A stretch of 64,000 nucleotides of DNA from Thioalkalivibrio sp. ALJ16 (GTDB lineage Bacteria; Pseudomonadota; Gammaproteobacteria; Ectothiorhodospirales; Ectothiorhodospiraceae). Numbering within the stretch: position 1 is the first letter of the stretch; every line of letters begins with the position of its first letter. Location: contig NZ_KB898041.1 of assembly GCF_000377345.1 (NCBI RefSeq), positions 1-64,000 on the forward strand, in the 5' to 3' direction. Below are positions 1-64,000 of this stretch, one piece after another. The notes beneath the pieces were generated by a model that saw nothing but the letters and a program-made list of their open reading frames with translations, did no database searches and had not been told where the DNA came from. The position numbers were made by a program, and so were the translations under genes.

Positions 1-255
1 CGGGCCAGCATGAGCCGGCGGGGTAACTGCTGGGACAATGCGGTGGCCGAACGCTTCTTCCTAAACCTGAAGATGGAGCGCGTCTGGCGACGGGACTATG
101 CCAATCACGGCGAGGCCACCCGGGACATCACCGACTACATCGTCGGCTTCTACAACGAGCGCCGAAGGCACTCGACCCTGGGCTACCTGTCGCCCAACGC
201 CTACGAGCGAAAATGGACAGCCGAAACACCGATCGAGGTGTCCGAAATCACTTGA
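1..255 (+). CDS. IS3-family transposase (OrfB), C-terminal part, cut by the window edge
   Basis: This is the 3' end of an IS3-family OrfB transposase. The frame is open from base 1 and stops at 253-255; an internal ATG at 10 is unlikely to be the true start. The motif DNAVAERFF contains the catalytic Glu of the DDE integrase core, and it is followed by the usual LKMERVW and FYNERRRHSTLGY segments near the C-terminus of this family. The IS right end seems to lie just after the stop, around base 263, where the sequence ends in CCACTACA. The element has landed in the 3' part of the opposite-strand ATPase gene that follows. The left half of the IS lies outside the window, so I cannot say whether the whole element is intact. 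Confidence 0.9.
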   Translation, partial: RASMSRRGNCWDNAVAERFFLNLKMERVWRRDYANHGEATRDITDYIVGFYNERRRHSTLGYLSPNAYERKWTAETPIEVSEIT

Positions 256-1631
256 CCACTACAATGCCGATAATTATCCGGCATTCTTTTATCCGTGACC
301 CTAGGATTAATGAAGCCAGATTCATGAAGCAAGGATAGAATCTTTATCGCATCATCTTCATCCGATGGCTTCATCGCTCGCCCAAATACCACAAGGCTAA
401 ACCGAGACGGAAGAGCCTTTAGGTGGTCGCGCAGTTGGTCGAACTCCAGTTCGAAATCAAGGTCGACAAAGCTTCTCAAGACATCCAAGAACGAGGCACA
501 GTCAAACCCCATCTCAATCGCCAGATCCTCCGCTCGCTCCTTAGAAAAAGATTGCATCGCGTATTCTGCATCAGTCGAGGCAATCCTATCAGCACCCCTG
601 GCTTTTGCTGCTGAAGCTAGATGATGAACCAGCTGAATCATGTCTCGTGGACGCTCTCTGGAGGATTTCAATAGAAATTGCTCCCAGCTACGTCTTTCGG
701 TGCTCGTCGGCAGGTTCATCCAGTCTTCTTCAAAGAAATGAAGAAACGGCGGGCGTCCACTGCAGCCACCTGAGTATGCGGCTTTCTCGATCCTCTTATT
801 TAGTATTGTTTTCATTAGGCGCTCGGGCGCTCTCATCGAAAGCACTAATGGACGGAAATGATCAATTTGGTCTCGCTGGCCTTTTTCATTTCTAAGTAAT
901 CGCATCCACACCTCCGTCCGAAGGGTGACAATGCATTTGATGTTTGGGCTCGTTGATGTCAGTTTTCGAACCGCAAGAAGTAGGCCCCAAATCCTATTCA
1001 AATGATTGGGATCGTCTAATGTCGCCACTTGGTCGGTATCGTCGAGAAGTAACAGAAAAACTTTTTCTTCATCCAGAAGATGATTTTGGATAGTCTGAGC
1101 AAGTTCACTCTCTGAGGATGAGGTTTTAGCAAGATCCGCAGCAAGTGACTTTGCGTCGATCCTTCCGGCTGAGGTTGATATTTTGCTTAGAACCGAAAGA
1201 AGCTTGCCTACCCAGTCCGCTTCACGAGAACCTTTTGCCACAGATTCGTTATATAGTTTGGCCGCCGGCCCCTTAAGGTACCCCGATAGATTCTGCGCAA
1301 TTCCCGTCGCCACGGCGTCCAAGAAGCACGAGTACATGTTTCTTTTAATGGTTGCGACATCGCTAACTCCTTGCATTACGCTAAGCTCGATGTCGTCGGG
1401 TCGCAAGAAAAGCGTAGGAATCCTCTTCTTCTTGGCGGCGTTGAACAGCCACTCCAAAATGGCCGTCTTCCCTATACCCTTGTTGCCGACGATTATGCGT
1501 GGGCTTCCAGAAGGAATAGCCAACACTTCGGGGAGTTGTTCGGGAGACACGAAAATATCTTTCAGAATATTCCTGTCTCCCTCGGTTGTCCCGGTAGGGA
1601 AGTACTTAATCAGTGAATCTAACTGGCTCAT
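201..1631 (-). CDS. P-loop ATPase (Sll1717-like), C-terminus replaced by the IS
   Basis: A predicted cytoplasmic P-loop NTPase of the kind often annotated as Sll1717-family ATPase; its cellular role is unknown. Walker A is GNKGIGKTA at about residues 49-57, and a hydrophobic Walker B, VFLLLLDDTDQ, lies at about 191-201. I prefer the ATG at 1631 because an AAGGAT Shine-Dalgarno sits 6 bases upstream. An ATG at 1682 would add 17 residues but has no clear ribosome site. The last 20 codons (201-263) lie inside the IS3 terminus, so the native C-terminus is lost and the frame stops by chance within IS DNA. Base composition is visibly more AT-rich than the rest of the window, which suggests acquired DNA. 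Homologues occur in genomic islands and sometimes near defence genes, but nothing here proves a function. Confidence 0.7.
   Translation of the reverse strand: MSQLDSLIKYFPTGTTEGDRNILKDIFVSPEQLPEVLAIPSGSPRIIVGNKGIGKTAILEWLFNAAKKKRIPTLFLRPDDIELSVMQGVSDVATIKRNMYSCFLDAVATGIAQNLSGYLKGPAAKLYNESVAKGSREADWVGKLLSVLSKISTSAGRIDAKSLAADLAKTSSSESELAQTIQNHLLDEEKVFLLLLDDTDQVATLDDPNHLNRIWGLLLAVRKLTSTSPNIKCIVTLRTEVWMRLLRNEKGQRDQIDHFRPLVLSMRAPERLMKTILNKRIEKAAYSGGCSGRPPFLHFFEEDWMNLPTSTERRSWEQFLLKSSRERPRDMIQLVHHLASAAKARGADRIASTDAEYAMQSFSKERAEDLAIEMGFDCASFLDVLRSFVDLDFELEFDQLRDHLKALPSRFSLVVFGRAMKPSDEDDAIKILSLLHESGFINPRVTDKRMPDNYRHCSGQVISDTSIGVSAVHFRS
225..263 (+). mobile_element. Right terminal region of the IS3-family element
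   Basis: The transposase stop codon is followed within 10 bases by a terminus ending CCACTACA at about 263. Read on the minus strand the terminus begins TGTAGTGGTCAAGTGA, which looks like an IS3-type terminal inverted repeat that starts with TG. The AT-rich host sequence begins right after it. The exact boundary and any target duplication cannot be confirmed without the left end. Confidence 0.5.
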
Positions 1632-1934
1632 TGATAGATCCTTAATAGTCGGCCCAACAGTGATTAGATAGCGCGCACTCATATTTGTTGAACGAGCTCG
1701 CTATATATCCAGAATTATGCGCCTTCAGAAATGATCGTAGTTTCAGGTTCTTGGGGCGCTTGGGGTGCATGGGTGGCGTTAAATCCTGGATAGGCTGCAG
1801 CGAAGACATGTTGTGCGAGGCGGTAGGGTGGATCTGCGCCGGCTTACATGGCAGTGTGGTTGATTCTGGCACGGGCGTTGTGGGTTTGAGAACCGCTCGG
1901 TGGATGGTCCGATTCGCGGCGTATGTGGAGCCGG

Positions 1935-3037
<1,103 letters not shown>

Positions 3038-3041
<4 letters not shown>

Positions 3042-3730
3042 AGGCGCACCGTGTCGAAGCGGCGGTTGATCGCGTAGACGATGAACAGCACGGCGAAGGC
3101 GAAGATCAGCAGGCCGAAGGAGAGGCGGTGCGCGGAGTCGAAGTCCATCGCCTCGGCGTGGTCGTAGATCAGGATGGACAGCACCTGGGTCTCGCCGGGG
3201 ATCGCGCCGCCCAGCATCAGGATCACGCCGAACTCGCCGAGGGTGTGGGCGAAGGCGAGCGTGGCGGCGACGATGAAGCCGCCGCGGGTCATCGGCAGGA
3301 TCACGGTCACGAAGCGGTCGATGCGTCCGGCGCCCAGCGAGCCGGCGATCTCCACCGGCCGGCGGCCGAGGTTGGCGAAGGCCTGCTGCAGCGGCTGCAC
3401 CGCGAACGGCAGGGAGTAGATCACCGAGCCGATCAGGATGCCCTGAAAGGTAAAGGCCAGGTGGTTCAGGCCCCAGCTCTCCAGCGTACTGCCGACCGGC
3501 CCGGCCGGGCCGAGCAGCACCAGCAGGTAGAAGCCGAGCACGGTGGGCGGCAGCACCAGCGGCAGGGCGACGAGGGCCTGCACCGCGGTGCGCACGCCGG
3601 GGGAGCCGCGCCCGTTGGCCAGCCACCAGGCGATCGGCGTGGCGATCACCAGCAGGATCAGCGTGGTGTAGAGCGCGAGCTTGAGGGTGACCTCGATCGC
3701 CATCCAGTCCGTGGGGCTCAGGTCCAGCAT
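3038..3730 (-). CDS. modB: Molybdate ABC transporter permease ModB
   Basis: Inner-membrane channel subunit of the ModABC molybdate importer, 230 residues, the usual family length. It has about five hydrophobic segments. The EAA loop that docks onto ModC is visible as EIAGSLGAGRIDRFVTVILP, and the conserved GEFGVILMLGG stretch follows. The stop overlaps the proposed GTG start of modC by four bases. The start lies four bases after the modA stop, so the three genes are very likely co-translated. Confidence 0.95.
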
Positions 3731-3734
3731 TCTG

Positions 3735-4493
3735 CTATTCGCTCCCGGGCATCTCGAAGCCGTAGCGCTGCATGATCTCGCGGGCGGTGTCGCGGCCCAT
3801 GAACCCGGCGAAGCGGTGCGCGGTGTCCTTGTCCGCGCCGCGCCGGGTGATCACGAAGCCCTGAGTCAGGGGTTCGTGCAGCGCGTCGTCGATCAGGTGG
3901 TGTGGGTGCTCGGCGAGATCGGGAAACTCCGCGAGCGACAGCGCGATGATGCCGATGTCCGCGCCGCCGGCCTGCACCATGCGGGCGGTCTGGGCGATGT
4001 TGTCGCCGTTGACGATCTTCGGCTGCAGCTCCTCCCAGACGCCGGCGGCCTTCAGCGCCTCCTTCGCGCGCACGCCGTAGGGGGCGTGCGTGGGCGAGGC
4101 GATGGCCACGCGGCGGATGTCGTCGCGCGTCAGGTCTTCCAGCGTCAGCTCGGAGGCATCCATGCGATTGCTCCACAGCACGATGCGGCCGATGGCGTAG
4201 ACGGATGGCTCGGTGACGGCGGCGCCCTCCGCGTAGAGCCGCTTCGGGTAGGCGATGTCGGCGGAGAAGAAGATGTCGTAGGGTGCGCCGTTCAGGATCT
4301 GCGTGGTCATGCGCCCGGAGGAGCCGTAGGTCACACGCACGCGGTCATCCGGATAGGCCTCGCGGTAGGCCTCCAGGATCTCGTCCAGCGCAAAGCGCAG
4401 GTCGGAGGCGGCGGCGATGGTCAGCGGGCCGGAGGCGTGCGCCAGGCCGGGCAGCAGCAGGGCGAGCGTCAGGAGCAGGGCGCGCAGGTGCAT
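3735..4493 (-). CDS. modA: Periplasmic molybdate-binding protein ModA
   Basis: Periplasmic receptor that delivers molybdate (and probably tungstate) to ModBC. The start at 4493 puts a classic signal peptide at the N-terminus (MHLRALLLTLALLLPGLAHA), and GGGAAG-like ribosome-site bases lie about 9 nt upstream. A longer reading to 4550 would put charged residues before the signal peptide and is unlikely. The mature protein begins near SGPLTIAAASDLRFAL, the ModA N-terminal strand with its oxyanion-binding Ser, and continues with YGSSGRM, another ligand-contact loop. The protein is 252 residues. Upstream, between modE and modA, lies a ModE-type operator (4618-4641). Confidence 0.94.
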   Translation of the reverse strand: MHLRALLLTLALLLPGLAHASGPLTIAAASDLRFALDEILEAYREAYPDDRVRVTYGSSGRMTTQILNGAPYDIFFSADIAYPKRLYAEGAAVTEPSVYAIGRIVLWSNRMDASELTLEDLTRDDIRRVAIASPTHAPYGVRAKEALKAAGVWEELQPKIVNGDNIAQTARMVQAGGADIGIIALSLAEFPDLAEHPHHLIDDALHEPLTQGFVITRRGADKDTAHRFAGFMGRDTAREIMQRYGFEMPGSE

Positions 4494-4617
4494 GGTTGGG
4501 TTCTTCCCTGTGGTTCGGTCCTGGTGGCGTCGGGCCCTTGCGCGCAGCACTCGCCCTGCGGTCCTTGTGCATCGTCGCTGCGCCGCGCGCCGTGACGGGG
4601 CCCGAGGATATGCATCT

Positions 4618-4641
4618 CGTTATGTTTGTGTTTGCATATCG
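4618..4641. promoter_or_regulatory. ModE operator
   Basis: The sequence reads CGTTATGT, seven bases, then TGCATATCG. This matches the E. coli modA operator layout CGTTATAT-N7-TACATAACG in spacing and in most half-site positions. It lies about 125 bases upstream of the modA start and just after the modE stop, where ModE would be expected to repress modABC when molybdate is plentiful. Confidence 0.75.
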
Positions 4642-4693
4642 ACGGGCGCAATGATGCGGCGGCCGGGCGGGGGCCGTCAAGACCCGCCCGGGG

Positions 4694-5080
4694 TCAGGGT
4701 TCGTAGTCGTCGGCGAGGAAGTCGGCGAAGGCGTGCAGTTCGTCGCGCAGAGCCTCGCAGGCCTTGCGTTCCATGTCGCGGTAGCGCGCCAGCACGGTCT
4801 CGCCGAAGTCGGTGATCTGCGCGCCGCCGCCGCCGGAGCCGCCCTTGGCGGTGGCGATCACGGGTTCGCGGAAGCTCTGGTTCATGGTCTCGACCAGGTC
4901 CCAGGCGCGGCGATAGGACATGCCGACATGACGGGCTGCCGCGGAGATCGAACCCTGCTCGCGGATCGCCTCCAGCAGCATGGCCTTGCCCGGCCCCATG
5001 GCGGTGACCTCGCCCAGCAGCACGCGCAGGCGCGGGGTCTGTGCGGGGTCTTTTGGGTCGCCGGAATGGTGGGTGCTCAT
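4694..5080 (-). CDS. modE: ModE-type winged-helix regulator, DNA-binding domain only
   Basis: A 128-residue protein equivalent to the N-terminal DNA-binding half of ModE. The LysR-like winged helix is recognisable from ISAAARHVGMSYRRAWDLVE and the Gly-rich wing KGGSGGGGAQITDFG. E. coli ModE is about twice as long and carries two MOP/TOBE molybdate-binding domains at its C-terminus. These are absent here: after the wing and a dimer-helix-like segment the protein ends at DDYEP. The gene precedes modABC on the same strand, with the operator in the 200-base gap. It probably controls modABC, but how it senses molybdate is not evident from its own sequence; a separate Mop protein could supply binding. 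Confidence 0.88.
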   Translation of the reverse strand: MSTHHSGDPKDPAQTPRLRVLLGEVTAMGPGKAMLLEAIREQGSISAAARHVGMSYRRAWDLVETMNQSFREPVIATAKGGSGGGGAQITDFGETVLARYRDMERKACEALRDELHAFADFLADDYEP

Positions 5081-5150
5081 GCGGACTGGCCTGGGGTTTG
5101 CGTGCAGGGGGTGCGGATACAGGGTGGTTACGAAATGATACCCCGGAATT

Positions 5151-5219
5151 GCAGGAGGCCAGCACTCTGGCCGATGGGTGCCGATCCGGCGCCCTATCGG
5201 CCAGGTGCTGGCCTCCTGC
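5151..5219. repeat. Long imperfect hairpin downstream of acs
   Basis: Arms 5151-5175 and 5196-5219 are complementary over 24 base pairs with a single bulged base, starting GCAGGAGGCCAGCAC. The hairpin lies between the modE start and the acs stop, both on the minus strand. It could be a terminator, an mRNA 3' stabiliser or a palindromic repeat; there is no T run. Confidence 0.6.
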
Positions 5220-5231
5220 GGGGATATTGAG

Positions 5232-5254
5232 GGCCGGGGTGCGATACCCCGGCC
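5232..5254 (-). terminator. acs: Possible terminator after acs
   Basis: A perfect nine-base-pair hairpin (GGCCGGGGT, 5-base loop, ACCCCGGCC) begins seven bases beyond the acs stop codon. It lacks a clear T tract, so intrinsic termination is uncertain. Confidence 0.45.
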
Positions 5255-5260
5255 TCCGGT

Positions 5261-7219
5261 TCAGGCCTTGCCCTGGAGCTGCGGGATCACGGCCTCGTTC
5301 TCCAGCGTGGAGGTGTCGGATGTGATCTCCTCGCCCTTGGCGATGGAACGCAGCAGGCGGCGCATGATCTTGCCGGAGCGGGTCTTCGGCAGGCCGTCGG
5401 CAAAGCGGATGTCGTCCGGCTTGGCAATCGGGCCGATCTGGTCGGCGACCCAGTTGCGCAGGTCCTTCACCATCGCCTCGGCCTCGTCGCCGGTCAGGCG
5501 GTCGCCCTTCAGGATCACGAAGGCGACGATGGCCTCGCCCTTTACGTCGTGCGGGCGCCCGACCACGGCGGCCTCGGCCACCGCCTCGTGCGCGACCAGG
5601 GCGGATTCCACCTCCATGGTGCCGAGGCGGTGGCCGGAGACGTTCAGCACGTCGTCGATGCGGCCCATGATCCAGAAGTTGCCTTCGGCATCGCGGCGCG
5701 CGGAGTCGCCGGCCAGGTAGTACTTGCCGTCGAACTTGGGCCAGTAGGTGTCCTTGTAGCGCTGGTCGTCGCCCCAGACGGTGCGCAGCATGTGCGGCCA
5801 GGGCTTCTTGATGACCAGGTAGCCGCCCTGGTCCGCCGGCAGGCTGTTGCCCTGCTCGTCGACCACGTCGGCGTCGATGCCGGGCAGGGCCTGGGTGCAG
5901 GAGCCGGGCACCAGGGTGGTCGCGCCCGGGATCGGGGCGATCATGTTGGCGCCGGTTTCGGTCTGCCACCAGGTATCCACCACCGGGCAGCGTTCGCCGC
6001 CGATCACGCGGTAGTACCACATCCAGGCCTCGGGGTTGATCGGCTCGCCGACCGTGCCCAGCAGGCGCAGCTTGGACAGGTCGTACTGCGCGGGGATGTC
6101 GTCGCCGGCCTTCATCAGCGCGCGGATCGCGGTGGGCGCGGTGTAGAACACGGTGACCCCGTGGGCCTGGCACATCTTCCACCAGCGCCCGGCGTCGGGC
6201 ACGGTCGGCACGCCCTCGTAGATCACCTGGGTGGCGCCGACCGCCAGCGGGCCATAGGCGACGTAGGTATGGCCGGTGATCCAGCCGACATCCGCGGTGC
6301 ACCAGTAGACGTCGTCGCCCTGCAGGTCGAACACCCACTGGTTGGTGACGATCGCGCCCAGCAGGTAGCCGGCGCTGGAATGCTGGATGCCCTTGGGCTT
6401 GCCGGTGGAGCCGGAGGTGTAGAGCAGGAACAGCGGGTGTTCGGACTCGACCCATTCCGGTTCGCAGTCCACGGATTCGCCGTCCACGGCGTCCTCCCAC
6501 CAGACGTCGCGGCCTTCTTGCATGGTCACGTCGTTGCCGGCGCGCTTGCACACCACGACCTTCTCGACATCGCCCGGGTTGGAGTCCAGGGCCTTGTCCA
6601 CGTTGGCCTTGAGCGCCACGGTCTTGCCGCCGCGCGCGCCGCCATCGGCGGTGATGACCAGCCGCGCCCCGGAGTCCACGATGCGGTCGCGCAGGGCATC
6701 CGCGGAGAAGCCGCCGAACACCACCGAGTGGATCGCGCCGATGCGGGCGCAGGCCTGCATGGCGATCACGGCCTCGGCGTTCATTGGCATGTAGATGACG
6801 ACGCGGTCGCCCTTCTCCACGCCCATGCCCTTGAGGGCGTTGGCCAGCTTGCCGACCTCGTTGTAGAGATCGCGGTAGGTCAGGTGGCGGGTCTCGCCGT
6901 TCTCGGCCTCGAAGATGATCGCGGTCTTGTTGCCGCGCACCTCGAGGTGCCGGTCGATACAGTTGTAGGAGACGTTCATACGCCCGTCGGCGAACCACTC
7001 GTAATGTGGCGCGCGGGAGTCATCCAGGCCCTGGGTGAACTCGGTCTTCCAGTCGATCTTTTCGCGCGCGAGATCGCACCAGAAGCCCTCATGGTCGGCC
7101 GCCGCCTTCTGGTTCAGGGCCTCGAGATCCTCCGGTTTCAGGCGCGCTTTTTCGGTGAACGCCGCCGGGGGCGCGAAGTGGCGCGTCTCGGTAAGGGTGG
7201 ACTCGATGTTGTCACTCAT
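5261..7219 (-). CDS. acs: Acetyl-CoA synthetase (AMP-forming)
   Basis: Cytoplasmic enzyme that converts acetate, CoA and ATP to acetyl-CoA through acetyl-AMP. The protein has 652 residues, the normal length. The adenylate-forming P-loop motif [11 protein letters not shown] lies at 267-277. The conserved catalytic lysine sits in [11 protein letters not shown] near residue 617, the position that acetylation inactivates in characterised Acs enzymes. The next genes upstream on the same strand are a DEDDh exonuclease, a CBS/nucleotidyltransferase regulator and an acetate-type sodium symporter, so the block probably serves acetate uptake and activation. The first 25 residues precede the conserved AMP-binding N-terminal region, and the start codon agrees with family length. 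Confidence 0.97.
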
Positions 7220-7321
7220 CAGGGCCTCCGGAAAGGTTTTGCGGATTCGGTTGAGTAGGGGGCGGCACGGCCCCCCGTTGGTGGGTGCGAGGATAGCATG
7301 CGAACCGCCCGCTGGCCGCGC

Positions 7322-8059
7322 CTACCAGAGCCACGCGGGGCGGAACAGCACACGCCCGAGCGGCAGCTGGCCGTCCGGTGACTGCCGGCTGAGCAGGGCG
7401 GCGAACAGCTCGCCCGCGGCGATGGCGTCGAACAGGGCGTCATGCGCGCGGTAGGCCGGCAGGTTGTAGCGCGTGCGCAGGGTGTGCAGGCGCAGCCCGT
7501 GCGCCGGGATCGGCTGGCCGGCGCGGCGCAGGGCGGTCTCCGCCAGGCGCAGGGTATCGACAATGGGCAGCGGCGGGCGCACCCCGTACAGCCGCTGGCA
7601 GGCGCGTTCCAGAAAGCCGATCTCCAGGGCGGCGTGGTGCGCCACCATGATGCGCCCGGCGAGCGCGCGGAACAGGGCCTCAAGGGCGGCCTCCAGCGCG
7701 ATGCCGCCGGCGGCGCGCTGATCGGTGATGTGGTGGATGACCGCGCTCGCCTCGGGGACCGGGCCCTCGGCGCGGACCAGGCGCTGATCGGCGGTGGCGA
7801 GGTCGATGCACGGGCCGTCCATGGCCACCCAGCCGATGCTGAGGATGCGGTCGCGCTCCGGGTCCAGTCCGGTGGTCTCGAGGTCCACGGCGAGGAAGCG
7901 GCTGTGGGCGACGGCCTGCCCGGCGGTGGGCAGCGGGGTCTCCAGGGCCGCGCGCAGCGGGCCGGGCGGGCAGCGCCGCGCAGCCTGGCGGCGGCGCCGG
8001 CAGAAGCGCCAGTGGCCCGGGGGGCGGCGCCAGTCGGAGGGCTCGACCGGGCAGACCAT
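7322..8059 (-). CDS. DnaQ-like 3'-5' exonuclease (DEDDh)
   Basis: A DEDDh-superfamily exonuclease of the DNA polymerase III epsilon type, 245 residues. Motif ExoI is FLAVDLETTGLDP (Asp and Glu metal ligands), ExoII is in MVAHHAALEIGFLE, and ExoIII is AHDALFDA with the catalytic His and Asp. About 55 basic and Pro-rich residues precede the nuclease core. The gene starts 16 bases after the stop of the CBS/nucleotidyltransferase gene and is in line with it. Such exonucleases recur beside symporter/CBS loci in proteobacteria (recollection, not checked here). Its role there is unknown; it is not the replicative epsilon subunit by context. Confidence 0.85.
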   Translation of the reverse strand: MVCPVEPSDWRRPPGHWRFCRRRRQAARRCPPGPLRAALETPLPTAGQAVAHSRFLAVDLETTGLDPERDRILSIGWVAMDGPCIDLATADQRLVRAEGPVPEASAVIHHITDQRAAGGIALEAALEALFRALAGRIMVAHHAALEIGFLERACQRLYGVRPPLPIVDTLRLAETALRRAGQPIPAHGLRLHTLRTRYNLPAYRAHDALFDAIAAGELFAALLSRQSPDGQLPLGRVLFRPAWLW

Positions 8060-8075
8060 CAGCGCGTAGCGGCCG

Positions 8076-9923
8076 TCATCCGCGCACCCGTTCGGCGTTG
8101 GCCAGGGCGGACTTGCGGGTATCGCTGACCAGGCGGAACGCGGTCTTCAGGTGGTTGCGCTCCAGGGTGGACAGCGTGCTCGGGTCGAGGGCGTTGTCGG
8201 GGGCCTGGCCGTTGCGGATCTGTCCGGCCTGGTGGCGTGCGCGCAGGCCGGCGATGTACAGCCAGGCATCGACCAGGTTGGCGGCCGTGTTTTCGCTGAT
8301 CACGCCGGCCTGGGCGGCGGCGTGCAGCCGCTCTACCGTGCCGCGGGCCTCGCTGCCCGCGTTCAGGGCGAATACGCGGGCCATGGCCACGAGCGGCAGC
8401 AGGCCGCGCATCTTCAGGTCCAGGGTGTCGGCGTGTTCGCCGCTGGCCTCCAGCACGAACTGGCGGAAGAAGCCGAGCGGGGCGGGCAGGTCGCGGGCCT
8501 GATCGGCGAGGGCGGAAAGCAGGGCCTCGTGGCGCCGGGCGGTGGTCAGGGCGTGCTGGCGCAGGGGCTCGAACAGGCTGGCATCGCCGTGGATCACGCG
8601 CAGGTCCAGGTAGTGGCTGGCCAGCATGGCGTCGCGCGGGGCCGGGTGGTGCAGTACGCGTTCGAGCTCGCGCGCCCAGTCTGCGGCGCTGCGGCGCCAG
8701 TCGGGGTGGGTGGGGTCGACATCGCCCGGGCAGGCGCGGATGCCGCAGGCGTCCAGCCCGGCGCGGATCTGCTGCGCGAGCCGTTCGAACCAGGTGTCGG
8801 CGTCTGTCGGCGCGCTGTCGGCGATGATCAGGGCGGTGTCCTGATCGGTGAACACCGTCTGCTCGTGGCGGCCCTGACTGCCGCTGGCCAGCCAGGCAAA
8901 CGCGCACGGGGCGCTGCCGTGGTCGCGCTCGTACAGCTCGATAAGGCGCTGGGTCAGGGTGTCGATCACGGTGGTGAGCGTCTGCGTGATCTGCACGGCA
9001 TCGGCGCCGGTGTCCACCAGCTGTACCTGCAGCCGGGGCAGGGCCTGCATGATCCCCTGCAGGGCGGTCAGGTCGTCGGCCCGGCGCAGGTCGCGTACCA
9101 GGTACACGGCGCTGGTGCCCTGGTGGCGGATCAGGTCGGTGCTGGAGAGGATGCCGGTCAGTGCGCCGTCGTGCTCCTGCACCACCGGCAGGTGGTGGAT
9201 GTCGTGGCGGGCCATCCGCAGCAGGGCCTCGAACGCGGGCGTACTGCCAGTCACGGTGGTCAGCGGCGTGGCCATGAATTCGGCCACTGGCTGTTCCGGG
9301 TCCTGTTCGCGGGCCAGGGCCCGGCGCAGGTCGGTATCGGTGAGGATGCCGGCCGGCTCCTGCGGCCGTTCCGGGGGGTGCAGCAGCAGGGCCGAGATGT
9401 CGGACCGGTCCATCAGCCGTGCCGCCTCGCGCAGGCTCAGGGTTGTCAGGCCCCGCACCGGGTCGGGTGTCATCAACGCGCGCACCGGGGTGGTCAGCAG
9501 GCCCTGGGTGGCGTCACCGGCCGCGCCGCGGGGCGCGCCCAGGGGGCGCGGGGCGTCGCCGGCGAGGAACTCGGCAATGGCGCCATCCCGTGCCGACAGG
9601 GCCTGCGCGCGGTCCAGCGGCAGGTGGTAGACCAGGCTGTCCTCGGTGACCGGGCCGAGCCGGTGCCCCGGTGCTGCGGGCACATGGAAGGCATCGCCTT
9701 CGCCGAGGCGGTCCTGCAGGGTGTCGTTCGCGTCGCGGATCTCCACGCTGCCGGTGCGCAGGATCCACAGCCCCGCCTCGGCGGCGGGCGGAAAGTCGCT
9801 GCCGGCGCGCAGGTAGCGCAGGGTCAGCTGGCGCACGAGTGCGCTGCGGCTGGCCGCCGGAAGCGTGGCCAGGTCCGGGCACTGGTCGAGGAATTCGCGG
9901 ATCTCTTCAAGTTCGCCGTTCAT
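8076..9923 (-). CDS. cNMP-binding/CBS/nucleotidyltransferase (DUF294) regulator, copy 1
   Basis: A multi-domain cytoplasmic protein of 615 residues. In order: a cNMP-binding-like beta domain (about 30-125), two CBS domains (about 145-270, with MTPDPV and FMATPLTTV marking the starts of the pair), a DUF294 nucleotidyltransferase domain with GSQGRHEQ at 348-355 and the metal-binding DQD at 360-362, and a helical DUF294 C-terminal domain. The layout resembles GlnD-related signalling proteins, but the target is unknown. I use the ATG at 9923; a TTG at 9965 would add 14 residues and overlap a perfect hairpin. The paralogue at 12221-14095 has the same architecture, and the two enclose the sodium symporter genes. 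Control of symporter activity is a reasonable inference only. Confidence 0.88.
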   Translation of the reverse strand: MNGELEEIREFLDQCPDLATLPAASRSALVRQLTLRYLRAGSDFPPAAEAGLWILRTGSVEIRDANDTLQDRLGEGDAFHVPAAPGHRLGPVTEDSLVYHLPLDRAQALSARDGAIAEFLAGDAPRPLGAPRGAAGDATQGLLTTPVRALMTPDPVRGLTTLSLREAARLMDRSDISALLLHPPERPQEPAGILTDTDLRRALAREQDPEQPVAEFMATPLTTVTGSTPAFEALLRMARHDIHHLPVVQEHDGALTGILSSTDLIRHQGTSAVYLVRDLRRADDLTALQGIMQALPRLQVQLVDTGADAVQITQTLTTVIDTLTQRLIELYERDHGSAPCAFAWLASGSQGRHEQTVFTDQDTALIIADSAPTDADTWFERLAQQIRAGLDACGIRACPGDVDPTHPDWRRSAADWARELERVLHHPAPRDAMLASHYLDLRVIHGDASLFEPLRQHALTTARRHEALLSALADQARDLPAPLGFFRQFVLEASGEHADTLDLKMRGLLPLVAMARVFALNAGSEARGTVERLHAAAQAGVISENTAANLVDAWLYIAGLRARHQAGQIRNGQAPDNALDPSTLSTLERNHLKTAFRLVSDTRKSALANAERVRG

Positions 9924-9960
9924 CTGCGAGTCCGTGCGGGGCGGGCTGGCCGGGGCAACC

Positions 9961-9989
9961 GGCAATCGACCCGCGTGGGGTCGATTGCC
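9961..9989. other. Perfect 12-bp hairpin in the leader of the CBS/nucleotidyltransferase gene
   Basis: GGCAATCGACCC and its exact complement flank a five-base loop (9973-9977). The hairpin lies about 37 bases before the ATG at 9923 and about 150 bases after the symporter stop. It has no T run. It may be an mRNA processing or attenuation structure between the two genes. Confidence 0.5.
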
Positions 9990-10095
9990 GCTTGGCCCGT
10001 AAGGTTGGACAGGGCATTAAGGGAACGGCCCGGGGAGCCCAGGCCGATCCTTTCGTGCGTGATGTGAAATGACCATCCAGTCATCACATGGGTGA

Positions 10096-10129
10096 CCCCG
10101 CCATGCCGGTCGGACCGGGCATGACGGGG
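10096..10129 (-). terminator. Hairpin after the sodium symporter gene
   Basis: Arms 10096-10109 and 10115-10129 (CCCCGCCATGCCGG against CCGGGCATGACGGGG) form a GC-rich stem with one mismatch and one bulge, seven bases beyond the symporter stop. It is a likely transcription end or partial terminator; there is no strong T tract. Confidence 0.45.
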
Positions 10130-10136
10130 CCTTCCA

Positions 10137-11906
10137 TCAGGCTTCCGAGCGCGGTACGCGCACGCTCTCCACCAGGTCCTGGATGTCCTTCGGCGGCTCG
10201 GCGGTGAACTTCATCACGATGTAGGCGGTGATGAAGTTGAAGGCCGCGCCAATCGCGCCGAAGCCGGTCGGGTTCACGCCCAGCAGCCAGCCGTCCGGGT
10301 TGTCCGGGAGCATCGCGGTGCCGGAGAAGAAGAACCAGCCCTTGTACGTGAAAATGTACAGCAGGGTGGTCCCGAGACCGACCAGCATGCCGGCGATCGC
10401 GCCTTCCTTGTTCATCTTCTTCATGAAGATGCCCATCATCAGGGTCGGGAACAGCGAGGCCGCGGCCAGACCGAAGGCCAGTGCCACCACCTCGGCCGCG
10501 AAGCCGGGTGGATTAAGCCCCAGATACCCCGCAAACAGGATGGCGACCGCCATGGCGATACGTCCTGCCATCAGCTCGTTCTTCTCGCTGATTTTTGGCA
10601 TGAATACGCCCTTCAGCAAGTCGTGCGAGATGGCCGACGATATGGCGAGCAGGAGCCCCGCCGCGGTCGACAGTGCGGCGGCGATACCGCCCGCTGCCAC
10701 CAGTGCGATCACCCAGCTTGGCAGACCGGCTATCTCGGGGTTGGCCAGCACCATGATGTCGCGGTCGAGGGTCACGATCTCGGAGCCTTCCCAGCCGTAT
10801 TCCTCTTCCGCCATCGCGGCGAACTCTTCGTTGGCGTCGTTGTAGTACTGGATCACGCCGTCTTCGTTCTTGTCCTCGAACGCCAGCAGACCGGTCTGCT
10901 CCCAGCGCTCCATCCAGGCTGGCTTGTCCGCGTGGGCCAGGTGGCCTTCCTCGGTACCGATCTCGCCCGGATGCACGGTGTTGACCAGGTTCCAGATGGC
11001 CATCGCACCGACCGCCGGGGCGGTGGTGTAGAGGATGCCGATGAACACCAGCGCCCAGCCGGCGGACTTACGCGCATCGCGCACACGCGGAACGGTGAAG
11101 AAGCGGATGATCACGTGCGGCAGACCCGCGGTACCGATCATCAGCGCCAGGGTCAGCAGGAACATGTTCATCAGGCTCATGCCGCCCACCGCTGTGTAGG
11201 CATGGAAGCCCAGATCCACCATGGTCTTGTCCAGCGCATCCAGCAGGTAGGTATCGGAGCCCTGCAGGGTGGAGCCGAGACCCAGCTGCGGGATCGGGTT
11301 GCCGGTCAGGGTGATGGCAATGAAGATCGCCGGCACCGTGTAGGCAAAGATCATGATCACGTACTGCGCGATCTGGGTGTAGGTGATGCCCTTCATCCCG
11401 CCGAGCACGGCGTAGATGAACACCACCGCCATCCCGGCGATCAGGCCGGTGGCCAGCGGCACCTCCAGGATGTTGGAGAAGGCGATGCCGACCCCGCGCA
11501 TCTGCCCGATCACGTAGGTGACGGACATCACGATCAGGGAGATCACCGCGATGATGCGCGCGGCCTTCGAGTAGAAACGATCACCGATGAATTCCGGCAC
11601 CGTGAACTTCCCGAACTTGCGCAGGTACGGGGCCAGCAGCAGCGCCATCAGCACGTAGCCGCCGGTCCAGCCCATCAGGTAGGCGCCCCCGGTAAAGCCG
11701 AGGAACGCGATCAGGCCGGCCATGGAGATGAACGACGCGGCCGACATCCAGTCCGCGGCGGTGGCCATGCCGTTGGCGATCGGGTTGATGCCGCGCCCGG
11801 CAACGTAGAACTCGCTGGTGGAACCGGCGCGCGCCCAGATGGCGATGCCGATGTACAGGGCGAAGGTCGCCCCGACCACGAGCAGGCTTAGAGTCTGTTG
11901 ATCCAT
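10137..11906 (-). CDS. Sodium:solute symporter, acetate/ActP-like (VC_2705-type large subunit)
   Basis: A polytopic inner-membrane symporter of the SSS family, 589 residues with about 13 hydrophobic segments. SEFYVAGRGINPIANGMATAADWMSAASFI and the following glycine-rich helices are characteristic of ActP-like acetate carriers. Between about 305 and 390 there is a polar insert that contains DKNEDGVIQYYN (345-356), an EF-hand-like loop. The small DUF4212 protein encoded seven bases upstream is its usual partner, and the pair matches the two-gene VC_2705-type symporters. The substrate is probably acetate or a related short acid, given acs nearby, but this is inferred. Two CBS/nucleotidyltransferase genes flank the pair. 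Confidence 0.9.
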   Translation of the reverse strand: MDQQTLSLLVVGATFALYIGIAIWARAGSTSEFYVAGRGINPIANGMATAADWMSAASFISMAGLIAFLGFTGGAYLMGWTGGYVLMALLLAPYLRKFGKFTVPEFIGDRFYSKAARIIAVISLIVMSVTYVIGQMRGVGIAFSNILEVPLATGLIAGMAVVFIYAVLGGMKGITYTQIAQYVIMIFAYTVPAIFIAITLTGNPIPQLGLGSTLQGSDTYLLDALDKTMVDLGFHAYTAVGGMSLMNMFLLTLALMIGTAGLPHVIIRFFTVPRVRDARKSAGWALVFIGILYTTAPAVGAMAIWNLVNTVHPGEIGTEEGHLAHADKPAWMERWEQTGLLAFEDKNEDGVIQYYNDANEEFAAMAEEEYGWEGSEIVTLDRDIMVLANPEIAGLPSWVIALVAAGGIAAALSTAAGLLLAISSAISHDLLKGVFMPKISEKNELMAGRIAMAVAILFAGYLGLNPPGFAAEVVALAFGLAAASLFPTLMMGIFMKKMNKEGAIAGMLVGLGTTLLYIFTYKGWFFFSGTAMLPDNPDGWLLGVNPTGFGAIGAAFNFITAYIVMKFTAEPPKDIQDLVESVRVPRSEA

Positions 11907-11913
11907 GACAGGC

Positions 11914-12177
11914 TTACTCCTCGTGGACGTTGAACTTGCGATCCAGCACGTTCATGCGCCAGGCATAAACGAAGATCAGGATGATGAAGGTGTAGATCGA
12001 CCCCTGTTGTGCGAACCAGAAGCCCAGCGGATAGCCCCCCAGCTGGAACGCGTTCAGGGGCTGGGCGACCAGGATGCCCAGCACGAACGACACCAGGAAC
12101 CAGATAGCCAGGCAGATGCCCAGCAGACGCAGGTGCGCCCGCCAGTACGCCTGCCGGCTCAGGTCTTCTTGTGACAT
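11914..12177 (-). CDS. DUF4212 small subunit of the sodium symporter
   Basis: An 87-residue membrane protein with two transmembrane helices (about 17-40 and 55-73). It resembles the short DUF4212 proteins that accompany VC_2705-type sodium symporters. I place the start at 12177, where the strong ribosome site GAGAGGAG lies upstream; the open frame continues further, but the extra residues are Arg/Cys-rich and not protein-like. The stop is seven bases before the symporter start, so the genes are translated together. The soluble C-terminus NVLDRKFNVHEE is short and acidic. It may stabilise or regulate the large subunit. Confidence 0.9.
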   Translation of the reverse strand: MSQEDLSRQAYWRAHLRLLGICLAIWFLVSFVLGILVAQPLNAFQLGGYPLGFWFAQQGSIYTFIILIFVYAWRMNVLDRKFNVHEE

Positions 12178-12220
12178 GACGATGCTCCTCTCGTAAGGTT
12201 TTGTTGTTTGCCGTGGTCCT

Positions 12221-14095
12221 TCACAGCTGGTACTGCACCTCAAGCTGTCCCTGCAGCTTGCGGGCCTGCCGGAAACTCTCCTTGAGCACCCGTCCCTCCA
12301 GGGCGCCCAGTTCTTCCGGCCGGATTCGGTTGTCGTCTTCGCGCCCCTCGCGCAGGGCCTTCTGCTGTGCGCGCAGGCGCAGCATCTGCAGGTAGCGCAG
12401 CGCCGCGTGGTAGTCGCGGGCATCGGTTTCGCGCATCACCTCCGCGGTAACCGCCTGGTCCAGGCGGTCGTGGGTGCGCGTCGCCGGCAGTTCGGCGGCC
12501 AGTGCGATGACGCGCGCGGCGTCGACAAAGGGCGTGAGCCCCTGCTTCTTGATGTCGATGCCCTCGGCGCCGCTCTTGATCTCGCCGAACAGGCCCAGCG
12601 GCGGCCGGAACATCTGCTGGTTGGCCGCCATCTGCCGGCGGAAGCGGCTGTTGAACGCGGTCTTCTGCAGCAGCCGGGTGCGCAGGGCCTCAACCGGGCC
12701 GGCTTCGCCGTCCACCGCGCGCAGGTCGAAGAAGATCGTGCTCTTGAGCAGGTGCTCCGGGGTGCCCTGCTCGATCCAGCGGGTGAAACGCTGGTCCCAC
12801 TCCGGAGCGCTCAGGCAGCACTCCGGATTGCCGGCCATGATGTTGCCGGGGCACAGGGTGAAGCCGCATTCCGCCAGGGCCTGGTTCACGGCCTTCGCGT
12901 AGGGCAGCAGGCGCTCGCGGATGGCGTCCGCATCACCGGCCTCGGCATCGAACAGGATGCCGTTGTCCTGGTCGGTGACCAGGGCCTGTTCCTCGCGAGC
13001 CTGGGAGCCAAACGCCAGCCAGGTGAAGTCGATGCCCTCGATGCTCGGGTGTTCGCCGCGCAGCAAGGCCAGCACGCGGCGGGTGGCGTGCTCGTTGAGG
13101 CGGGTGATCAGGCGCAGCACCTGGTCGGCCTCCGCGCCCTGGCCAACCACGGCCTCGATCAGGCGCGGCACCTGGCGCAGGCGTTCGGCGATCGCGGCGA
13201 CCGAGTCGGCGCGGCGGATCTCGCGCACCAGGCCATCCAGGGTCAGCGGCTGGCTGGTCAGCAGGTCGCGCTCGCCGAGCACGCCGACCAGGCGGCCGTC
13301 GCGTACCACGCACAGGTGGGTCATGCCGTGCTCGGTCATCGCCTCGATGCCCTCGAAGCCGGGGGCGCTTTCCTCCAGCGCGACCGGGTCGGGCGTCATC
13401 ACCGCGTGCAGCGGGGTATCCAGGTCGACGTCGGCTAGGGCCACGCGCGAGAGCAGGTCGTGCAGGGTGAAGATGCCGACCGGGCGCTGCGCGTCGTCCG
13501 TGGCCACGATGGAGCCCACGCGTTCGTCGCGCATGGTGGTCAGTACCGCGCGCAGCGGGGTGTCCGGGCGGCAGGTGATCGGGCCGCGCGGAATGCGCAG
13601 GGCCAGCGGGGTGTTCAGCTGGCCGGCGCCGGCGTCACGGGCGGCCAGCGTGTCCATGCCCTGCTGCAGGCGGTCCAGCAGGTTGGCCAGGCGGCGCGTG
13701 CAGAAGTCGTTGAAGACGCGCGAACGGGCGCGCAGGCGGTCGAAGTCCTCAAGGCCCAGTTCCAGGCAGACGGTGTCCTCGGCGGCGCGATGCACGGTGT
13801 GGACCGCGCGCCGGCCGAGCAGGGCGCCGATCGGGAAGCATTCGCCGGGGATCAGCTCCCAGGCCTTGCCGGAGAGCTGTTCGTCCTCGCTCGGGGTTTC
13901 GCCGCGAATACGGCCCTGGCGGATGATGTGAAAGCGCTGGGCGGGGCCGGCCTCGGGATCGGTGATGCGGGCCCCGCGGGGGTAGAAGCGGCTCTCCAGG
14001 CGCGGGATCAGGAAATCCAGCGCATCCGCCTCGAGCTGATCGAATGGCGCATGGGTGCCCAGAAACTCGCGGGTGCTGTCGAGCGCATCGGACAT
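12221..14095 (-). CDS. cNMP-binding/CBS/nucleotidyltransferase (DUF294) regulator, copy 2
   Basis: A 624-residue paralogue of the 8076-9923 product. A cNMP-binding-like domain (about 15-145) is followed by a CBS pair (about 165-285, with MTPDPVALEE opening the second repeat), the DUF294 nucleotidyltransferase domain with GSQAREEQ at 363-370 and DQDNG at 375-379, and the helical DUF294 C-terminal region. The catalytic Gly-Ser and two Asp residues are present, so an active nucleotidyltransferase is plausible. It is the first gene of the symporter block: the DUF4212 gene starts 43 bases after its stop. A short palindrome lies about 120 bases upstream. The substrate and the protein it may modify are unknown. 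Confidence 0.88.
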   Translation of the reverse strand: MSDALDSTREFLGTHAPFDQLEADALDFLIPRLESRFYPRGARITDPEAGPAQRFHIIRQGRIRGETPSEDEQLSGKAWELIPGECFPIGALLGRRAVHTVHRAAEDTVCLELGLEDFDRLRARSRVFNDFCTRRLANLLDRLQQGMDTLAARDAGAGQLNTPLALRIPRGPITCRPDTPLRAVLTTMRDERVGSIVATDDAQRPVGIFTLHDLLSRVALADVDLDTPLHAVMTPDPVALEESAPGFEGIEAMTEHGMTHLCVVRDGRLVGVLGERDLLTSQPLTLDGLVREIRRADSVAAIAERLRQVPRLIEAVVGQGAEADQVLRLITRLNEHATRRVLALLRGEHPSIEGIDFTWLAFGSQAREEQALVTDQDNGILFDAEAGDADAIRERLLPYAKAVNQALAECGFTLCPGNIMAGNPECCLSAPEWDQRFTRWIEQGTPEHLLKSTIFFDLRAVDGEAGPVEALRTRLLQKTAFNSRFRRQMAANQQMFRPPLGLFGEIKSGAEGIDIKKQGLTPFVDAARVIALAAELPATRTHDRLDQAVTAEVMRETDARDYHAALRYLQMLRLRAQQKALREGREDDNRIRPEELGALEGRVLKESFRQARKLQGQLEVQYQL

Positions 14096-14213
14096 GGCGT
14101 GGACGGTATCCCCTGAGTGATGGTGGTCACGGTTTGGGGTGCCGATGCAAGTTGTACGCCAATCTTTTGGGGGCCTGGAATCAGGTGCTTGGCGGGGGTG
14201 TCGTGGGGCGTGA

Positions 14214-14230
14214 CGTTACGTTGCGTAACG
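14214..14230. promoter_or_regulatory. Palindrome upstream of the symporter block
   Basis: CGTTACG, TTG, CGTAACG is a perfect palindrome with 7-base arms. It lies 119 bases before the start of the 12221-14095 gene, in a position suited to an operator. No regulator can be named from the sequence. Confidence 0.4.
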
Positions 14231-14246
14231 GGGTGTTACACAAGGA

Positions 14247-14281
14247 AACAGCCCCCGACGGAGGAACCGCCAGGGGCTGTT
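14247..14281 (-). terminator. gor: Rho-independent terminator of gor
   Basis: Arms AACAGCCCC and GGGGCTGTT (14247-14255, 14273-14281) form a nine-base-pair stem about 20 bases beyond the gor stop. On the minus strand the stem is followed by TTTCCTT, so it fits an intrinsic terminator. Confidence 0.75.
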
Positions 14282-14301
14282 GTGTGGGGGCTGGTGCGGG
14301 C

Positions 14302-15696
14302 TCAGGCCGCCTGCGCCAGGCCTTCCTGGCGGCCCGGCCGCGACTGCTTCAGGGTGACCAGTTCCTCGGCGCTGGTCGGGTGCAGCGGGATGGTCAGGTC
14401 GAAGTCGCGCTTGGTCGCGCCCATACGCACCGCGACCGCGAAGCCCTGCAGCATCTCGTCCACGTTCGGCCCGATCATGTGGATGCCGACGACCTTCTCG
14501 TCATCCCCGGCGCAGACCAGCTTCATCGCCACCGGCGGCAGCTCGCCCTCGGCGAAGGCACGGTCCAGGCCACCGAACTCGGTTTCGTAGATGCGCACCG
14601 AGTCGCCGTGCTGGTCCACTGCCTGCGGTTCGGTCAGGCCGACCATGCCGGCGGTGGGGTGGGTGAAGGTGACGGTCGGAATCTGGTCGTAGTCCACCGG
14701 CACCGGGTTCGTCTCCGGTGCGTACCAGTGGTCCGCCAGGCGCCGGCCGGCCGCGATCGCCACCGGGGTCAGCGGACCCTTGCCGATGATGTCGCCCAGC
14801 GCATAGAGGCCCTCGACGTTGGTGGCCTGCCATTCATCGACCGGGATGATGCCGCCGCGGGCCATCTCCAGTCCGACCTCTTCCAGGCCCATGTCCGCCG
14901 TGGCGGGCTTGCGGCCTACCGCCCACAGTACCTTCTGGTACGGACCCAGTTCCTGACCGCCTTCCAGCTTCACGGTCACGGCGCCGGGCTTGCCGCCCAG
15001 GCCGGCGACCTTCACACCCAGGTGGCGCCCGATGCCCTGATGCGCCATATGGCGATCCAGGGTGTGGGAGATCAGCGGGTCGAACATCTCCAGCACGCGG
15101 TCCTCCATCGCGACCACGTCGGTCTTTACGCCCATCGAGCGCAGCATCCCGGCCATCTCCAGGCCAATGTAGCCGGCGCCAATCACGGCGATGGATTCCG
15201 GCAGTTCGGTCCACTCGAAGAAGTCATCGGAGGTGGCGCCCAGTTCGGCACCCTCCAGCGGCGGCACGATCGGCGCCCCGCCCATCGCCAGCACGATGCG
15301 CTCGGCGCTGTATTCGGTGCCGCTGTCGCTGACCACCCGGCCCTTGCCGGCCATGCGGGCGCGTTCCGGGATGTGGGTCACGCCGAGCTTCTCCAGGTGC
15401 CCGGCCCAGAAGGTGTTCAGGTTCTTCAGCATGGCCTGGCGACGTTCGGCCAAGTCGCCGTAGCGGATCCCCTGAACCTCGATATCGACCGCGAATTCAC
15501 CGGCCTGACGGGCGTGGCTCATGTGCTCGGCCGCGTACCAGGTGAGTTTCTTGGGTACGCAGCCCTCGTTCACGCAGGTGCCGCCCAGCGGCTTGGGATC
15601 GAACACGGCGACGCGCGCGCCGTGCGGGGCGGCACGTTCCGCCACGGCCAGGCCGCCGCTGCCGCCGCCAATCACGATGATGTCGTAGTGTTCCAT
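14302..15696 (-). CDS. gor: Glutathione-disulfide reductase
   Basis: FAD- and NAD(P)H-dependent disulfide reductase that regenerates glutathione, 464 residues. The N-terminal FAD fold shows IIVIGGGSGGLAVAERAA, and the redox-active disulfide is in GGTCVNEGCVPKK. The second nucleotide fold is IAVIGAGYIGLEMAGML, and the interface motif near the C-terminus is HPTSAEELV, with the catalytic His. The start at 15696 is supported by GAGGAA seven bases upstream; a longer reading to 15807 lacks family similarity. It neighbours the peroxiredoxin-glutaredoxin fusion on the same strand, whose glutaredoxin domain would consume the GSH this enzyme makes. A gor-like reductase for a modified thiol cannot be excluded. 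Confidence 0.9.
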   Translation of the reverse strand: MEHYDIIVIGGGSGGLAVAERAAPHGARVAVFDPKPLGGTCVNEGCVPKKLTWYAAEHMSHARQAGEFAVDIEVQGIRYGDLAERRQAMLKNLNTFWAGHLEKLGVTHIPERARMAGKGRVVSDSGTEYSAERIVLAMGGAPIVPPLEGAELGATSDDFFEWTELPESIAVIGAGYIGLEMAGMLRSMGVKTDVVAMEDRVLEMFDPLISHTLDRHMAHQGIGRHLGVKVAGLGGKPGAVTVKLEGGQELGPYQKVLWAVGRKPATADMGLEEVGLEMARGGIIPVDEWQATNVEGLYALGDIIGKGPLTPVAIAAGRRLADHWYAPETNPVPVDYDQIPTVTFTHPTAGMVGLTEPQAVDQHGDSVRIYETEFGGLDRAFAEGELPPVAMKLVCAGDDEKVVGIHMIGPNVDEMLQGFAVAVRMGATKRDFDLTIPLHPTSAEELVTLKQSRPGRQEGLAQAA

Positions 15697-15734
15697 GTCG
15701 GTTCCTCGAAGGGTTCGGTGAAAATGGTACATAA

Positions 15735-15814
15735 CGACCGCATTCCGTGCGGTCGCCAAGATCTGCCATCCGTGTCCGGACGTCCGGGTGTGACGGCATC
15801 CGGACACGGATGGC
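15735..15814. repeat. Two adjacent hairpins between gor and prx-grx
   Basis: CGACCGCA/TGCGGTCG (15735-15755, five-base loop) is followed by a longer inverted repeat with perfect 16-base arms at 15765-15780 and 15799-15814. Both are in the intergenic space of two minus-strand genes. They may terminate the upstream prx-grx transcript or be palindromic repeats. Confidence 0.5.
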
Positions 15815-15837
15815 CACCCAGTGATCGGGTGACCACC

Positions 15838-15861
15838 CGGGGCGGGACAGAACCCGCCCCG
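15838..15861 (-). terminator. Hairpin after the peroxiredoxin-glutaredoxin gene
   Basis: CGGGGCGGG, six bases, CCCGCCCCG forms a perfect nine-base-pair stem, 14 bases beyond the stop codon. There is no T tract. Confidence 0.5.
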
Positions 15862-15874
15862 AGGGGCAGACGAC

Positions 15875-16624
15875 TTACGCCGCCTTCTTCTCGCGGGAGA
15901 TCCACTCCTGCAGATCGTCCGAGCCGCCGATGCGGTGGCCGCCCACGAACACCTGCGGGACGGTCATCGCGCCGGTGGCGGCGCGCAGGCTGCGCAGGCT
16001 GGCGTCGCGGCCCAGCACGATCTCTTCATAATCGAGACCGGCGTTCTCCAGCATCTCCTTGGCGCTGGCGCAGTACGGGCAGCCCGGCTTGGTGAAGACG
16101 ACCACGTCTTCGGGGCAGGCCGCATCCGGCGCGACGTGGGCGAGCATGGTGTCGGCGTCGGAGACCACGAAGGGGTCGCCCGGCTCGTCCGGCTCGATGA
16201 ACTGCTTCTCGATCACGCCGTCACGCACCAGCATGGAGTAGCGCCAGGAGCGGTGGCCAAAGCCGAGGTCGCTCTTGTCGACCAGCATGCCCATCTGCTC
16301 GGTGAACTCGCCGTTGCCGTCGGCGATGAAGGTCACGCGGTCGGCCTGCTGGTCGGCCTGCCAGGCCTCCATCACGAAGCCGTCGTTGACCGAGATGCAG
16401 ACGATCTCGTCGATGCCGTGCTGCTTGAGCACCGGCGCCAGTTCGTTGTAGCGCGGCACGTGGGCGGAGGAGCAGGTCGGGGTGAACGCGCCCGGCAGGG
16501 CGAACACGACCACGTTGCGGCCGTTGAACAGGTCTTCCGAGCGGACGTCGTTCCAGTCGTTGTCCTTGCGGCAGCGGAAGGTGACTTCCGGGACGCGCTG
16601 GCCTTCGCGATTTTCCAGTTCCAT
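15875..16624 (-). CDS. Peroxiredoxin-glutaredoxin fusion (PGdx type)
   Basis: A 249-residue hybrid that reduces peroxides with glutathione. Residues about 1-165 are a Prx5-type peroxiredoxin with the peroxidatic Cys in [14 protein letters not shown]. Residues about 175-249 are a glutaredoxin with CPYC and the cis-Pro motif TVPQVF. The same fusion is known in Haemophilus influenzae and other proteobacteria, where the glutaredoxin half recycles the peroxiredoxin. The start at 16624 has the strong ribosome site AAGGAGAT; the longer frame to 16717 is not conserved-looking. It lies 60 codons' distance upstream of gor on the same strand, so supply of GSH and its use are encoded side by side. Confidence 0.93.
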
Positions 16625-16929
16625 TTCGATGATCTCCTTAGTCGATCGTGAACAAACGGTTGTATTACGAGAGAGAAGTCTTTTTTCGGGCGGGTGATTC
16701 CCGACCACGAGGCTCAAGATAAGGGTCTTCTTATGATTGATCCAGTTTTTGTTCTCTATCTACTCGTTAGTTTCTTTCTATGGAGTGTGCCGGTTGCGGA
16801 GAGCGGCTACCGCTTTTGTCGGCCCCGGCGTTCGGGGGTGCCCGCGTGATGCGAGGTTGACGCGTTCGCCGGAAATGCGGAAGCTTGCCGCCCGGATTCG
16901 GGAACCGCCCGAATCTCGGACCGCGTTAT
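16625..16929. other. Divergent intergenic region, prx-grx / SRP RNA
   Basis: About 305 bases between the divergent prx-grx gene and the SRP RNA. It contains an AT-rich patch at 16715-16785 that may hold the promoters of both sides, and a perfect 8-base-pair hairpin (GATTCGGG/CCCGAATC, 16895-16915) just before the SRP RNA. No OxyR site was convincingly recognised and no gene is seen. Confidence 0.5.
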
Positions 16930-17043
<114 letters not shown>

Positions 17044-17121
17044 CCTATTCCCTGCGGCCCAGACCCCTGCGGTGACGACGCCGCATCCGGGCCCGCGGCA
17101 GACTCGATTGACGGGGGATGC

Positions 17122-18936
17122 ATGAGTCACCAGGTTCTGGCCCGCAAGTGGCGTCCCGCGCGCTTCGAGGACCTGGTCGGGCAGCCGCATGTCGTGCGCG
17201 CCCTGTCCAACGCCCTGAGCGGCGACCGTCTCCATCACGCCTATCTGTTCTCCGGCACGCGCGGGGTCGGCAAGACCACGCTGGCGCGCATCCTGGCCCG
17301 CTGCCTGAACTGCGAGACCGGGGTGACCCCCACGCCCTGCGGTGAATGCCGTTCCTGTGTCGAGATTGCCGAGGGCCGCCACCTGGACCTGATCGAGGTG
17401 GATGCCGCCTCGCGCACCCGGGTGGACGACACCCGCGAGCTGCTGGACAACGTCTCCTACGCGCCGACCACCGGGCGCTTCAAGGTGTACCTGATCGACG
17501 AGGTACACATGCTCTCCGAGAAGAGCTTCAACGCCCTGTTGAAGACGCTGGAAGAGCCGCCGGACCATGTGAAGTTCCTGCTCGCGACCACGGACCCGCA
17601 GAAGCTGCCGGTGACCGTCCTGTCGCGCTGCCTGCAGTTCAACCTCAAGCCGATGCCGCCGGCCATGATTGCCGAGCACCTGGCGCGCGTACTCGCCGCC
17701 GAGGGGGTGGAGGCGGAGCCGGGCGCGCTGCTGCGCCTCGGCGAGGCGGCCGAGGGCTCGATGCGCGACGCGCTGAGCCTGACCGACCAGGCCATTGCCT
17801 ACGGCGGCGAGCGCCTGAGCGAGGCGGATGCCTGCGACATGCTCGGGTTGCTGCCGCGAACCCGCCTCGCCGGGCTGCTGGATGCCGTATTCGCCGGGGA
17901 CGGACCCGGCCTGCTGCAGGGGCTTGCCGAACTGGATGCGCTGGGGCCGGACTGGTCGCGGCTGCTGGACGAGCTGGCCGCGCTGGTGCATCAGGTCGCG
18001 GTGCGGCAGGTGGCGGGCGGCGAGCCGGAGGCCGGCGAGGAGGCCGAGGCCTGGGCGCATGCGGTGGCCGGCCGGGTGGATCCGGAGACGGTCCAGCTGG
18101 CCTACCAGATCCTGGTCCACGGGGTCCGTGATCTGCCGTATGCACCGGATGCGCGCATGGGGGTGGAGATGACCCTGCTGCGCCTGCTGGCGTTTCGTCC
18201 GGAGCCGCCCCCGGCGGCGGGCGAGACCGCCCGACCGGCGCCGGTTAAAACGGACGCGGCGCGTGGCCCCGGGTCTGCGCCAGCGGCGCCTCGTCCGCAG
18301 GCGCCTGCATCGGCGAACCCGGCGCCGCCCGCGGCCCCCGCGCGCGCGCCGAAGACCAGCCCGAGTGCCGGCCCGGAACCTGATCCAGTCGCCGACCCGG
18401 CACCCGCGGCCGCAGCCCCGACCGCGGTGCGCGAGCCTGGAGCGGAGCCGCCCGCGGCGGTGGAGCATGCGCCCGCCCCTGCAGCGGCCCCGCTGGCGCC
18501 CGGCGCGGCCTTCGACTGGAACCGCTTTGCCCTCGGGCTGCCCGCGGGCACGGTGCGCGAACTCGCAAAGCACGCGGAGCTGCTCCAGCATGACGCCGAG
18601 CGTGTGGTCCTGGCGCTGGCGCAGGGCACGCCCTGTACCGATCGTGCCAAGACCCGCCTGAAGGAGGCGCTGGAACAGGCTCTGGGGCACTCGTTGCGCC
18701 TGGAGATTGTCGACCGGTCGGGGCCTTCCGATACGACGCCGGCGGCCCAGCTGGCCGCAGCCTCGGCCCGGCGTCAGGCGGGGGCCGAGGCGAGCATGCG
18801 CGAGGACCCGGTGGTGCAGGCCCTGGGGCAGGAGTTCGGGGCCGAGCTGGGCGCGGTGCGTATCCGAGAAGACCGGGCGGGCGACACGGTGGACGGCGAC
18901 GCGCCGCTGCCTGCGCGCCAGCAAGACGCGGATTGA
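17122..18936 (+). CDS. dnaX: DNA polymerase III subunit gamma/tau
   Basis: Clamp-loader ATPase of the replicative polymerase, 604 residues. Walker A is GTRGVGKTT, the four zinc-binding cysteines lie in CLNCETGVTPTPCGECRSC, and DEVHMLSEKSFNALLKTLEE is the Walker B and sensor region. A long Pro/Ala-rich linker at about 375-455 is followed by a tau C-terminal domain that would contact the polymerase and helicase. No A-rich slippery heptamer like the E. coli frameshift site was found, so only the full-length tau form is predicted. The ATG at 17122 has a GGGGGAT ribosome site; a longer frame upstream is ignored because it overlaps the SRP RNA. Confidence 0.97.
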   Translation: MSHQVLARKWRPARFEDLVGQPHVVRALSNALSGDRLHHAYLFSGTRGVGKTTLARILARCLNCETGVTPTPCGECRSCVEIAEGRHLDLIEVDAASRTRVDDTRELLDNVSYAPTTGRFKVYLIDEVHMLSEKSFNALLKTLEEPPDHVKFLLATTDPQKLPVTVLSRCLQFNLKPMPPAMIAEHLARVLAAEGVEAEPGALLRLGEAAEGSMRDALSLTDQAIAYGGERLSEADACDMLGLLPRTRLAGLLDAVFAGDGPGLLQGLAELDALGPDWSRLLDELAALVHQVAVRQVAGGEPEAGEEAEAWAHAVAGRVDPETVQLAYQILVHGVRDLPYAPDARMGVEMTLLRLLAFRPEPPPAAGETARPAPVKTDAARGPGSAPAAPRPQAPASANPAPPAAPARAPKTSPSAGPEPDPVADPAPAAAAPTAVREPGAEPPAAVEHAPAPAAAPLAPGAAFDWNRFALGLPAGTVRELAKHAELLQHDAERVVLALAQGTPCTDRAKTRLKEALEQALGHSLRLEIVDRSGPSDTTPAAQLAAASARRQAGAEASMREDPVVQALGQEFGAELGAVRIREDRAGDTVDGDAPLPARQQDAD

Positions 18937-19041
18937 TCGGCAAGTTCGGGGTGTGCGCGGTGCGGCATCATCCAGTGCAGCGTTGCCCCGAAAATTGAAT
19001 CACAACCCCTGCGCGTGGGCGTGGGGCAGGAGAGCGAAATC

Positions 19042-19368
19042 ATGATGAAAGGTGGCATGGGTGGCCTGATGAAACAGGCCCAGAAGATGCAGGAAGACAT
19101 GCAGAAGGTGCAGGCGGAACTGGCCGAGATGGAGATCGAGGGTCAGTCCGGCGGCGGCCTGGTCAGCGTGGTGATGACCGGCAAGTACGCGGTGCGCCGG
19201 GTCAAGATCGACCCCAGCCTGTTCGACGACGACCGCGACATGATCGAGGACCTGGTGGCGGCCGCGATCAACGATGCGGTGCAGAAGGTGGAATCCACCA
19301 CCCAGGAACGCATGGGCAGCCTGACCCAGGGCCTGGGTCTGCCGGCCGGCATGAAGCTGCCGTTCTGA
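19042..19368 (+). CDS. ybaB: YbaB/EbfC family nucleoid-associated protein
   Basis: Small DNA-binding protein of 108 residues, similar over its whole length to YbaB/EbfC. The N-terminus [21 protein letters not shown] is Met- and Gly-rich, the central strands contain VDIDPSLF-like [11 protein letters not shown], and it ends [12 protein letters not shown], the usual family tail. The start is 19042 or 19045; a GGAG lies 9 bases before the first. It sits between dnaX and recR, the standard order in gammaproteobacteria, where its precise role is still debated. Confidence 0.93.
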
Positions 19369-19390
19369 CGCGCATGCCAGGGGTTCGCTG

Positions 19391-19981
19391 ATGGATGCGG
19401 AACTGGACGAGCTGGTCCAGGCGCTGCGCTGCCTGCCCGGGGTGGGTGCGAAATCGGCGCGGCGCATGGCGCTGCATCTGCTGGAGCGCGACCGCGAGGG
19501 CGCCCGCCGGCTGGCGCGGGCCGTGGATGACGCGGTGGCGCGCATCGGCCACTGCTCGGTCTGCCGCACCCTGACCTCGGCGGAGACCTGCAGCCGCTGT
19601 GCAGATCCGGAGCGCGATGCGCGCGTGGTCTGTGTGGTGGAAAGCCCCGGTGACGTGCTGGCGATCGAGTCTGCCACGGATTTCGGGGGGCGCTTTCATG
19701 TCCTGCTCGGGCGGCTCTCGCCGCTGGACGGCATCGGGCCGGAGGAGCTCGGACTGGATCGACTCGAGGCGCGCCTGCAGGCCGAGGGGGTGGAGGAGCT
19801 GATCCTGGCCACCAACACCTCGGTCGAGGGCGAGGTCACAGCGCACTACCTGGCCGAGATGGCGGCCCGCCACGGGGTGCGCACCACGCGCATCGCCCAG
19901 GGCATCCCGAGCGGTGGCGAGCTGGAATACATCGATGCGGGGACCTTGGCGCACGCCCTGTCGGGTCGGCGCGAATATTGA
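19391..19981 (+). CDS. recR: Recombination protein RecR
   Basis: DNA-binding clamp of the RecFOR pathway that loads RecA on gapped DNA, 196 residues. The N-terminal helix-hairpin-helix reads LRCLPGVGAKSARRMALHLL. The zinc finger is C-x2-C...C-x2-C (CSVCRTLTSAETCSRC), followed by the Toprim fold with VVCVVESPGDVLAIE. The C-terminal Walker B-like region ends with IPSGGELEYIDAGTLAHAL, typical of RecR. It follows ybaB by 22 bases and precedes the HIT gene by 33. Confidence 0.97.
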   Translation: MDAELDELVQALRCLPGVGAKSARRMALHLLERDREGARRLARAVDDAVARIGHCSVCRTLTSAETCSRCADPERDARVVCVVESPGDVLAIESATDFGGRFHVLLGRLSPLDGIGPEELGLDRLEARLQAEGVEELILATNTSVEGEVTAHYLAEMAARHGVRTTRIAQGIPSGGELEYIDAGTLAHALSGRREY

Positions 19982-20014
19982 TACATGGTAATATTGGATA
20001 GTGGGAGTGACGGC

Positions 20015-20359
20015 ATGAGCGACTGTGTGTTCTGCAAGATCGTGGCGGGGGAGATCCCGGCCCGGGTGGTATTCGAGGACGACACAGTACTGGCGTTTGA
20101 GGACCTCAACCCGCAGGCGCCCACGCACGTGCTGGTGATCCCGAAAAAGCACATCGCCACGCTGAACGATCTGAGCGCGGAGGATGCGCCGGTCATCGGG
20201 GCCATGGCCCGTGCCGCGGCCGGGATCGCACGCGATCGCGGATTTGCGGAAAACGGTTATCGAACCGTGATGAACTGCAACCAAGACGGTGGGCAGACGG
20301 TCTACCATATACATATGCATGTCCTCGCGGGACGTGCGCTGAATTGGCCCCCGGGATAG
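20015..20359 (+). CDS. hinT: HIT family nucleotide-binding hydrolase (HinT-like)
   Basis: A 114-residue histidine-triad protein, probably a purine nucleoside phosphoramidase (HinT/PKCI type). The motif HIHMHVLAGR near the C-terminus contains the triad. CVFCKIVAGEIP at the N-terminus is also characteristic of the family. The ATG at 20015 has a GGGAG ribosome site. The physiological substrate in bacteria is not established. Confidence 0.93.
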   Translation: MSDCVFCKIVAGEIPARVVFEDDTVLAFEDLNPQAPTHVLVIPKKHIATLNDLSAEDAPVIGAMARAAAGIARDRGFAENGYRTVMNCNQDGGQTVYHIHMHVLAGRALNWPPG

Positions 20360-20404
20360 GGCAACTCAAACCGGGCCAGGGCAACAAAAACAGGGACCAG
20401 CGGT

Positions 20405-21190
20405 GTGACGCGACTTCGATCGATCGGTGCAGCCAAGCAAGGGCCGCAGGCGAACTGCCTGCGGTCTTTGTGTGTGCGTGCGGTCGGGTCGCTGGCGGCG
20501 CTGCTGGTTGCGGGGCTGGCGCTGGGCGCCGCCACGGCCTCGGCCGATGAGCGCTACTCGTTGCTGGTGCCCCCCGAGGCCGGGGAGGCACCGGAGGTGG
20601 CGGCGCTGAGCGACGCCTCCGGCGCCGCCCAGCGCGAGTCGCAGTCGCGCTATCACCTCTCGGTACGCAGCACGCACGATACCGCGGCGCTGGACCAGAT
20701 CGACAACACCTTCGGCGGTTCGCGCCTGTTCGAGGCCGTGGGTGGCTACCGCCAGGAAATTGGTGGTGGCTTCGGCTATGGGCTGAACGTCGGGGTGGGC
20801 GTGGAGACCCGTTCGGACTGGAGCGATCTCGGCCCGGCCAGTGAATCCACCGCCTATTTCACCGACTTCAGCTTCGGGCCCACGTTTGCATCCGGTCGAT
20901 TCGACAGCCAGTTCCGCGTGGGGCTGCGCCAGTCGCTGTCCGGCGAGTCCGACGGGCTTGGTTTCGGCTACGGTGATCGCTCCCGCGACGTGGGCCGGAC
21001 CATGGGCTATCTGAGCCTGGACGGGCGCATGCGCCTGCAAAACCGGTCCGAGCTTTCCCTGAGTCTGTATTACGACGACTACTCCCTGAACGCCGCCGAC
21101 GACTGGATGGCGGATCGCCTGGAGTTCGAGGGGGCCAGCCGCGATCGCGCCTCCTCCGTGATCGGCCTGGAGATGGGCCTGACCTTCTGA
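20405..21190 (+). CDS. Putative outer-membrane beta-barrel protein
   Basis: A protein of 261 residues that I do not recognise. A signal peptide is visible: a basic N-terminus followed by SLAALLVAGLALGAATASA with a likely cleavage before DERYS. The rest has alternating polar and hydrophobic residues, many aromatics and glycines, and ends in GLEMGLTF with a terminal Phe, like the beta-signal of outer-membrane barrels. The GTG at 20405 is the best start; an ATG upstream in frame is absent. It resembles none of the well-known porin groups. Copy A of an inverted repeat lies beyond its stop, toward the convergent rsgA. Confidence 0.65.
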   Translation: MTRLRSIGAAKQGPQANCLRSLCVRAVGSLAALLVAGLALGAATASADERYSLLVPPEAGEAPEVAALSDASGAAQRESQSRYHLSVRSTHDTAALDQIDNTFGGSRLFEAVGGYRQEIGGGFGYGLNVGVGVETRSDWSDLGPASESTAYFTDFSFGPTFASGRFDSQFRVGLRQSLSGESDGLGFGYGDRSRDVGRTMGYLSLDGRMRLQNRSELSLSLYYDDYSLNAADDWMADRLEFEGASRDRASSVIGLEMGLTF

Positions 21191-21247
21191 TCCCGGCCCC
21201 CGCCGCGACACCTTCCACTGCTAGTCCGAAAAAACACTTCAAGAGTG

Positions 21248-21380
21248 TTAACAGGAAGCTGGGAAGGCTGGAAGAAATGCCCGTTTTAATGCGCTGAGCC
21301 GCGCCGGGGTCGTTCGCAGGGCTTACTCGAACAAGCGGTTTTTAGTCCCTTTCCCTTCCAGTCTTCCCTGCTTCCTGTAA
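21248..21380. repeat. Inverted repeat element, copy A
   Basis: Arms at 21248-21275 and 21355-21380 are complementary apart from a few mismatches. On the plus strand the left arm begins TTAACAGGAAG and the right arm ends CTTCCTGTAA. The same arm core (CAGGAAG, then GGGAAG and TGGAAG) occurs in copies B (39076-39193) and C (60580-60757). It lies between the convergent ends of the 261-residue protein gene and rsgA. Confidence 0.65.
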
Positions 21381-21421
21381 ACCGATTTTTTGGTTTTCTT
21401 GTGCGTTACGTGGTGGAACCG

Positions 21422-22318
21422 TTACCCGCGGGCGCGGGTCTGGGCGGGGATCTCGGTGGCGAGCTCGTGCCAGGCCTGCAGCCGCTCCGCGGGGAGCTCG
21501 CCGGCCTCGATGGCGGCGCGAACGGCACAGGCCGGTTCGGTCTGGTGGCGACAGTCGCGGAAGCGGCAGGCCACGGCCCGTTCCGCGATGTCCGGGAAGC
21601 CGCGCTCCAGGGTGTCCAGGGACGGGATCTCGGGCGTGAAGTCGCGCACGCCGGGCGAGTCGATCCAGGCCCCTCCGTTGGCGAGCGGGTACCACTGCGC
21701 GGTGACCGTGGTATGGCGGCCCTCGCCGGAGGCGGCGAGATCGCCGGTGGCCGGCGCAATAGCGTCCGCGATCCCGTATTGATCGAGCAGGGCCGCCACC
21801 AGCGAGGACTTTCCGACGCCGGACTGACCGACCAGGATATTGGTGTGTCCGGCCGCGGCCGCGGCCAGCTCGTCCAGCCCAAATCCGGTTCTGGCGGAGA
21901 CGTACAGCGGATCGAGGTCCAGTTCGCGATAGGCGGCCAGCCAGTCGAGGGGCGCGGCGGGGCCGGTATCCTGCTTGTTCACCAGCAGGCGCGGGCGTGC
22001 GGGGAGGTTCAGGACCGCGACCAGAAAGCGGTCGATCAGGTTACGTGACGGGGCGGGTTCCGGGGCGATCACGATCCATACGCAGTCGATGTTGGCGGCG
22101 ATCACCTTGCGCCGTCCGAAGCCGTCCCGCCGAACCAGGACGTTGTCGCGGTCGAGCTGACGCGCGACCTCTTCGCCCGCTGCGTCCAGCTCCACGCGGT
22201 CGCCACAGGCGAGGTCGCGGAAGCGCCGGTGCAGCCGCAGGCGTCGCGGTGGCTGGTGCTCCACCGCGATGTCGGCCATCTGGTTGTGGCGGGCGAAGAC
22301 CCGGGCGACCCGGCTCAA
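21422..22318 (-). CDS. rsgA: Ribosome small-subunit-dependent GTPase RsgA
   Basis: Circularly permuted GTPase that helps mature the 30S subunit, 298 residues. The G motifs come in the order G4 (NKQD), G1 (GQSGVGKSSL), G3 (DSPG), as expected of RsgA. A zinc-binding C-terminal region (CRFRDCRHQTEPACAV) follows. The N-terminal OB fold starts at RVFARHNQMADI, so the TTG at 22318 is more credible than the ATG at residue 14. It ends convergent to the outer-membrane protein gene. Confidence 0.94.
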   Translation of the reverse strand: MSRVARVFARHNQMADIAVEHQPPRRLRLHRRFRDLACGDRVELDAAGEEVARQLDRDNVLVRRDGFGRRKVIAANIDCVWIVIAPEPAPSRNLIDRFLVAVLNLPARPRLLVNKQDTGPAAPLDWLAAYRELDLDPLYVSARTGFGLDELAAAAAGHTNILVGQSGVGKSSLVAALLDQYGIADAIAPATGDLAASGEGRHTTVTAQWYPLANGGAWIDSPGVRDFTPEIPSLDTLERGFPDIAERAVACRFRDCRHQTEPACAVRAAIEAGELPAERLQAWHELATEIPAQTRARG

Positions 22319-22339
22319 GCCGGGGCTCCGGGACGGGGG

Positions 22340-22675
22340 TTAGTCGAACAGGGCATCGATACGCGCGGCACAGATGAAGTCGTTCTCGCTGAGACCGCCA
22401 ATGGCGTGGGTGGAGAACTCGACGGCGCAGCGGTTGTAGCCAACCGCCAGATCGGGGTGGTGGTCTTCGGTGTGCGCGATCCAGGCGACCGCGTTCACGA
22501 ACGCCATGGTCTCGTGATAGTCCTTGAACTTGAAGCAGCGCTGGATGCTCCTGGCGGCTTCGTCCAGGCCCCAGCCGTCGTCAAGCTGGCTCAGGGCGCG
22601 CTCGGCGTCCGACCGCGGCAGGGGGTCGGTGAAGCCCTCGCAGGACTGACAGTGGCGGGTCTTCAGGTCACTCAT
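22340..22675 (-). CDS. phhB: Pterin-4a-carbinolamine dehydratase
   Basis: Small cytoplasmic enzyme that dehydrates 4a-hydroxytetrahydrobiopterin, 111 residues. The active-site pattern HHPDL is visible in [15 protein letters not shown], and [23 protein letters not shown] precedes it. No phenylalanine hydroxylase gene is nearby, so a role in pterin or molybdopterin metabolism is also possible. The start overlaps the cytochrome c stop by eight bases. Its stop lies 22 bases before the rsgA start. Confidence 0.92.
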
Positions 22676-22988
22676 CGAACTGGTAGTACTCGGCGTTGAG
22701 ATAGGCGACCACGGCGTCCACCTCGTCGTCGAACCAGTTGGTGCCGAGGTTGACGTTGCAGTTGTTCACCTGGGCGACGAGTTCGTCATGCGAGCCGACC
22801 ATGCGGTTCTCGCGGGTGTACAGCCCGGAGCCGTCCCCGCCGACCATGTCGGCATGGCAGCTGATGCAGTTGTCGCCGTGCAGTTCCTGCCCGGCACGAA
22901 TGTCGTCGGCCAGCGCGGCGTTGGCGCCGGCCAGGCTCAGGGCCAGCGCGGCGGCGCCGGCGGCTATGGGTGCATGGGTGCGTCGCAT
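22668..22988 (-). CDS. Small c-type cytochrome, periplasmic
   Basis: A 106-residue class I-like cytochrome c. The signal peptide is evident ([17 protein letters not shown], cleavage before DDIRAG). The haem-binding motif CISCH is at 41-45, and Met63 in ENRMVGSH is a candidate sixth ligand. A strong AAGGAGG ribosome site precedes the ATG at 22988. The mature chain is very acidic, as expected for an extracytoplasmic protein of a halophile. Its electron partners cannot be told; phhB overlaps its end. Confidence 0.88.
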
Positions 22989-23114
22989 GATTCCCTCCTT
23001 GTGGCGGGGGTTGGGTTTCGGGGCCACAGGCCTCGCATCCATGATGATAGACTCCCGGCGCAGATGAAAGGTCCGGGCCCGCGCGCGAGGACCGGTGCCG
23101 AAGGAGTACGTGAC

Positions 23115-23678
23115 ATGGCCGTGAATGCCGAAAACCTGATCTGGATCGATCTCGAGATGACCGGTCTGGAGCCCCAGACCGACCGCATCCTGGAGGTGGC
23201 GACCATCGTCACCGACAAGTATCTGAATATCCTCGCGGAAGGCCCGGTGGTCGCGGTCTACCAGCCGGCCGGTGTGCTGGAGGCCATGGACGAATGGAAC
23301 CAGCGCACCCACGGGACCTCGGGGCTGATCGAGCGTGTGCGCAACAGCTCCGCGGAGACCCGCGATGCGGAGCAGGCCACGCTGGAGTTCCTGGCGCAGT
23401 ACGTGCCGAAGGGGGCGTCGCCGATGTGTGGCAATTCGATTTGCCAGGACCGGCGGTTCATGGCGCGTCTGATGCCCGAGCTGGAGCAGTATTTTCACTA
23501 CCGCAACCTGGATGTCTCGACGCTGAAGGAGCTGGCGCGACGCTGGGCGCCGGATGTGATTGCGCAGTTGCGCAAGAATGCCTCGCACCAGGCGCTGCAG
23601 GATATTCGTGACTCGATCGACGAGCTGCGGCTGTATCGCGAGCGCTTTATCCAGCTGCCGCCCGCCTCCCAGAACTGA
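23115..23678 (+). CDS. orn: Oligoribonuclease
   Basis: DEDDh 3'-5' exoribonuclease that finishes mRNA decay by hydrolysing 2-5-mer RNAs and also degrades pGpG. It has 187 residues. ExoI is [11 protein letters not shown], the second Asp is in [10 protein letters not shown], and ExoIII is [10 protein letters not shown]. The ATG at 23115 follows AAGGAG by eight bases. It is transcribed divergently from the cytochrome gene. Confidence 0.97.
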
Positions 23679-23688
23679 CCCGGCCCTC

Positions 23689-23705
23689 GGGCACCCGTAG
23701 TGCCC
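23689..23705 (+). terminator. orn: Short hairpin after orn
   Basis: GGGCAC, CCGTA, GTGCCC forms a six-base-pair stem 10 bases beyond the orn stop. There is no T tract. The remaining 180 bases up to the nadC stop hold no recognisable gene. Confidence 0.4.
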
Positions 23706-23890
23706 GCACTCGACTTTCGACCCTCCTTCGTTCGCCGTTGGGTGTTCCGCGTGGCATTGATTTGCCGCCAGCCACAGCAGCGCAGGCGGTGGACCGTGGA
23801 CATGCAAGCACCCGATGTCCAAGCAGGCCAAGCCACAACAAGGCAGACGGCGGGCCGGGGCGCCACGAAGCCCGCGTGCCGGGCTCGCGG

Positions 23891-24799
23891 CTAGTCCAGG
23901 CGCAGGGAGTAGTCGATCGCGTGCAGGTGCTTGGTCAGCGCACCCACCGAGATGTAGTCCACACCAGTGGTCGCCACCTGCACCAGGGTATCCGGGGTGA
24001 TGCCACCGGAGGCCTCGGAAACGGCCCGCCCGCGGATGCGCCGGACCGCCTCGATCAGGTCCGCATGTGCGAGTTCGTCGAGCATGATCACGTCGGCGCC
24101 GGCCTCCAGGGCCTGATCCACCTCGTCGAGGTTCTCGGTTTCCACCTCGACCCAGCGCCCGGCACCCAGCTCGCGGGCACGCGCAACGGCCGCGGCGATG
24201 GAGCCGCAGGCGGCGATGTGGTTTTCCTTGATCAGCACCGCATCCCAGAGCGCCAGGCGGTGGTTGTAGCCGCCGCCGCAACGCACCGCGTATTTCTGCC
24301 CGTGGCGTAGGCCCGGCAGGGTCTTGCGCGTATCCAGGATGCGACTTTGCGTGCCTTCCAGGCGCGCGACCCAGCGCGCCGTCTCGGTCGCGGTGCCGGA
24401 AAGCGTCTGCAGCAGGTTGAGCGCGCTGCGCTCGGCGGCCAGCACCGCGCGGGCGGGGCCTTCCAGGGTGGCGATTACCACGGGTTCGCGCGCCACCGGG
24501 ACGCGGGTACCCTCGCTCACCTGCCAGTGGATTCGGGTTTCGGGCGCGAGCTGGCTGAAGGCACGTTCGAACCAGGCCTGTCCGCAGACGACTGCGGTCT
24601 CCTTCAGCAACAGGGTCGCGCGGGCCACGCGTTCGGCCGGGACCAGGGAGGCGGTCAGGTCGCCGGCGAGGCCGTCCGGTCCAAGGTCCTCCGCGAGCGC
24701 GGCCTCCACTTCGCGCACCAGCATGGCGGTATCCGGCCGCGCGGGGCCCTGGGCGAACGGGTCCCGTGGTGCCGTCACGGGCTGCGGTTTATCCGCCAT
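23891..24799 (-). CDS. nadC: Nicotinate-nucleotide pyrophosphorylase (carboxylating)
   Basis: Quinolinate phosphoribosyltransferase of NAD synthesis, 302 residues. Family segments are DILTR-like RILDTRKTLPGLR with the PRPP-site residues, KYAVRCGGGYNHRLALWDAVLIKENH, and VEVETENLDEVDQAL in the barrel. The start at 24799 overlaps the end of the upstream symporter gene by 11 bases. The N-terminus is about 20 residues longer than in E. coli and looks flexible. Other NAD genes are not in the window. Confidence 0.96.
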   Translation of the reverse strand: MADKPQPVTAPRDPFAQGPARPDTAMLVREVEAALAEDLGPDGLAGDLTASLVPAERVARATLLLKETAVVCGQAWFERAFSQLAPETRIHWQVSEGTRVPVAREPVVIATLEGPARAVLAAERSALNLLQTLSGTATETARWVARLEGTQSRILDTRKTLPGLRHGQKYAVRCGGGYNHRLALWDAVLIKENHIAACGSIAAAVARARELGAGRWVEVETENLDEVDQALEAGADVIMLDELAHADLIEAVRRIRGRAVSEASGGITPDTLVQVATTGVDYISVGALTKHLHAIDYSLRLD

Positions 24800-26180
24800 G
24801 GTGGTCCGGCATCGGGCGCCGGTGCACGTAGTCGTCGCGCAGCTTTTTCACCAGCCCGGCGAGCAGGATCAGCGCGATCAGGTTGGGCGCGGCCATCAGG
24901 ATGTTGGCGATGTCGGAGAAGTTCCAGACCATGCCCAGCGGGATGGTGGCGCCGATCACGATCAGGATCACGAACACGATGCGGTAGGGCATCACCGCGC
25001 CCTCGCCGAACAGGAAGTACGCCGAGCGGTCGCCATAGTAGGACCAGGCGATCATGGTGGAGAAGGCGAACAGCATCAGGCTGATGCCCACCAGCATGGC
25101 GCCGAACGGGCCCAGCGTGGAGCTGAAGGCGGTGGCTGTCAGCGAGGCACCGACCACGTCGTCGGCGCGGTCGATGTAGGCGCCGGTCACGACAATGGCC
25201 AGGCCGGTGAGGGTGCAGACCACGATGGTGTCGATGAACGGCTCCAGCATGGCCACCGAGCCCTCGCGCGGCGGATCGCCGTTCTTGGCCGCGGCGTGGG
25301 CCATGGCGGAGGAGCCGAGGCCTGCCTCGTTGGAGAACATGCCGCGCGCGACGCCGTACTGGATCGCCAGGCCAATCGCGCCGCCGCCGGCCGCCCACGG
25401 GTTCAGGGCCAGGTTCAGGATGGTGCCGACCGCCGCGGGCACGGCCTCGATGTTGGCGACGATGACCACGAAGGCCCCGAGCATGTACACCACGGCCATG
25501 AACGGGACGATGGCCGATGCGATCATCGCGATGCGCTTGACCCCGCCGATGATCACCAGCGCCACCAGAATGGCCATGGTCAGGCCGATGATCAGCGCCA
25601 TCCAGCCCATGATCTCATCGTTGGCGCGCAGGTCGGGCACGATGAAGGTCAGGCCGTCGACCACCGAGTTGGCCTGCACCATGTTGCCGATGCCGAACGA
25701 GGCGATCAGCGTGAAGGCGGCAAACAGGATCGCCATCTTCTTCATGTTCAGCCCGTGCAGCAGCGTGAACATCGGGCCGCCGGCGATGCTGCCATCCGGG
25801 GCGATCTCGCGGTAGCGCACGGCCAGGGTGGTCTCGGCAAACTTGGTGGCCATGCCGAAAAAGGCGGTGACCCACATCCAGAACAGGGCCCCGGGGCCGC
25901 CGAGCGCGATGGCCGTGGCCACGCCGGCGATGTTCCCGGTGCCGATGGTGCCGGAAAGGGCGGTGGAAAGCGCCTGGAACGGCGAGATCTGACCGGCACC
26001 GCCACTGCGGCCGTCGGTGCCGCGCAGCGCGCGCCAGCCCTCGCGGAACGCGACCACCTGCACCAGGCCGAGACGAATGGTGAGGTAGAGCCCGGTCCCC
26101 AGCAGCAGGATCAGCGTGATGGGGTTGCCCCAGAGCAGGCCGGCGGTGTTGCCGAGGAACTGGTCGATGGTGTCGAGCAT
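24789..26180 (-). CDS. Sodium:alanine/glycine symporter (AGCS family)
   Basis: Inner-membrane sodium-coupled amino-acid carrier, 463 residues and about 10-11 transmembrane helices. Typical AGCS segments are SPFQALSTALSGTIGTGNIAG, near the sodium and substrate site, and GLGSSAMAHAAAKNGDPPREG. The upstream ribosome site AAGGA fits the ATG at 26180. The gene overlaps nadC, and it is divergent from the ZIP transporter gene. With the glycine-cleavage operon about 1 kb beyond, glycine or alanine is a plausible substrate, but this is inferred. Confidence 0.93.
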   Translation of the reverse strand: MLDTIDQFLGNTAGLLWGNPITLILLLGTGLYLTIRLGLVQVVAFREGWRALRGTDGRSGGAGQISPFQALSTALSGTIGTGNIAGVATAIALGGPGALFWMWVTAFFGMATKFAETTLAVRYREIAPDGSIAGGPMFTLLHGLNMKKMAILFAAFTLIASFGIGNMVQANSVVDGLTFIVPDLRANDEIMGWMALIIGLTMAILVALVIIGGVKRIAMIASAIVPFMAVVYMLGAFVVIVANIEAVPAAVGTILNLALNPWAAGGGAIGLAIQYGVARGMFSNEAGLGSSAMAHAAAKNGDPPREGSVAMLEPFIDTIVVCTLTGLAIVVTGAYIDRADDVVGASLTATAFSSTLGPFGAMLVGISLMLFAFSTMIAWSYYGDRSAYFLFGEGAVMPYRIVFVILIVIGATIPLGMVWNFSDIANILMAAPNLIALILLAGLVKKLRDDYVHRRPMPDHHGG

Positions 26181-26349
26181 CGGAGGGTCCTTGTGGTCTG
26201 GGATAAGCGGGTGCGGCGCTGGTTGAAAACTCTACCGCGCGCAGGCGGGGTTTACGATAGGTTCGACCGAACGCGGCGATAGTGCGCGTCTGTGGAACGC
26301 GGCGCAGCGGCGTGGCTCAATAGGGCGGAGCGACAATCAAGGACGACAC

Positions 26350-27270
26350 ATGAGCCAGTCTTCATCTGAGGCAGTCGAACACGATCACGGCAAGCCCGTA
26401 CCCCGGATCTTCCTGTTTGGGTCGCTGGTCGCGCTGGCGGCCTTTATCTGGCTGGTCAGCCTGCTGTGGCCCGCACTGGAAGCCCGCATCGCCGGCCTGA
26501 GCACCCTGCAGATCGGTGTGCTGGCCAGCCTGGTGGCCGGCCTGATGACCGCGGTCGGTGCGCTCCCGATCTTCTTCCTGCGGCGGATCAGCGCGTCGGT
26601 CGAGGACGCGATGATGGGCTTCGGGGCCGGGGTGATGCTGTCCGCCACCGCGTTCGAGCTGGTGCTGCCTTCGGTGGAGCAGGCCGAGGCCCAGTACGGC
26701 GGCGTCGGCATGGCAATCCTGGTGCTGTCGGTAGGCATGGCACTCGGCGGCGGGGCGTTGCTGGCGCTGCACAAGCTGGTCCCGCACGAGCACTTTCATA
26801 TCGGTCCGCAGAGCGGGGCCGACCCGGCGAAGATCCGGCGGGTGTGGCTGTTCATCTTTGCGATTGCGCTGCACAACCTGCCGGAGGGGCTGGCGGTCGG
26901 GGTCGGCTTCGGCGGCGAAGAGGTCAGCGATGGCGTGACCCTGGCGATCGCGATCGGTCTGCAGAACATGCCGGAGGGGCTGGTGGTGGCGATTGCGCTG
27001 CTGTCGCTGGGCTACAGCAAGTGGGCCGCGTTCGGCGTGACGCTGCTGACCGGGCTGGTGCAGCCCATCGGCGGGCTGATCGGGGCCGGTGCGATCACCC
27101 TGATGGAGTTCCTGCTGCCCTGGGGGCTGGCCTTCGCGGCGGGGGCGATGCTGTTCGTCATCAGCCACGAGATCATCCCTGAATCGCACCGCAAGGGTCA
27201 CGAGGCGCAGGCGACTGTTGGCGTGCTGGTCGGCTTCGTCGCGCTGCTTGCGATCGATCTCGCCCTGTAG
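26350..27270 (+). CDS. ZIP family divalent-metal transporter
   Basis: Membrane metal carrier of 306 residues with about eight helices. The metal-binding signature HNLPEG is at 175-180, QNMPEG follows at 205-210, and HEIIPE lies near the C-terminus. A His-rich cytoplasmic loop (HKLVPHEHFHIG, 141-152) separates the first helices from the core, and the N-terminus also carries HDH. It would import zinc or iron, or act as a low-selectivity exchanger. It is divergent from the AGCS symporter. Confidence 0.93.
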   Translation: MSQSSSEAVEHDHGKPVPRIFLFGSLVALAAFIWLVSLLWPALEARIAGLSTLQIGVLASLVAGLMTAVGALPIFFLRRISASVEDAMMGFGAGVMLSATAFELVLPSVEQAEAQYGGVGMAILVLSVGMALGGGALLALHKLVPHEHFHIGPQSGADPAKIRRVWLFIFAIALHNLPEGLAVGVGFGGEEVSDGVTLAIAIGLQNMPEGLVVAIALLSLGYSKWAAFGVTLLTGLVQPIGGLIGAGAITLMEFLLPWGLAFAAGAMLFVISHEIIPESHRKGHEAQATVGVLVGFVALLAIDLAL

Positions 27271-27344
27271 CGCATCGCGTGGTAACGGCACCCGCAATGG
27301 GTGCTCGGGGCGGGTGGCGGAAAGCCGCCGCTGCACGTCCGGGC

Positions 27345-27374
27345 TTTCGCTCGGGAGATATTTTGGTCTACAAT
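27345..27374 (+). promoter_or_regulatory. Candidate promoter of the glycine-cleavage operon
   Basis: TACAAT (27369-27374) is a good -10 box, and TTTCGC (27345-27350) is a weak -35 box 18 bases before it. Transcription would start near 27381, just before the first glycine aptamer. Evidence is motif only. Confidence 0.45.
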
Positions 27375-27409
27375 TAAATCTGTCTGCGGGTGGCTGATTC
27401 GGCCCGCAC

Positions 27410-27610
27410 ACCGTTCTGGAAGAGTTCTGCGATCGCTTAGCGATTGGCAGACGCCGAAGGCGCAACATCCGCCCGGAATCGCTCAGGCTACCGGACCGGA
27501 ACGGTGCAGAAGACACACTCTGGAGAGCGGCCGGCGACGGCCCACCGAAGGGGGCGGCCCTGCAGCGAGTAATCGCTGGCACGGCGCAAACTCTCAGGTT
27601 TCAGGACAGA
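27410..27610 (+). promoter_or_regulatory. Tandem glycine riboswitch
   Basis: Two glycine-aptamer copies precede gcvT. Aptamer 1 (27410-27505) has P1 arms ACCGTTC/GAACGGT and the conserved CGCCGAAGGCGCAAC core. Aptamer 2 (about 27515-27610) has TGGAGAG, CCACCGAAGGGGG and GCGCAAACTCTCAGG. The pair is followed directly by an intrinsic terminator. Glycine would act cooperatively on this transcript, which encodes the glycine-cleavage proteins. Confidence 0.93.
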
Positions 27611-27652
27611 GGGGCGGCCAGCAGATAATCCCTGCTGGCCGCCCCTTTTTTT
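27611..27652 (+). terminator. Riboswitch-controlled terminator (expression platform)
   Basis: A 14-base-pair perfect stem (GGGGCGGCCAGCAG, seven-base loop, its complement) ends in a run of seven T. Aptamer 2 contains a copy of the first nine bases (27551-27559, GGGGCGGCC), so that segment could also pair with the terminator 3' arm as an antiterminator. Confidence 0.9.
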
Positions 27653-27737
27653 ATGCCCGGCGCGCGGCGCCCGGGCCTCGCGGTTCCACCGGCACGGCCG
27701 GGGGCCGACCACGACACGGACGCAAGGCGGGAACACG

Positions 27738-28838
27738 ATGACGACGTTGAAGACAACTCCCCTCCATGCCGCGCATCAGCGTGCGGGGGCCAAGCTGGTC
27801 GACTTCGCCGGCTGGGAGATGCCGCTGCACTACGGCTCCCAGATGGAGGAGCACAAGATGGTGCGCGCCGGGGCCGGCATGTTCGATGTCTCGCACATGC
27901 AGGTCGTGGATATCCATGGCCCGCAGGCGCAGGCCTTCCTGCGCTACCTGCTGGCCAACGACGTCGCCAAGCTGAAGACCGAGGGCCGCGCCCTGTACAG
28001 CTGCATGCTGAATGAGGCCGGTGGTGTGATCGACGACCTGATCATCTACTGGACCGGGGGCGCCAGTTACCGCGCGGTGGTCAATGCCGCGACTGCCGAG
28101 GGCGATATCGCCCACATGCAGCAGGTGGCCAAGGACTTCGACGTGAACGTCGAGCCGCGCCCGGAGTTCGCGCTGATCGCGATCCAGGGCCCGCAGGCGG
28201 TGGAGAAGACCCTGCCGCTGTTGCCGGATGACCTGCGTAGTGCCGGGGATCTCAAGCCGTTCTCCGCGGTCTGGAATGACACCTGGTTCGTCGCCCGCAC
28301 CGGCTACACCGGCGAGGACGGCTTCGAGGTGATGCTGCCGGCGGCCGAGGCCGATGGCTTCTGGGAACAGCTGAAGGCTGCCGGCGTGAATCCGATTGGC
28401 CTGGGCGCGCGGGATACGCTGCGCCTGGAGGCCGGCATGAATCTCTACGGTACGGACATGGACGACCAGACCAATCCGCTGACCGCAAATCTCGGCTGGA
28501 CCATCGCCCTGAAGGACGCCGAACGCGACTTTATTGGTCGCAAGGCCATCGAACAGTCAAAGGCCGCGGGCGTGCCGGAGCGCATGGTCGGTCTGGTGCT
28601 GGAGGGGCGCGGCGTGCTGCGCGGCGGCACCCGCATCGAGACCGAGGCCGGCGACGGCGTGGTGACCTCCGGCAGCTTTTCGCCCAGCCTCGGGGTGTCG
28701 GTCGCCTTCGCGCGGATCCCGGCCGGGGTTGAGGCCGAGGAGCTGCACGCGGACATCCGCGGACGCAAGCTGCCGGTGCGCGTGGTGAAGCCGGTGTTCG
28801 TCCGCAATGGCGAGCCGCAGATCGAACTGAATCGCTAA
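27738..28838 (+). CDS. gcvT: Aminomethyltransferase, glycine-cleavage T-protein
   Basis: T-protein of the glycine cleavage system: transfers the methylene group from the lipoylated H-protein to tetrahydrofolate and releases ammonia. The 366 residues are the usual length. FDVSHMQ (53-59) near the N-terminus and [20 protein letters not shown] are conserved folate-fold segments, the latter with the catalytic Asp. It is the first gene after the glycine riboswitch and terminator, 86 bases past the T run. The ATG at 27738 has an AGGCGGGAA ribosome site. Confidence 0.97.
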
Positions 28839-28911
28839 CGAATTATTGCCTCATGCCGCGTGTGCCGGACTACACTGCGCAGGCGGGATCCAATCGAAAA
28901 AGGAAGACGTC

Positions 28912-29304
28912 ATGAGCGAAGCACCGAAGGACCTGAAGTACACCAAAAGCCACGAATGGGTACGCCAGGAGGCCGATGGCAGCGTGACCGTGGGCATCAC
29001 CGATCACGCGCAGGAACTGCTGGGTGATCTGGTGTTTGTCGAGGCCCCGGAGACCGGCAGCAGCGTCGAGGCCGGCAGTGCCTGCGCGACCGTCGAATCG
29101 GTCAAGGCCGCCTCGGACATCTATGCGCCGATCTCCGGCGAGGTGACCGAGATCAACGAAGAGCTGGCCGACAGCCCGGAGAAGGTGAACGAGTCGCCAT
29201 TCGCCGATGGCTGGTTGTTCAAGGTTCAGCCCTCCGACGCCGGCGAGCTGGACGCGCTGATGGATGCCGACGCCTACGCCGCGCACGTCGAGGCCGAGTC
29301 CTGA
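28912..29304 (+). CDS. gcvH: Glycine-cleavage H-protein
   Basis: Lipoyl carrier shared by P-, T- and L-proteins, 130 residues. The lipoylated Lys is K65 in [12 protein letters not shown]. The strongly acidic C-terminus ([17 protein letters not shown]) agrees with a halophilic host. AAGGAAG precedes the ATG by about six bases. It follows gcvT by 73 bases. Confidence 0.97.
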
Positions 29305-29388
29305 GGCAGACCTGGCCGGATCGGCCCCGGTCGCGTCTGGCCGGGGCCCTAACGAACTTCGCCACCGCAGGCGAGAGCGAGACCTGAT

Positions 29389-30741
29389 ATGCCGTTTATC
29401 CCGCATACCGAAGAAGATATCCGCGCCATGCTCGACAGTATTGGCGCCGATTCCGTCGAGGACCTGTTCGACGAGATCCCTGCCGATCTGCGTTCGCCGC
29501 CGCTCACGGGGATCCCCGAGGGCGAGAACGAGATGGGGATCACCCGCCTGATGCAGGAGCGGGCGGCGAAGGACGGCATGCCATCGAATTTCATCGGGGC
29601 CGGTGCCTACGAGCACCATATCCCGGCCGCCGTGTGGCAGATCGCCACCCGTGGCGAGTTCTACAGCGCCTATACGCCGTACCAGGCGGAGGCCAGCCAG
29701 GGCACGCTGCAGCTGATCTACGAATACCAGACTATGATCAGCCGCCTGACCGGCATGGAGGTCTCCAACGCCTCCCTCTATGACGGCGCCTCCGCCCTGG
29801 CCGAGGCCGTGCTGATGGCGGTGCGGGTGAACCGCCGCTCCAAGGCCAAGCGCGTGCTGCTGCCGGGCGCCCTGCACCCGGACTACCGCAAGGTGGTCAG
29901 GACGCTGATCGGCAACCAGGGCATCGAGCTGGTGGAGCTGCCGTTTGACGAGACCTCCGGCCAGACCCCGGTGGACGCGCTGGCGCCGTATGCCGACGAG
30001 GACGTCACCGCCATGGTGATCAGCCAGCCGAATTTCTTCGGCATCCTCGAGGATGTGGACGCCCTGACCGGCTGGGCCGAGGAACGCGGCATCCCGGTAA
30101 TCGCCGTGGTGAATCCGGTCTCGCTGGCGCTGCTGAAGCCGCCGGGCGAGTGGGGCACCAACGGCGTCGACATCGTGGTCGGCGAGGGCCAGCCGCTGGG
30201 CGCGCCGCTGTCCTCCGGTGGGCCGTACTTCGGTTTCATGACCACGTTGAAGAAGCACATCCGGCAGATGCCGGGGCGCATCGTCGGTCGTGCCGAGGAC
30301 GCCGATGGCAAGCCCGGCTTTGTACTGACCCTGCAGGCGCGCGAGCAGCATATCCGCCGCTCCAAGGCGACCTCGAACATCTGCACCAACCAGGGCCTGG
30401 TGGTGACGGCCGCGACCATCCACATGTCCATGCTGGGTGACGAGGGTCTGACCCGCGTGGCCGAGGCCTGCTATGCCAACACCCACGCACTGGTGGAAAA
30501 GCTGGCGGCCAAGGGCATCAAGCCACGCTTTACCGGCGATTACTTCCACGAGGTCGCGCTGGACTTCGGCGGTGACGCCGCCGGCCGCGTGCAGGCCATG
30601 GCCGACGCCGGTGTGCTCGCGGGCTTCGAGCTGGGCCGTGACTACACGCAGCTGGACGGCTGCGTGCTGGCCTGCGCCACCGAGACCAAGACCGAATCCG
30701 ACCTCGAGCAGTACGTGACCACGTGGGAGCAGGCCGCCTGA
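29389..30741 (+). CDS. gcvPA: Glycine decarboxylase P-protein subunit 1 (alpha)
   Basis: First of the two P-protein subunits that together form the PLP-dependent glycine decarboxylase, 450 residues. The start [19 protein letters not shown] is the typical N-terminus of GcvPA, and [13 protein letters not shown] is conserved near the active-site entrance. The catalytic Lys is in the partner subunit, encoded at 31414 after the tpx insertion. The split P-protein differs from the single-chain E. coli GcvP. Confidence 0.96.
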
Positions 30742-30803
30742 GGCGGTTCGATTCCCCGGGTCAACGACACCACGCGCCATACAACCAACGCCGGGAGGCA
30801 ACC

Positions 30804-31331
30804 ATGGCCGAAATCAAGCTGCAAGGTAACCCGATCAACACCAACGGCGACCTGCCGCATGTGGGCTCGCCGGCCCCGGACTTCAAGCTGACCAACAAGG
30901 ATCTGCAGGATGTCTCGCTGGCCGACTTCGCCGACAAGCGCAAGCTGATCTCCATCGTGCCCAGCCTGGACACGCCGGTCTGCGCCGATTCCACGAAGAA
31001 GTTCAACGAGATGGTGGCCAGCCGTCCGGATCTCGAGATCCTGATCGTCTCCGCCGACCTGCCGTTCGCGATGAGCCGCTTCTGCGCCGCCGAGAACCTC
31101 GAGCGCGTGACCGTCCTGTCGATGATGCGCGACCGCAACTTCGCCAAGGACTACGGCGTGCTGATCCAGGACGGCCCGCTGGCCGGGATCACCGCCCGCG
31201 GCGTGGTCGTGCTGGATACCGACAACCTGGTGATGCACGCCGAGCTGGTCTCCGAGATCGGCGACGAACCGGACTACGACGCCGCGTTCGCGGCCCTGGA
31301 TGACCGGGCCAACCTGAGCCCGACCCAGTAA
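30804..31331 (+). CDS. tpx: Thiol peroxidase (Tpx)
   Basis: Thioredoxin-dependent peroxidase of the Tpx family, 175 residues. The peroxidatic Cys is C60 in [13 protein letters not shown] and the resolving Cys is C94 in [10 protein letters not shown], the spacing of E. coli Tpx. A GGGAGG ribosome site lies before the ATG at 30804. Unusually, it lies between the two P-protein genes, with 62 and 82 bases on either side, and would be under the control of the glycine riboswitch. Confidence 0.96.
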
Positions 31332-31413
31332 CCGGCGCGGAGAACCACTGCGCCGCCGGCGGCCGGGCCCGAGCTCGGCCGTCGTCACCCGAATACGCAA
31401 GCGAGAAACCGCT

Positions 31414-32922
31414 ATGAGCACCACAGACGCCCATCTGATCTTCGAACGTTCCCGTGCCGGCCGCTCGGCTGTCGCCCAGGCACCGCGCGACCACGCCGCG
31501 ACCCGCATCCCCGCGAATCTGCAGCGCAAGTCCGCGCCGGGTCTGCCGGCCGCCTCGGAACTGGACGTGGTGCGCCATTACACGCGGTTGTCGCAGAAGA
31601 ATTTCTCCATCGACACCCAGTTCTACCCGCTGGGCTCGTGCACGATGAAGTACAACCCGCGTGCCTGTAACAGCCTGGCCATGCTGCCCGGCTTCCTGAA
31701 CCGGCATCCGCATGCCCCGGCCAGCCACAGCCAGGGCTTCCTGCACACCATGTTCGAGCTGCAGGAGATGCTGAAGGAAGTCACCGGCATGAAGGCGGTG
31801 TCGCTGGCGCCGATGGCCGGTGCCCAGGGCGAATTCACCGGCGTGGCCATGATCCGTGCCTACCACGACGCCCGCGGCGATACCGAGCGCCGCGAGATCA
31901 TCGTCCCGGATGCCGCGCACGGCACCAACCCGGCGACCGCGATCATGTGCGGCTACGAGGTGCGCGAGATCCCCACCGATGCCAGCGGCGACGTGAATAT
32001 CGAGGCGCTGAAGGAGGCCGTGGGCCCGCAGACCGCCGGGATCATGCTGACCAACCCGTCCACCGTGGGCGTGTTCGAGCGCCGTATCTCGGAGATCGCG
32101 AAGATCGTGCACGACGCCGGCGGCCTGCTGTACTACGACGGCGCCAACCTGAACGCGATCCTCGGCAAGGTACGCCCGGGCGACATGGGCTTCGACGTGA
32201 TCCACATGAACCTGCACAAGACCTTTTCCACGCCGCATGGCGGGGGCGGTCCGGGTTCCGGGGCGGTGGGTGTGGGCGAGCGCCTGCTGCCGCACCTGCC
32301 GGTGCCGCACGTGATCGAGGACGGCGCCGAGGGTTATCGCTTCGCGACCGAGGCGGACTACCCACAGACCATTGGTCGTCTGGCCGGGTTTGCCGGCAAT
32401 GCCGGGGTGCTGCTGCGGGCCTATGTGTACATGCGCATGCTGGGGCGCGAGGGCATGCAGCGCGTGTCCGAATTCGCCACGCTGAACGCCAACTACCTGG
32501 CGCGCGAACTGGAACGGGTCGGGTTCGATCTGGCCTATCCCGAGCGCCGTGCGACCCACGAGTTCATCGTCACGCTGAAGAAGCAGGCGAAGGAACGCGG
32601 TCTGACCGCAGGCGATGTCGCCAAACGCCTGCTGGACCATGGCTACCATGCGCCGACGACGTACTTCCCGCTGCTGGTGCCGGAATGTCTGCTGGTGGAG
32701 CCCACCGAGACGGAATCCAAGGAAAGTCTGGACGGTTTTGTCGAGGCGATGGCCTGCATCCTGGCCGAGTCGGAGAACGACATGGAGACGATCAAGGGCG
32801 CACCGCACACGCTGCCCAATCGGCGCTTCAACGAGGTCGCCGCTGCCAAGGCGCTGGATGTGGTGTTCGAGCCGCAGGAGAGCACGGGCGACAGCGCGCC
32901 GCGCACCGGTACGCACGGCTGA
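31414..32922 (+). CDS. gcvPB: Glycine decarboxylase P-protein subunit 2 (beta)
   Basis: Second P-protein subunit, carrying PLP, 502 residues. The PLP lysine is in [19 protein letters not shown], and the other conserved segments [10 protein letters not shown] and DGANLNAI surround the cofactor. It works with GcvPA (29389-30741) and H-protein to decarboxylate glycine. The N-terminal stretch [17 protein letters not shown] is common in the family. A terminator-like hairpin follows at 32967. Confidence 0.96.
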
Positions 32923-32966
32923 CCGGGTCGTTCCAGCCCTGAGGCCCGCAGTGGGCCTGGTGCCCC

Positions 32967-32991
32967 AGCGCCCCCGTTGTTCGGGGGCGCT
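32967..32991 (+). terminator. gcvPB: Terminator after gcvPB
   Basis: AGCGCCCCCG, TTGTT, CGGGGGCGCT makes a perfect ten-base-pair stem followed by GGCGTTTCT. It ends the glycine-cleavage transcription unit. Confidence 0.7.
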
Positions 32992-33173
32992 GGCGTTTCT
33001 GCGCGGGATGGACGCCGTTTTGTGGGGTTGAACGGGAAACCAGACTCGTTATCTGGTAGTTTCTGGATTCATTCTATTACTGTCCTGCCAGGCCCGAGGG
33101 CAGGGGACCGTTCCGGCGTGTCCAGCGAATAGCTCCCGCAAGAGGGGCAAAGACGGGCAAGGAACGCGAGACA

Positions 33174-35576
33174 ATGAGCGAAATTTGTGCCATCCACGGC
33201 TATGCGGCGCTGTTCGACTATGCGCCGGTGGGACTGGCCGAGATGGACACCGAGGGCCGCATCCTGCGCGCGAATGCGAGCCTGGCGGCGCTGCTGGGCT
33301 GTGCCACGGCAGACCTGGTCGATGCCCCGCTGCAGGCGCATGTATTCCCCGAAGACCGCGCGTACTGTCAGTCCCGGCGCCAGGTGCTGCTGCAGGGTGG
33401 CTGCGATCACTGTCATTTCGAGCTGCGCCTGCTGGATCCGGACGGACAGCCGCGCTGGGTGGAGATCACCAGCAGCCGCATCCCGGCGACCGCGGACTGT
33501 GCCGAGGCCATTCTGGTCGTGATCGCCGATATCGCCGCACGCAAGGCGGCCGAACAGCGCGCCGAGACGCTGTTGCGGGCCAGCCCGGCGGTGATCTACA
33601 CCATGAGCCCCGACAACCTCGGGGTCATGACCTGGATGAGCCCCAACGCCGAGACCGTGACCGGCTGGACGCCGGACCAGGTCACCGGCGAGCCGGACTG
33701 GCTGGCCACCCATGTGCCGGCCGAGGATTATCGCCGCAGTTTCGCGCAGATCCAGCGCTGGCTGGCCGAGGGCGGGCAGGGCGTCTGTCACCTGAGCTAT
33801 CGCCAGCGCAGGTCCGATGGCCGCTGGCAGTGGCTGGAAGACCAGGTGACCGCGATCCGCGATGCCCAGGGGGCCGTCGTGGAACTGGTCGGGGCGTTCC
33901 AGGATGTGGGGGCGCGCCTGGAGACCGAACGCCATCTGGAGAAGATCGCGCACAACCTGCCGGGCGTGATCTACCAGTATCAGCAGTATCCGGACGGGCG
34001 TGGCCTCTTCCCGTATGCCAGCGAGGGCATGACCGAGGTCTACGGGGTTACCCCGGAGGCGGTGATGCGTGATGCCAGCAGCGTGTTCGAGGTGATCCAC
34101 CCGGACGACGTTGACCTGGTGGTCGCGAGTATCGAGGCCTCGATGCGGAGCCTTGAGCCGTGGCGCCAGCGCTACCGCGTGCGTCACCCCGAGCGTGGCG
34201 AGATCTGGCTGGAAGGCCACGCCAGCCCGGAGGCCATGGACGATGGCAGTGTGCTCTGGCACGGCGTGCTCCTGGACATCACCGAGCGCGTGCGCGCCGA
34301 GGAGGCCCTGCACCAGCGCGAGCAGGAACTGGCGGAGGCCCAGCGCATCGCGCATGTGGGCAACTGGGTATCGGATTTTGTCCGCAACGAGATTCGAGGG
34401 TCGGACGAGGTGTTCCGGATCTTCGGTATTCGGCGGGGCGAATGGCCTGGGACCCACGAGGCGTTCCTGCAGACCGTGCATCCCGAGGATCGCGAGCGGG
34501 TGCAGGGCGAGATCAATGCGGCGCTGGCGGGCAACGGCTGTTTCGACAGTGTGCATCGCGTGCTGCGGCCCGATGGCCGGGAACGCGTGGTCCACGAACG
34601 TGGCTATGTGGAGTTCGATGACCACGGGCGTGCCCTGCGCATGGCGGGGACCGTTCAGGACATCACCGACCGCCACCGCATGGAGCAGGAGCAGCGCCTG
34701 CTCGCGGCGACCTTCGACAGCAGCCAGGCGATCTTCATCACCGATGCCGAGGGGACCATCCAGCGGGTCAACGCCACCTTTACCGAGCTGACCGGCTTTA
34801 CCGATGCCGATGCCGTTGGCAGCAACCCGCGCATCATGAACTCCGGGTGCCAGGAACCGGCCTTTTACGAAGAGATGTTCCGGACCGTGCGCGAGCGTGG
34901 CCACTGGTCGGGCGAGGTCTGGAATCGGCGCAAGGATGGCAGGATCTTCCCGCTGCACGAGATCGTCACCGCGATCCGCGATACCGAGGGCGCGATCGAC
35001 TACTACATTGCCGTGTTCCACGACATCTCGCGGCAGAAGGAGCTGGAGGCGGCGCTGGAGCACCAGGCCTTCTACGACCCCCTGACCGATGCCGCGAACC
35101 GTGGCCACTTCGAGGCCGTGCTGGAACAGGAGGCGCAACGCGCCCAGCGGTACCAGCAGCCCTGCTCGCTGGTGATGCTCGACCTCGACCACTTCAAGCG
35201 GATCAACGACACCCACGGCCACGATGTGGGTGACGAGGTACTGCGGCGCGTTGTCCACGCCAGTCGCGAGCGCCTGCGCGGTACGGACGTGCTGGGACGC
35301 TGGGGCGGGGAGGAGTTCATGGTGCTGCTCCCGGGCACCGACGCTGAGGCGGCCGCTCGGGTGGCGGAAGACCTGCGGCGGCAGGTGGCGGCGCTCGATT
35401 TCGAACGGGTGGGGCGTGTGACCATCAGTCTTGGCGTGGCGCAGTGCCAGCGCGGCGAGGCCATCAAGGACTGGATCAAGCGTGCCGACGACGCGATGTA
35501 TGCGGCCAAGCGTGAAGGGCGGAACCAGGTGCAGCCCGCGCCGGCACCCGATGCCCCGGACGCCCATGGCATCTAG
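33174..35576 (+). CDS. Diguanylate cyclase with five PAS domains
   Basis: A cytoplasmic sensor that makes cyclic di-GMP, 800 residues without a transmembrane segment. Five PAS-type domains are laid out at about 10-125, 130-250, 258-375, 385-500 and 505-625, several with PAC endings such as VFHDISRQKELE. The GGDEF domain is at about 630-790, with RWGGEEF at 709-715. The product-inhibition I-site RGTD is at 702-705, five residues ahead, so feedback control is expected. No EAL domain is present. dgkA overlaps its stop codon. The ligand of the PAS domains is unknown. Confidence 0.95.
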   Translation: MSEICAIHGYAALFDYAPVGLAEMDTEGRILRANASLAALLGCATADLVDAPLQAHVFPEDRAYCQSRRQVLLQGGCDHCHFELRLLDPDGQPRWVEITSSRIPATADCAEAILVVIADIAARKAAEQRAETLLRASPAVIYTMSPDNLGVMTWMSPNAETVTGWTPDQVTGEPDWLATHVPAEDYRRSFAQIQRWLAEGGQGVCHLSYRQRRSDGRWQWLEDQVTAIRDAQGAVVELVGAFQDVGARLETERHLEKIAHNLPGVIYQYQQYPDGRGLFPYASEGMTEVYGVTPEAVMRDASSVFEVIHPDDVDLVVASIEASMRSLEPWRQRYRVRHPERGEIWLEGHASPEAMDDGSVLWHGVLLDITERVRAEEALHQREQELAEAQRIAHVGNWVSDFVRNEIRGSDEVFRIFGIRRGEWPGTHEAFLQTVHPEDRERVQGEINAALAGNGCFDSVHRVLRPDGRERVVHERGYVEFDDHGRALRMAGTVQDITDRHRMEQEQRLLAATFDSSQAIFITDAEGTIQRVNATFTELTGFTDADAVGSNPRIMNSGCQEPAFYEEMFRTVRERGHWSGEVWNRRKDGRIFPLHEIVTAIRDTEGAIDYYIAVFHDISRQKELEAALEHQAFYDPLTDAANRGHFEAVLEQEAQRAQRYQQPCSLVMLDLDHFKRINDTHGHDVGDEVLRRVVHASRERLRGTDVLGRWGGEEFMVLLPGTDAEAAARVAEDLRRQVAALDFERVGRVTISLGVAQCQRGEAIKDWIKRADDAMYAAKREGRNQVQPAPAPDAPDAHGI

Positions 35577-35925
35577 TCAGCTGGGCGGCCCCGCCCGCGT
35601 GCTCCGCGCCTTTGTCTATTCCTGGCGCGGGCTGCGCGCGGCATTTCGTCACGAGGCCGCGTTTCGTCAGGAGCTGGCGCTGGCGGTGGTGCTGCTGCCG
35701 CTGGCGCTGTGGCTGGGTCAGGACGGCGTGGAACGGGCCCTGCTGGCGGCCAGCGTGCTGCTCATCCTGGTGGTGGAGCTGCTCAATTCGGCGGTCGAGG
35801 CGGCGATCGACCGCTTTGGTGACGGTCACCACCCGCTCTCGGCGCGGGCCAAGGACATCGCCTCGGCCGCGGTGCTGGTCAGCTTTCTGCTCGCCGCGCT
35901 GGTCTGGGCCCTGATCCTGCTCTGA
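35566..35925 (+). CDS. dgkA: Diacylglycerol kinase
   Basis: Small membrane diacylglycerol kinase of 119 residues and three transmembrane helices, recycling diacylglycerol from membrane-derived oligosaccharide or lipid turnover. The conserved ELLNSAVEAAIDRF and KDIASAAVLVSF segments are visible. The ATG at 35566 overlaps the cyclase stop by 11 bases (ATGGCATCTAG), so the genes are likely co-translated. The convergent znuA end lies 260 bases on, with a palindromic repeat between. Confidence 0.93.
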   Translation: MASSQLGGPARVLRAFVYSWRGLRAAFRHEAAFRQELALAVVLLPLALWLGQDGVERALLAASVLLILVVELLNSAVEAAIDRFGDGHHPLSARAKDIASAAVLVSFLLAALVWALILL

Positions 35926-36019
35926 TCGCCGCAGGGCATGCATGCCCTTCTCCTCGGGCATCCCGGCCGCCGCGTTCCCCTTGTTCATGTCATCGTGGCC
36001 GCTGCGGCACCCGCGTCTG

Positions 36020-36122
36020 TGTCATCCCGGCCGGAGCGAAGCGTAGAGCCGGGATCTCCGGCGCCGGGGGCGCCACGAGGCGTAAGATCCCGGGTCACCG
36101 CTTCGCGGTGCCCGGGATGACA
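36020..36122. repeat. Palindromic double-hairpin element, copy 1
   Basis: Starts TGTCATCCCGG and ends CCGGGATGACA, exact complements. Inside are further hairpins (CATCCCGGC... GAGCCGGGAT). A related element lies at 47663-47786. It sits between the convergent ends of dgkA and znuA. The neighbouring 95 bases on the left and 60 on the right hold no gene. Confidence 0.6.
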
Positions 36123-36185
36123 GGGCTTAGGGGGTGGCACCCGGCCAGGAAACGGCAGGGCGGCGCATTCAGGGCCGTGTGGCGG

Positions 36186-37325
36186 TCAGCGCGCGTCCGG
36201 TGCCATGCAGTCGGTGAAACCGTCGGCCATGCCCTGCATCAGCTCGAACCAGGCGTCCGGGCCGGGCTCCAGGTCCGCGCCGATGGGGTCGAGCATGCCG
36301 AGTCGGGTAGCGGTCCCGGCGGCCACGGTCTCGGCCAGGGCCGGCCGGAATTGTGGCTCGGTAAACAGGCAGGCGACATCGCCCTCGGCCAGGCGCGTGC
36401 GCAGTTCGGCCAGGCGCCGTGCGCCCGGCATGCGCGAGGGGTCGATGCTGATGGAGCCGGCCGCGTTCAGGCCGTAGTGGCGCTCGAAATACTGGTAGGC
36501 GTCGTGGAACACCATGAACGGCTGGTCGCGTACCGGCTCCAGCTGTTCTGCCAGCGTGGCATCCAGCGTATCGATACGTTCCAGCAGACGCTCGCGGTTT
36601 TCCCTGATCGCCGCGGCATGTTCCGGGCTGTGCTCGGCGAGGTGGTCCGCGAGCTGGTCGACGATTGCGCGGGAGATGCCCGGCGACAGCCAAATGTGGC
36701 TGTCGTGGTCGCCGTGGGTGTGCCCGTGGCCATGTTCATCTCCGTCTGTGTGCTCATGCCCGTGCGCATGCCCGTGGTCGTCGGCGGCGGCGGATTCGGC
36801 GTGCTCGGACCCGTGCGCGTGCTGGCCGTCGTGATCGTGGCCGTGTCCGTTGCCATGGCCATGGTCATGGCCGTGGTGGTCATGATCCTCTTCGTGGGCA
36901 TGCGCGTCGGATTCGGTGTCGCCGTGATGGTGGTGGCCTTCCCAGACCCCGCCGCTACGGCCTTCCAGCAGGTCCAGGTCAAGGTCGTGCATCAGGCTGA
37001 TCACGGTGGCGCGGTCGGAGATCCCGCGCAGGGGCCGTTCGAGGAAGCCTTCCAGCTCCGGGCCTACCCAGATGACCAGGTCGGCCTGTTGCAGGCGGCG
37101 CGCCTCGGAAGGCCGCATCGCGTAGCCGTGGGGTGATGCGCTGGCCGGGACCAGCAGTTCGACCTCGTGGGTATCGCCGGCCAGTGCGGCAACCAGACTG
37201 TGGACGGGTAGAATCGAGGTAACGATGCGCGGGGTGTCGGCCTGCGCGGGCGCGGCGAGCCCCAGCAGGAGCGCCAGGCTCAGCAACAGGGCAGGGAGTT
37301 TGGGGCGGCGGGCGGCGGAACACAT
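36186..37325 (-). CDS. znuA: Zinc ABC transporter substrate-binding protein ZnuA
   Basis: Periplasmic zinc receptor of the cluster 9 family, 379 residues. A signal peptide precedes TPRIVTSILPVHSLVAALAG. The conserved ligand His residues are in SASPHGYAM, SHIWLSP and VFHDAYQYF. Between them lies an exceptionally His- and Asp-rich loop, about 80 residues from EGHHHH to HGDHDSH, which would chelate zinc for delivery. The start at 37325 (MCSAARR) is preceded by GGAGA; an ATG at 37340 lacks a ribosome site. The divergent znuCB operon begins 44 bases away, with a Zur-like operator between. Confidence 0.93.
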   Translation of the reverse strand: MCSAARRPKLPALLLSLALLLGLAAPAQADTPRIVTSILPVHSLVAALAGDTHEVELLVPASASPHGYAMRPSEARRLQQADLVIWVGPELEGFLERPLRGISDRATVISLMHDLDLDLLEGRSGGVWEGHHHHGDTESDAHAHEEDHDHHGHDHGHGNGHGHDHDGQHAHGSEHAESAAADDHGHAHGHEHTDGDEHGHGHTHGDHDSHIWLSPGISRAIVDQLADHLAEHSPEHAAAIRENRERLLERIDTLDATLAEQLEPVRDQPFMVFHDAYQYFERHYGLNAAGSISIDPSRMPGARRLAELRTRLAEGDVACLFTEPQFRPALAETVAAGTATRLGMLDPIGADLEPGPDAWFELMQGMADGFTDCMAPDAR

Positions 37326-37350
37326 GGGCGGATTCTCCATCGATATTATT

Positions 37351-37370
37351 AACGTTATACTATATCAATA
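37351..37370. promoter_or_regulatory. Zur operator and overlapping promoter of znuA/znuCB
   Basis: GTTATACTATATC (37354-37366) matches the Zur core GTTATANTATAAC in 12 of 13 positions. The -10-like TATACT (37356-37361) lies inside it, placing the predicted znuC transcription start at about 37368-37370. Zinc-bound Zur would repress both directions. Confidence 0.75.
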
Positions 37371-38200
37371 TGATCCGAAAAAGCCCTCCCCAGCCCTCTG
37401 CAACGGAAATTGACGCAACGCCCTTGCTGGCGGCCCGCGACGTATCGCTGGAGCGTGCGGGTCGGGTGATCCTGGATCAGGTCTCCGTCCAGGTGCGACC
37501 GGCCGAAGTGACCGTGGTGATCGGGCCCAACGGCGCCGGCAAGACCTCCCTGTTGCGCGTCCTCCTGGGGCTGTGGAAGCCCGGCAACGGCCGGGTGCAG
37601 CGCCGACGCGGCCTGCGCATCGGCTACATGCCGCAGCGCCTGCAGATCGAGCCGGTGCTGCCGCTGTCGGTGCGGCGCTTCCTGACGTTGCGCCAGCGGG
37701 CCCCGGAGTCGGTGCTGCGGGAACGGCTCGAACGGGTGGGTGTCCCGCACCTGCTGCACAAGCCGGTACAGTCGCTCTCCGGTGGCGAGATGCAGCGGGT
37801 CCTGCTGGCCCGCGCGCTGCTCAATCGGCCGAACCTGCTGGTGCTGGACGAGCCGGCCCAGGGCGTGGATATCGTCGGCCAGGGCGAGGTGTTCAAACTG
37901 ATCGACGATATCCGCCACGAGACGGGTTGCGGCGTGCTGATGGTCTCGCACGACCTGCATCTGGTCATGGCGGGGGCCGATGCGGTGATCTGCCTGAACC
38001 AGCATGTGTGCTGTACCGGCCGGCCGGAGGAGGTTTCACGGCATCCCGAGTACCAGCGCCTGTTCCCGGAGACGGACATGCAGGGTATCGGGGTTTACCG
38101 GCACGATCACGACCATGTGCACGATGTGGCCGGGGAGGTGCACGAGCACCACGCCGGCTGCGCGCATGGCCACCACGGCCACGGGGGAGGCAACCGGTGA
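37370..38200 (+). CDS. znuC: Zinc ABC transporter ATP-binding protein ZnuC
   Basis: ATPase of the ZnuABC importer, 276 residues. Walker A is GPNGAGKTS, the signature is LSGGEMQRVLLARALL, Walker B is LLVLDEPAQGVD, and the switch His is in MVSHDLH. The last 30 residues form an unusual His-rich tail (DHDHVHDVAGEVHEHHAGC and HGHHGHGG). No ribosome site precedes the ATG at 37370, which lies at the predicted transcription start, so a leaderless mRNA is possible. It overlaps znuB by one base. Confidence 0.94.
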   Translation: MIRKSPPQPSATEIDATPLLAARDVSLERAGRVILDQVSVQVRPAEVTVVIGPNGAGKTSLLRVLLGLWKPGNGRVQRRRGLRIGYMPQRLQIEPVLPLSVRRFLTLRQRAPESVLRERLERVGVPHLLHKPVQSLSGGEMQRVLLARALLNRPNLLVLDEPAQGVDIVGQGEVFKLIDDIRHETGCGVLMVSHDLHLVMAGADAVICLNQHVCCTGRPEEVSRHPEYQRLFPETDMQGIGVYRHDHDHVHDVAGEVHEHHAGCAHGHHGHGGGNR

Positions 38201-39018
38201 TGGAGGGGCTGCTCGACGACTTCCTGGTGCGCGCGCTGCTGGCGGGGCTGATGGTGGCGGCTGTGGCCGGGCCGCTGGGGGCCTTCGTGGTCTGGCGACG
38301 CATGGCCTATTTCGGCGATACCGTGTCGCACTCGGCCCTGCTTGGCGTAGCCCTCGGGGTGCTGCTGGGGCTGAACCTGAACCTGATGGTCACGCTGGTG
38401 TGCGTGGCCATCGCGATCCTGCTGGTGCTGCTGCAACGGCGCCAGGAACTGGCCGCGGACACGCTGCTCGGGATCCTTGCACACAGCGCGCTGTCGCTGG
38501 GGATCGTCGCGATCACCTTTATCGAGGGGCTGCGGGTGGACCTGATGGCCTACCTGTTCGGCGATATCCTCGCGGTCGGGACCGGGGATCTGCTGTCGAT
38601 CGCGATCGGCGGGGCGGTAGCGCTGCTGTTGCTGGTGCTGCTGTGGCGCCCGCTGCTGGCGCTGACGGTGCACGAGGAACTGGCGCAGGTGGAGGGCGTG
38701 CCGGTGCTGCTGGTCCGGCTGGGCCTGATGCTGCTGATCGCGCTGGTGATCGCGGCGGCGATGCAGGTCGTCGGAGTGCTGCTGATCACTGCGCTGATGA
38801 TCATCCCGGCGGCCAGTGCGCGGCGCTTCGCCTCCACCCCCGAGCAGATGGCGATCCTCGCGGCGGTGATCGGCATGCTGGCGGTGGGTGCCGGGTTGTG
38901 GGGCTCGTTCCAGTACGACACGCCGACCGGCCCGACCATCGTGGTCGCCGCGATGCTCGGCTTCATCCTCGTCCACCTGCTGCCCGGCCGCCTGATCCCC
39001 CACTTCGGCGGCCGCTGA
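38200..39018 (+). CDS. znuB: Zinc ABC transporter permease ZnuB
   Basis: Membrane channel of the zinc importer, 272 residues and about eight helices. The ATPase-contact loop appears at FGDILAVGTGDLL and the family motif VVWRRMAYFGDTVSHSALLG is near the N-terminus. The start is in an ATGA overlap with the znuC stop, behind a GGGGGAGG ribosome site. The gene ends convergent to folA, with repeat copy B in the gap. Confidence 0.95.
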   Translation: MEGLLDDFLVRALLAGLMVAAVAGPLGAFVVWRRMAYFGDTVSHSALLGVALGVLLGLNLNLMVTLVCVAIAILLVLLQRRQELAADTLLGILAHSALSLGIVAITFIEGLRVDLMAYLFGDILAVGTGDLLSIAIGGAVALLLLVLLWRPLLALTVHEELAQVEGVPVLLVRLGLMLLIALVIAAAMQVVGVLLITALMIIPAASARRFASTPEQMAILAAVIGMLAVGAGLWGSFQYDTPTGPTIVVAAMLGFILVHLLPGRLIPHFGGR

Positions 39019-39075
39019 ACCCGTCTCTTCACCACAAAGACACGAAGAAGCCCCGGGTCAAAACCAAAAAGCGTG

Positions 39076-39205
39076 AACAGGAAGAAAAGAAGTCTGGAAG
39101 GATTCTGAAACCGGACGGTGCCTGCGGCGCCGGTCTGTGCGCGCCGGTTCACCCTGATTTACATCATTCTTCCAATCTTCTCATCTTCCTGTTGCCGCCC
39201 TTGAG
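39076..39205. repeat. Inverted repeat element, copy B
   Basis: Left arm from 39076 (AACAGGAAGAAAAGAAG) and right arm ending 39193 (CTTCCTGTT) are complementary with a few mismatches. The right side extends to CGCCCTTGA (39197-39205), as in copy C. It lies between the convergent ends of znuB and folA. The preceding CACCACAAAGACACGAAG at 39030-39047 is a second simple intergenic motif. Confidence 0.6.
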
Positions 39206-39248
39206 CCGGGTTTTTTCGTGTCGGATTGAAAGGCGTGCCGGGGCGTGG

Positions 39249-39773
39249 TCAGCGGGTGCGGCGTTCGAGGCGTTCGAGGCGTTCGAGGCGTTCGAGGCGT
39301 TCGAAGGTGAAGGGGCAGGCGTGGCGGTCGTCGGCTTCGTGGTGTTCGGACCAGACGACGTCCCAGTCCGCGGGGTCGATCGCTGGGAAGAAGGTGTCCC
39401 CGGCGTGGCACTCGTGCACGCGGGTCAGGTGCAGGACGTCGGCGCGTGGCAGGGCCTCCTCGAACAGACCGGCGCCGCCGATCACGAAGGCCGGGCCCGC
39501 TTCGATGCTGGCCAGGGCCGCGTCCAGATCCGGGTAGACCTCGACGCCGTCGGCGCGCCAGTCCGCCTGGCGGGTCAGGACCAGATTGCGCCGCTTCGGC
39601 AGCGGGCGCCCGATGGACTCGAAGGTGCGCCGCCCCATGATCATCGGGTGGCCGTTGGTTACGCGCTTGAAGTGCTGCAGGTCCTCCGGCAGATGCCAGG
39701 GCAGGTCGTTGTCACGGCCGATCACGTGATCCGGATCGAGCGCGACCATCAGGTGGATCTCGGGCTGGGGCAT
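39249..39773 (-). CDS. folA: Dihydrofolate reductase with C-terminal LER repeats
   Basis: NADPH-dependent reductase that maintains tetrahydrofolate, 174 residues. IGRDNDLPWHLPEDLQHFK contains the active-site Asp and Trp, MGRRTFESIGRPLPKR is the cofactor loop, and VIGGAGLFEEAL follows. After the normal end near FTF the chain continues as ERLERLERLERLERRTR, coded by five 9-base tandem units at 39261-39305. The repeats add four LER triplets that look like slippage products. The GGAG ribosome site and the ATG at 39773 fit the family. thyA lies 17 bases upstream, so the pair runs as thyA-folA. Confidence 0.94.
   Translation of the reverse strand: MPQPEIHLMVALDPDHVIGRDNDLPWHLPEDLQHFKRVTNGHPMIMGRRTFESIGRPLPKRRNLVLTRQADWRADGVEVYPDLDAALASIEAGPAFVIGGAGLFEEALPRADVLHLTRVHECHAGDTFFPAIDPADWDVVWSEHHEADDRHACPFTFERLERLERLERLERRTR
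39261..39305. repeat. folA: Five 9-bp tandem units at the folA 3' end
   Basis: GCGTTCGAG is repeated four times exactly and once with a single change. The array is in frame with folA and encodes the repeated LER triplets of its C-terminus. Confidence 0.9.
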
Positions 39774-39790
39774 GGGGACTCCGGCAGCGA

Positions 39791-40609
39791 TCAGATGGCG
39801 ATGGGGGCCTTGATCGGGGGGTGGGAGTGGTAGTCGCGCACCTCGATGTCGTCGAAGGTGAAGGCGAACAGGTCGGTGACGTCCGGATTCAGGTGCAGGG
39901 TCGGGAGCGGCAGCGGCTCGCGTCCGAGCAGTTCTTCGACCTGGTCCTGGTGATTGTGGTAGAGGTGGGCGTCGCCGAAGGTGTGCACGAAGTCGCCGGG
40001 CTTCAGGCCCGCCACCTGCGCCAGCATGTGGGTCAGCAGGGCGTAGCTGGCGATGTTGAAGGGGACGCCGAGGAAGACATCGGCGCTGCGCTGGTAGAGC
40101 TGGCAGGACAGCCGCCCATCGGCTACGTAGAACTGGAACAGGGTGTGGCAGGGGGCCAGGGCCATGCGCCCGGCCGCGGCGTTGGCCTGCGGCGAGACCG
40201 ATTCGTCCGGAAGGTCCGCGACGTTCCATGCACTGATGATGTGACGCCGGGAATAGGGCCGGTTTTTCAGGTTGTCGACCAGCTCCGCCAGCTGGTCGTG
40301 GCCGGCCCAGTTGCGCCACTGTGCGCCGTAGATCGGGCCGAGGTCGCCGTCCTCGGTGGCCCACTCGTCCCAGATGCGCACCTTGTGCTCGCGCAGGTAG
40401 CCGATGTTGGTCTCGCCGCGGATGAACCACAACAGCTCGTGGATCACCGATCGCAGGTGGGTGCGCTTGGTGGTGACCAGCGGAAAGCCGTCCGCCAGGT
40501 CGAAGCGCATCTGGTAGCCGAACACCGAGCGGGTCCCGGTGCCGGTGCGGTCCGGGCGATCCGAGCCGTGGTCGCGGATGTGGCGCACAAGGTCCAGGAA
40601 CTGCTGCAT
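39791..40609 (-). CDS. thyA: Thymidylate synthase
   Basis: Makes dTMP from dUMP with methylene-THF, 272 residues. The catalytic Cys is C154 in [12 protein letters not shown], and the phosphate-binding Arg lies in [12 protein letters not shown] and [13 protein letters not shown]. It starts at 40609; the longer frame to 40639 is in the lgt stop region. lgt ends one base before, so lgt-thyA-folA behave as one unit. Its product DHF is the substrate of folA downstream. Confidence 0.97.
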
Positions 40610-40610
40610 G

Positions 40611-41426
40611 TCAGGGGGTCTCCGGGGTGGGGCGCGCACCGGGCAGCGGGTTGCGCCGCGACCAGATGATCAGGGCCACGCCGAACAGGATGACCGGCAG
40701 GGTCAAAACCTGCCCCATGGTCAGCCAGTCGAAGGCGAGATAGCCGATGTGGGCATCCGGCACCCGCACGAATTCCACCGCAAAGCGGAAGCTGCCGTAC
40801 AGAGTCAGGAACAGACCCGAGATCAGCCCGGTGCGGCGCGGCTGTCGCGAGACGACCCACAGCACCACGAACAGCACCAGCCCCTCGAGAAAGGCCTGGT
40901 ACAGCTGCGAAGGGTGGCGCGGGATGTAGTCCGCGGCCGGGAAGACCATGGCCCAGGGCAGGTCGGTGGGCTTGCCCCACAGCTCGCCGTTGATCCAGTT
41001 GCCGATGCGGCCGGCGCCGAGGCCGATCGGGATCAGCGGGGCGATGAAGTCGGTCAGGCGGAAGAACGGCTGGCCAATCCTGCGGGCATACAGCCAGCAG
41101 GTGACCAGCACCCCGGCGAGCCCGCCGTGGAAGGCCATGCCGCCCTCCCAGACGCGGAACAGACTGACCGGGTCGGCCAGTGTGGCGTCCAGATTGTAGA
41201 ACAGGGCATAGCCGAGCCGGCCGCCGACCACGACTCCGACCACGCCCCAGAACAGCAGATCGCCGACCTGCCAGGGGTGCAGCGGGTCCCAGTCACGGGT
41301 GCGTGTGCGCCATACGCCCAGGGCCCAGAAGGCGACGAAGCCGATCAGGTACATCAGGCCGTACCAGTACAGGGTCAGGGGGCCGAGGGACAGGGCGACC
41401 GGATCGATAAACGGGTGCGTGGGCAT
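40611..41426 (-). CDS. lgt: Prolipoprotein diacylglyceryl transferase
   Basis: Membrane enzyme that adds diacylglycerol to the lipobox Cys, 271 residues with about seven helices. [11 protein letters not shown] is the first signature, and the catalytic region shows [17 protein letters not shown] and [13 protein letters not shown], the last with the conserved Arg. RHPSQLYQ closes the conserved part. The ATG at 41426 fits the E. coli N-terminus; a GTG at 41456 would add ten residues. Confidence 0.96.
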
Positions 41427-41525
41427 GGGCGCTTGCGGATGAAAAACCGGCTGCACATGCTACCCGCAAGGGACGATCCGTGCACCTGATCGGCCTTCAG
41501 AAGACCCCGCGCAAGGAGCCGTGCA

Positions 41526-43559
<2,034 letters not shown>

Positions 43560-43598
43560 AACGCCTGGTCGCGTACCCACGGTAGAATGAGTCCGATG

Positions 43599-43675
43599 GT
43601 AGGAGCCTGCTTGCAGGCGAAGCCCCTGCCAAACTCCGACATGGGCAGGGGCTTCGCCTGCAAGCAGGCTCCTAC
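43599..43675. repeat. Perfect 32-bp inverted repeat with 13-base loop
   Basis: Arms 43599-43630 and 43644-43675 are exact complements. The outer part begins GTAGGAGCCTGCTTGCAGGC, similar to the palindromic repeats often seen in Pseudomonas and relatives. It sits between two plus-strand genes. Confidence 0.85.
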
Positions 43676-43711
43676 GAAGACATCCAGATCATTGCAAAAG
43701 GGAAGGTTCGA

Positions 43712-44125
43712 ATGAGCGAGAAGAAGCTGATGGATTTCGTCGCCGAGGCGCGCAAGAACGTGAAGGAGATTGCCCCGGCCGATCTCGCCGAGAAGATGGA
43801 GGTGGGCGAGGACTGGCTGGTGGTCGACGTGCGCGAACCCTACGAGTTCGAGAAGATGCACGCGCCGAATTCGATCCTCGTGCCCCGCGGCCTGCTGGAA
43901 GGCGCGGCGGACCCGAATACGCCGCACCGCATCGATGCCCTGGTGAACGCGCGCGAGAAGCCGGTCGCGGTGATGTGCGCGACCGGCGGCCGCGCTGCTA
44001 TGTCCGTGCAGCGGCTGCAGGAGATGGGCTTCACCAACGTGGTGAACATCGCGGGCGGCATCAAGGGCTGGGAGGCCGAGGACCTGCCGGTGGAATCCGG
44101 GGCCTACGCCGGCAAATTGCCGTAG
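43712..44125 (+). CDS. Rhodanese-like sulfurtransferase
   Basis: Single-domain rhodanese of 137 residues. The active loop is CATGGRA with the persulfide Cys at position 89. The front motif is VDVREPYEFEKMHAPNSILVPRG. The protein may carry sulfane sulfur, which fits a sulfur-oxidising host, but its partners are unknown. The N-terminal 20 residues precede the domain. The palindromic repeat lies 36 bases upstream. Confidence 0.92.
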   Translation: MSEKKLMDFVAEARKNVKEIAPADLAEKMEVGEDWLVVDVREPYEFEKMHAPNSILVPRGLLEGAADPNTPHRIDALVNAREKPVAVMCATGGRAAMSVQRLQEMGFTNVVNIAGGIKGWEAEDLPVESGAYAGKLP

Positions 44126-44282
44126 CCATGTTTCGCGGGGCGGGGGCCGGTGTCTCCGCCCCCTATACCACCCTCTGCGGGTGCGTATCCGGCGGCGGGT
44201 TCATCCGGCCGTCATCGTTTCTACACGGTATGGTCAAGCGTGCGGCGTAGTCTCCGGGACAGTTCAACCGGAGGTCGCCACC

Positions 44283-45098
44283 ATGACCGCACCGCCTCGC
44301 TCCCTGTCCGCGTCCTCCGCGGATGCCGAAACCGCCTATCGCGTCCACCTGGCCTCCAGTCCTGCGGATCTGGAAGCCGCACAGCGCCTGCGCCACGAGG
44401 TCTTCGCCGGCGAGATGGGCGCGGTCCTTCCGCACGCCCGTGCCGACCTTGACTGTGATCCCCTCGATGCCCACTGCCACCACTTGCTGGTGCGCGAGCG
44501 CCGCAGCGGCGACGTGGTGGCCTGCACCCGTATCCTGACCGAGGAAAGCGCCGCTACAGCCGGCGGTTTCTATTCCCTGTCCGAATTCGAGCTGGGCCCG
44601 CTGATGAACCTGCCCGGGCGGACCCTGGAGGTTGGCCGGACCTGCGTGCGCACGGGCCATCGGCAGGGTGCCGCGATCAACGCGCTGTGGACCGGCCTGG
44701 CGCAGTTCATGACGGCGCATCAGTACGACTACCTGATGGGCTGCGCCAGCCTGCCGCTCGGCGAACAGACGCCGGCCCAGCTGGCCTGGCTGCGGCTGTT
44801 CCATCGGGCCCCGTCGCGCCTGCGCGTGACGCCGCGGCGGCCGCTGCCCAATGCCCTGACCATCTGCCACGGCACCCCGAGCCGCAGCGGCCTGCCGCCG
44901 CTGCTCAAGGCCTATCTGCGCCTGGGTGCGCGGATCTGCGGCGAGGCCTGCCATGACCCGGACTTCAATGTCGCGGATGTCCTTGTCCTGCTGGATGTGC
45001 GCGCCATGCCGGACCGTTACCATCGGCACTTCCTGGGCGCTGCGGCGCCTGCAAGCCGAGGGTCGGAACATGGTCGGGAATCTGCGGGCGCTGGGTAG
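44283..45098 (+). CDS. Ornithine-lipid N-acyltransferase-like protein (OlsB type)
   Basis: A GNAT-fold acyltransferase of 271 residues that resembles OlsB, which acylates ornithine to make lyso-ornithine lipid. RLRHEVFAGEMG and DLDCDPLDAHCHHLLVRER are typical of the N-terminal part, and EVGRTCVRTGHRQGAAINALWTGLA is the conserved central stretch. GGAGG precedes the ATG at 44283. The next gene encodes an OlsA/PlsC-like acyltransferase and overlaps by 29 bases. The olsBA arrangement supports ornithine-lipid synthesis. A related long-chain acyl-homoserine or PEP-CTERM-associated acyltransferase is the alternative. Confidence 0.72.
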   Translation: MTAPPRSLSASSADAETAYRVHLASSPADLEAAQRLRHEVFAGEMGAVLPHARADLDCDPLDAHCHHLLVRERRSGDVVACTRILTEESAATAGGFYSLSEFELGPLMNLPGRTLEVGRTCVRTGHRQGAAINALWTGLAQFMTAHQYDYLMGCASLPLGEQTPAQLAWLRLFHRAPSRLRVTPRRPLPNALTICHGTPSRSGLPPLLKAYLRLGARICGEACHDPDFNVADVLVLLDVRAMPDRYHRHFLGAAAPASRGSEHGRESAGAG

Positions 45099-45846
45099 GC
45101 TGATGCGCATACTGCTTCACATGCTGGCGGGGGTCTGGCTGACCTGGCGCATGACGCGCCGCGGTGACGACTTCGCCCAGCGCAGCCGCATCCGCCGGGC
45201 CTGGTACGACCGCGCGCTGTGGATCGCCGGGGTCCGGTTCTGCGTCCATGGCCGCGTGCCCGAGCGTCCGTCGCTGGTGGTGGCCAACCATGTCTCCTGG
45301 CTGGATATCCCGCTGATCGGGGCCGTGGTCGATCCCTGTTTCCTGTCCAAGGCCGAGATCGCCCGCTGGCCGGTGATCGGCTGGCTGGCCCGGCGTCACG
45401 ACACCCGCTTCATCGAGCGCGGGGGACATCAGGCCGCAGCCCACGTGGAGGCCATGCGCGAGGGACTGGAGGACGGGCGCCATTTCGTGGTGTTCCCGGA
45501 GGGCACCACCAGCCGCGGTGAATACGTGCGCCGCTTCCACCCGCGTCTGTTCGCCGCGGTAGCCGGTCGCGAGCATCCGGTGCAGCCGGTGGCGCTGGCC
45601 TACGAGCGCCCGGAGCAGGGCCCGGTGCCGGTGTCCTATGCCGAGGGGGATCACCTGATCGCGAACGTGTGGCGGCTGCTGGGCCGGCGCGAGACCCGCG
45701 TAGACCTGCACTTCCTGCCCGCGCTGGAGGCCACCGGCGCCGATCGGCGCGCGCTGGCCGATGGTGCCCGCGAGGCGATCGTCACGGCCCTGGCCCTTCC
45801 GGCGGATCCGCCGCCCAGCGGGCGGCGAACGCCGCTCGCCTCGTAA
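45070..45846 (+). CDS. 1-acyl-glycerol-3-phosphate-type O-acyltransferase (OlsA/PlsC family)
   Basis: Membrane-associated acyltransferase of 258 residues. The catalytic HX4D motif is in ANHVSWLDIPL, and the second block is FPEGTTSRGEYVRRFHP. An N-terminal hydrophobic helix (MRILLHMLAGVWLTWRM) anchors it. It starts inside the OlsB-like gene behind a GAGGG site. Placed after OlsB it is likely to convert lyso-ornithine lipid to ornithine lipid; a PlsC role in phosphatidic acid synthesis cannot be excluded. Confidence 0.83.
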   Translation: MVGNLRALGRLMRILLHMLAGVWLTWRMTRRGDDFAQRSRIRRAWYDRALWIAGVRFCVHGRVPERPSLVVANHVSWLDIPLIGAVVDPCFLSKAEIARWPVIGWLARRHDTRFIERGGHQAAAHVEAMREGLEDGRHFVVFPEGTTSRGEYVRRFHPRLFAAVAGREHPVQPVALAYERPEQGPVPVSYAEGDHLIANVWRLLGRRETRVDLHFLPALEATGADRRALADGAREAIVTALALPADPPPSGRRTPLAS

Positions 45847-45871
45847 CGACGACAGGGGAGGGGCCGGCACC

Positions 45872-47107
45872 ATGCATGCAACCGTTACCGATTCACGACA
45901 TTGTCCCCCTTCCCCGAATGCCCTCGACCTGGCGCTGGTCACCGAGACCTGGCCGCCGGAGGTGAATGGCGTGGCGCATACCCTGGCGCGGCTGGTGGAG
46001 GGTATGCGCGGGCGCGGGCATCAGGTGCAGGTGCTGCGCCCGCGACGGGCCGGCGAGGTCCGCGCATCGGCACCGGACACAGGATCGGCCCCGGAGGATG
46101 TGGTGTTCCCCGGCATGCCGCTGCCCGGCTACCAGGGCCTGCGCATGGGGCTGCCGGCGGCGCGACGCCTGACCCGGCTGTGGCGGGCGCGGCGTCCGGA
46201 TGCGGTCTACATCGCCACGGAGGGGCCGCTCGGCCACTCGGCGCTGCGGGTGGCGCGAGGGCTGGGCATTCCGGTCGCCTCCGGCTTCCATACCCAGTTT
46301 GATGGCTATGCCGAGTACTACGGTGTCGGCTGGCTGACGCCCGTGGTGCGCGCACTGCTGCGCCGCTTTCACAATCGCTGCGCGGTCACGCTGGCGCCCA
46401 CGCAGGCCCTGGCGGACGAGCTGGCCGGGCAGGGGTTCCAGCGGATGGCGGTGATGGCCCGCGGGGTCGACACCCGGCGATTCGCGCCGGCGCGGCGTTC
46501 GTCCGTGCTGCGCCAGCAGTGGGGCGTGGACGATACCACCCCGGTGGTGCTGTACGTCGGCCGGCTGGCACCGGAGAAGAATCTGCCGCTGGCCTTCGCC
46601 GCATTCCGGGCGCTGCAGCAACGCCTGCCCGCCGCGCGTCTGGTGCTGGTCGGCGACGGCCCGGCCCGCGCCGCCCTGGAACGAGAGCACCCGGATGCGC
46701 TGTTTGCCGGCCAGCAGGTCGGCGCGGACCTCGCCGGCTACTACGCCAGCGCCGACCTGTTCCTGTTTCCGTCCAGTTCCGAGACCTTCGGCAACGTGGT
46801 GATCGAGGCTCTGGCCAGCGGGCTTCCGGTGCTCGCCTTCGACATCGCGGCGGCGCACGAGCATGTGACCAGCGGGGTCCATGGCGCCAGCGTGCCGTTT
46901 ACCGGCGCGGCGGCCGAGGATGCGGCGGCGTTCGTCGCCACCGCCGCGGCCCTGGGGGATGACCCGCAGGGCTGGGGCGAGATGGGCGCGCACGCCCGCA
47001 GTCATGCCCGGGAGCTGGACTGGGCGCAGGTGGTGAGGCAGTTCGAGGACATCTGCCAGCAGATCATCGAGGAGACGCGCGATGCGAGTGCTGCAATGGA
47101 TGGATGA
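45872..47107 (+). CDS. Glycosyltransferase family 4 (mannosyl/glucosyl transferase)
   Basis: A 411-residue GT-B fold glycosyltransferase. The N-terminal segment LALVTETWPPEVNGVAHTL and the nucleotide-binding part LYVGRLAPEKNLPL are classic for GT4, and SSSETFGNVVIEALASG carries the E-x7-E motif. It resembles GDP-mannose-dependent enzymes acting on lipids. The ATG at 45872 has GGGGAGGGG upstream; an earlier start would be inside the acyltransferase end. It overlaps the PAP2 gene by 26 bases, so the two are likely coupled. Confidence 0.85.
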   Translation: MHATVTDSRHCPPSPNALDLALVTETWPPEVNGVAHTLARLVEGMRGRGHQVQVLRPRRAGEVRASAPDTGSAPEDVVFPGMPLPGYQGLRMGLPAARRLTRLWRARRPDAVYIATEGPLGHSALRVARGLGIPVASGFHTQFDGYAEYYGVGWLTPVVRALLRRFHNRCAVTLAPTQALADELAGQGFQRMAVMARGVDTRRFAPARRSSVLRQQWGVDDTTPVVLYVGRLAPEKNLPLAFAAFRALQQRLPAARLVLVGDGPARAALEREHPDALFAGQQVGADLAGYYASADLFLFPSSSETFGNVVIEALASGLPVLAFDIAAAHEHVTSGVHGASVPFTGAAAEDAAAFVATAAALGDDPQGWGEMGAHARSHARELDWAQVVRQFEDICQQIIEETRDASAAMDG

Positions 47108-47612
47108 GCTGGAGCTGGCGGTCTGCCAGCGTTTCAATCACTACAACCGGCGCCGTTTCGTCAGCCGCTTCTTCGGGGCGGTGAGCCGCCTGGGTGACGG
47201 GGTGCTGTGGTACCTGCTGATGCTGGCGCTGCCGCTGATCCACGGGCCGCAGGCGGCCTGGGTCAGCCTGCAGATGGCGGTGGTGGGGCTGATGGCGCTG
47301 CCGGTTTACAAGTGGCTGAAGCGACGGACGAGCCGGCGCCGTCCCTGTCACCGGGATCGACCATTCACGCGCACGGTGGACCCGCTGGACGAATTCAGCT
47401 TCCCGTCGGGGCACACCATGCACGCGGTCGGGTTCAGCGTGGTGCTGGTGGCCTGGTTGCCGGTATGGGCCTGGCTGGTGCTGCCGTTTGCGGTCCTGGT
47501 GGCGGCCTCGCGCCTGGTGCTGGCCCTGCACTATCCCAGTGACGTGGCCATGGGCGCGTTGATCGGGGCCACAATGGCGGGTTCGGTGCTCTGGCTCGCC
47601 GGGTTGTTCTAG
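47082..47612 (+). CDS. PAP2-family lipid phosphatase
   Basis: Membrane phosphatase of 176 residues with about five helices. The three PAP2 motifs are KRRTSRRRP, FPSGHTMHA and SRLVLALHYPSD. It probably removes phosphate from a lipid, for example phosphatidic acid to diacylglycerol. Its overlap with the glycosyltransferase suggests that the diacylglycerol is then glycosylated, but this is inferred. It ends 186 bases from the convergent hypothetical gene. Confidence 0.88.
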   Translation: MRVLQWMDELELAVCQRFNHYNRRRFVSRFFGAVSRLGDGVLWYLLMLALPLIHGPQAAWVSLQMAVVGLMALPVYKWLKRRTSRRRPCHRDRPFTRTVDPLDEFSFPSGHTMHAVGFSVVLVAWLPVWAWLVLPFAVLVAASRLVLALHYPSDVAMGALIGATMAGSVLWLAGLF

Positions 47613-47662
47613 GGAGACGCTGACTTAATCGCACGTCCGCGTCTCCCTGCGGAAATCGCTCT

Positions 47663-47786
47663 CGTCATCCCGGCCGTAGCGCAGCGAAGAGCCGGGATCC
47701 CCCGTGTTGGGGATACCGCATCGCCTTGATCTGCCCCGGCGTCGGAGATCCCGGATAACCCGTGCGCGGTTCCCGGGATAGCGACA
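47663..47786. repeat. Palindromic double-hairpin element, copy 2
   Basis: Related to 36020-36122: it opens with CGTCATCCCGGCCGTAGCG and closes with CCCGGGATAGCGACA. Internal GAGCCGGGATC and GAGATCCCGG pairs give two hairpins. It lies between the convergent ends of the PAP2 gene and the hypothetical gene. Confidence 0.6.
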
Positions 47787-47797
47787 GACGGGAGGGG

Positions 47798-48127
47798 TCA
47801 GCCGCGCGAGGCGAGGGCCTCCTCGTTGTAGGCGGCATCGATGGTCACGATAGTCTTTTCCACCAGGCGGAAGCCCTCCACCGGGGCATCGTCTCCCATG
47901 TACTTCAGGCGCGTGGGCCCGATGGACTTGACGGCCTCGGCGCGTTCCAGAGTGGTGTCCGGGCTGTCGGCGCCGGCGCCGTCCATCAGTGCGACCAGCA
48001 CCTCGGCGGCGATCGGGTTGCGGTGTTCCGCGTTGCGTGCCTTGGCCAGTGTCGCGGCCGGATCGCCGTCCAGGAACACGCCGTCCATGTGTTCATCCAG
48101 GTAGTGCAGCAGTTCGCTTAGCGTCAT
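47798..48127 (-). CDS. Hypothetical protein, 109 residues
   Basis: I do not recognise the family. The protein is acidic and soluble-looking, with a helical start MTLSELLHYLDEHMDGVFLDGDPAATL and no signal peptide or cysteines. The ATG at 48127 has a GGGAGA ribosome site eight bases upstream, which makes it a real gene. It runs on the same strand as the aminotransferase upstream, 87 bases past that stop. No function is offered. Confidence 0.65.
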   Translation of the reverse strand: MTLSELLHYLDEHMDGVFLDGDPAATLAKARNAEHRNPIAAEVLVALMDGAGADSPDTTLERAEAVKSIGPTRLKYMGDDAPVEGFRLVEKTIVTIDAAYNEEALASRG

Positions 48128-48214
48128 GGTGCGTCTCCCATTGGGTCTCGACATTCCCCACCACCGATCATGGCGACATGCGGGGACAAAACAAGGGGGG
48201 CTGGCGAAAGACGC

Positions 48215-49399
48215 CTAGCCCTGCTGCGCGTAGGCTGCCCGCGCCGCCGGCATGGCGCGGCCCGGGGTTACCGCACCCATGTCGGCCAGGACCGCTTCCA
48301 GCGCGGAGAGGCACAGCAGGACGTTCTTTTCGTTCGCCCCGTACCCCATCAGGCCGATGCGCCAGACCTTGCCGGCATACGGTCCAAGCCCGGCACCGAT
48401 CTCGAGACCGTAGCGGTTCAGCAGTTCGCTGCGCACCGCGGCCTCGTCCACGCCTTCGGGGACGTGAATGGTGTTCAGCTGCGGCAGGCGATGCTCGGCA
48501 TCGACCAGGAAGTTCAGGCCCATGGCCTCGAGGCCGGCGCGCAGCGCCGCGTGGTGCCGGCAATGGCGTGCCCAGCTCTGTTCCAGGCCCTCCTCGGCCA
48601 GGATCACCAGCGACTCGTGCAGGGCATACAAAGCGTTGATCGGCGCGGTGTGGTGGTAGGCGCGCTTGCCGCCCCCGCCCCAGTAGCCCATGACGAGGTT
48701 CAGGTCGAGGAACCAGCTCTGCACCTTGTGGCTGCGCGCCTGGATGCGTTCCACCGCGCGTTCGCTGAAGCTGACCGGCGACAGCCCAGGGGTGCAGGAC
48801 AGGCATTTCTGCGAGCCGGAGTAGATGGCGTCCACGCCCCAGTCATCCACGTACAGCGGGCTGCCGGCCAGTCCGGTCACCGAGTCGACGATGGTCAGGC
48901 AGCCATGTTCGCGTGCCAGCCGGCACAGGGTCTCGACGTCCGAGCAGGCACCGGTGGAGGTCTCGGCATGCACGAAGGCCAGGACCTTCGCATCCGGGTT
49001 GCCCTTCAGCGCGTCCTCGACCTTCTGCGGCGAGACCGGCGCGCCCCAGTCGTCCTCGACCACCACGGCGGTGCCGCCGCAGCGCTCGACGTTTTCCTTC
49101 ATCCGGGTGCCGAACACGCCGTTGATGCAGACGATCACCTTGTCGCCCGGCTCGACCAGGTTCACGAAGCAGGTCTCCATGCCGGCGGAGCCCGGGGCGG
49201 AGACCGGAAGGGTCAGGGCGTTGCTGGTCTGGAAGGCGTACTGCAGCAGGCCTTTCATCTCCTCCATCATGCCGACGAACACCGGGTCCAGGTGGCCGAT
49301 GATCGGTCGGCTCATCGCACTCAGCACGCGCGGATTGACGTCGGACGGGCCGGGGCCCATCAGGGTGCGCTGCGGGGGGAGAAAGGATTGTGCCTGCAT
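48215..49399 (-). CDS. Serine/alanine-glyoxylate aminotransferase, class V
   Basis: PLP-dependent transaminase of 394 residues. The PLP lysine is K198 in YSGSQKCLSCTPGLSP, VDSVTG supplies the Asp that contacts the ring N, and PGPSDVNPRVLSAM is the family N-terminus. It would aminate glyoxylate to glycine using serine or alanine. The neighbours glcE and glcF (glycolate to glyoxylate), plus gcv and glyA elsewhere in the window, fit photorespiratory salvage. The ATG at 49399 is preferred over 49471 by family length. It starts 144 bases past the glcF stop. Confidence 0.92.
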   Translation of the reverse strand: MQAQSFLPPQRTLMGPGPSDVNPRVLSAMSRPIIGHLDPVFVGMMEEMKGLLQYAFQTSNALTLPVSAPGSAGMETCFVNLVEPGDKVIVCINGVFGTRMKENVERCGGTAVVVEDDWGAPVSPQKVEDALKGNPDAKVLAFVHAETSTGACSDVETLCRLAREHGCLTIVDSVTGLAGSPLYVDDWGVDAIYSGSQKCLSCTPGLSPVSFSERAVERIQARSHKVQSWFLDLNLVMGYWGGGGKRAYHHTAPINALYALHESLVILAEEGLEQSWARHCRHHAALRAGLEAMGLNFLVDAEHRLPQLNTIHVPEGVDEAAVRSELLNRYGLEIGAGLGPYAGKVWRIGLMGYGANEKNVLLCLSALEAVLADMGAVTPGRAMPAARAAYAQQG

Positions 49400-49543
49400 G
49401 GATCGCTCTACCTGATTGGAAAAAGGGGAATCTAGAACGCCCCCCGGGTGCGGGCAAGCGCCCCCACGCACTGGCGGGAGTTGCGCGGCCAGGCGCGGCG
49501 AGGCGCGGCATGACTGGCCCGACCGGGCCGAAGCGCCGGGTGC

Positions 49544-50806
49544 TCAGGGGCAGTGGCGGGCCAGCAGGGTCAGCCAGTGCTCGACCGGGGTTTCGGTGCC
49601 GCTTTGCAGATGGGTCTGGCAGCCGATGTTTGCGGTGACGATACGCCCCGGGGTGGCGGCCTCCAGGTGCTCCAGCTTGCGCTGGCGCAGGCGCCCCGAC
49701 AGTTCCGGCTGGGTGATTGCGTAGGTCCCGGCCGAGCCGCAGCACAGGTGCGGCTCGTTGACCACCACGAGCCGGAACCCGGCGGCCTGCAGCAGGGGCT
49801 CCACGCGCCCCGCCAGGCCCTGGCCATGCTGCAGGGTACACGGCGCGTGCCAGGCCACTGGCGGGTGGCCGTCCGGGGCGCGGATACCCAGGCCGCGGAT
49901 GGCATCGTCGTCGAACAGCTCCACCGGGTCGCGCACCTGAGCGGAGAATGCGGCCGCGCGCTCGGCGTAGGCGGGGTCGTCCGCCAGCAGGTGTCCGTAG
50001 TCGCGCAGCATCACTCCGCAGCCACTGGCGGTGCTGACCACCGCGTCCACCCCGCGTGTCAGTTCCGCCTGCCAGGCGTCGAGATTGCGGCGCAGACGCT
50101 GGCGGGTGCGGGCCTGTGCGCTCAGGTGGTGTTCCACCGCGCCGCAGCAGCCGGCGGCCGCGACCGAGACCACCTCGATCCCGCGTGCGGCCAGCAGTTG
50201 CCGCAGCGCGGCATTGATGCGGGCATCCAGGGCATCGTGCACGCAGCCGTCCAGCAGCAGCACGCGCCCGTGCTCGAAGCCGGGGGCGCGCTGGTGCGTC
50301 GGCGCCGGGGCGCCGCGAGCCGGGCGCCGGCGGGCGGGAATCCGGCGGGCGGGAATCCGGCGGCGCAGGCCGGGCGGCAGCAGCGGGCGCGCGAGGCGCC
50401 CCAGGCCAAGTGCGGCGCGAAACGGCCAGCGCGAGGGCAGGGCCCGCAGCAGCAGGCCGCGCAGCAGACGTTCGCGGAAGGGCCGCGGGCAGTCCTGCTC
50501 GACCACCTCGCGGCCGAAGGCCACCAGGTGGTTGTAGTCCACGCCCGAGGGGCAGGTGGTCATGCAGTTGAGGCAGGTCAGACAGCGGTCCAGGTGAGTT
50601 CGCGTGCTGGCGTTGCCCTCACCCTGTTCCAGCACCTGCTTGATCTGGTAGATGCGTCCGCGCGGGCCATCGAGTTCGTCACCCTGTTCCTGATAGGTGG
50701 GGCAGGTCGCGTTGCAGAACCCGCAGTGCACGCAGGCACGCAGCGCGTCCTCGGCGATGCGGGCCGCGGGGTCGTTCTCGAAGCGCGGGTGCAGACGGGT
50801 TTCCAC
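49544..50806 (-). CDS. glcF: Glycolate oxidase iron-sulfur subunit GlcF
   Basis: Subunit of the membrane-associated glycolate dehydrogenase (GlcDEF), 420 residues. Two 4Fe-4S motifs are clear: CVHCGFCNATCP and CLTCLNCMTTCP. The C-terminal CCG domains include AAGCCGAVEHH and LCCGSAGTYAI. The GTG at 50806 lies four bases after the glcE stop. A linker near residues 150-165 holds tandem RIPAR repeats coded by 15-base units. The flavoprotein GlcD is not in the window. Confidence 0.9.
   Translation of the reverse strand: METRLHPRFENDPAARIAEDALRACVHCGFCNATCPTYQEQGDELDGPRGRIYQIKQVLEQGEGNASTRTHLDRCLTCLNCMTTCPSGVDYNHLVAFGREVVEQDCPRPFRERLLRGLLLRALPSRWPFRAALGLGRLARPLLPPGLRRRIPARRIPARRRPARGAPAPTHQRAPGFEHGRVLLLDGCVHDALDARINAALRQLLAARGIEVVSVAAAGCCGAVEHHLSAQARTRQRLRRNLDAWQAELTRGVDAVVSTASGCGVMLRDYGHLLADDPAYAERAAAFSAQVRDPVELFDDDAIRGLGIRAPDGHPPVAWHAPCTLQHGQGLAGRVEPLLQAAGFRLVVVNEPHLCCGSAGTYAITQPELSGRLRQRKLEHLEAATPGRIVTANIGCQTHLQSGTETPVEHWLTLLARHCP
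50327..50365. repeat. glcF: 15-bp tandem repeat within glcF
   Basis: CCGGCGGGCGGGAAT occurs twice in tandem (50327-50341 and 50342-50356), followed by a partial third unit. It codes RIPAR repeats in the linker of GlcF. Confidence 0.85.
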
Positions 50807-50810
50807 GGAC

Positions 50811-51923
50811 TCAGGCGCTCCGCCGTGCCGGCTGCGGGTAAGGGGGCAGCAGCGGGGCGAAAAACACCCCGTCGGGGTCCAGCGCGGCGCGGACCTCGCC
50901 TTCCAGCCGCAGCAGGGCCGCGGGACGCGGGTGCAGCCAGGGGGCCCCGGCCGGATCGCCGGACCACAGGCGGGCATGTCCCCCGGCCTCGGTGGCGGCG
51001 GCACGGACCGCGTCCGGTGCGGCGCTGGAGCGCAGCCAGCGTTCGCCCCCGGCCCAGTTCAGCAGCCATTCTCCGGGCAGATCCAGTGGCGCGGTCGCGG
51101 GGGGCAGGCTCAGGCGCCAGAGGCGGTCGCCGGCCGGCAATGATCGGGTCAGGAAGGGCAGGTGCCGGTCGCGCAGCCGGGTCCAGAAGGCGGGGCCTTC
51201 GCGGTCCGGTTCGCCGCCCAGGCGTTCCGCCGCCTCCTGCACCCCTTCCTGGCCACCCCCGAGGCGGATGTGGCAGACCCCGTCGGCCCAGGCCAGGCCG
51301 GAAAACGGCAAGGCCGACCGGCCCCAGTCCCGGGCCTGTTCGATGAAGGCTGCGGCCGTCATTTCCTGCCGCAACCAGGCCTGGTAGGCGGGGGCCGGAA
51401 GCAGCTTGAAGCTGACCTCCAGCAGCACCCCCAGCCCGCCCAGGCTGCCGGCCATCAGACGGGACACATCGAAGCCGGCGACGTTCTTCATCACCTCGCC
51501 GCCGAAGCGCAGGATCTCGCCGCGGCCATTCACGATGCGGGTGCCGAGGACGGCATCGCGCAGGCTGGCGGTCCACGGGCGCCGGGCACCGGACAACCCC
51601 AGGGCGACCATGCCGCCGACGCTGCTGGAGGGAGTTGGCTGTGCCGGTTCGAAGGGCAGCATCATGCCGACTTCCTCCAGTGCCGCCTGCAGCTCCACGA
51701 CCGGCGTGCCGGCACGCACGGTGACCACCAGCTCACTGGGTGCGAGGTGCACGATCCCGTGGTGCGAAGCGACCTCGAGGGGCTGTACGTCGGCGTCAAA
51801 ACCCGCGGGGAATGCCAGCCCGCGCTGGCTGCCGCCGCCGACGATCGCCAGGCGCTGGCCGGTGGTCGCGGCCACGCGGATGCGCTCGGCCAGGCGTGAG
51901 GACTGGTCGTTGCCGGTATTCAT
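50811..51923 (-). CDS. glcE: Glycolate oxidase FAD-binding subunit GlcE
   Basis: FAD-binding oxidoreductase subunit, 370 residues. IVGGGSQRGLAFPAG is the nucleotide-binding turn, and PTPSSSVGGMVALGLSGARRPWTASLRDAVLG is the typical FAD-binding stretch. It pairs with GlcF. The DUF302 gene ends 13 bases before its start on the same strand, and the glycolate route begins here. The E. coli order is glcDEF; glcD must be elsewhere or replaced. Confidence 0.9.
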   Translation of the reverse strand: MNTGNDQSSRLAERIRVAATTGQRLAIVGGGSQRGLAFPAGFDADVQPLEVASHHGIVHLAPSELVVTVRAGTPVVELQAALEEVGMMLPFEPAQPTPSSSVGGMVALGLSGARRPWTASLRDAVLGTRIVNGRGEILRFGGEVMKNVAGFDVSRLMAGSLGGLGVLLEVSFKLLPAPAYQAWLRQEMTAAAFIEQARDWGRSALPFSGLAWADGVCHIRLGGGQEGVQEAAERLGGEPDREGPAFWTRLRDRHLPFLTRSLPAGDRLWRLSLPPATAPLDLPGEWLLNWAGGERWLRSSAAPDAVRAAATEAGGHARLWSGDPAGAPWLHPRPAALLRLEGEVRAALDPDGVFFAPLLPPYPQPARRSA

Positions 51924-51936
51924 GCTCGTGAACGAA

Positions 51937-52341
51937 TTAGCTTGTCTCGAGTTTCAGGCGTACCCGCTCGAGGCGTTTGCGTACCTCGCCGGCGAGATCC
52001 TCGACGCCGGGCTTGTTGACCAGCCCCATCACTGCGACGGGATCCATGAAGCCCACCGTGCAGCTGCCGTTCTCGTTGTCCTGTACCAGCACGTTGCAGG
52101 GCAGGAGCAGGCCGATGTTCGGATCGGCCTCGATGGCCTGGCGCGCGAGATGGGGATTGCAGGCGCCAAGGATGCGGTAGGCGCGATGATCCAGGTCCAG
52201 CTTCTTCTTGAAGGCGCCGGCCACGTCGATGTCGCTGAGGATGCCGAAGCCCTCATCGCCGAGGGCCGCCGTGGTGCGTTCGATCACGCCGGCGATGTCG
52301 CCCTGCACGATTACGTTGAAGCCATACTGGGGTTGTTCCAT
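51937..52341 (-). CDS. DUF302 protein
   Basis: A 134-residue cytoplasmic DUF302 protein. The strands CNPHLARQAIEADPNIGLLLPCNVLVQD show the paired Cys residues (CNPHLA and LLPCNV) seen in many members. The ATG at 52341 follows GGAGA by seven bases. It lies between the TRAP permease and glcE in what appears to be a single unit. Some DUF302 proteins accompany sulfur or redox genes. The function is unknown. Confidence 0.85.
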   Translation of the reverse strand: MEQPQYGFNVIVQGDIAGVIERTTAALGDEGFGILSDIDVAGAFKKKLDLDHRAYRILGACNPHLARQAIEADPNIGLLLPCNVLVQDNENGSCTVGFMDPVAVMGLVNKPGVEDLAGEVRKRLERVRLKLETS

Positions 52342-52364
52342 GGCAAGTCTCCGTTGATGTTCCA

Positions 52365-55148
52365 TCAGGCCGAAAGTGCCGGGGCGTCGGCGGTCGGGCC
52401 GCTCCCCGGCGGTGGCGTACGTCGGCGCTGGTTCCAGGCCACCAGGAGCCCCAGAGCCACGGCCGGCAGATAGAACCAGTAGGGGCTTGGGCGCTCGGTG
52501 GGTACCAGCACGCCGGTGATCGTCCAGCCGCCTTCCAACCCTACCCGGCCGGCGGGGCTGCCGAAAGCAACCGTCTGGATCTGCGCCTTTCCTTCGCGGT
52601 CGTCGAAGCGGACGTTCAGGCCGGCATCCGCCAGGCGTTCCCGCGCCTCCAGCTCCGGGCGGCCTAGCGGGAACATCACCGTACGGGTGATCTCGCGGCC
52701 CTCCAGGTCGATGCCGGTGGCCTCCAGGCGCAGCGATTCCCGATCGGGGATGGTCGCGACCACCTCGAGCAGGGTCTCCGGGGGTTGCTGCTGATAGGGC
52801 GGGGCGATGCGATCCATCAGCACCGTCGGCACCAGCAGCACGAAGGCGACCACCATCAGCAGGGCGGATTCCCAGTAGCGGCTGCGGGTCAGGAACCAGC
52901 CCTGGGTGGCGGCGGTGAATGCCAGTATCCCGGCCAGCGAGCCGAGGAACACCAGGGCCAGCTGGAACACGTTGTCCACACCGATCAGCAGCAGCTGGCT
53001 GTTAAAGATGAAGAAGAATGGCAGCGCGATGGTGCGCAGGCTGTAAGCGAAGGCCTGCAGCCCGGTGCGGATCGGGTCGGCCTTCGCCACGGCTGCGCCG
53101 GCGAACGAGGCCAGTCCCACCGGGGGTGTCACGTCCGCCATGATGCCGAAATAGAACACGAACAGATGCGCGGCGATCAGCGGGATCAGGATGTCGTTCT
53201 GCGCGCCCAGCTCCACGATCACCGGGGCCATCAGGGTTGCGACCACGATGTAGTTGGCCGTGGTCGGCAGCCCGAGCCCCAGTACCAGGCTGATCAGTGC
53301 GGTCAGCAGCAGCACCAGCAGCAGGTTGCCGCCGGACAGGGTGTCGACCAGATCGGTCAGCACCAGCCCGACCCCGGTCATCGCGACGGTACCGACGATG
53401 ATGCCGGCCGCGGCGGTCGCCAGGCCAATGCCGATCATGTTGCGTGCGCCGGTCTCGAAGCCCTGGAACAGCTCCCAGACCCCGATCCAGGCCGCCTGCA
53501 GCAGGCGCCCGCGACCCTGGAACAGCGCTACCAGCGGACGCTGGGTCAGCACGATGAAGATCATGAAGGCCACCGCCCAGAAGGCGGAAAGGCCGGGCGA
53601 GAGCCGTTCCACGACCAGGGCCCAGACCAGGACCACCAGCGGCAGCACGTAGTGCAGCCCGCCAAGCACCGTGGGCAGCACGCGCGGCAGGGGACGTTCC
53701 GGGTCCAGAGGCTCCGGTTCCGGCTCGTTCGCGGCCACCCAGAGCAGGGCCAGGTAGGCGGCGAACAGCAGCCCGGCGATGATCCAGGCGGCGGCGTCGC
53801 CGGCCACGGTCTTGATCCAGCCCAGCCCCCAGTACACCGCGGCGGCGAGGATGATCAGGCTGGAGACGGTGATCCCGAAGCTGATCAGGCGCCCGCGCCA
53901 GGTGGTCACGGTGGCGCGCTTGAGCCCCTCCATGCCGTTCTTGCAGGCCTCCAGGTGCACGATGTAGATCAGCGCGATATAGGCGATCAGGGCCGGCAGG
54001 ATCGCGTGCTTGAGCACTTCCACGTAGGGGATGCCGACGTACTCGACCATCAGGAATGCGGCGGCCCCCATCACCGGCGGCATCAGCTGGCCGTTGACCG
54101 AGCTGGCCACCTCCACCGCGCCCGCCTTGTGCGGGGCGAAGCCGACGCGCTTCATCAGCGGCACGGTGAAGGTGCCGGTGGTGACCACGTTGGCGATGGA
54201 CGAGCCAGAGACCACGCCGGTCATGCCCGAGGCCATCACCGCGGCCTTGGCCGGGCCGCCACGCAGGTGCCCGAGCAGGGAGAAGGCGACACGGATGAAG
54301 TAGTCGCCGGCGCCGGCGCGTTCCAGCAGCGCGCCAAACAGCACGAACAGGAACACGAAGCTGGTGGAGACCCCGAGCGCGATCCCGAACACGCCTTCGT
54401 TGGACAGCCACTGCTGCGCCATCGCGCGCGGGTAGCTGGCGCCGCGGTGCGCGATCAGGTCCGGCATGATCGGGCCGGCGAAGGTGTAGAACAGGAAGAT
54501 CGCGGCGATGATGGTCAGGGCCGGGCCGAGCACGCGACGGGTCGCCTCCAGCAGCAGGATCAGGCCGATGCCGGCCATGATCAGATCCAGCTCGGTGGGG
54601 GCACCGGGGCGCGCCGCCAGCGCCTCGTGGAACAGGTACAGGTGCAGCGCGCTGAAGGCCGCGACCGCCGCAAACACCCAGTCGCCCAGCGGCACGCGAT
54701 GGATCGGGTCATGGCCGCGCAGCAGCGGCCAGGCCACCGCCACCAGGGTGATGCCCAGCGCCAGGTAGACCTCGGCCAGGCGTTCCAGCCCCAGGAACTG
54801 CCACAGGCCAAGCGCGATCAGGCCCAGCCCGCCCCCGGCATAGAGGATGCCGATGGTGTACTGCCAGCCCTTTCCGCGGGCGGTCGGCCGCAGCGCCGGG
54901 AACAGCAGATAGCCGAGGAAGATCGCGAACGCCAGGTGGATCGAGCGGGCCTCGGTCTCGGAGACCACGAAGAAGTCGATCCAGTCGGCGAGCGGCGAGG
55001 CGATCCAGATCTGGAACAGCGACCAGGTGACCGCGGTCAGCCAGATCAGGCTGCGGGTGGCGCGCCCCGGGTGGCGACCCCCGGTCTCGAGTTCCTCGAC
55101 CGTGCCCTCGTCGTTCGGTGGCTCCGGATGGCTGCGGTTAGCGTTCAT
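52365..55148 (-). CDS. TRAP transporter fused permease (DctQM type)
   Basis: Inner-membrane TRAP permease with small and large subunits fused, 927 residues. The first about 200 residues contain the four-helix DctQ-like part. The DctM-like 12-helix domain follows to about 700, with GMTGVVSGSSIANVVTTGTFTVPLM and LGLPTTANYIVVATLMAPVI as family signatures. A soluble C-terminal domain of DUF3394 type covers about 740-890. The start overlaps the stop of the TAXI receptor gene by 11 bases. The substrate is unknown; glycolate or another C2-C4 acid is possible by context. Confidence 0.9.
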   Translation of the reverse strand: MNANRSHPEPPNDEGTVEELETGGRHPGRATRSLIWLTAVTWSLFQIWIASPLADWIDFFVVSETEARSIHLAFAIFLGYLLFPALRPTARGKGWQYTIGILYAGGGLGLIALGLWQFLGLERLAEVYLALGITLVAVAWPLLRGHDPIHRVPLGDWVFAAVAAFSALHLYLFHEALAARPGAPTELDLIMAGIGLILLLEATRRVLGPALTIIAAIFLFYTFAGPIMPDLIAHRGASYPRAMAQQWLSNEGVFGIALGVSTSFVFLFVLFGALLERAGAGDYFIRVAFSLLGHLRGGPAKAAVMASGMTGVVSGSSIANVVTTGTFTVPLMKRVGFAPHKAGAVEVASSVNGQLMPPVMGAAAFLMVEYVGIPYVEVLKHAILPALIAYIALIYIVHLEACKNGMEGLKRATVTTWRGRLISFGITVSSLIILAAAVYWGLGWIKTVAGDAAAWIIAGLLFAAYLALLWVAANEPEPEPLDPERPLPRVLPTVLGGLHYVLPLVVLVWALVVERLSPGLSAFWAVAFMIFIVLTQRPLVALFQGRGRLLQAAWIGVWELFQGFETGARNMIGIGLATAAAGIIVGTVAMTGVGLVLTDLVDTLSGGNLLLVLLLTALISLVLGLGLPTTANYIVVATLMAPVIVELGAQNDILIPLIAAHLFVFYFGIMADVTPPVGLASFAGAAVAKADPIRTGLQAFAYSLRTIALPFFFIFNSQLLLIGVDNVFQLALVFLGSLAGILAFTAATQGWFLTRSRYWESALLMVVAFVLLVPTVLMDRIAPPYQQQPPETLLEVVATIPDRESLRLEATGIDLEGREITRTVMFPLGRPELEARERLADAGLNVRFDDREGKAQIQTVAFGSPAGRVGLEGGWTITGVLVPTERPSPYWFYLPAVALGLLVAWNQRRRTPPPGSGPTADAPALSA

Positions 55149-56142
55149 TGATCAGCCCTGCCTCGCGGAAGTAGCGTCGGGCACCGGGGTGCATCGGGGC
55201 CGACAGGCCTTCGTCCACCATGCCCCTGCGTTCAAGACTGCCGAAGGCGGGGTGCAGGCTGCGGAAGGTCTCGAAGTTCTCGAACACTGCTCGGGTCAGC
55301 TCGTAGGCGGCGGTGTTCGAGGTGCGGTTGGAGGTTACGACCGTGGCACCCACGCCATAGGTGTGGATGTCCTCGTCCTGGCCGGGGTAGGTCCCGGCCG
55401 GGATCACGGCCGTCAGGTAGTACGGGGTGGATTCGATCAAGGCCTCCACCGCCGCGCCGCCGATGGATACCAGACGGGCGTCGCAAGTGGCGATGGGCTC
55501 CTGGATCGCGGCCGAGGGATGGCCGACGGAGAACACGAAGGCGTCTATGCGGTTGTCGCACAGCGCCTGGGACTGTTCGCGCGAGGGCAGCTCGGACACA
55601 CGGCGGAAGGTGTCGTGGTCCCAGCCCAGCTCCTCCATCAGGTGCTCCATCAGCGTGCGCTGGCCGGAACCGGGGTTGCCGATGTTGACGCGCTTGCCCG
55701 GCAGGTCATCCAGACCCGCGATGCCCGCGTCGGGACGGACCACCAGGGTCAGGGGTTCCGGGTGCAGGCTGAACATCGCGCGCAGGTGGGAGGCCGCGCC
55801 GAAGTCCTCGAAGCGGCCGGTGCCGTGGTAGGCGTGATATTGCAGGTCGGACTGGGCAACGCCGAAGTCCATGTCCCCCGAACGCACCATGTTCAGGTTG
55901 AAGACCGAGCCGCCGGTGCTTTCCGCGGTGCAACGCATGCCGTGTTCGGCCCGGCGGGTGTTGAACAGCCGGCACAGGTGCTGCCCGGCCGGGTAGTAGA
56001 CCCCGGTGACTCCCCCGGTCCCGATATTGATGAAGCGCGACTCCGCAGCGAGCGCGGGGGCCGCCAGGGCTAGCCCCAGGCCGAGCAGGCCGCTGACCAG
56101 GCGGCGGCGTACGGAACAGGGGCGGTCGGGATGTCCTCGCAT
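55138..56142 (-). CDS. TAXI-family TRAP substrate-binding protein
   Basis: Periplasmic receptor of the TRAP system, 334 residues. The signal peptide (SGLLGLGLALAAPALAAES) precedes INIGTGGVTGVYYPAGQHLCRL, the TAXI N-terminal signature. It would capture a carboxylate and pass it to the fused permease encoded next. GGAGAAGG lies before the ATG at 56142. The longer frame to 56316 reads into the divergent transglutaminase region. Two cysteine pairs may form disulfides in the periplasm. Confidence 0.92.
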   Translation of the reverse strand: MRGHPDRPCSVRRRLVSGLLGLGLALAAPALAAESRFINIGTGGVTGVYYPAGQHLCRLFNTRRAEHGMRCTAESTGGSVFNLNMVRSGDMDFGVAQSDLQYHAYHGTGRFEDFGAASHLRAMFSLHPEPLTLVVRPDAGIAGLDDLPGKRVNIGNPGSGQRTLMEHLMEELGWDHDTFRRVSELPSREQSQALCDNRIDAFVFSVGHPSAAIQEPIATCDARLVSIGGAAVEALIESTPYYLTAVIPAGTYPGQDEDIHTYGVGATVVTSNRTSNTAAYELTRAVFENFETFRSLHPAFGSLERRGMVDEGLSAPMHPGARRYFREAGLINER

Positions 56143-56261
56143 GCCTTCTCCGGGGAACGGGGGTATCGGAAGTTTAGGGAAACACGCCTTAATGTACAGC
56201 GTATGGCGTCCATGGCCGCCGACGCGTAGTGTGAAAGCCCCCTTTGCCGGAGGCCCCGCCC

Positions 56262-57077
56262 ATGTGGCTGCAGACGCGCTGCGACTTCGAGTTCGAGATC
56301 GCCGAGCCCACGCCATTCGTGCTGATGCTGCGTCCGCGCAGCGGCCCGCTGCAGTGGGTCGCGCGCGAGGAATACCGTCTGACGCCCCATGCCCCGGTGT
56401 CCGAGTTTGTCGATGTCTACGGCAATCTCTGCCAGCGCCTGATCGCGCCGCCGGGTCCGTTTTCGATCCATACCTCGGCCGAGGTGAAGACGGCCGATGC
56501 CCTGGACCGTGCCCCGGGCGCGCCCTTCGTGGAGGTGCAGGCGCTGCCCGACGCGACCCTGGGCTACCTGCTCCCGAGCCGCTACTGCGAGTCGGACCGC
56601 TTTAATCAGATGGCCTGCGAGATCACCGCCGGGCGCGCGCTTGGCTATGACCAGGTGGCGGCGATCGAGCAGTGGCTGCGGGCCCGCATCCAGTACATCC
56701 CGGGCAGCAGTGACATCCCCATCTCGGCGGTGGAGGTCAACCAGCGCGGGCAGGGTGTGTGCCGCGATCTGGCGCATCTGGGCATCGCGCTGTGCCGCAG
56801 CCTCAGCATCCCGGCGCGCATGGTCGTCGGATATCTGCATGGTCTGGAGCCGATGGACATGCATGCCTGGTTCGAGGCCTTTGTCGGCGGGCGCTGGTAC
56901 ACCTTCGATGCGACCCAGACCGAGCTGCGCGGCGGCTACGTGGTGGTGGGCTACGGGCGCGATGCCGCAGACGTCGCGATCTACACTCAGTTCGGCCTGC
57001 CGGTCTTCCCGATCCGGTATGAGGTCGACGTCCACCGGATCACCCCGCCCGGGCCGAATCCGGCCACCACCGACTGA
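56262..57077 (+). CDS. Transglutaminase-like cysteine peptidase family protein
   Basis: A 271-residue transglutaminase-core protein with an N-terminal Tgpa-like beta segment. The triad is Cys167 ([10 protein letters not shown]), His201 (MHAWFEAF) and Asp216 (TFDATQT). No signal peptide is present, so it is probably cytoplasmic. Relatives act as proteases or amidases rather than crosslinking enzymes. The GGAGG ribosome site at 56250 fits the ATG at 56262. Its target is unknown. Confidence 0.9.
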
Positions 57078-57234
57078 TTTGTATGCCGGGGGGCGCGCCC
57101 CGGGGCATGCGAAGGATTACCCGGTGCCCTTCGGGGCTTCGTCCGGTTTCCTGAGAGGCCGTGCGCGCGGCCCGAAACCCACTGATTCCGGGGCCGGAAT
57201 CCGGCCTCGTCGCGGTAGCCGCCCGGGAGTCGGC
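57078..57234. other. Intergenic region upstream of the glyA promoter
   Basis: GC-rich sequence with several short palindromes (GGGCGCGCCC near 57090, TTCCGGGGCCGGAA near 57187). These may terminate the transglutaminase transcript. No coding frame is credible. Confidence 0.4.
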
Positions 57235-57263
57235 CTGAAATGAAGGCCGCAATAGCGTATGCT
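57235..57263 (+). promoter_or_regulatory. glyA: Candidate promoter of glyA
   Basis: CTGAAA (57235-57240) and TATGCT (57258-57263) are separated by 17 bases. Transcription would start near 57270, leaving a leader of about 234 bases before glyA. Confidence 0.45.
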
Positions 57264-57269
57264 GATGGA

Positions 57270-57503
57270 CCTTTTCGACGGCGGCGTCCCAGAGAGGACG
57301 CGGGTCCAGTCGCACCTCCGCGCGGGGACATTCGGTCCCCAGTCTGGCGTCTCGGTGTGCCTGTCCGGCGAGGCTGCGCTGCAGCGGCCGCAACCGGACA
57401 GCAAGCCTTCCGAGCCGTGCGCGGACGCGCGACTGCATCTGCGTTTCCCCGATGGCTGGCGCGCCGAAAATCCAGTATCCAAGGCTTTGAACGGGAGATC
57501 CGA
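57270..57503 (+). ncRNA. Structured leader of glyA (candidate cis-regulatory RNA)
   Basis: Three hairpins occur in order. H1 (57284-57301): GCGTCC/GGACGC. H2 (57324-57340): GGGGAC, ATTCG, GTCCCC. H3 (57361-57401): CTGTCCGG/CCGGACAG, enclosing GCTGC, GCT, GCAGC. The leader is over 230 bases, far longer than needed for translation. It does not match the glycine, SAM, THF or FMN riboswitch patterns that I know. It may be a riboswitch or an RNA-processing element. Confidence 0.35.
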
Positions 57504-58763
57504 ATGTTTTCGATCGACATGAGTATCCACGGCTACGACGACGAACTCTGGGGCGCCATCAGCAAGGAAGCACAGCGCCAGGAAGAGCACATCGAGCTGA
57601 TCGCGTCGGAGAACTACACCAGCCCGCGCGTGATGGAGGCACAGGGTTCGGTGCTGACTAACAAGTACGCCGAGGGCTACCCGGGCAAGCGTTACTACGG
57701 TGGCTGCGAGTACGTGGATATCGTCGAGCAGCTCGCGATCGACCGCCTCAAGCAGCTCTACGGCGCCGATTACGCGAACGTGCAGCCGCATTCCGGCTCG
57801 CAGGCCAACGCGGCCGTGTACATGGCCCTGCTGCAGCCGCATGACACTGTGCTGGGCATGAGCCTGGACGCCGGTGGTCACCTGACCCACGGCGCCAAGC
57901 CGAACTTCTCGGGCAAGATCTACAACGCGGTGCAGTATGGCATCACTGACGAGGGACTGATTGATTACGACGAGGTCCAGCGTCTGGCCACCGAGCACCA
58001 GCCGAAGATGATCGTCGCCGGCTTCTCCGCCTACTCGCGCGTGGTCGACTGGAAGCGCTTCCGCGAGATCGCCGATTCCGTGGGCGCCTACCTGATGGTG
58101 GACATGGCCCACGTCTCCGGCCTGATCGCCGCCGGTGAATACCCGAACCCGATCGACCATGCCCACGTGGTCACCTCCACCACGCACAAGTCCCTGCGCG
58201 GGCCGCGTGGCGGCTTCATCATCACCAAGGGTCAGCCGGAGCTGAACAAGAAGTTCCAGTCGCTGATCTTCCCGGGGACCCAGGGCGGCCCGCTGATGCA
58301 CGTGATCGCCGGCAAGGCGGTGGCGTTCAAGGAGGCCCTGGAGCCGGAATTCAAGACCTACCAGAAGCAGGTGATCGCCAACGCCCGCGCGATGGCCGAG
58401 GTCCTGGTCGAGCGCGGCTTCGACATCGTCTCCGGCGGGACTGACAACCACCTGTTCCTGCTGAGCCTGGTGTCCAAGGGCATGACCGGCAAGGCCGCGG
58501 ACGCCGCGCTGGGCCGCGCCAACATCACGGTCAACAAGAACGCCGTGCCGAACGATCCGGAGTCCCCGTTCGTGACCTCCGGTATCCGCATTGGCACCGC
58601 CGCGCTGACCACGCGCGGTTTCACCGAGGCCGAGTCGCGCGAGCTGGCCGGCTGGATCGCCGACGTGCTGGACGACCACGAGAACGAGCAGGTGATCGAC
58701 GCGACCCGCGCCAAGGTCGTCGAGATCTGCCGCCGCTTCCCGGTCTACGGCGCCGGCGAATAG
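57504..58763 (+). CDS. glyA: Serine hydroxymethyltransferase
   Basis: PLP enzyme interconverting serine and glycine with THF, 419 residues. The PLP lysine is K229 in [45 protein letters not shown] is the family hallmark near the N-terminus. GGGAGA lies five bases before the ATG at 57504. It supplies methylene-THF for thyA and the C2 route and joins with the gcv genes. The long leader (57270-57503) is unusual. Confidence 0.97.
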
Positions 58764-58808
58764 GCACGGCCAGCGCGACAGGCTGACGGCCAGGATTGAC
58801 GGCACGGG

Positions 58809-59390
58809 ATGCGCTGTCCGTCCTGTCATGCCCAGGACACCCGCGTAGTCGATTCGCGGGTCGCCGGTCCGGAGCAGGAGCAGATCCGGCGCCGGCGCCA
58901 GTGCCGCGCCTGCGGGGCGCGTTTCACCACCTTCGAGCGGGCGGAGTTCAGCCTGCCGCGGGTGGTCAAGCGTTCCGGCGAGCGCGTCGCCTTCGACGAG
59001 GAAAAGCTGCGCAGTGGTCTGCGCCGGGCCCTGCACAAGCGCCCGGTGAAGACCGAGGATGTCGAGCGCGTGATCGACGACATCAAGCGTCAGCTGTCGG
59101 CCCTCACCGCACCCGAGGTCAAGTCCGACCGCATCGGCGAGATGGTGCTGGCGGCCTTGCACGTGCTCGACCACGTGGCCTATATCCGGTTTGCCTCCAT
59201 CTATTTGAGCTTCGCCAGCGTGCAGTCCTTCCGCGAAGCCATCGAGCGGCTGGAAGAGGATCTCAGCCCCGAGATGCGCCGTTCGCAGCTGCGCCTGATC
59301 GACGAGGAGGCAACGGACGGGGCCGGGGATCCGGCTGCCGGAAAACGGCGCGATCCCGGGATGGGGCGCGATCCGCAGGAGGGTGCGTGA
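58809..59390 (+). CDS. nrdR: Transcriptional repressor NrdR
   Basis: ATP/dATP-binding repressor of ribonucleotide reductase genes, 193 residues. The N-terminal zinc ribbon is MRCPSCHAQDTRVVDSR with CRACGARF, followed by an ATP-cone domain (PRVVKRSGERVAFDEEKL). The C-terminal 35 residues (after RRSQLRLI) exceed the usual 150-160 residues and look disordered. The stop overlaps the ribD start (ATGA). No NrdR boxes were searched. Confidence 0.95.
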   Translation: MRCPSCHAQDTRVVDSRVAGPEQEQIRRRRQCRACGARFTTFERAEFSLPRVVKRSGERVAFDEEKLRSGLRRALHKRPVKTEDVERVIDDIKRQLSALTAPEVKSDRIGEMVLAALHVLDHVAYIRFASIYLSFASVQSFREAIERLEEDLSPEMRRSQLRLIDEEATDGAGDPAAGKRRDPGMGRDPQEGA

Positions 59391-60565
59391 TGGAAACAGC
59401 GACCACGGCGCAGACGGCCCACGACCGGCGCCACATGGCGCGGGCACTGGAGCTGGCGGACTACGGCCGCTTCAGCGCCGACCCCAACCCGCGCGTGGGC
59501 TGTGTGCTGGTGCGTGACGGCCGCGAGGTGGCCGCCGGGCTGCACTGGCAGGCCGGCGCCGCGCATGCCGAGGTCAATGCCCTCGCGGCCGCCGGAGTCG
59601 CCGCCCGCGGCGCGACCGCCTACGTCACCCTGGAACCCTGCAGTCACCATGGGCGCACCCCGCCCTGTGTCGCGGAGCTGATCCGCGCGGGCGTGGCGCG
59701 GGTGGTGATTGCAATGCAGGACCCGAACCCGCGGGTCTGTGGCGGCGGGATCGCGGCACTGCGGGACGCGGGTGTCGAGGTCATTACCGGCGTCCTCGAG
59801 GAGGCGGCGCGGGCGCTGAATCCGGGTTTCGTCCAGCGCATGGAACACGGGCGGCCCTGGGTGCGCGTAAAGCTCGCGGCCAGTCTGGACGGGCGTACCG
59901 CGATGGCCTCCGGCGAATCGAAATGGATCACCGGCCCGGCCGCACGCCGCGACGTGCAGCTGTGGCGCGCACGCGCCGGCGCGATCCTGACCGGTAGCGG
60001 TACCGTGGTCGCCGACGACCCGCGTCTGACCGTGCGTCTGAAGCCCGGCGAGCTGGCGGCCCAGGCGGGCTTCCCGGATCTTCCGCAGATCCACGATCTC
60101 CCGCCCCGGCAGCCGCTGCGCGTGATCCTGGACGCACGCCTGCGCACGCCGCCAGGGGCGCAGATCCTGCAGACCGGGACCGTGTGGATCCTCACCGGGC
60201 CCGAGATGGCGCAGACTCCGGCGGCGGACGCCCTGCGCGGGCGCGGGGCGGAGGTGCGCCCGGTTCCACTGGCGGACACGGGGGCCGAAGGCGGACTGGA
60301 TCTGGCGGCGGTGCTGCAGGAGCTGGGTCGCGCCGAGATCAACGAACTCCACGTCGAATCCGGCCCGGGCCTGGCCGGGGCCCTGGCTCGCGGCGGCTGG
60401 GTGGACGAGTGGCTGATCTACCAGGCGCCACTGCTGCTGGGCTCGAATGCCCGCCCGCTGGTGGAATGGCCACTGGCCCGCATGGACGAACGCGCCGAAC
60501 TGGAGATCATCGAGAGCCGCTGGGTCGGCGACACCCTGCGCCTCCGCGCCCACCCGCGCTCCTGA
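59390..60565 (+). CDS. ribD: Riboflavin biosynthesis deaminase/reductase RibD
   Basis: Bifunctional enzyme of riboflavin synthesis, 391 residues. The deaminase domain has the zinc motif AHAEVNAL and C-x8-C (CSHHGRTPPC). The reductase domain begins near WVRVKLAASLDGRTAMASGESKWITG and continues to VWGDTLRLRAH-like sequence at the end. Start at 59390 is in an ATGA overlap with nrdR, with a GGAGGG ribosome site. The frame upstream to 58796 is not part of it. It is followed by the inverted repeat copy C. Confidence 0.95.
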   Translation: METATTAQTAHDRRHMARALELADYGRFSADPNPRVGCVLVRDGREVAAGLHWQAGAAHAEVNALAAAGVAARGATAYVTLEPCSHHGRTPPCVAELIRAGVARVVIAMQDPNPRVCGGGIAALRDAGVEVITGVLEEAARALNPGFVQRMEHGRPWVRVKLAASLDGRTAMASGESKWITGPAARRDVQLWRARAGAILTGSGTVVADDPRLTVRLKPGELAAQAGFPDLPQIHDLPPRQPLRVILDARLRTPPGAQILQTGTVWILTGPEMAQTPAADALRGRGAEVRPVPLADTGAEGGLDLAAVLQELGRAEINELHVESGPGLAGALARGGWVDEWLIYQAPLLLGSNARPLVEWPLARMDERAELEIIESRWVGDTLRLRAHPRS

Positions 60566-60579
60566 ACGCCACGTTCTCT

Positions 60580-60757
60580 ACGCAAAAGGTCAAGGGCGAT
60601 TTCACAGGAAGAAGGGAAGGGTGGAAGGATGACTGGGTTTGCAATGGCGTGCACACCGGCATTGCTGGGGCCGACCATGGCCACCCGCCATTTTTCTTCA
60701 ACGTATCCCCCTTCCAGTCTTCCCATCTTCCTGTGAATCGCCCTTGACCTTCCGCGT
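60580..60757. repeat. Inverted repeat element, copy C
   Basis: The best copy of the family: arms at 60580-60629 and 60708-60757 are nearly perfect complements, including GGTCAAGGGCGATT and CACAGGAAGA. The interior is about 78 bases, without a gene. It sits between ribD and ribE, both on the plus strand. A following 140 bases (60758-60896) show no clear feature. Confidence 0.8.
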
Positions 60758-60896
60758 GTGCTGCGTGGCGAACAAGGGGTTTCCCGGGAAGAACCGGGCA
60801 AAAGGCCGGGTCGTGGTGCGAATCCATTAGGGTTTCCCTATGATGGTCGCCTTGTCGTGCCCCATGCCGGGGCCGCGTACCAATGAAACAAGGCCC

Positions 60897-61580
60897 ATGT
60901 TCACCGGAATCATCGAGACTCTTGGCAGCCTGGATCGCTTGACCCCCAGCGGCGGCGACGTGCGCCTGTACGTGAATGCCCCCGGGATGGACCTGTCGGA
61001 CACGCGCCTGGGCGACTCCATCGCGGTCAACGGCGTGTGCCTGACCGTGACCGACCTGACGGCCGCGGGCTTCGCCGCCGATGTCTCGCGCGAATCCCTG
61101 AACGTGACCACGCTGGGCGGACTGGGGCCGGGCGACCGGGTCAACCTGGAGCGGGCGCTGGCCCTGGGCGACCGCCTCGGCGGCCACATGGTCTCGGGCC
61201 ACGTGGATGGAGTGGGCGAGGTGGTCGCGATGGAGCCGGACGCACGCTCGACCCGAGTGCGTTTTCGTGCCCCCGCCGCGCTGGCACGCTACGTCGCCGC
61301 GAAGGGCTCGATCACCATCGACGGCACCAGCCTGACCGTGAACCGGGTCGACGGGGCCGAGTTCGAGGTCAACATCATCCCCCACACCTGGTCGCTGACC
61401 CGCTTCTCCGTCTACGCGGTGGGCACGCCGGTGAACCTGGAGGTGGACCTGATTGCCCGCTACCTGGAACGGTTGATGCTCGGCGAGCGCGCGGCCGAGC
61501 CGGGCATGGGCGCAGGTGACCTGTCCGAGGCCTGGCTGGCCGAACAGGGCTTCCCCAATCATTCCGGGCCGCGCGACTGA
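60897..61580 (+). CDS. ribE: Riboflavin synthase alpha subunit
   Basis: Final enzyme of riboflavin synthesis, dismutating two lumazines, 227 residues. The start MFTGIIETLGSL is the family hallmark, and the two lumazine-binding repeats show GDSIAVNGVCLTVT and GSITIDGTSLTVN. It is in the order ribD-ribE-ribBA-ribH. The ATG at 60897 gives the standard N-terminus. No FMN riboswitch is recognisable upstream. Confidence 0.97.
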   Translation: MFTGIIETLGSLDRLTPSGGDVRLYVNAPGMDLSDTRLGDSIAVNGVCLTVTDLTAAGFAADVSRESLNVTTLGGLGPGDRVNLERALALGDRLGGHMVSGHVDGVGEVVAMEPDARSTRVRFRAPAALARYVAAKGSITIDGTSLTVNRVDGAEFEVNIIPHTWSLTRFSVYAVGTPVNLEVDLIARYLERLMLGERAAEPGMGAGDLSEAWLAEQGFPNHSGPRD

Positions 61581-61607
61581 ACGCACGGCCCCTGACCGAA
61601 GGCACGC

Positions 61608-62714
61608 ATGGAATTCTCCAACACCGAAACTATCCTCGAAGAACTGCAGGCCGGACGCATGGTGGTCATCGTCGACGACGAAGACCGCGAAAACGAGGGT
61701 GATCTGTTGATGCTCGCCTCGCATGTGCGCCCCGAGGACATCAACTTCATGGCCAAGTACGGCCGCGGCCTGATCTGTCTGACGCTGACCCGCGAGCGCT
61801 GCAAACAGCTCGCGCTGCCGCTGATGGTGACCGACACCAACGATGTGCACGGCACCAACTTCACGTTGTCGATCGAGGCCGCCGAGGGCGTGACCACGGG
61901 TATCTCCGCCTATGACCGCGCGCACACCATCCGCACGGCCGTGGCCCCGAACGCGCAGCCGGACGACATCGTCCAGCCGGGGCATGTCTTTCCGCTGATG
62001 GCACAGCCCGGCGGGGTCATCGTGCGCGCCGGCCACACCGAGGCCGGCTGCGATCTGGCGCGTCTGGCCGGGGCCGAACCGGCGGCGGTGATTGTCGAGA
62101 TCCTGAACGAGGACGGCAGCATGGCTCGGCGTTCGGATCTCGAGCGCTTCTGTGCCGAGCATGACCTCAAGATGGGCACCATCGAGGACCTGATCCGCTA
62201 CCGCATCGAGAACGAGAAGACCGTGCGTCGGGTCTCGGAGCGCCCGTTCCCGACCGAGCATGGCGAGTTCCGCCTGCTGGCGTTCGAGGACGAGGTGGAT
62301 CACGAGCTGCATTTCGCACTGGTGCGCGGGGAGCCGAAGCCGGACCAGGAGACCCTGGTGCGTGTCCACCTGGAAAGCACGCTGTACGACACGCTGGGCT
62401 ATGCTGGTCCGGATCGTGGCTGGCCGCTGGATGACGCCCTGCGCCGGATCGACGCGGCCGGCGAGGGCGTGGTGGTGGTGCTGCGCAAGCACGAGAGTGC
62501 AGAGGCACTGGCCCAGCGTCTGGAGCATATCGGGCAGCCGCCGCAGGAGGAGCGCGGTGGGCGCGAGAACTCCGCGGAGTGGCGCATGTACGGTATCGGT
62601 GCCCAGATCCTCGCCGACTGCGGGGTGGGGCGCATGAAGCTGATGTCCGCGCCCAAGCGCTTCCATGGCCTTGGTGGCTTCGGCCTGGAGGTCGTGGACT
62701 ACGTCCACGAGTAG
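61608..62714 (+). CDS. ribBA: 3,4-dihydroxy-2-butanone 4-phosphate synthase fused to a degenerate GTP cyclohydrolase II domain
   Basis: A 368-residue protein. The N-terminal RibB domain is intact: DDEDRENEGDL binds metal, and GRGLICLTLT and HTEAGCDLARLAG are conserved. The C-terminal domain resembles GTP cyclohydrolase II but lacks the zinc cysteines: where active enzymes have a Cys-rich HSEC...C-x-C stretch, this has RVHLESTLYDTLGYAG. It is therefore unlikely to hydrolyse GTP, and a separate RibA should exist elsewhere. Such RibB-X fusions are known in gammaproteobacteria. Confidence 0.93.
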   Translation: MEFSNTETILEELQAGRMVVIVDDEDRENEGDLLMLASHVRPEDINFMAKYGRGLICLTLTRERCKQLALPLMVTDTNDVHGTNFTLSIEAAEGVTTGISAYDRAHTIRTAVAPNAQPDDIVQPGHVFPLMAQPGGVIVRAGHTEAGCDLARLAGAEPAAVIVEILNEDGSMARRSDLERFCAEHDLKMGTIEDLIRYRIENEKTVRRVSERPFPTEHGEFRLLAFEDEVDHELHFALVRGEPKPDQETLVRVHLESTLYDTLGYAGPDRGWPLDDALRRIDAAGEGVVVVLRKHESAEALAQRLEHIGQPPQEERGGRENSAEWRMYGIGAQILADCGVGRMKLMSAPKRFHGLGGFGLEVVDYVHE

Positions 62715-62738
62715 CCCCCGGCCGGCAGGCGGCCCGTT

Positions 62739-62751
62739 GCCCGATTCGGGC
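62739..62751 (+). terminator. ribBA: Short hairpin after ribBA
   Basis: GCCCG, ATT, CGGGC forms a five-base-pair stem 25 bases beyond the stop. It is a weak terminator candidate; no T run follows. Confidence 0.3.
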
Positions 62752-62782
62752 GGGTGCGCTCTACCGCGCGGGTTCGCGGTGC

Positions 62783-62839
62783 TACACTAGGTGGCCTTTG
62801 TAACTCGGCCCCGCGGGTCGGCCCCGAAAGGTCGCCTCG
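62783..62839 (+). promoter_or_regulatory. ribH: Candidate ribH promoter and leader hairpin
   Basis: TACACT (62783-62788) may be a -10 box. The following AGGTGGCCTTT (from 62789) can pair with AAAGGTCGCCT (ending about 62839) with two G-T pairs, enclosing a GC-rich inner stem. The ribH ATG lies about 25 bases further on. Confidence 0.35.
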
Positions 62840-62864
62840 TCTCCGTCTCAATCGGAATAAAACC

Positions 62865-63344
62865 ATGCACGACATCAAGACCCTGGAAGGCGTATTCACC
62901 GACGCCGCCGACCATCGCTATGGCCTGCTGCTGGCGCGCTTCAACAGCCTGATCGTCGAGCGCCTGCTGGAAGGTGCAGTGGATACCCTGAAGCGCCACG
63001 GCGTGCAGGAAAAGAACCTGACCATCGCCCGTGTGCCGGGTGCCTACGAGCTGCCGCTGGCGGCCCAGGCCATGGCCCGCTCCGGGCAATACGATGGCGT
63101 GATCGCGCTGGGCTGCGTGATCCGGGGCTCCACCCCGCATTTCGACTATGTCGCGGGCGAGGCGGCCAAGGGCCTGGCCCAGGTGCAGATGGCCGAGGAC
63201 CTGCCGATCAGCTTTGGCGTGCTGACCACCGACTCCATCGAGCAGGCGATCGAACGCGCCGGCACCAAGGCGGGCAACAAGGGCGCGGACGCGGCCATGG
63301 GCGCGATCGAAATGGTCAGCCTGCTGCGCCAGCTGCGCGGCTGA
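62865..63344 (+). CDS. ribH: 6,7-dimethyl-8-ribityllumazine synthase
   Basis: Penultimate enzyme of riboflavin synthesis, forming icosahedral or pentameric shells, 159 residues. [14 protein letters not shown] and [22 protein letters not shown] carry the substrate-binding residues, the latter with the catalytic His. The ATG at 62865 gives the usual length. nusB follows by 14 bases. Confidence 0.97.
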
Positions 63345-63358
63345 GCCCGCGCCGTTCC

Positions 63359-63925
63359 ATGCCGTCTGCCGATACCAACAGGCCTGCCGTGACAGAATCC
63401 TCCGACTCCCGCCCCGAAGGCCGCAGCCCGCGCGACCACAGCGCCAGCGGCAAGACCGGCCGTGCCCGGCGCCCCCGCAGCACGCCCGAACAACGGGCGC
63501 GGCACGCGCGTTCCTTCGCGCGCCGGCGCGCGATGCAGGCGCTGTACTCCTGGCAGATGACGGGTGCGCATCCCAAGGACATCCTGGCCGAGTTCCGCGA
63601 AGACGAGGAACACGCGAAGGCGGATGCCGAGTATTTCCGCGAGCTGCTGATCGGCGTGACCCGTGACCGCGAGGCCCTGGATGCGCGCATGGAACCCTAC
63701 CTCGGGCGCCCGCTGGCGCAGCTCGACCCGGTGGAGCACGCGCTGCTCTGGCTGGGGCAGTGGGAGCTGGCCGAGCGCATCGAGGTGCCCTACCGCGTAG
63801 TGATCAACGAGGCGGTGGATCTCGCCAAGCGCTACGGGGCCGAACAGTCGCACCGGTATATCAATGGTGTGCTGGACCGGCTCTCGGTCGATCTGCGCGG
63901 CCCGGAACGTTCTGCCCCGCGCTGA
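63359..63925 (+). CDS. nusB: Transcription antitermination protein NusB
   Basis: RNA-binding protein of rRNA antitermination, 188 residues. The family core starts at about residue 50 with RRRAMQALYSWQMTG and ends with SHRYINGVLDRLSVDLR. The N-terminal 50 residues are basic, Ser- and Arg-rich and look disordered, longer than in E. coli. A GTG at 63389 would shorten it. It follows ribH, the standard order. Confidence 0.95.
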   Translation: MPSADTNRPAVTESSDSRPEGRSPRDHSASGKTGRARRPRSTPEQRARHARSFARRRAMQALYSWQMTGAHPKDILAEFREDEEHAKADAEYFRELLIGVTRDREALDARMEPYLGRPLAQLDPVEHALLWLGQWELAERIEVPYRVVINEAVDLAKRYGAEQSHRYINGVLDRLSVDLRGPERSAPR

Positions 63926-63939
63926 CCCGGGCGGGTCAG
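63922..63939 (+). terminator. nusB: Hairpin between nusB and thiL
   Basis: CTGACCC, GGGC, GGGTCAG is a perfect seven-base-pair stem that includes the nusB stop. It lies 11 bases before the thiL ATG and may modulate its translation or expression rather than end the transcript. Confidence 0.4.
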
Positions 63940-63949
63940 CACCACGGCC

Positions 63950-64000
63950 ATGGCCGGCCCCGATTCCGAATTCGACCTGATTCAGCGCTATTTCGACGCG
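63950..64000 (+). CDS. thiL: Thiamine-monophosphate kinase, N-terminal fragment
   Basis: The first 17 codons (MAGPDSEFDLIQRYFDA) match the typical ThiL start, EF-L-I--YF. The gene runs off the window end. The nusB-thiL order is standard in gammaproteobacteria. Confidence 0.8.
   Translation, partial: MAGPDSEFDLIQRYFDA

Follow-up and report, generated by a model that had tools for sequence, protein, structure and literature searches.

The four genes at 44283-47612 on the + strand of the window (the whole 64,000-nucleotide stretch of Thioalkalivibrio sp. ALJ16 DNA that was analysed) are held, with moderate confidence, to form a PhoB-controlled operon that would swap phospholipids for phosphorus-free lipids during phosphate shortage. 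What the data show directly is which genes are present and in what order, how they are conserved, the Pho-box sequences, and the absence of a PlcP match in the genome. The relevant features are as follows.

44198..44226, + strand: predicted Pho box, three units with 11-bp spacing (matrix scan, triple-unit pattern)
44248..44253, + strand: possible -10 element TAGTCT, 10 bp past the fourth Pho unit (by eye)
44283..45098, + strand: OlsB-like ornithine N-acyltransferase (PF13444; nearest NCBIfam models are OlsB)
45070..45846, + strand: OlsA-like lyso-ornithine-lipid O-acyltransferase (PF01553; nearest NCBIfam models are OlsA; HX4D and PEGTTS)
45872..47107, + strand: GT4 glycosyltransferase (GT), GT-B fold, own subfamily (Pfam, AlphaFold, tree, NCBIfam)
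47082..47612, + strand: PAP2 membrane lipid phosphatase (PF01569, three catalytic motifs, AlphaFold)

In the proposed mechanism, PhoB, bound at the Pho box ahead of olsB, would drive all four genes. OlsB would transfer a 3-hydroxyacyl chain onto ornithine and OlsA would add a second acyl chain to yield ornithine lipid, while the PAP2 protein would dephosphorylate phosphatidic acid, or a similar lipid phosphate, yielding diacylglycerol, onto which the GT4 enzyme would place a sugar from a nucleotide-sugar, giving a phosphorus-free glycolipid. The diacylglycerol would come from new synthesis and not from PlcP breakdown of phospholipid. The first-pass annotation had suggested that both an ornithine lipid and a glycosyl-diacylglycerol could be made here, and the gene content would lead one to expect that they are.

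The OlsB-like, OlsA-like, glycosyltransferase and PAP2 genes are real and intact (Pfam and motifs), with Pfam scores well over the cut-off in all four proteins and NCBIfam scores under the equivalog cut-offs in all four; a PADLOC search gave no match. The overlapping order described in the first-pass annotation holds at two of the three junctions (29 nt for OlsB/OlsA and 26 nt for GT/PAP2), the exception being the OlsA and GT genes, which lie 25 nt apart. The OlsA start is an ATG, matching its orthologues. The operon is flanked by a rhodanese gene and a gene without a Pfam match, neither of which is a lipid gene. Although the combination had been regarded as unusual, it is not a one-off: the order olsB-olsA-GT-PAP2 occurs in at least 18 of 47 family genomes, a count resting on 30 fetched family loci among those genomes, and the four-gene combination is also present in three Chromatiaceae and in one genome of a further family. 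PAP2 follows the GT in all 30 fetched loci, with OlsB and OlsA upstream of the GT in 18 of them, and the arrangement exceeds chance. Since the GT-PAP2 pair occurs without any OlsB match in six near-complete genomes (G003, G005, G006, G007, G010 and G035; 96-100% complete), the GT is independent of ornithine lipid, and a glycosylated ornithine lipid, considered as a candidate GT product, is disfavoured.

Upstream of the operon, TGTCAT-like units with the 11-bp spacing of the Pho regulon are found, reading GGTTCAT, CCGTCAT and TCTACAC (separated by ccgg and cgtt), with a weak fourth unit, TGGTCAA, at 44231-44237. Using a matrix built from nine loci of other genera only, which also recovers the genome's own pst boxes (positive control), the site at 44198-44226 ranks first among 127,944 window positions; it ranks third with a matrix from three Chromatiaceae loci only, and it is among five genome-wide matches to the triple-unit pattern. 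Taken by itself, the window site did not reach significance against a flat consensus (p=0.16 for a match of 10/14, and p=0.21 for one of 13/21 over three units). An examination of orthologues for PhoB boxes, as the first-pass annotation had recommended, was positive: of the 74 regions upstream of named GTs in beta- and gammaproteobacteria, 49 score at least 10 bits and 25 score less, versus 117 of 6,074 control windows at or above that score, and Pho boxes precede the operon and also many GT genes that stand alone. The possible -10 element TAGTCT is visible by eye in 11 of 13 distinct genus rows; a sigma-70 scan of 43500-48300 detected no promoter. The genome also contains grouped phoB-, phoR- and pst-like genes (named from translations, with PstB identified by NCBIfam), and the operon looks, by prediction, to be PhoB-controlled. 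The Pho boxes, including those of GT orthologues, are the decisive evidence, and together with the lipid and phosphate genes among which the GT family often lies they give good genetic and regulatory support to the reading of the cluster as phosphate-driven membrane remodelling.

The PAP2 protein (PF01569, 71 bits) is a membrane protein with all three catalytic motifs intact (KX6RP, PSGH and SRX5HX3D), the residues of which are invariant in 20 aligned orthologues. Its AlphaFold model (pLDDT 90) has Bacillus subtilis PgpB, human G6PC1 and Aquifex aeolicus LpxE as top solved folds, and its neighbourhood suggests that it is probably the supplier of diacylglycerol. Alternatively, within a PhoB-regulated ornithine-lipid operon, PAP2 could be an LpxE-like lipid A phosphatase or an undecaprenyl-diphosphate phosphatase and the GT could act on a glycan or carrier lipid, in the outer envelope, sparing phosphate or lowering surface charge. 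This is unlikely: the best PDB sequence match of PAP2 is indeed LpxE (E 2e-5), which is also the third fold match, and its best NCBIfam model is the undecaprenyl-diphosphatase SepP, but the SepP (46 bits, cut-off 250) and LpxE (19 bits, cut-off 177) scores are far below the thresholds, and the recurrent neighbours of the GT are mostly glycerolipid and phosphate genes.

The glycosyltransferase has the features of a GT4 retaining enzyme of GT-B fold (Glyco_transf_4, 110 bits; Glycos_transf_1, 94 bits; EX7E and GRxAxEKN motifs), and the top solved folds for its AlphaFold model (pLDDT 87) include BshA, PimB' and PimA. It carries FPSSSETFG in place of the FPSxTDTFG of Agt/GTcp, in which the change D256E of the catalytic Asp is reported to cost GTcp >90% of its activity (PMC8231724). 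The catalytic position is D in 14/14 tier-B rows, 12 of which have plcP within 2.1 kb, versus E in 50/56 and D in 6/56 members of the window group. In an unrooted tree whose sequences do not include atu2297 and GTcp, a branch with support 99 divides the window group from all other rows, and the TDTFG group stands apart (support 97); rooting on the genome's other GT4s was rejected, as the outgroup branches were 7.5 and 10 long and the outgroup did not fall on one side. A group with TETQG was likewise rejected as Agt, one member scoring best on the Mgs model and the published Agt signature being found in tier B. As judged from sequence, the window GT is without the Agt/GTcp signature and falls in a GT4 group apart from the rows that carry it, and no characterised member of this subfamily was found among the sources examined. 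The GT is probably a lipid (diacylglycerol) glycosyltransferase, the choice of diacylglycerol as acceptor being suggested by its neighbourhood.

A second alternative for a PhoB-regulated ornithine-lipid operon comes from the NCBIfam model closest to the GT: the enzyme would make a glycosylated phosphatidylglycerol (PG), like GpgS of Pseudomonas aeruginosa, fed by PAP2 acting as a phosphatidylglycerol-phosphate phosphatase. That model is GlcNAc-PG synthase (NF053787; 150 bits versus 98 for the next models), and the window GT is nearer to it than are three canonical Agt-type GTs, which gave no NCBIfam match at 1e-20; the top fold match of PAP2, PgpB, also points in this direction. However, 150 bits is far below the cut-off of 480, and a PlcP-linked GT (L065) reaches 145 bits on the same model, so a score of this size is no specific sign of a PG acceptor. 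GpgS is likewise a GT4, but in gpgSDF it is accompanied by a deacetylase and a predicted flippase (PMC12713373), unlike the genes flanking the operon here, and a phosphorus-containing product would fit poorly with Pho control, leaving this alternative quite unlikely.

Diacylglycerol as the acceptor is further addressed by the genes around GT orthologues in the wider beta- and gammaproteobacteria, surveyed at 80 named loci chosen by GT alone (up to 6 kb per side; 27 loci shorter). The neighbours include PAP2 (39 loci), PSD (22), OlsB (18), PlcP (17), DgkA (16), LplT (16), OlsA (14), Zn-PLC (11) and PstB (8), and 74 of the 80 loci have at least one listed neighbour, a second PlcP-type GT, or GT28. 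A listed neighbour other than PAP2 (e.g., PlcP, DgkA, Ols, phospholipase C, Pst, PSD, LplT) is present in 57; in the other 23, some of them short contigs, PAP2 is the sole listed neighbour (17) or there is none (6). In G061, the GT orthologue is on the same strand as dgkA, a second GT and plcP. PAP2 and PlcP rarely share a locus (PlcP in 1/39 loci with PAP2 versus 16/41 without; Fisher 6e-5), an exclusion that cannot be called significant since there are too few independent contrasts (3 on starred branches, 7 on all branches) and that is inseparable from phylogeny.

PlcP itself gave no match at E 0.001 in this 99.9%-complete genome (G000); the place syntenic with a sister genome's plcP locus is occupied by different genes on a single contig, and the best PlcP match among the metallophosphoesterase loci (PF00149) has an E of 0.016. 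Two further phospholipase families, PF00882 and PF04185, likewise had no match in the genome, with weak controls (matches in 1/14 control genomes, over the cut-off in 0/14, and in 2/14 control genomes, respectively). Because PlcP was not found, this is not the textbook PlcP-Agt pathway, and since PlcP is present in 11 of the 18 operon-bearing genomes, PAP2 is not simply a replacement for it. It is tentatively proposed, as a serious possibility, that the GT4 subfamily and PAP2 constitute a PlcP-independent, PhoB-switched module of beta- and gammaproteobacteria that would convert the phosphatidic-acid pool to a phosphorus-free glycolipid and has been joined with olsBA in one Ectothiorhodospiraceae/Chromatiaceae operon. 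Genomic and metagenomic surveys use PlcP as a marker of lipid remodelling driven by phosphate (PMC9239053, PMC4796936). If the proposal is true, such surveys overlook bacteria that remodel their lipids, sulfur oxidisers among them, and the diacylglycerol would be newly made instead of being released from phospholipids. The Pho-boxed GT family offers a convenient marker and a small set of enzymes that can be tested.

The likeness to known remodelling under phosphate limitation drawn in the first-pass annotation is borne out by the Pho boxes and gene neighbours, and does not extend to the GT signature or to PlcP. The PlcP-Agt renovation pathway (Phaeobacter, SAR11, P. aeruginosa PA3219-PA3218/PA0842 and Methylosinus trichosporium; PMC8528852, PMC9239053, PMC4796936) has in common with the operon a promoter Pho box, a GT4 and a phosphorus-free glycolipid (predicted here), and M. 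trichosporium similarly makes ornithine lipid in parallel. The predicted arrangement differs in having no PlcP match in the genome, a GT without the TDTFG signature, PAP2 beside the GT, and olsBA in the same operon. In Desulfovibrio alaskensis G20, with agt and olsF, ornithine lipid and glycosyl-diacylglycerols replace phospholipids at low phosphate and PlcP is unmentioned in the main text (PMC5193443); unlike here, agt (Dde_3613) and olsF (Dde_3661) are at separate loci by their numbering, with no PAP2 partner in the accessible text. Acinetobacter olsB likewise has an upstream Pho box and is induced by phosphate limitation, whereas A. baumannii olsA is located elsewhere and is not induced, and the accessible part of that report names no GT or PAP2 with either gene (PMC11828411). 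The accessible literature, with most subscription papers outside its scope, contained no report of an olsBA-GT-PAP2 operon or of bacteria making glycolipid by a route fed by PAP2 when phosphate is limiting, and no paper on Thioalkalivibrio with ornithine lipid.

For the acyltransferases, family membership and established knowledge of OlsBA suggest ornithine lipid synthesis. In the OlsB-like protein, Acetyltransf_5 (PF13444, 105 bits) spans the core and the two best NCBIfam models are OlsB equivalogs (163 and 143 bits), the cut-offs of which (350 and 320) are unmet, hence the designation OlsB-like; a PDB sequence search gave no match. The OlsA-like protein (PF01553, 82 bits) has intact HX4D and PEGTTS motifs and scores 123 and 118 bits on OlsA models, under their cut-offs of 300. 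These sub-threshold OlsB scores, together with the OlsB-dependent lysine lipid reported besides ornithine lipid in A. baumannii (PMC11828411), could indicate an otherwise identical scheme in which OlsB uses another amine (e.g., lysine), so that some or all of the aminolipid would be something other than ornithine lipid; with OlsF as the next model after the two OlsB models and an OlsA-like gene adjoining, this is rather improbable. That the four genes are ordinary housekeeping neighbours with no common pathway or phosphate control is highly improbable: the flanking genes, which are not lipid genes, speak for it, but the four genes overlap at two junctions, their order is kept, and Pho boxes stand before the operon and before many standalone GT genes.

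The OlsB-like, OlsA-like, glycosyltransferase (GT) and PAP2 phosphatase genes that the first-pass annotation had noticed at 44283-47612 were recovered in that order and at those coordinates on the forward strand, with all catalytic motifs complete in the encoded proteins. The window forms bases 1-64000 of contig 5 in a 2.76-Mb genome that is 99.9% complete. Starts were set by orthologue comparison for the four operon genes:

start 44283, + strand, OlsB-like
start 45070, + strand, OlsA-like
start 45872, + strand, GT4 glycosyltransferase
start 47082, + strand, PAP2 phosphatase
35587-35922, + strand, match to dgkA (diacylglycerol kinase), some 8.4 kb before the operon

The OlsB/OlsA and GT/PAP2 pairs overlap, and 25 nt lie between OlsA and GT. 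The annotation's proposal of phosphate-responsive membrane remodelling is well supported by gene order, neighbouring genes and Pho boxes, that is, by genes and regulation and not by chemistry. At that level it is well supported that one Pho box governs genes for both an ornithine lipid and a glycolipid; whereas the known PlcP-Agt pathway has the phospholipase C PlcP, this operon has PAP2 in that place, together with a GT of a separate group. The operon is predicted with good confidence to make ornithine lipid or a related aminolipid.

A GT orthologue (at least 375 bits) occurs in 39 of 47 Ectothiorhodospiraceae genomes. Among the 30 of these 39 whose loci were fetched with 1.5-kb flanks, PAP2 follows GT in every case and OlsB and OlsA lie upstream of it in 18. 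OlsB matches at E 0.001 were found in 27 of 38 good family genomes, weak matches counted in (e.g., G041), and were absent at that threshold from six genomes with GT-PAP2 (G003, G005, G006, G007, G010 and G035); GT-PAP2 is therefore read as a separate unit that olsBA has joined. Among 80 loci selected on the GT orthologue alone (the named loci, across beta- and gammaproteobacteria), the nearest to the window is Thioalkalivibrio sp. ALJT (GT identity 87%), and the four-gene order occurs in five: ALJT, one Chromatiales MAG and three Chromatiaceae (Rhabdochromatium, Halochromatium and Thiohalocapsa). The named loci and the compared genomes share members (L063=G025, L084=G011, L076=G001, L081=G003, L107=G038), and the two sets are therefore not independent. 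The order rhodanese-OlsB-OlsA-GT-PAP2 is present in G285, from another family of the same class.

Neighbours in the 80 named loci were counted by tblastn with reference proteins up to 6 kb either side of GT (27 loci were shorter): PAP2 in 39, class III aminotransferase in 27, PSD in 22, OlsB in 18, PlcP in 17, DgkA and LplT in 16 each, OlsA in 14, Zn-PLC in 11, a second TETQG-type GT and PstB in eight each, and a GT28 MGDG-synthase-like gene in four. Lipid or phosphate genes, PAP2 and second GTs included, were found in 74 loci: in 57 there is at least one other than PAP2, in 17 only PAP2; six loci have none. By estimate rather than from a random-locus control, chance would place a single-copy gene within 6 kb of a given gene in ~0.3% of cases (4-Mb genome). 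Families were assigned with Pfam and NCBIfam, with LplT, PSD (TIGR00163) and PstB above NCBIfam cut-offs; the name PlcP-like rests on a metallophosphoesterase domain, GT linkage and published gene order, with no curated PlcP model behind it. The aminotransferase-domain proteins occur in many Burkholderiales and some others (e.g., L116:3311-4960, about 550 aa, and L067), often with PSD and LplT and, in these loci, never with PAP2. The Zn-dependent phospholipase C genes (PF00882) lie near GT-PAP2 at L129:7753-8619 and in ten other loci (Thiobacillus, Gallionellaceae and others).

The operon is very probably under PhoB control. Most olsB upstream regions (29 rows, 27 distinct, with duplicates L063/G025 and L084/G011; L098 dropped) carry two or three TCAY-like units spaced 11 bp apart. 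A flat consensus was passed at p 0.05 by 9/29 rows with two units and 21/29 with three; on it the window's box is not significant (p 0.16 and 0.21, respectively). With a matrix from nine loci, all outside the genus, the window site has the highest score among the 127,944 positions of both strands, and with a three-locus Chromatiaceae matrix it ranks third. The nine-locus matrix also gives 19.5 and 15.6 bits on the genome's own pst cluster, at sites outside the training set, roughly 70 and 93 nt upstream of the pstC and pstS starts as read here. Scores of at least 10 bits occur in 49 of 74 named GT upstream regions versus 117 of 6,074 equal-length windows from the same loci; the 74 are those without OlsA before GT, five with OlsA upstream and one without flank being left out. 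A triple-unit pattern, drawn up with knowledge of the window site, matches the genome at five places (the operon, upstream of pstS, upstream of pstC and two others), and its reversed form at none. The two further matches, from the pattern search in the window's own genome (G000; loci L255 and L257), are:

G000:C2:77852-77878, triple Pho-box match
G000:C7:133151-133177, triple Pho-box match

Of these two, one precedes a thioredoxin-reductase-like gene by about 250 nt and the other is near a YIP1-like membrane protein gene, both genes named from translation.

A PlcP query gave zero matches at E 0.001 in the window's genome and, in 26 of 47 family genomes spanning all five genera, proteins 42-52% identical at over 200 bits. 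PlcP matches are absent from seven of the 18 genomes that carry all four genes in the operon order (G000, G016, G023, G024, G026, G040 and the incomplete G032). In the sister genome G025, plcP stands together with dgkA and a GT (L225 8959-11456). The flanking sequences align with contig 21 of the window's genome on either side of a 3.7-kb stretch (L254 about 4636-8383) that reads in translation as thioredoxin-like, truncated-haemoglobin-like and methyltransferase-like genes, followed by mention of only the terminal part of an AraC-like gene. The sister's cluster is thus replaced by unrelated genes, and since both flanks align within one contig, the absence of PlcP at the syntenic place is not an assembly gap. 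In other gammaproteobacteria (L238, L239 and L240), plcP occurs with two TDTFG-type GTs, one per strand, and dgkA is present in L239 and L240.

The GT model has a GT-B fold (pLDDT 87), with BshA, PimB' and PimA among the top solved structures. An unrooted tree of a subset of 87 GT rows resolves three groups (supports 99, 97 and 100): the window group (56 rows), a TDTFG group (14 rows, 327-365 aligned residues, plcP within 2.1 kb in 12) and a TETQG group (17 rows, 14 in plcP loci, many with dgkA too). TDTFG is the signature published for GTcp, a characterised GT, and Agt. At the catalytic acidic position, the window group has E in 50 rows and D in six, the TDTFG group D in 14/14 and the TETQG group E in 17/17. 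Since the D-to-E change costs GTcp over 90% of its activity, as PMC8231724 reports, Agt is not an appropriate label for the window GT; the tree contains neither the Agt nor the GTcp sequence itself. In the alignment of the 87 rows, the presumed catalytic His column holds Arg in 11/56 window-group rows and His in the window GT. The GT fairly likely acts on diacylglycerol. A less probable rival reading is that it glycosylates phosphatidylglycerol, as GlcNAc-PG synthase (GpgS) does; that synthase is its nearest curated model, and three TDTFG rows had no NCBIfam match at 1e-20, which is the strongest hint against a diacylglycerol acceptor. However, the GT scores well under that model's cut-off, and one TETQG row reaches 145 bits on it.

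For the PAP2 model (pLDDT 90) the nearest solved fold is B. subtilis PgpB, followed by human G6PC1 and A. aeolicus LpxE, and sequence and fold do not discriminate among phosphatidic acid, PGP, undecaprenyl diphosphate and lipid A. Searches for Zn-PLC (PF00882) and PlcH-type (PF04185) enzymes likewise gave no match in the window's genome, and few control genomes gave matches. Because neither these nor PlcP were found, PAP2 is a plausible diacylglycerol supplier. This role is inferred and slightly more likely than not; PlcP is also present in 11 of the 18 operon genomes. The combined statement (PhoB control, an aminolipid, GT acting on diacylglycerol and PAP2 as its supplier) is, on balance, somewhat probable. 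A palindromic, repeat-like sequence (CGTCATCCCGGCC...GCCGGGATCC), found by eye, lies in the intergenic region 3' of PAP2 at about 47660-47755 of the window.
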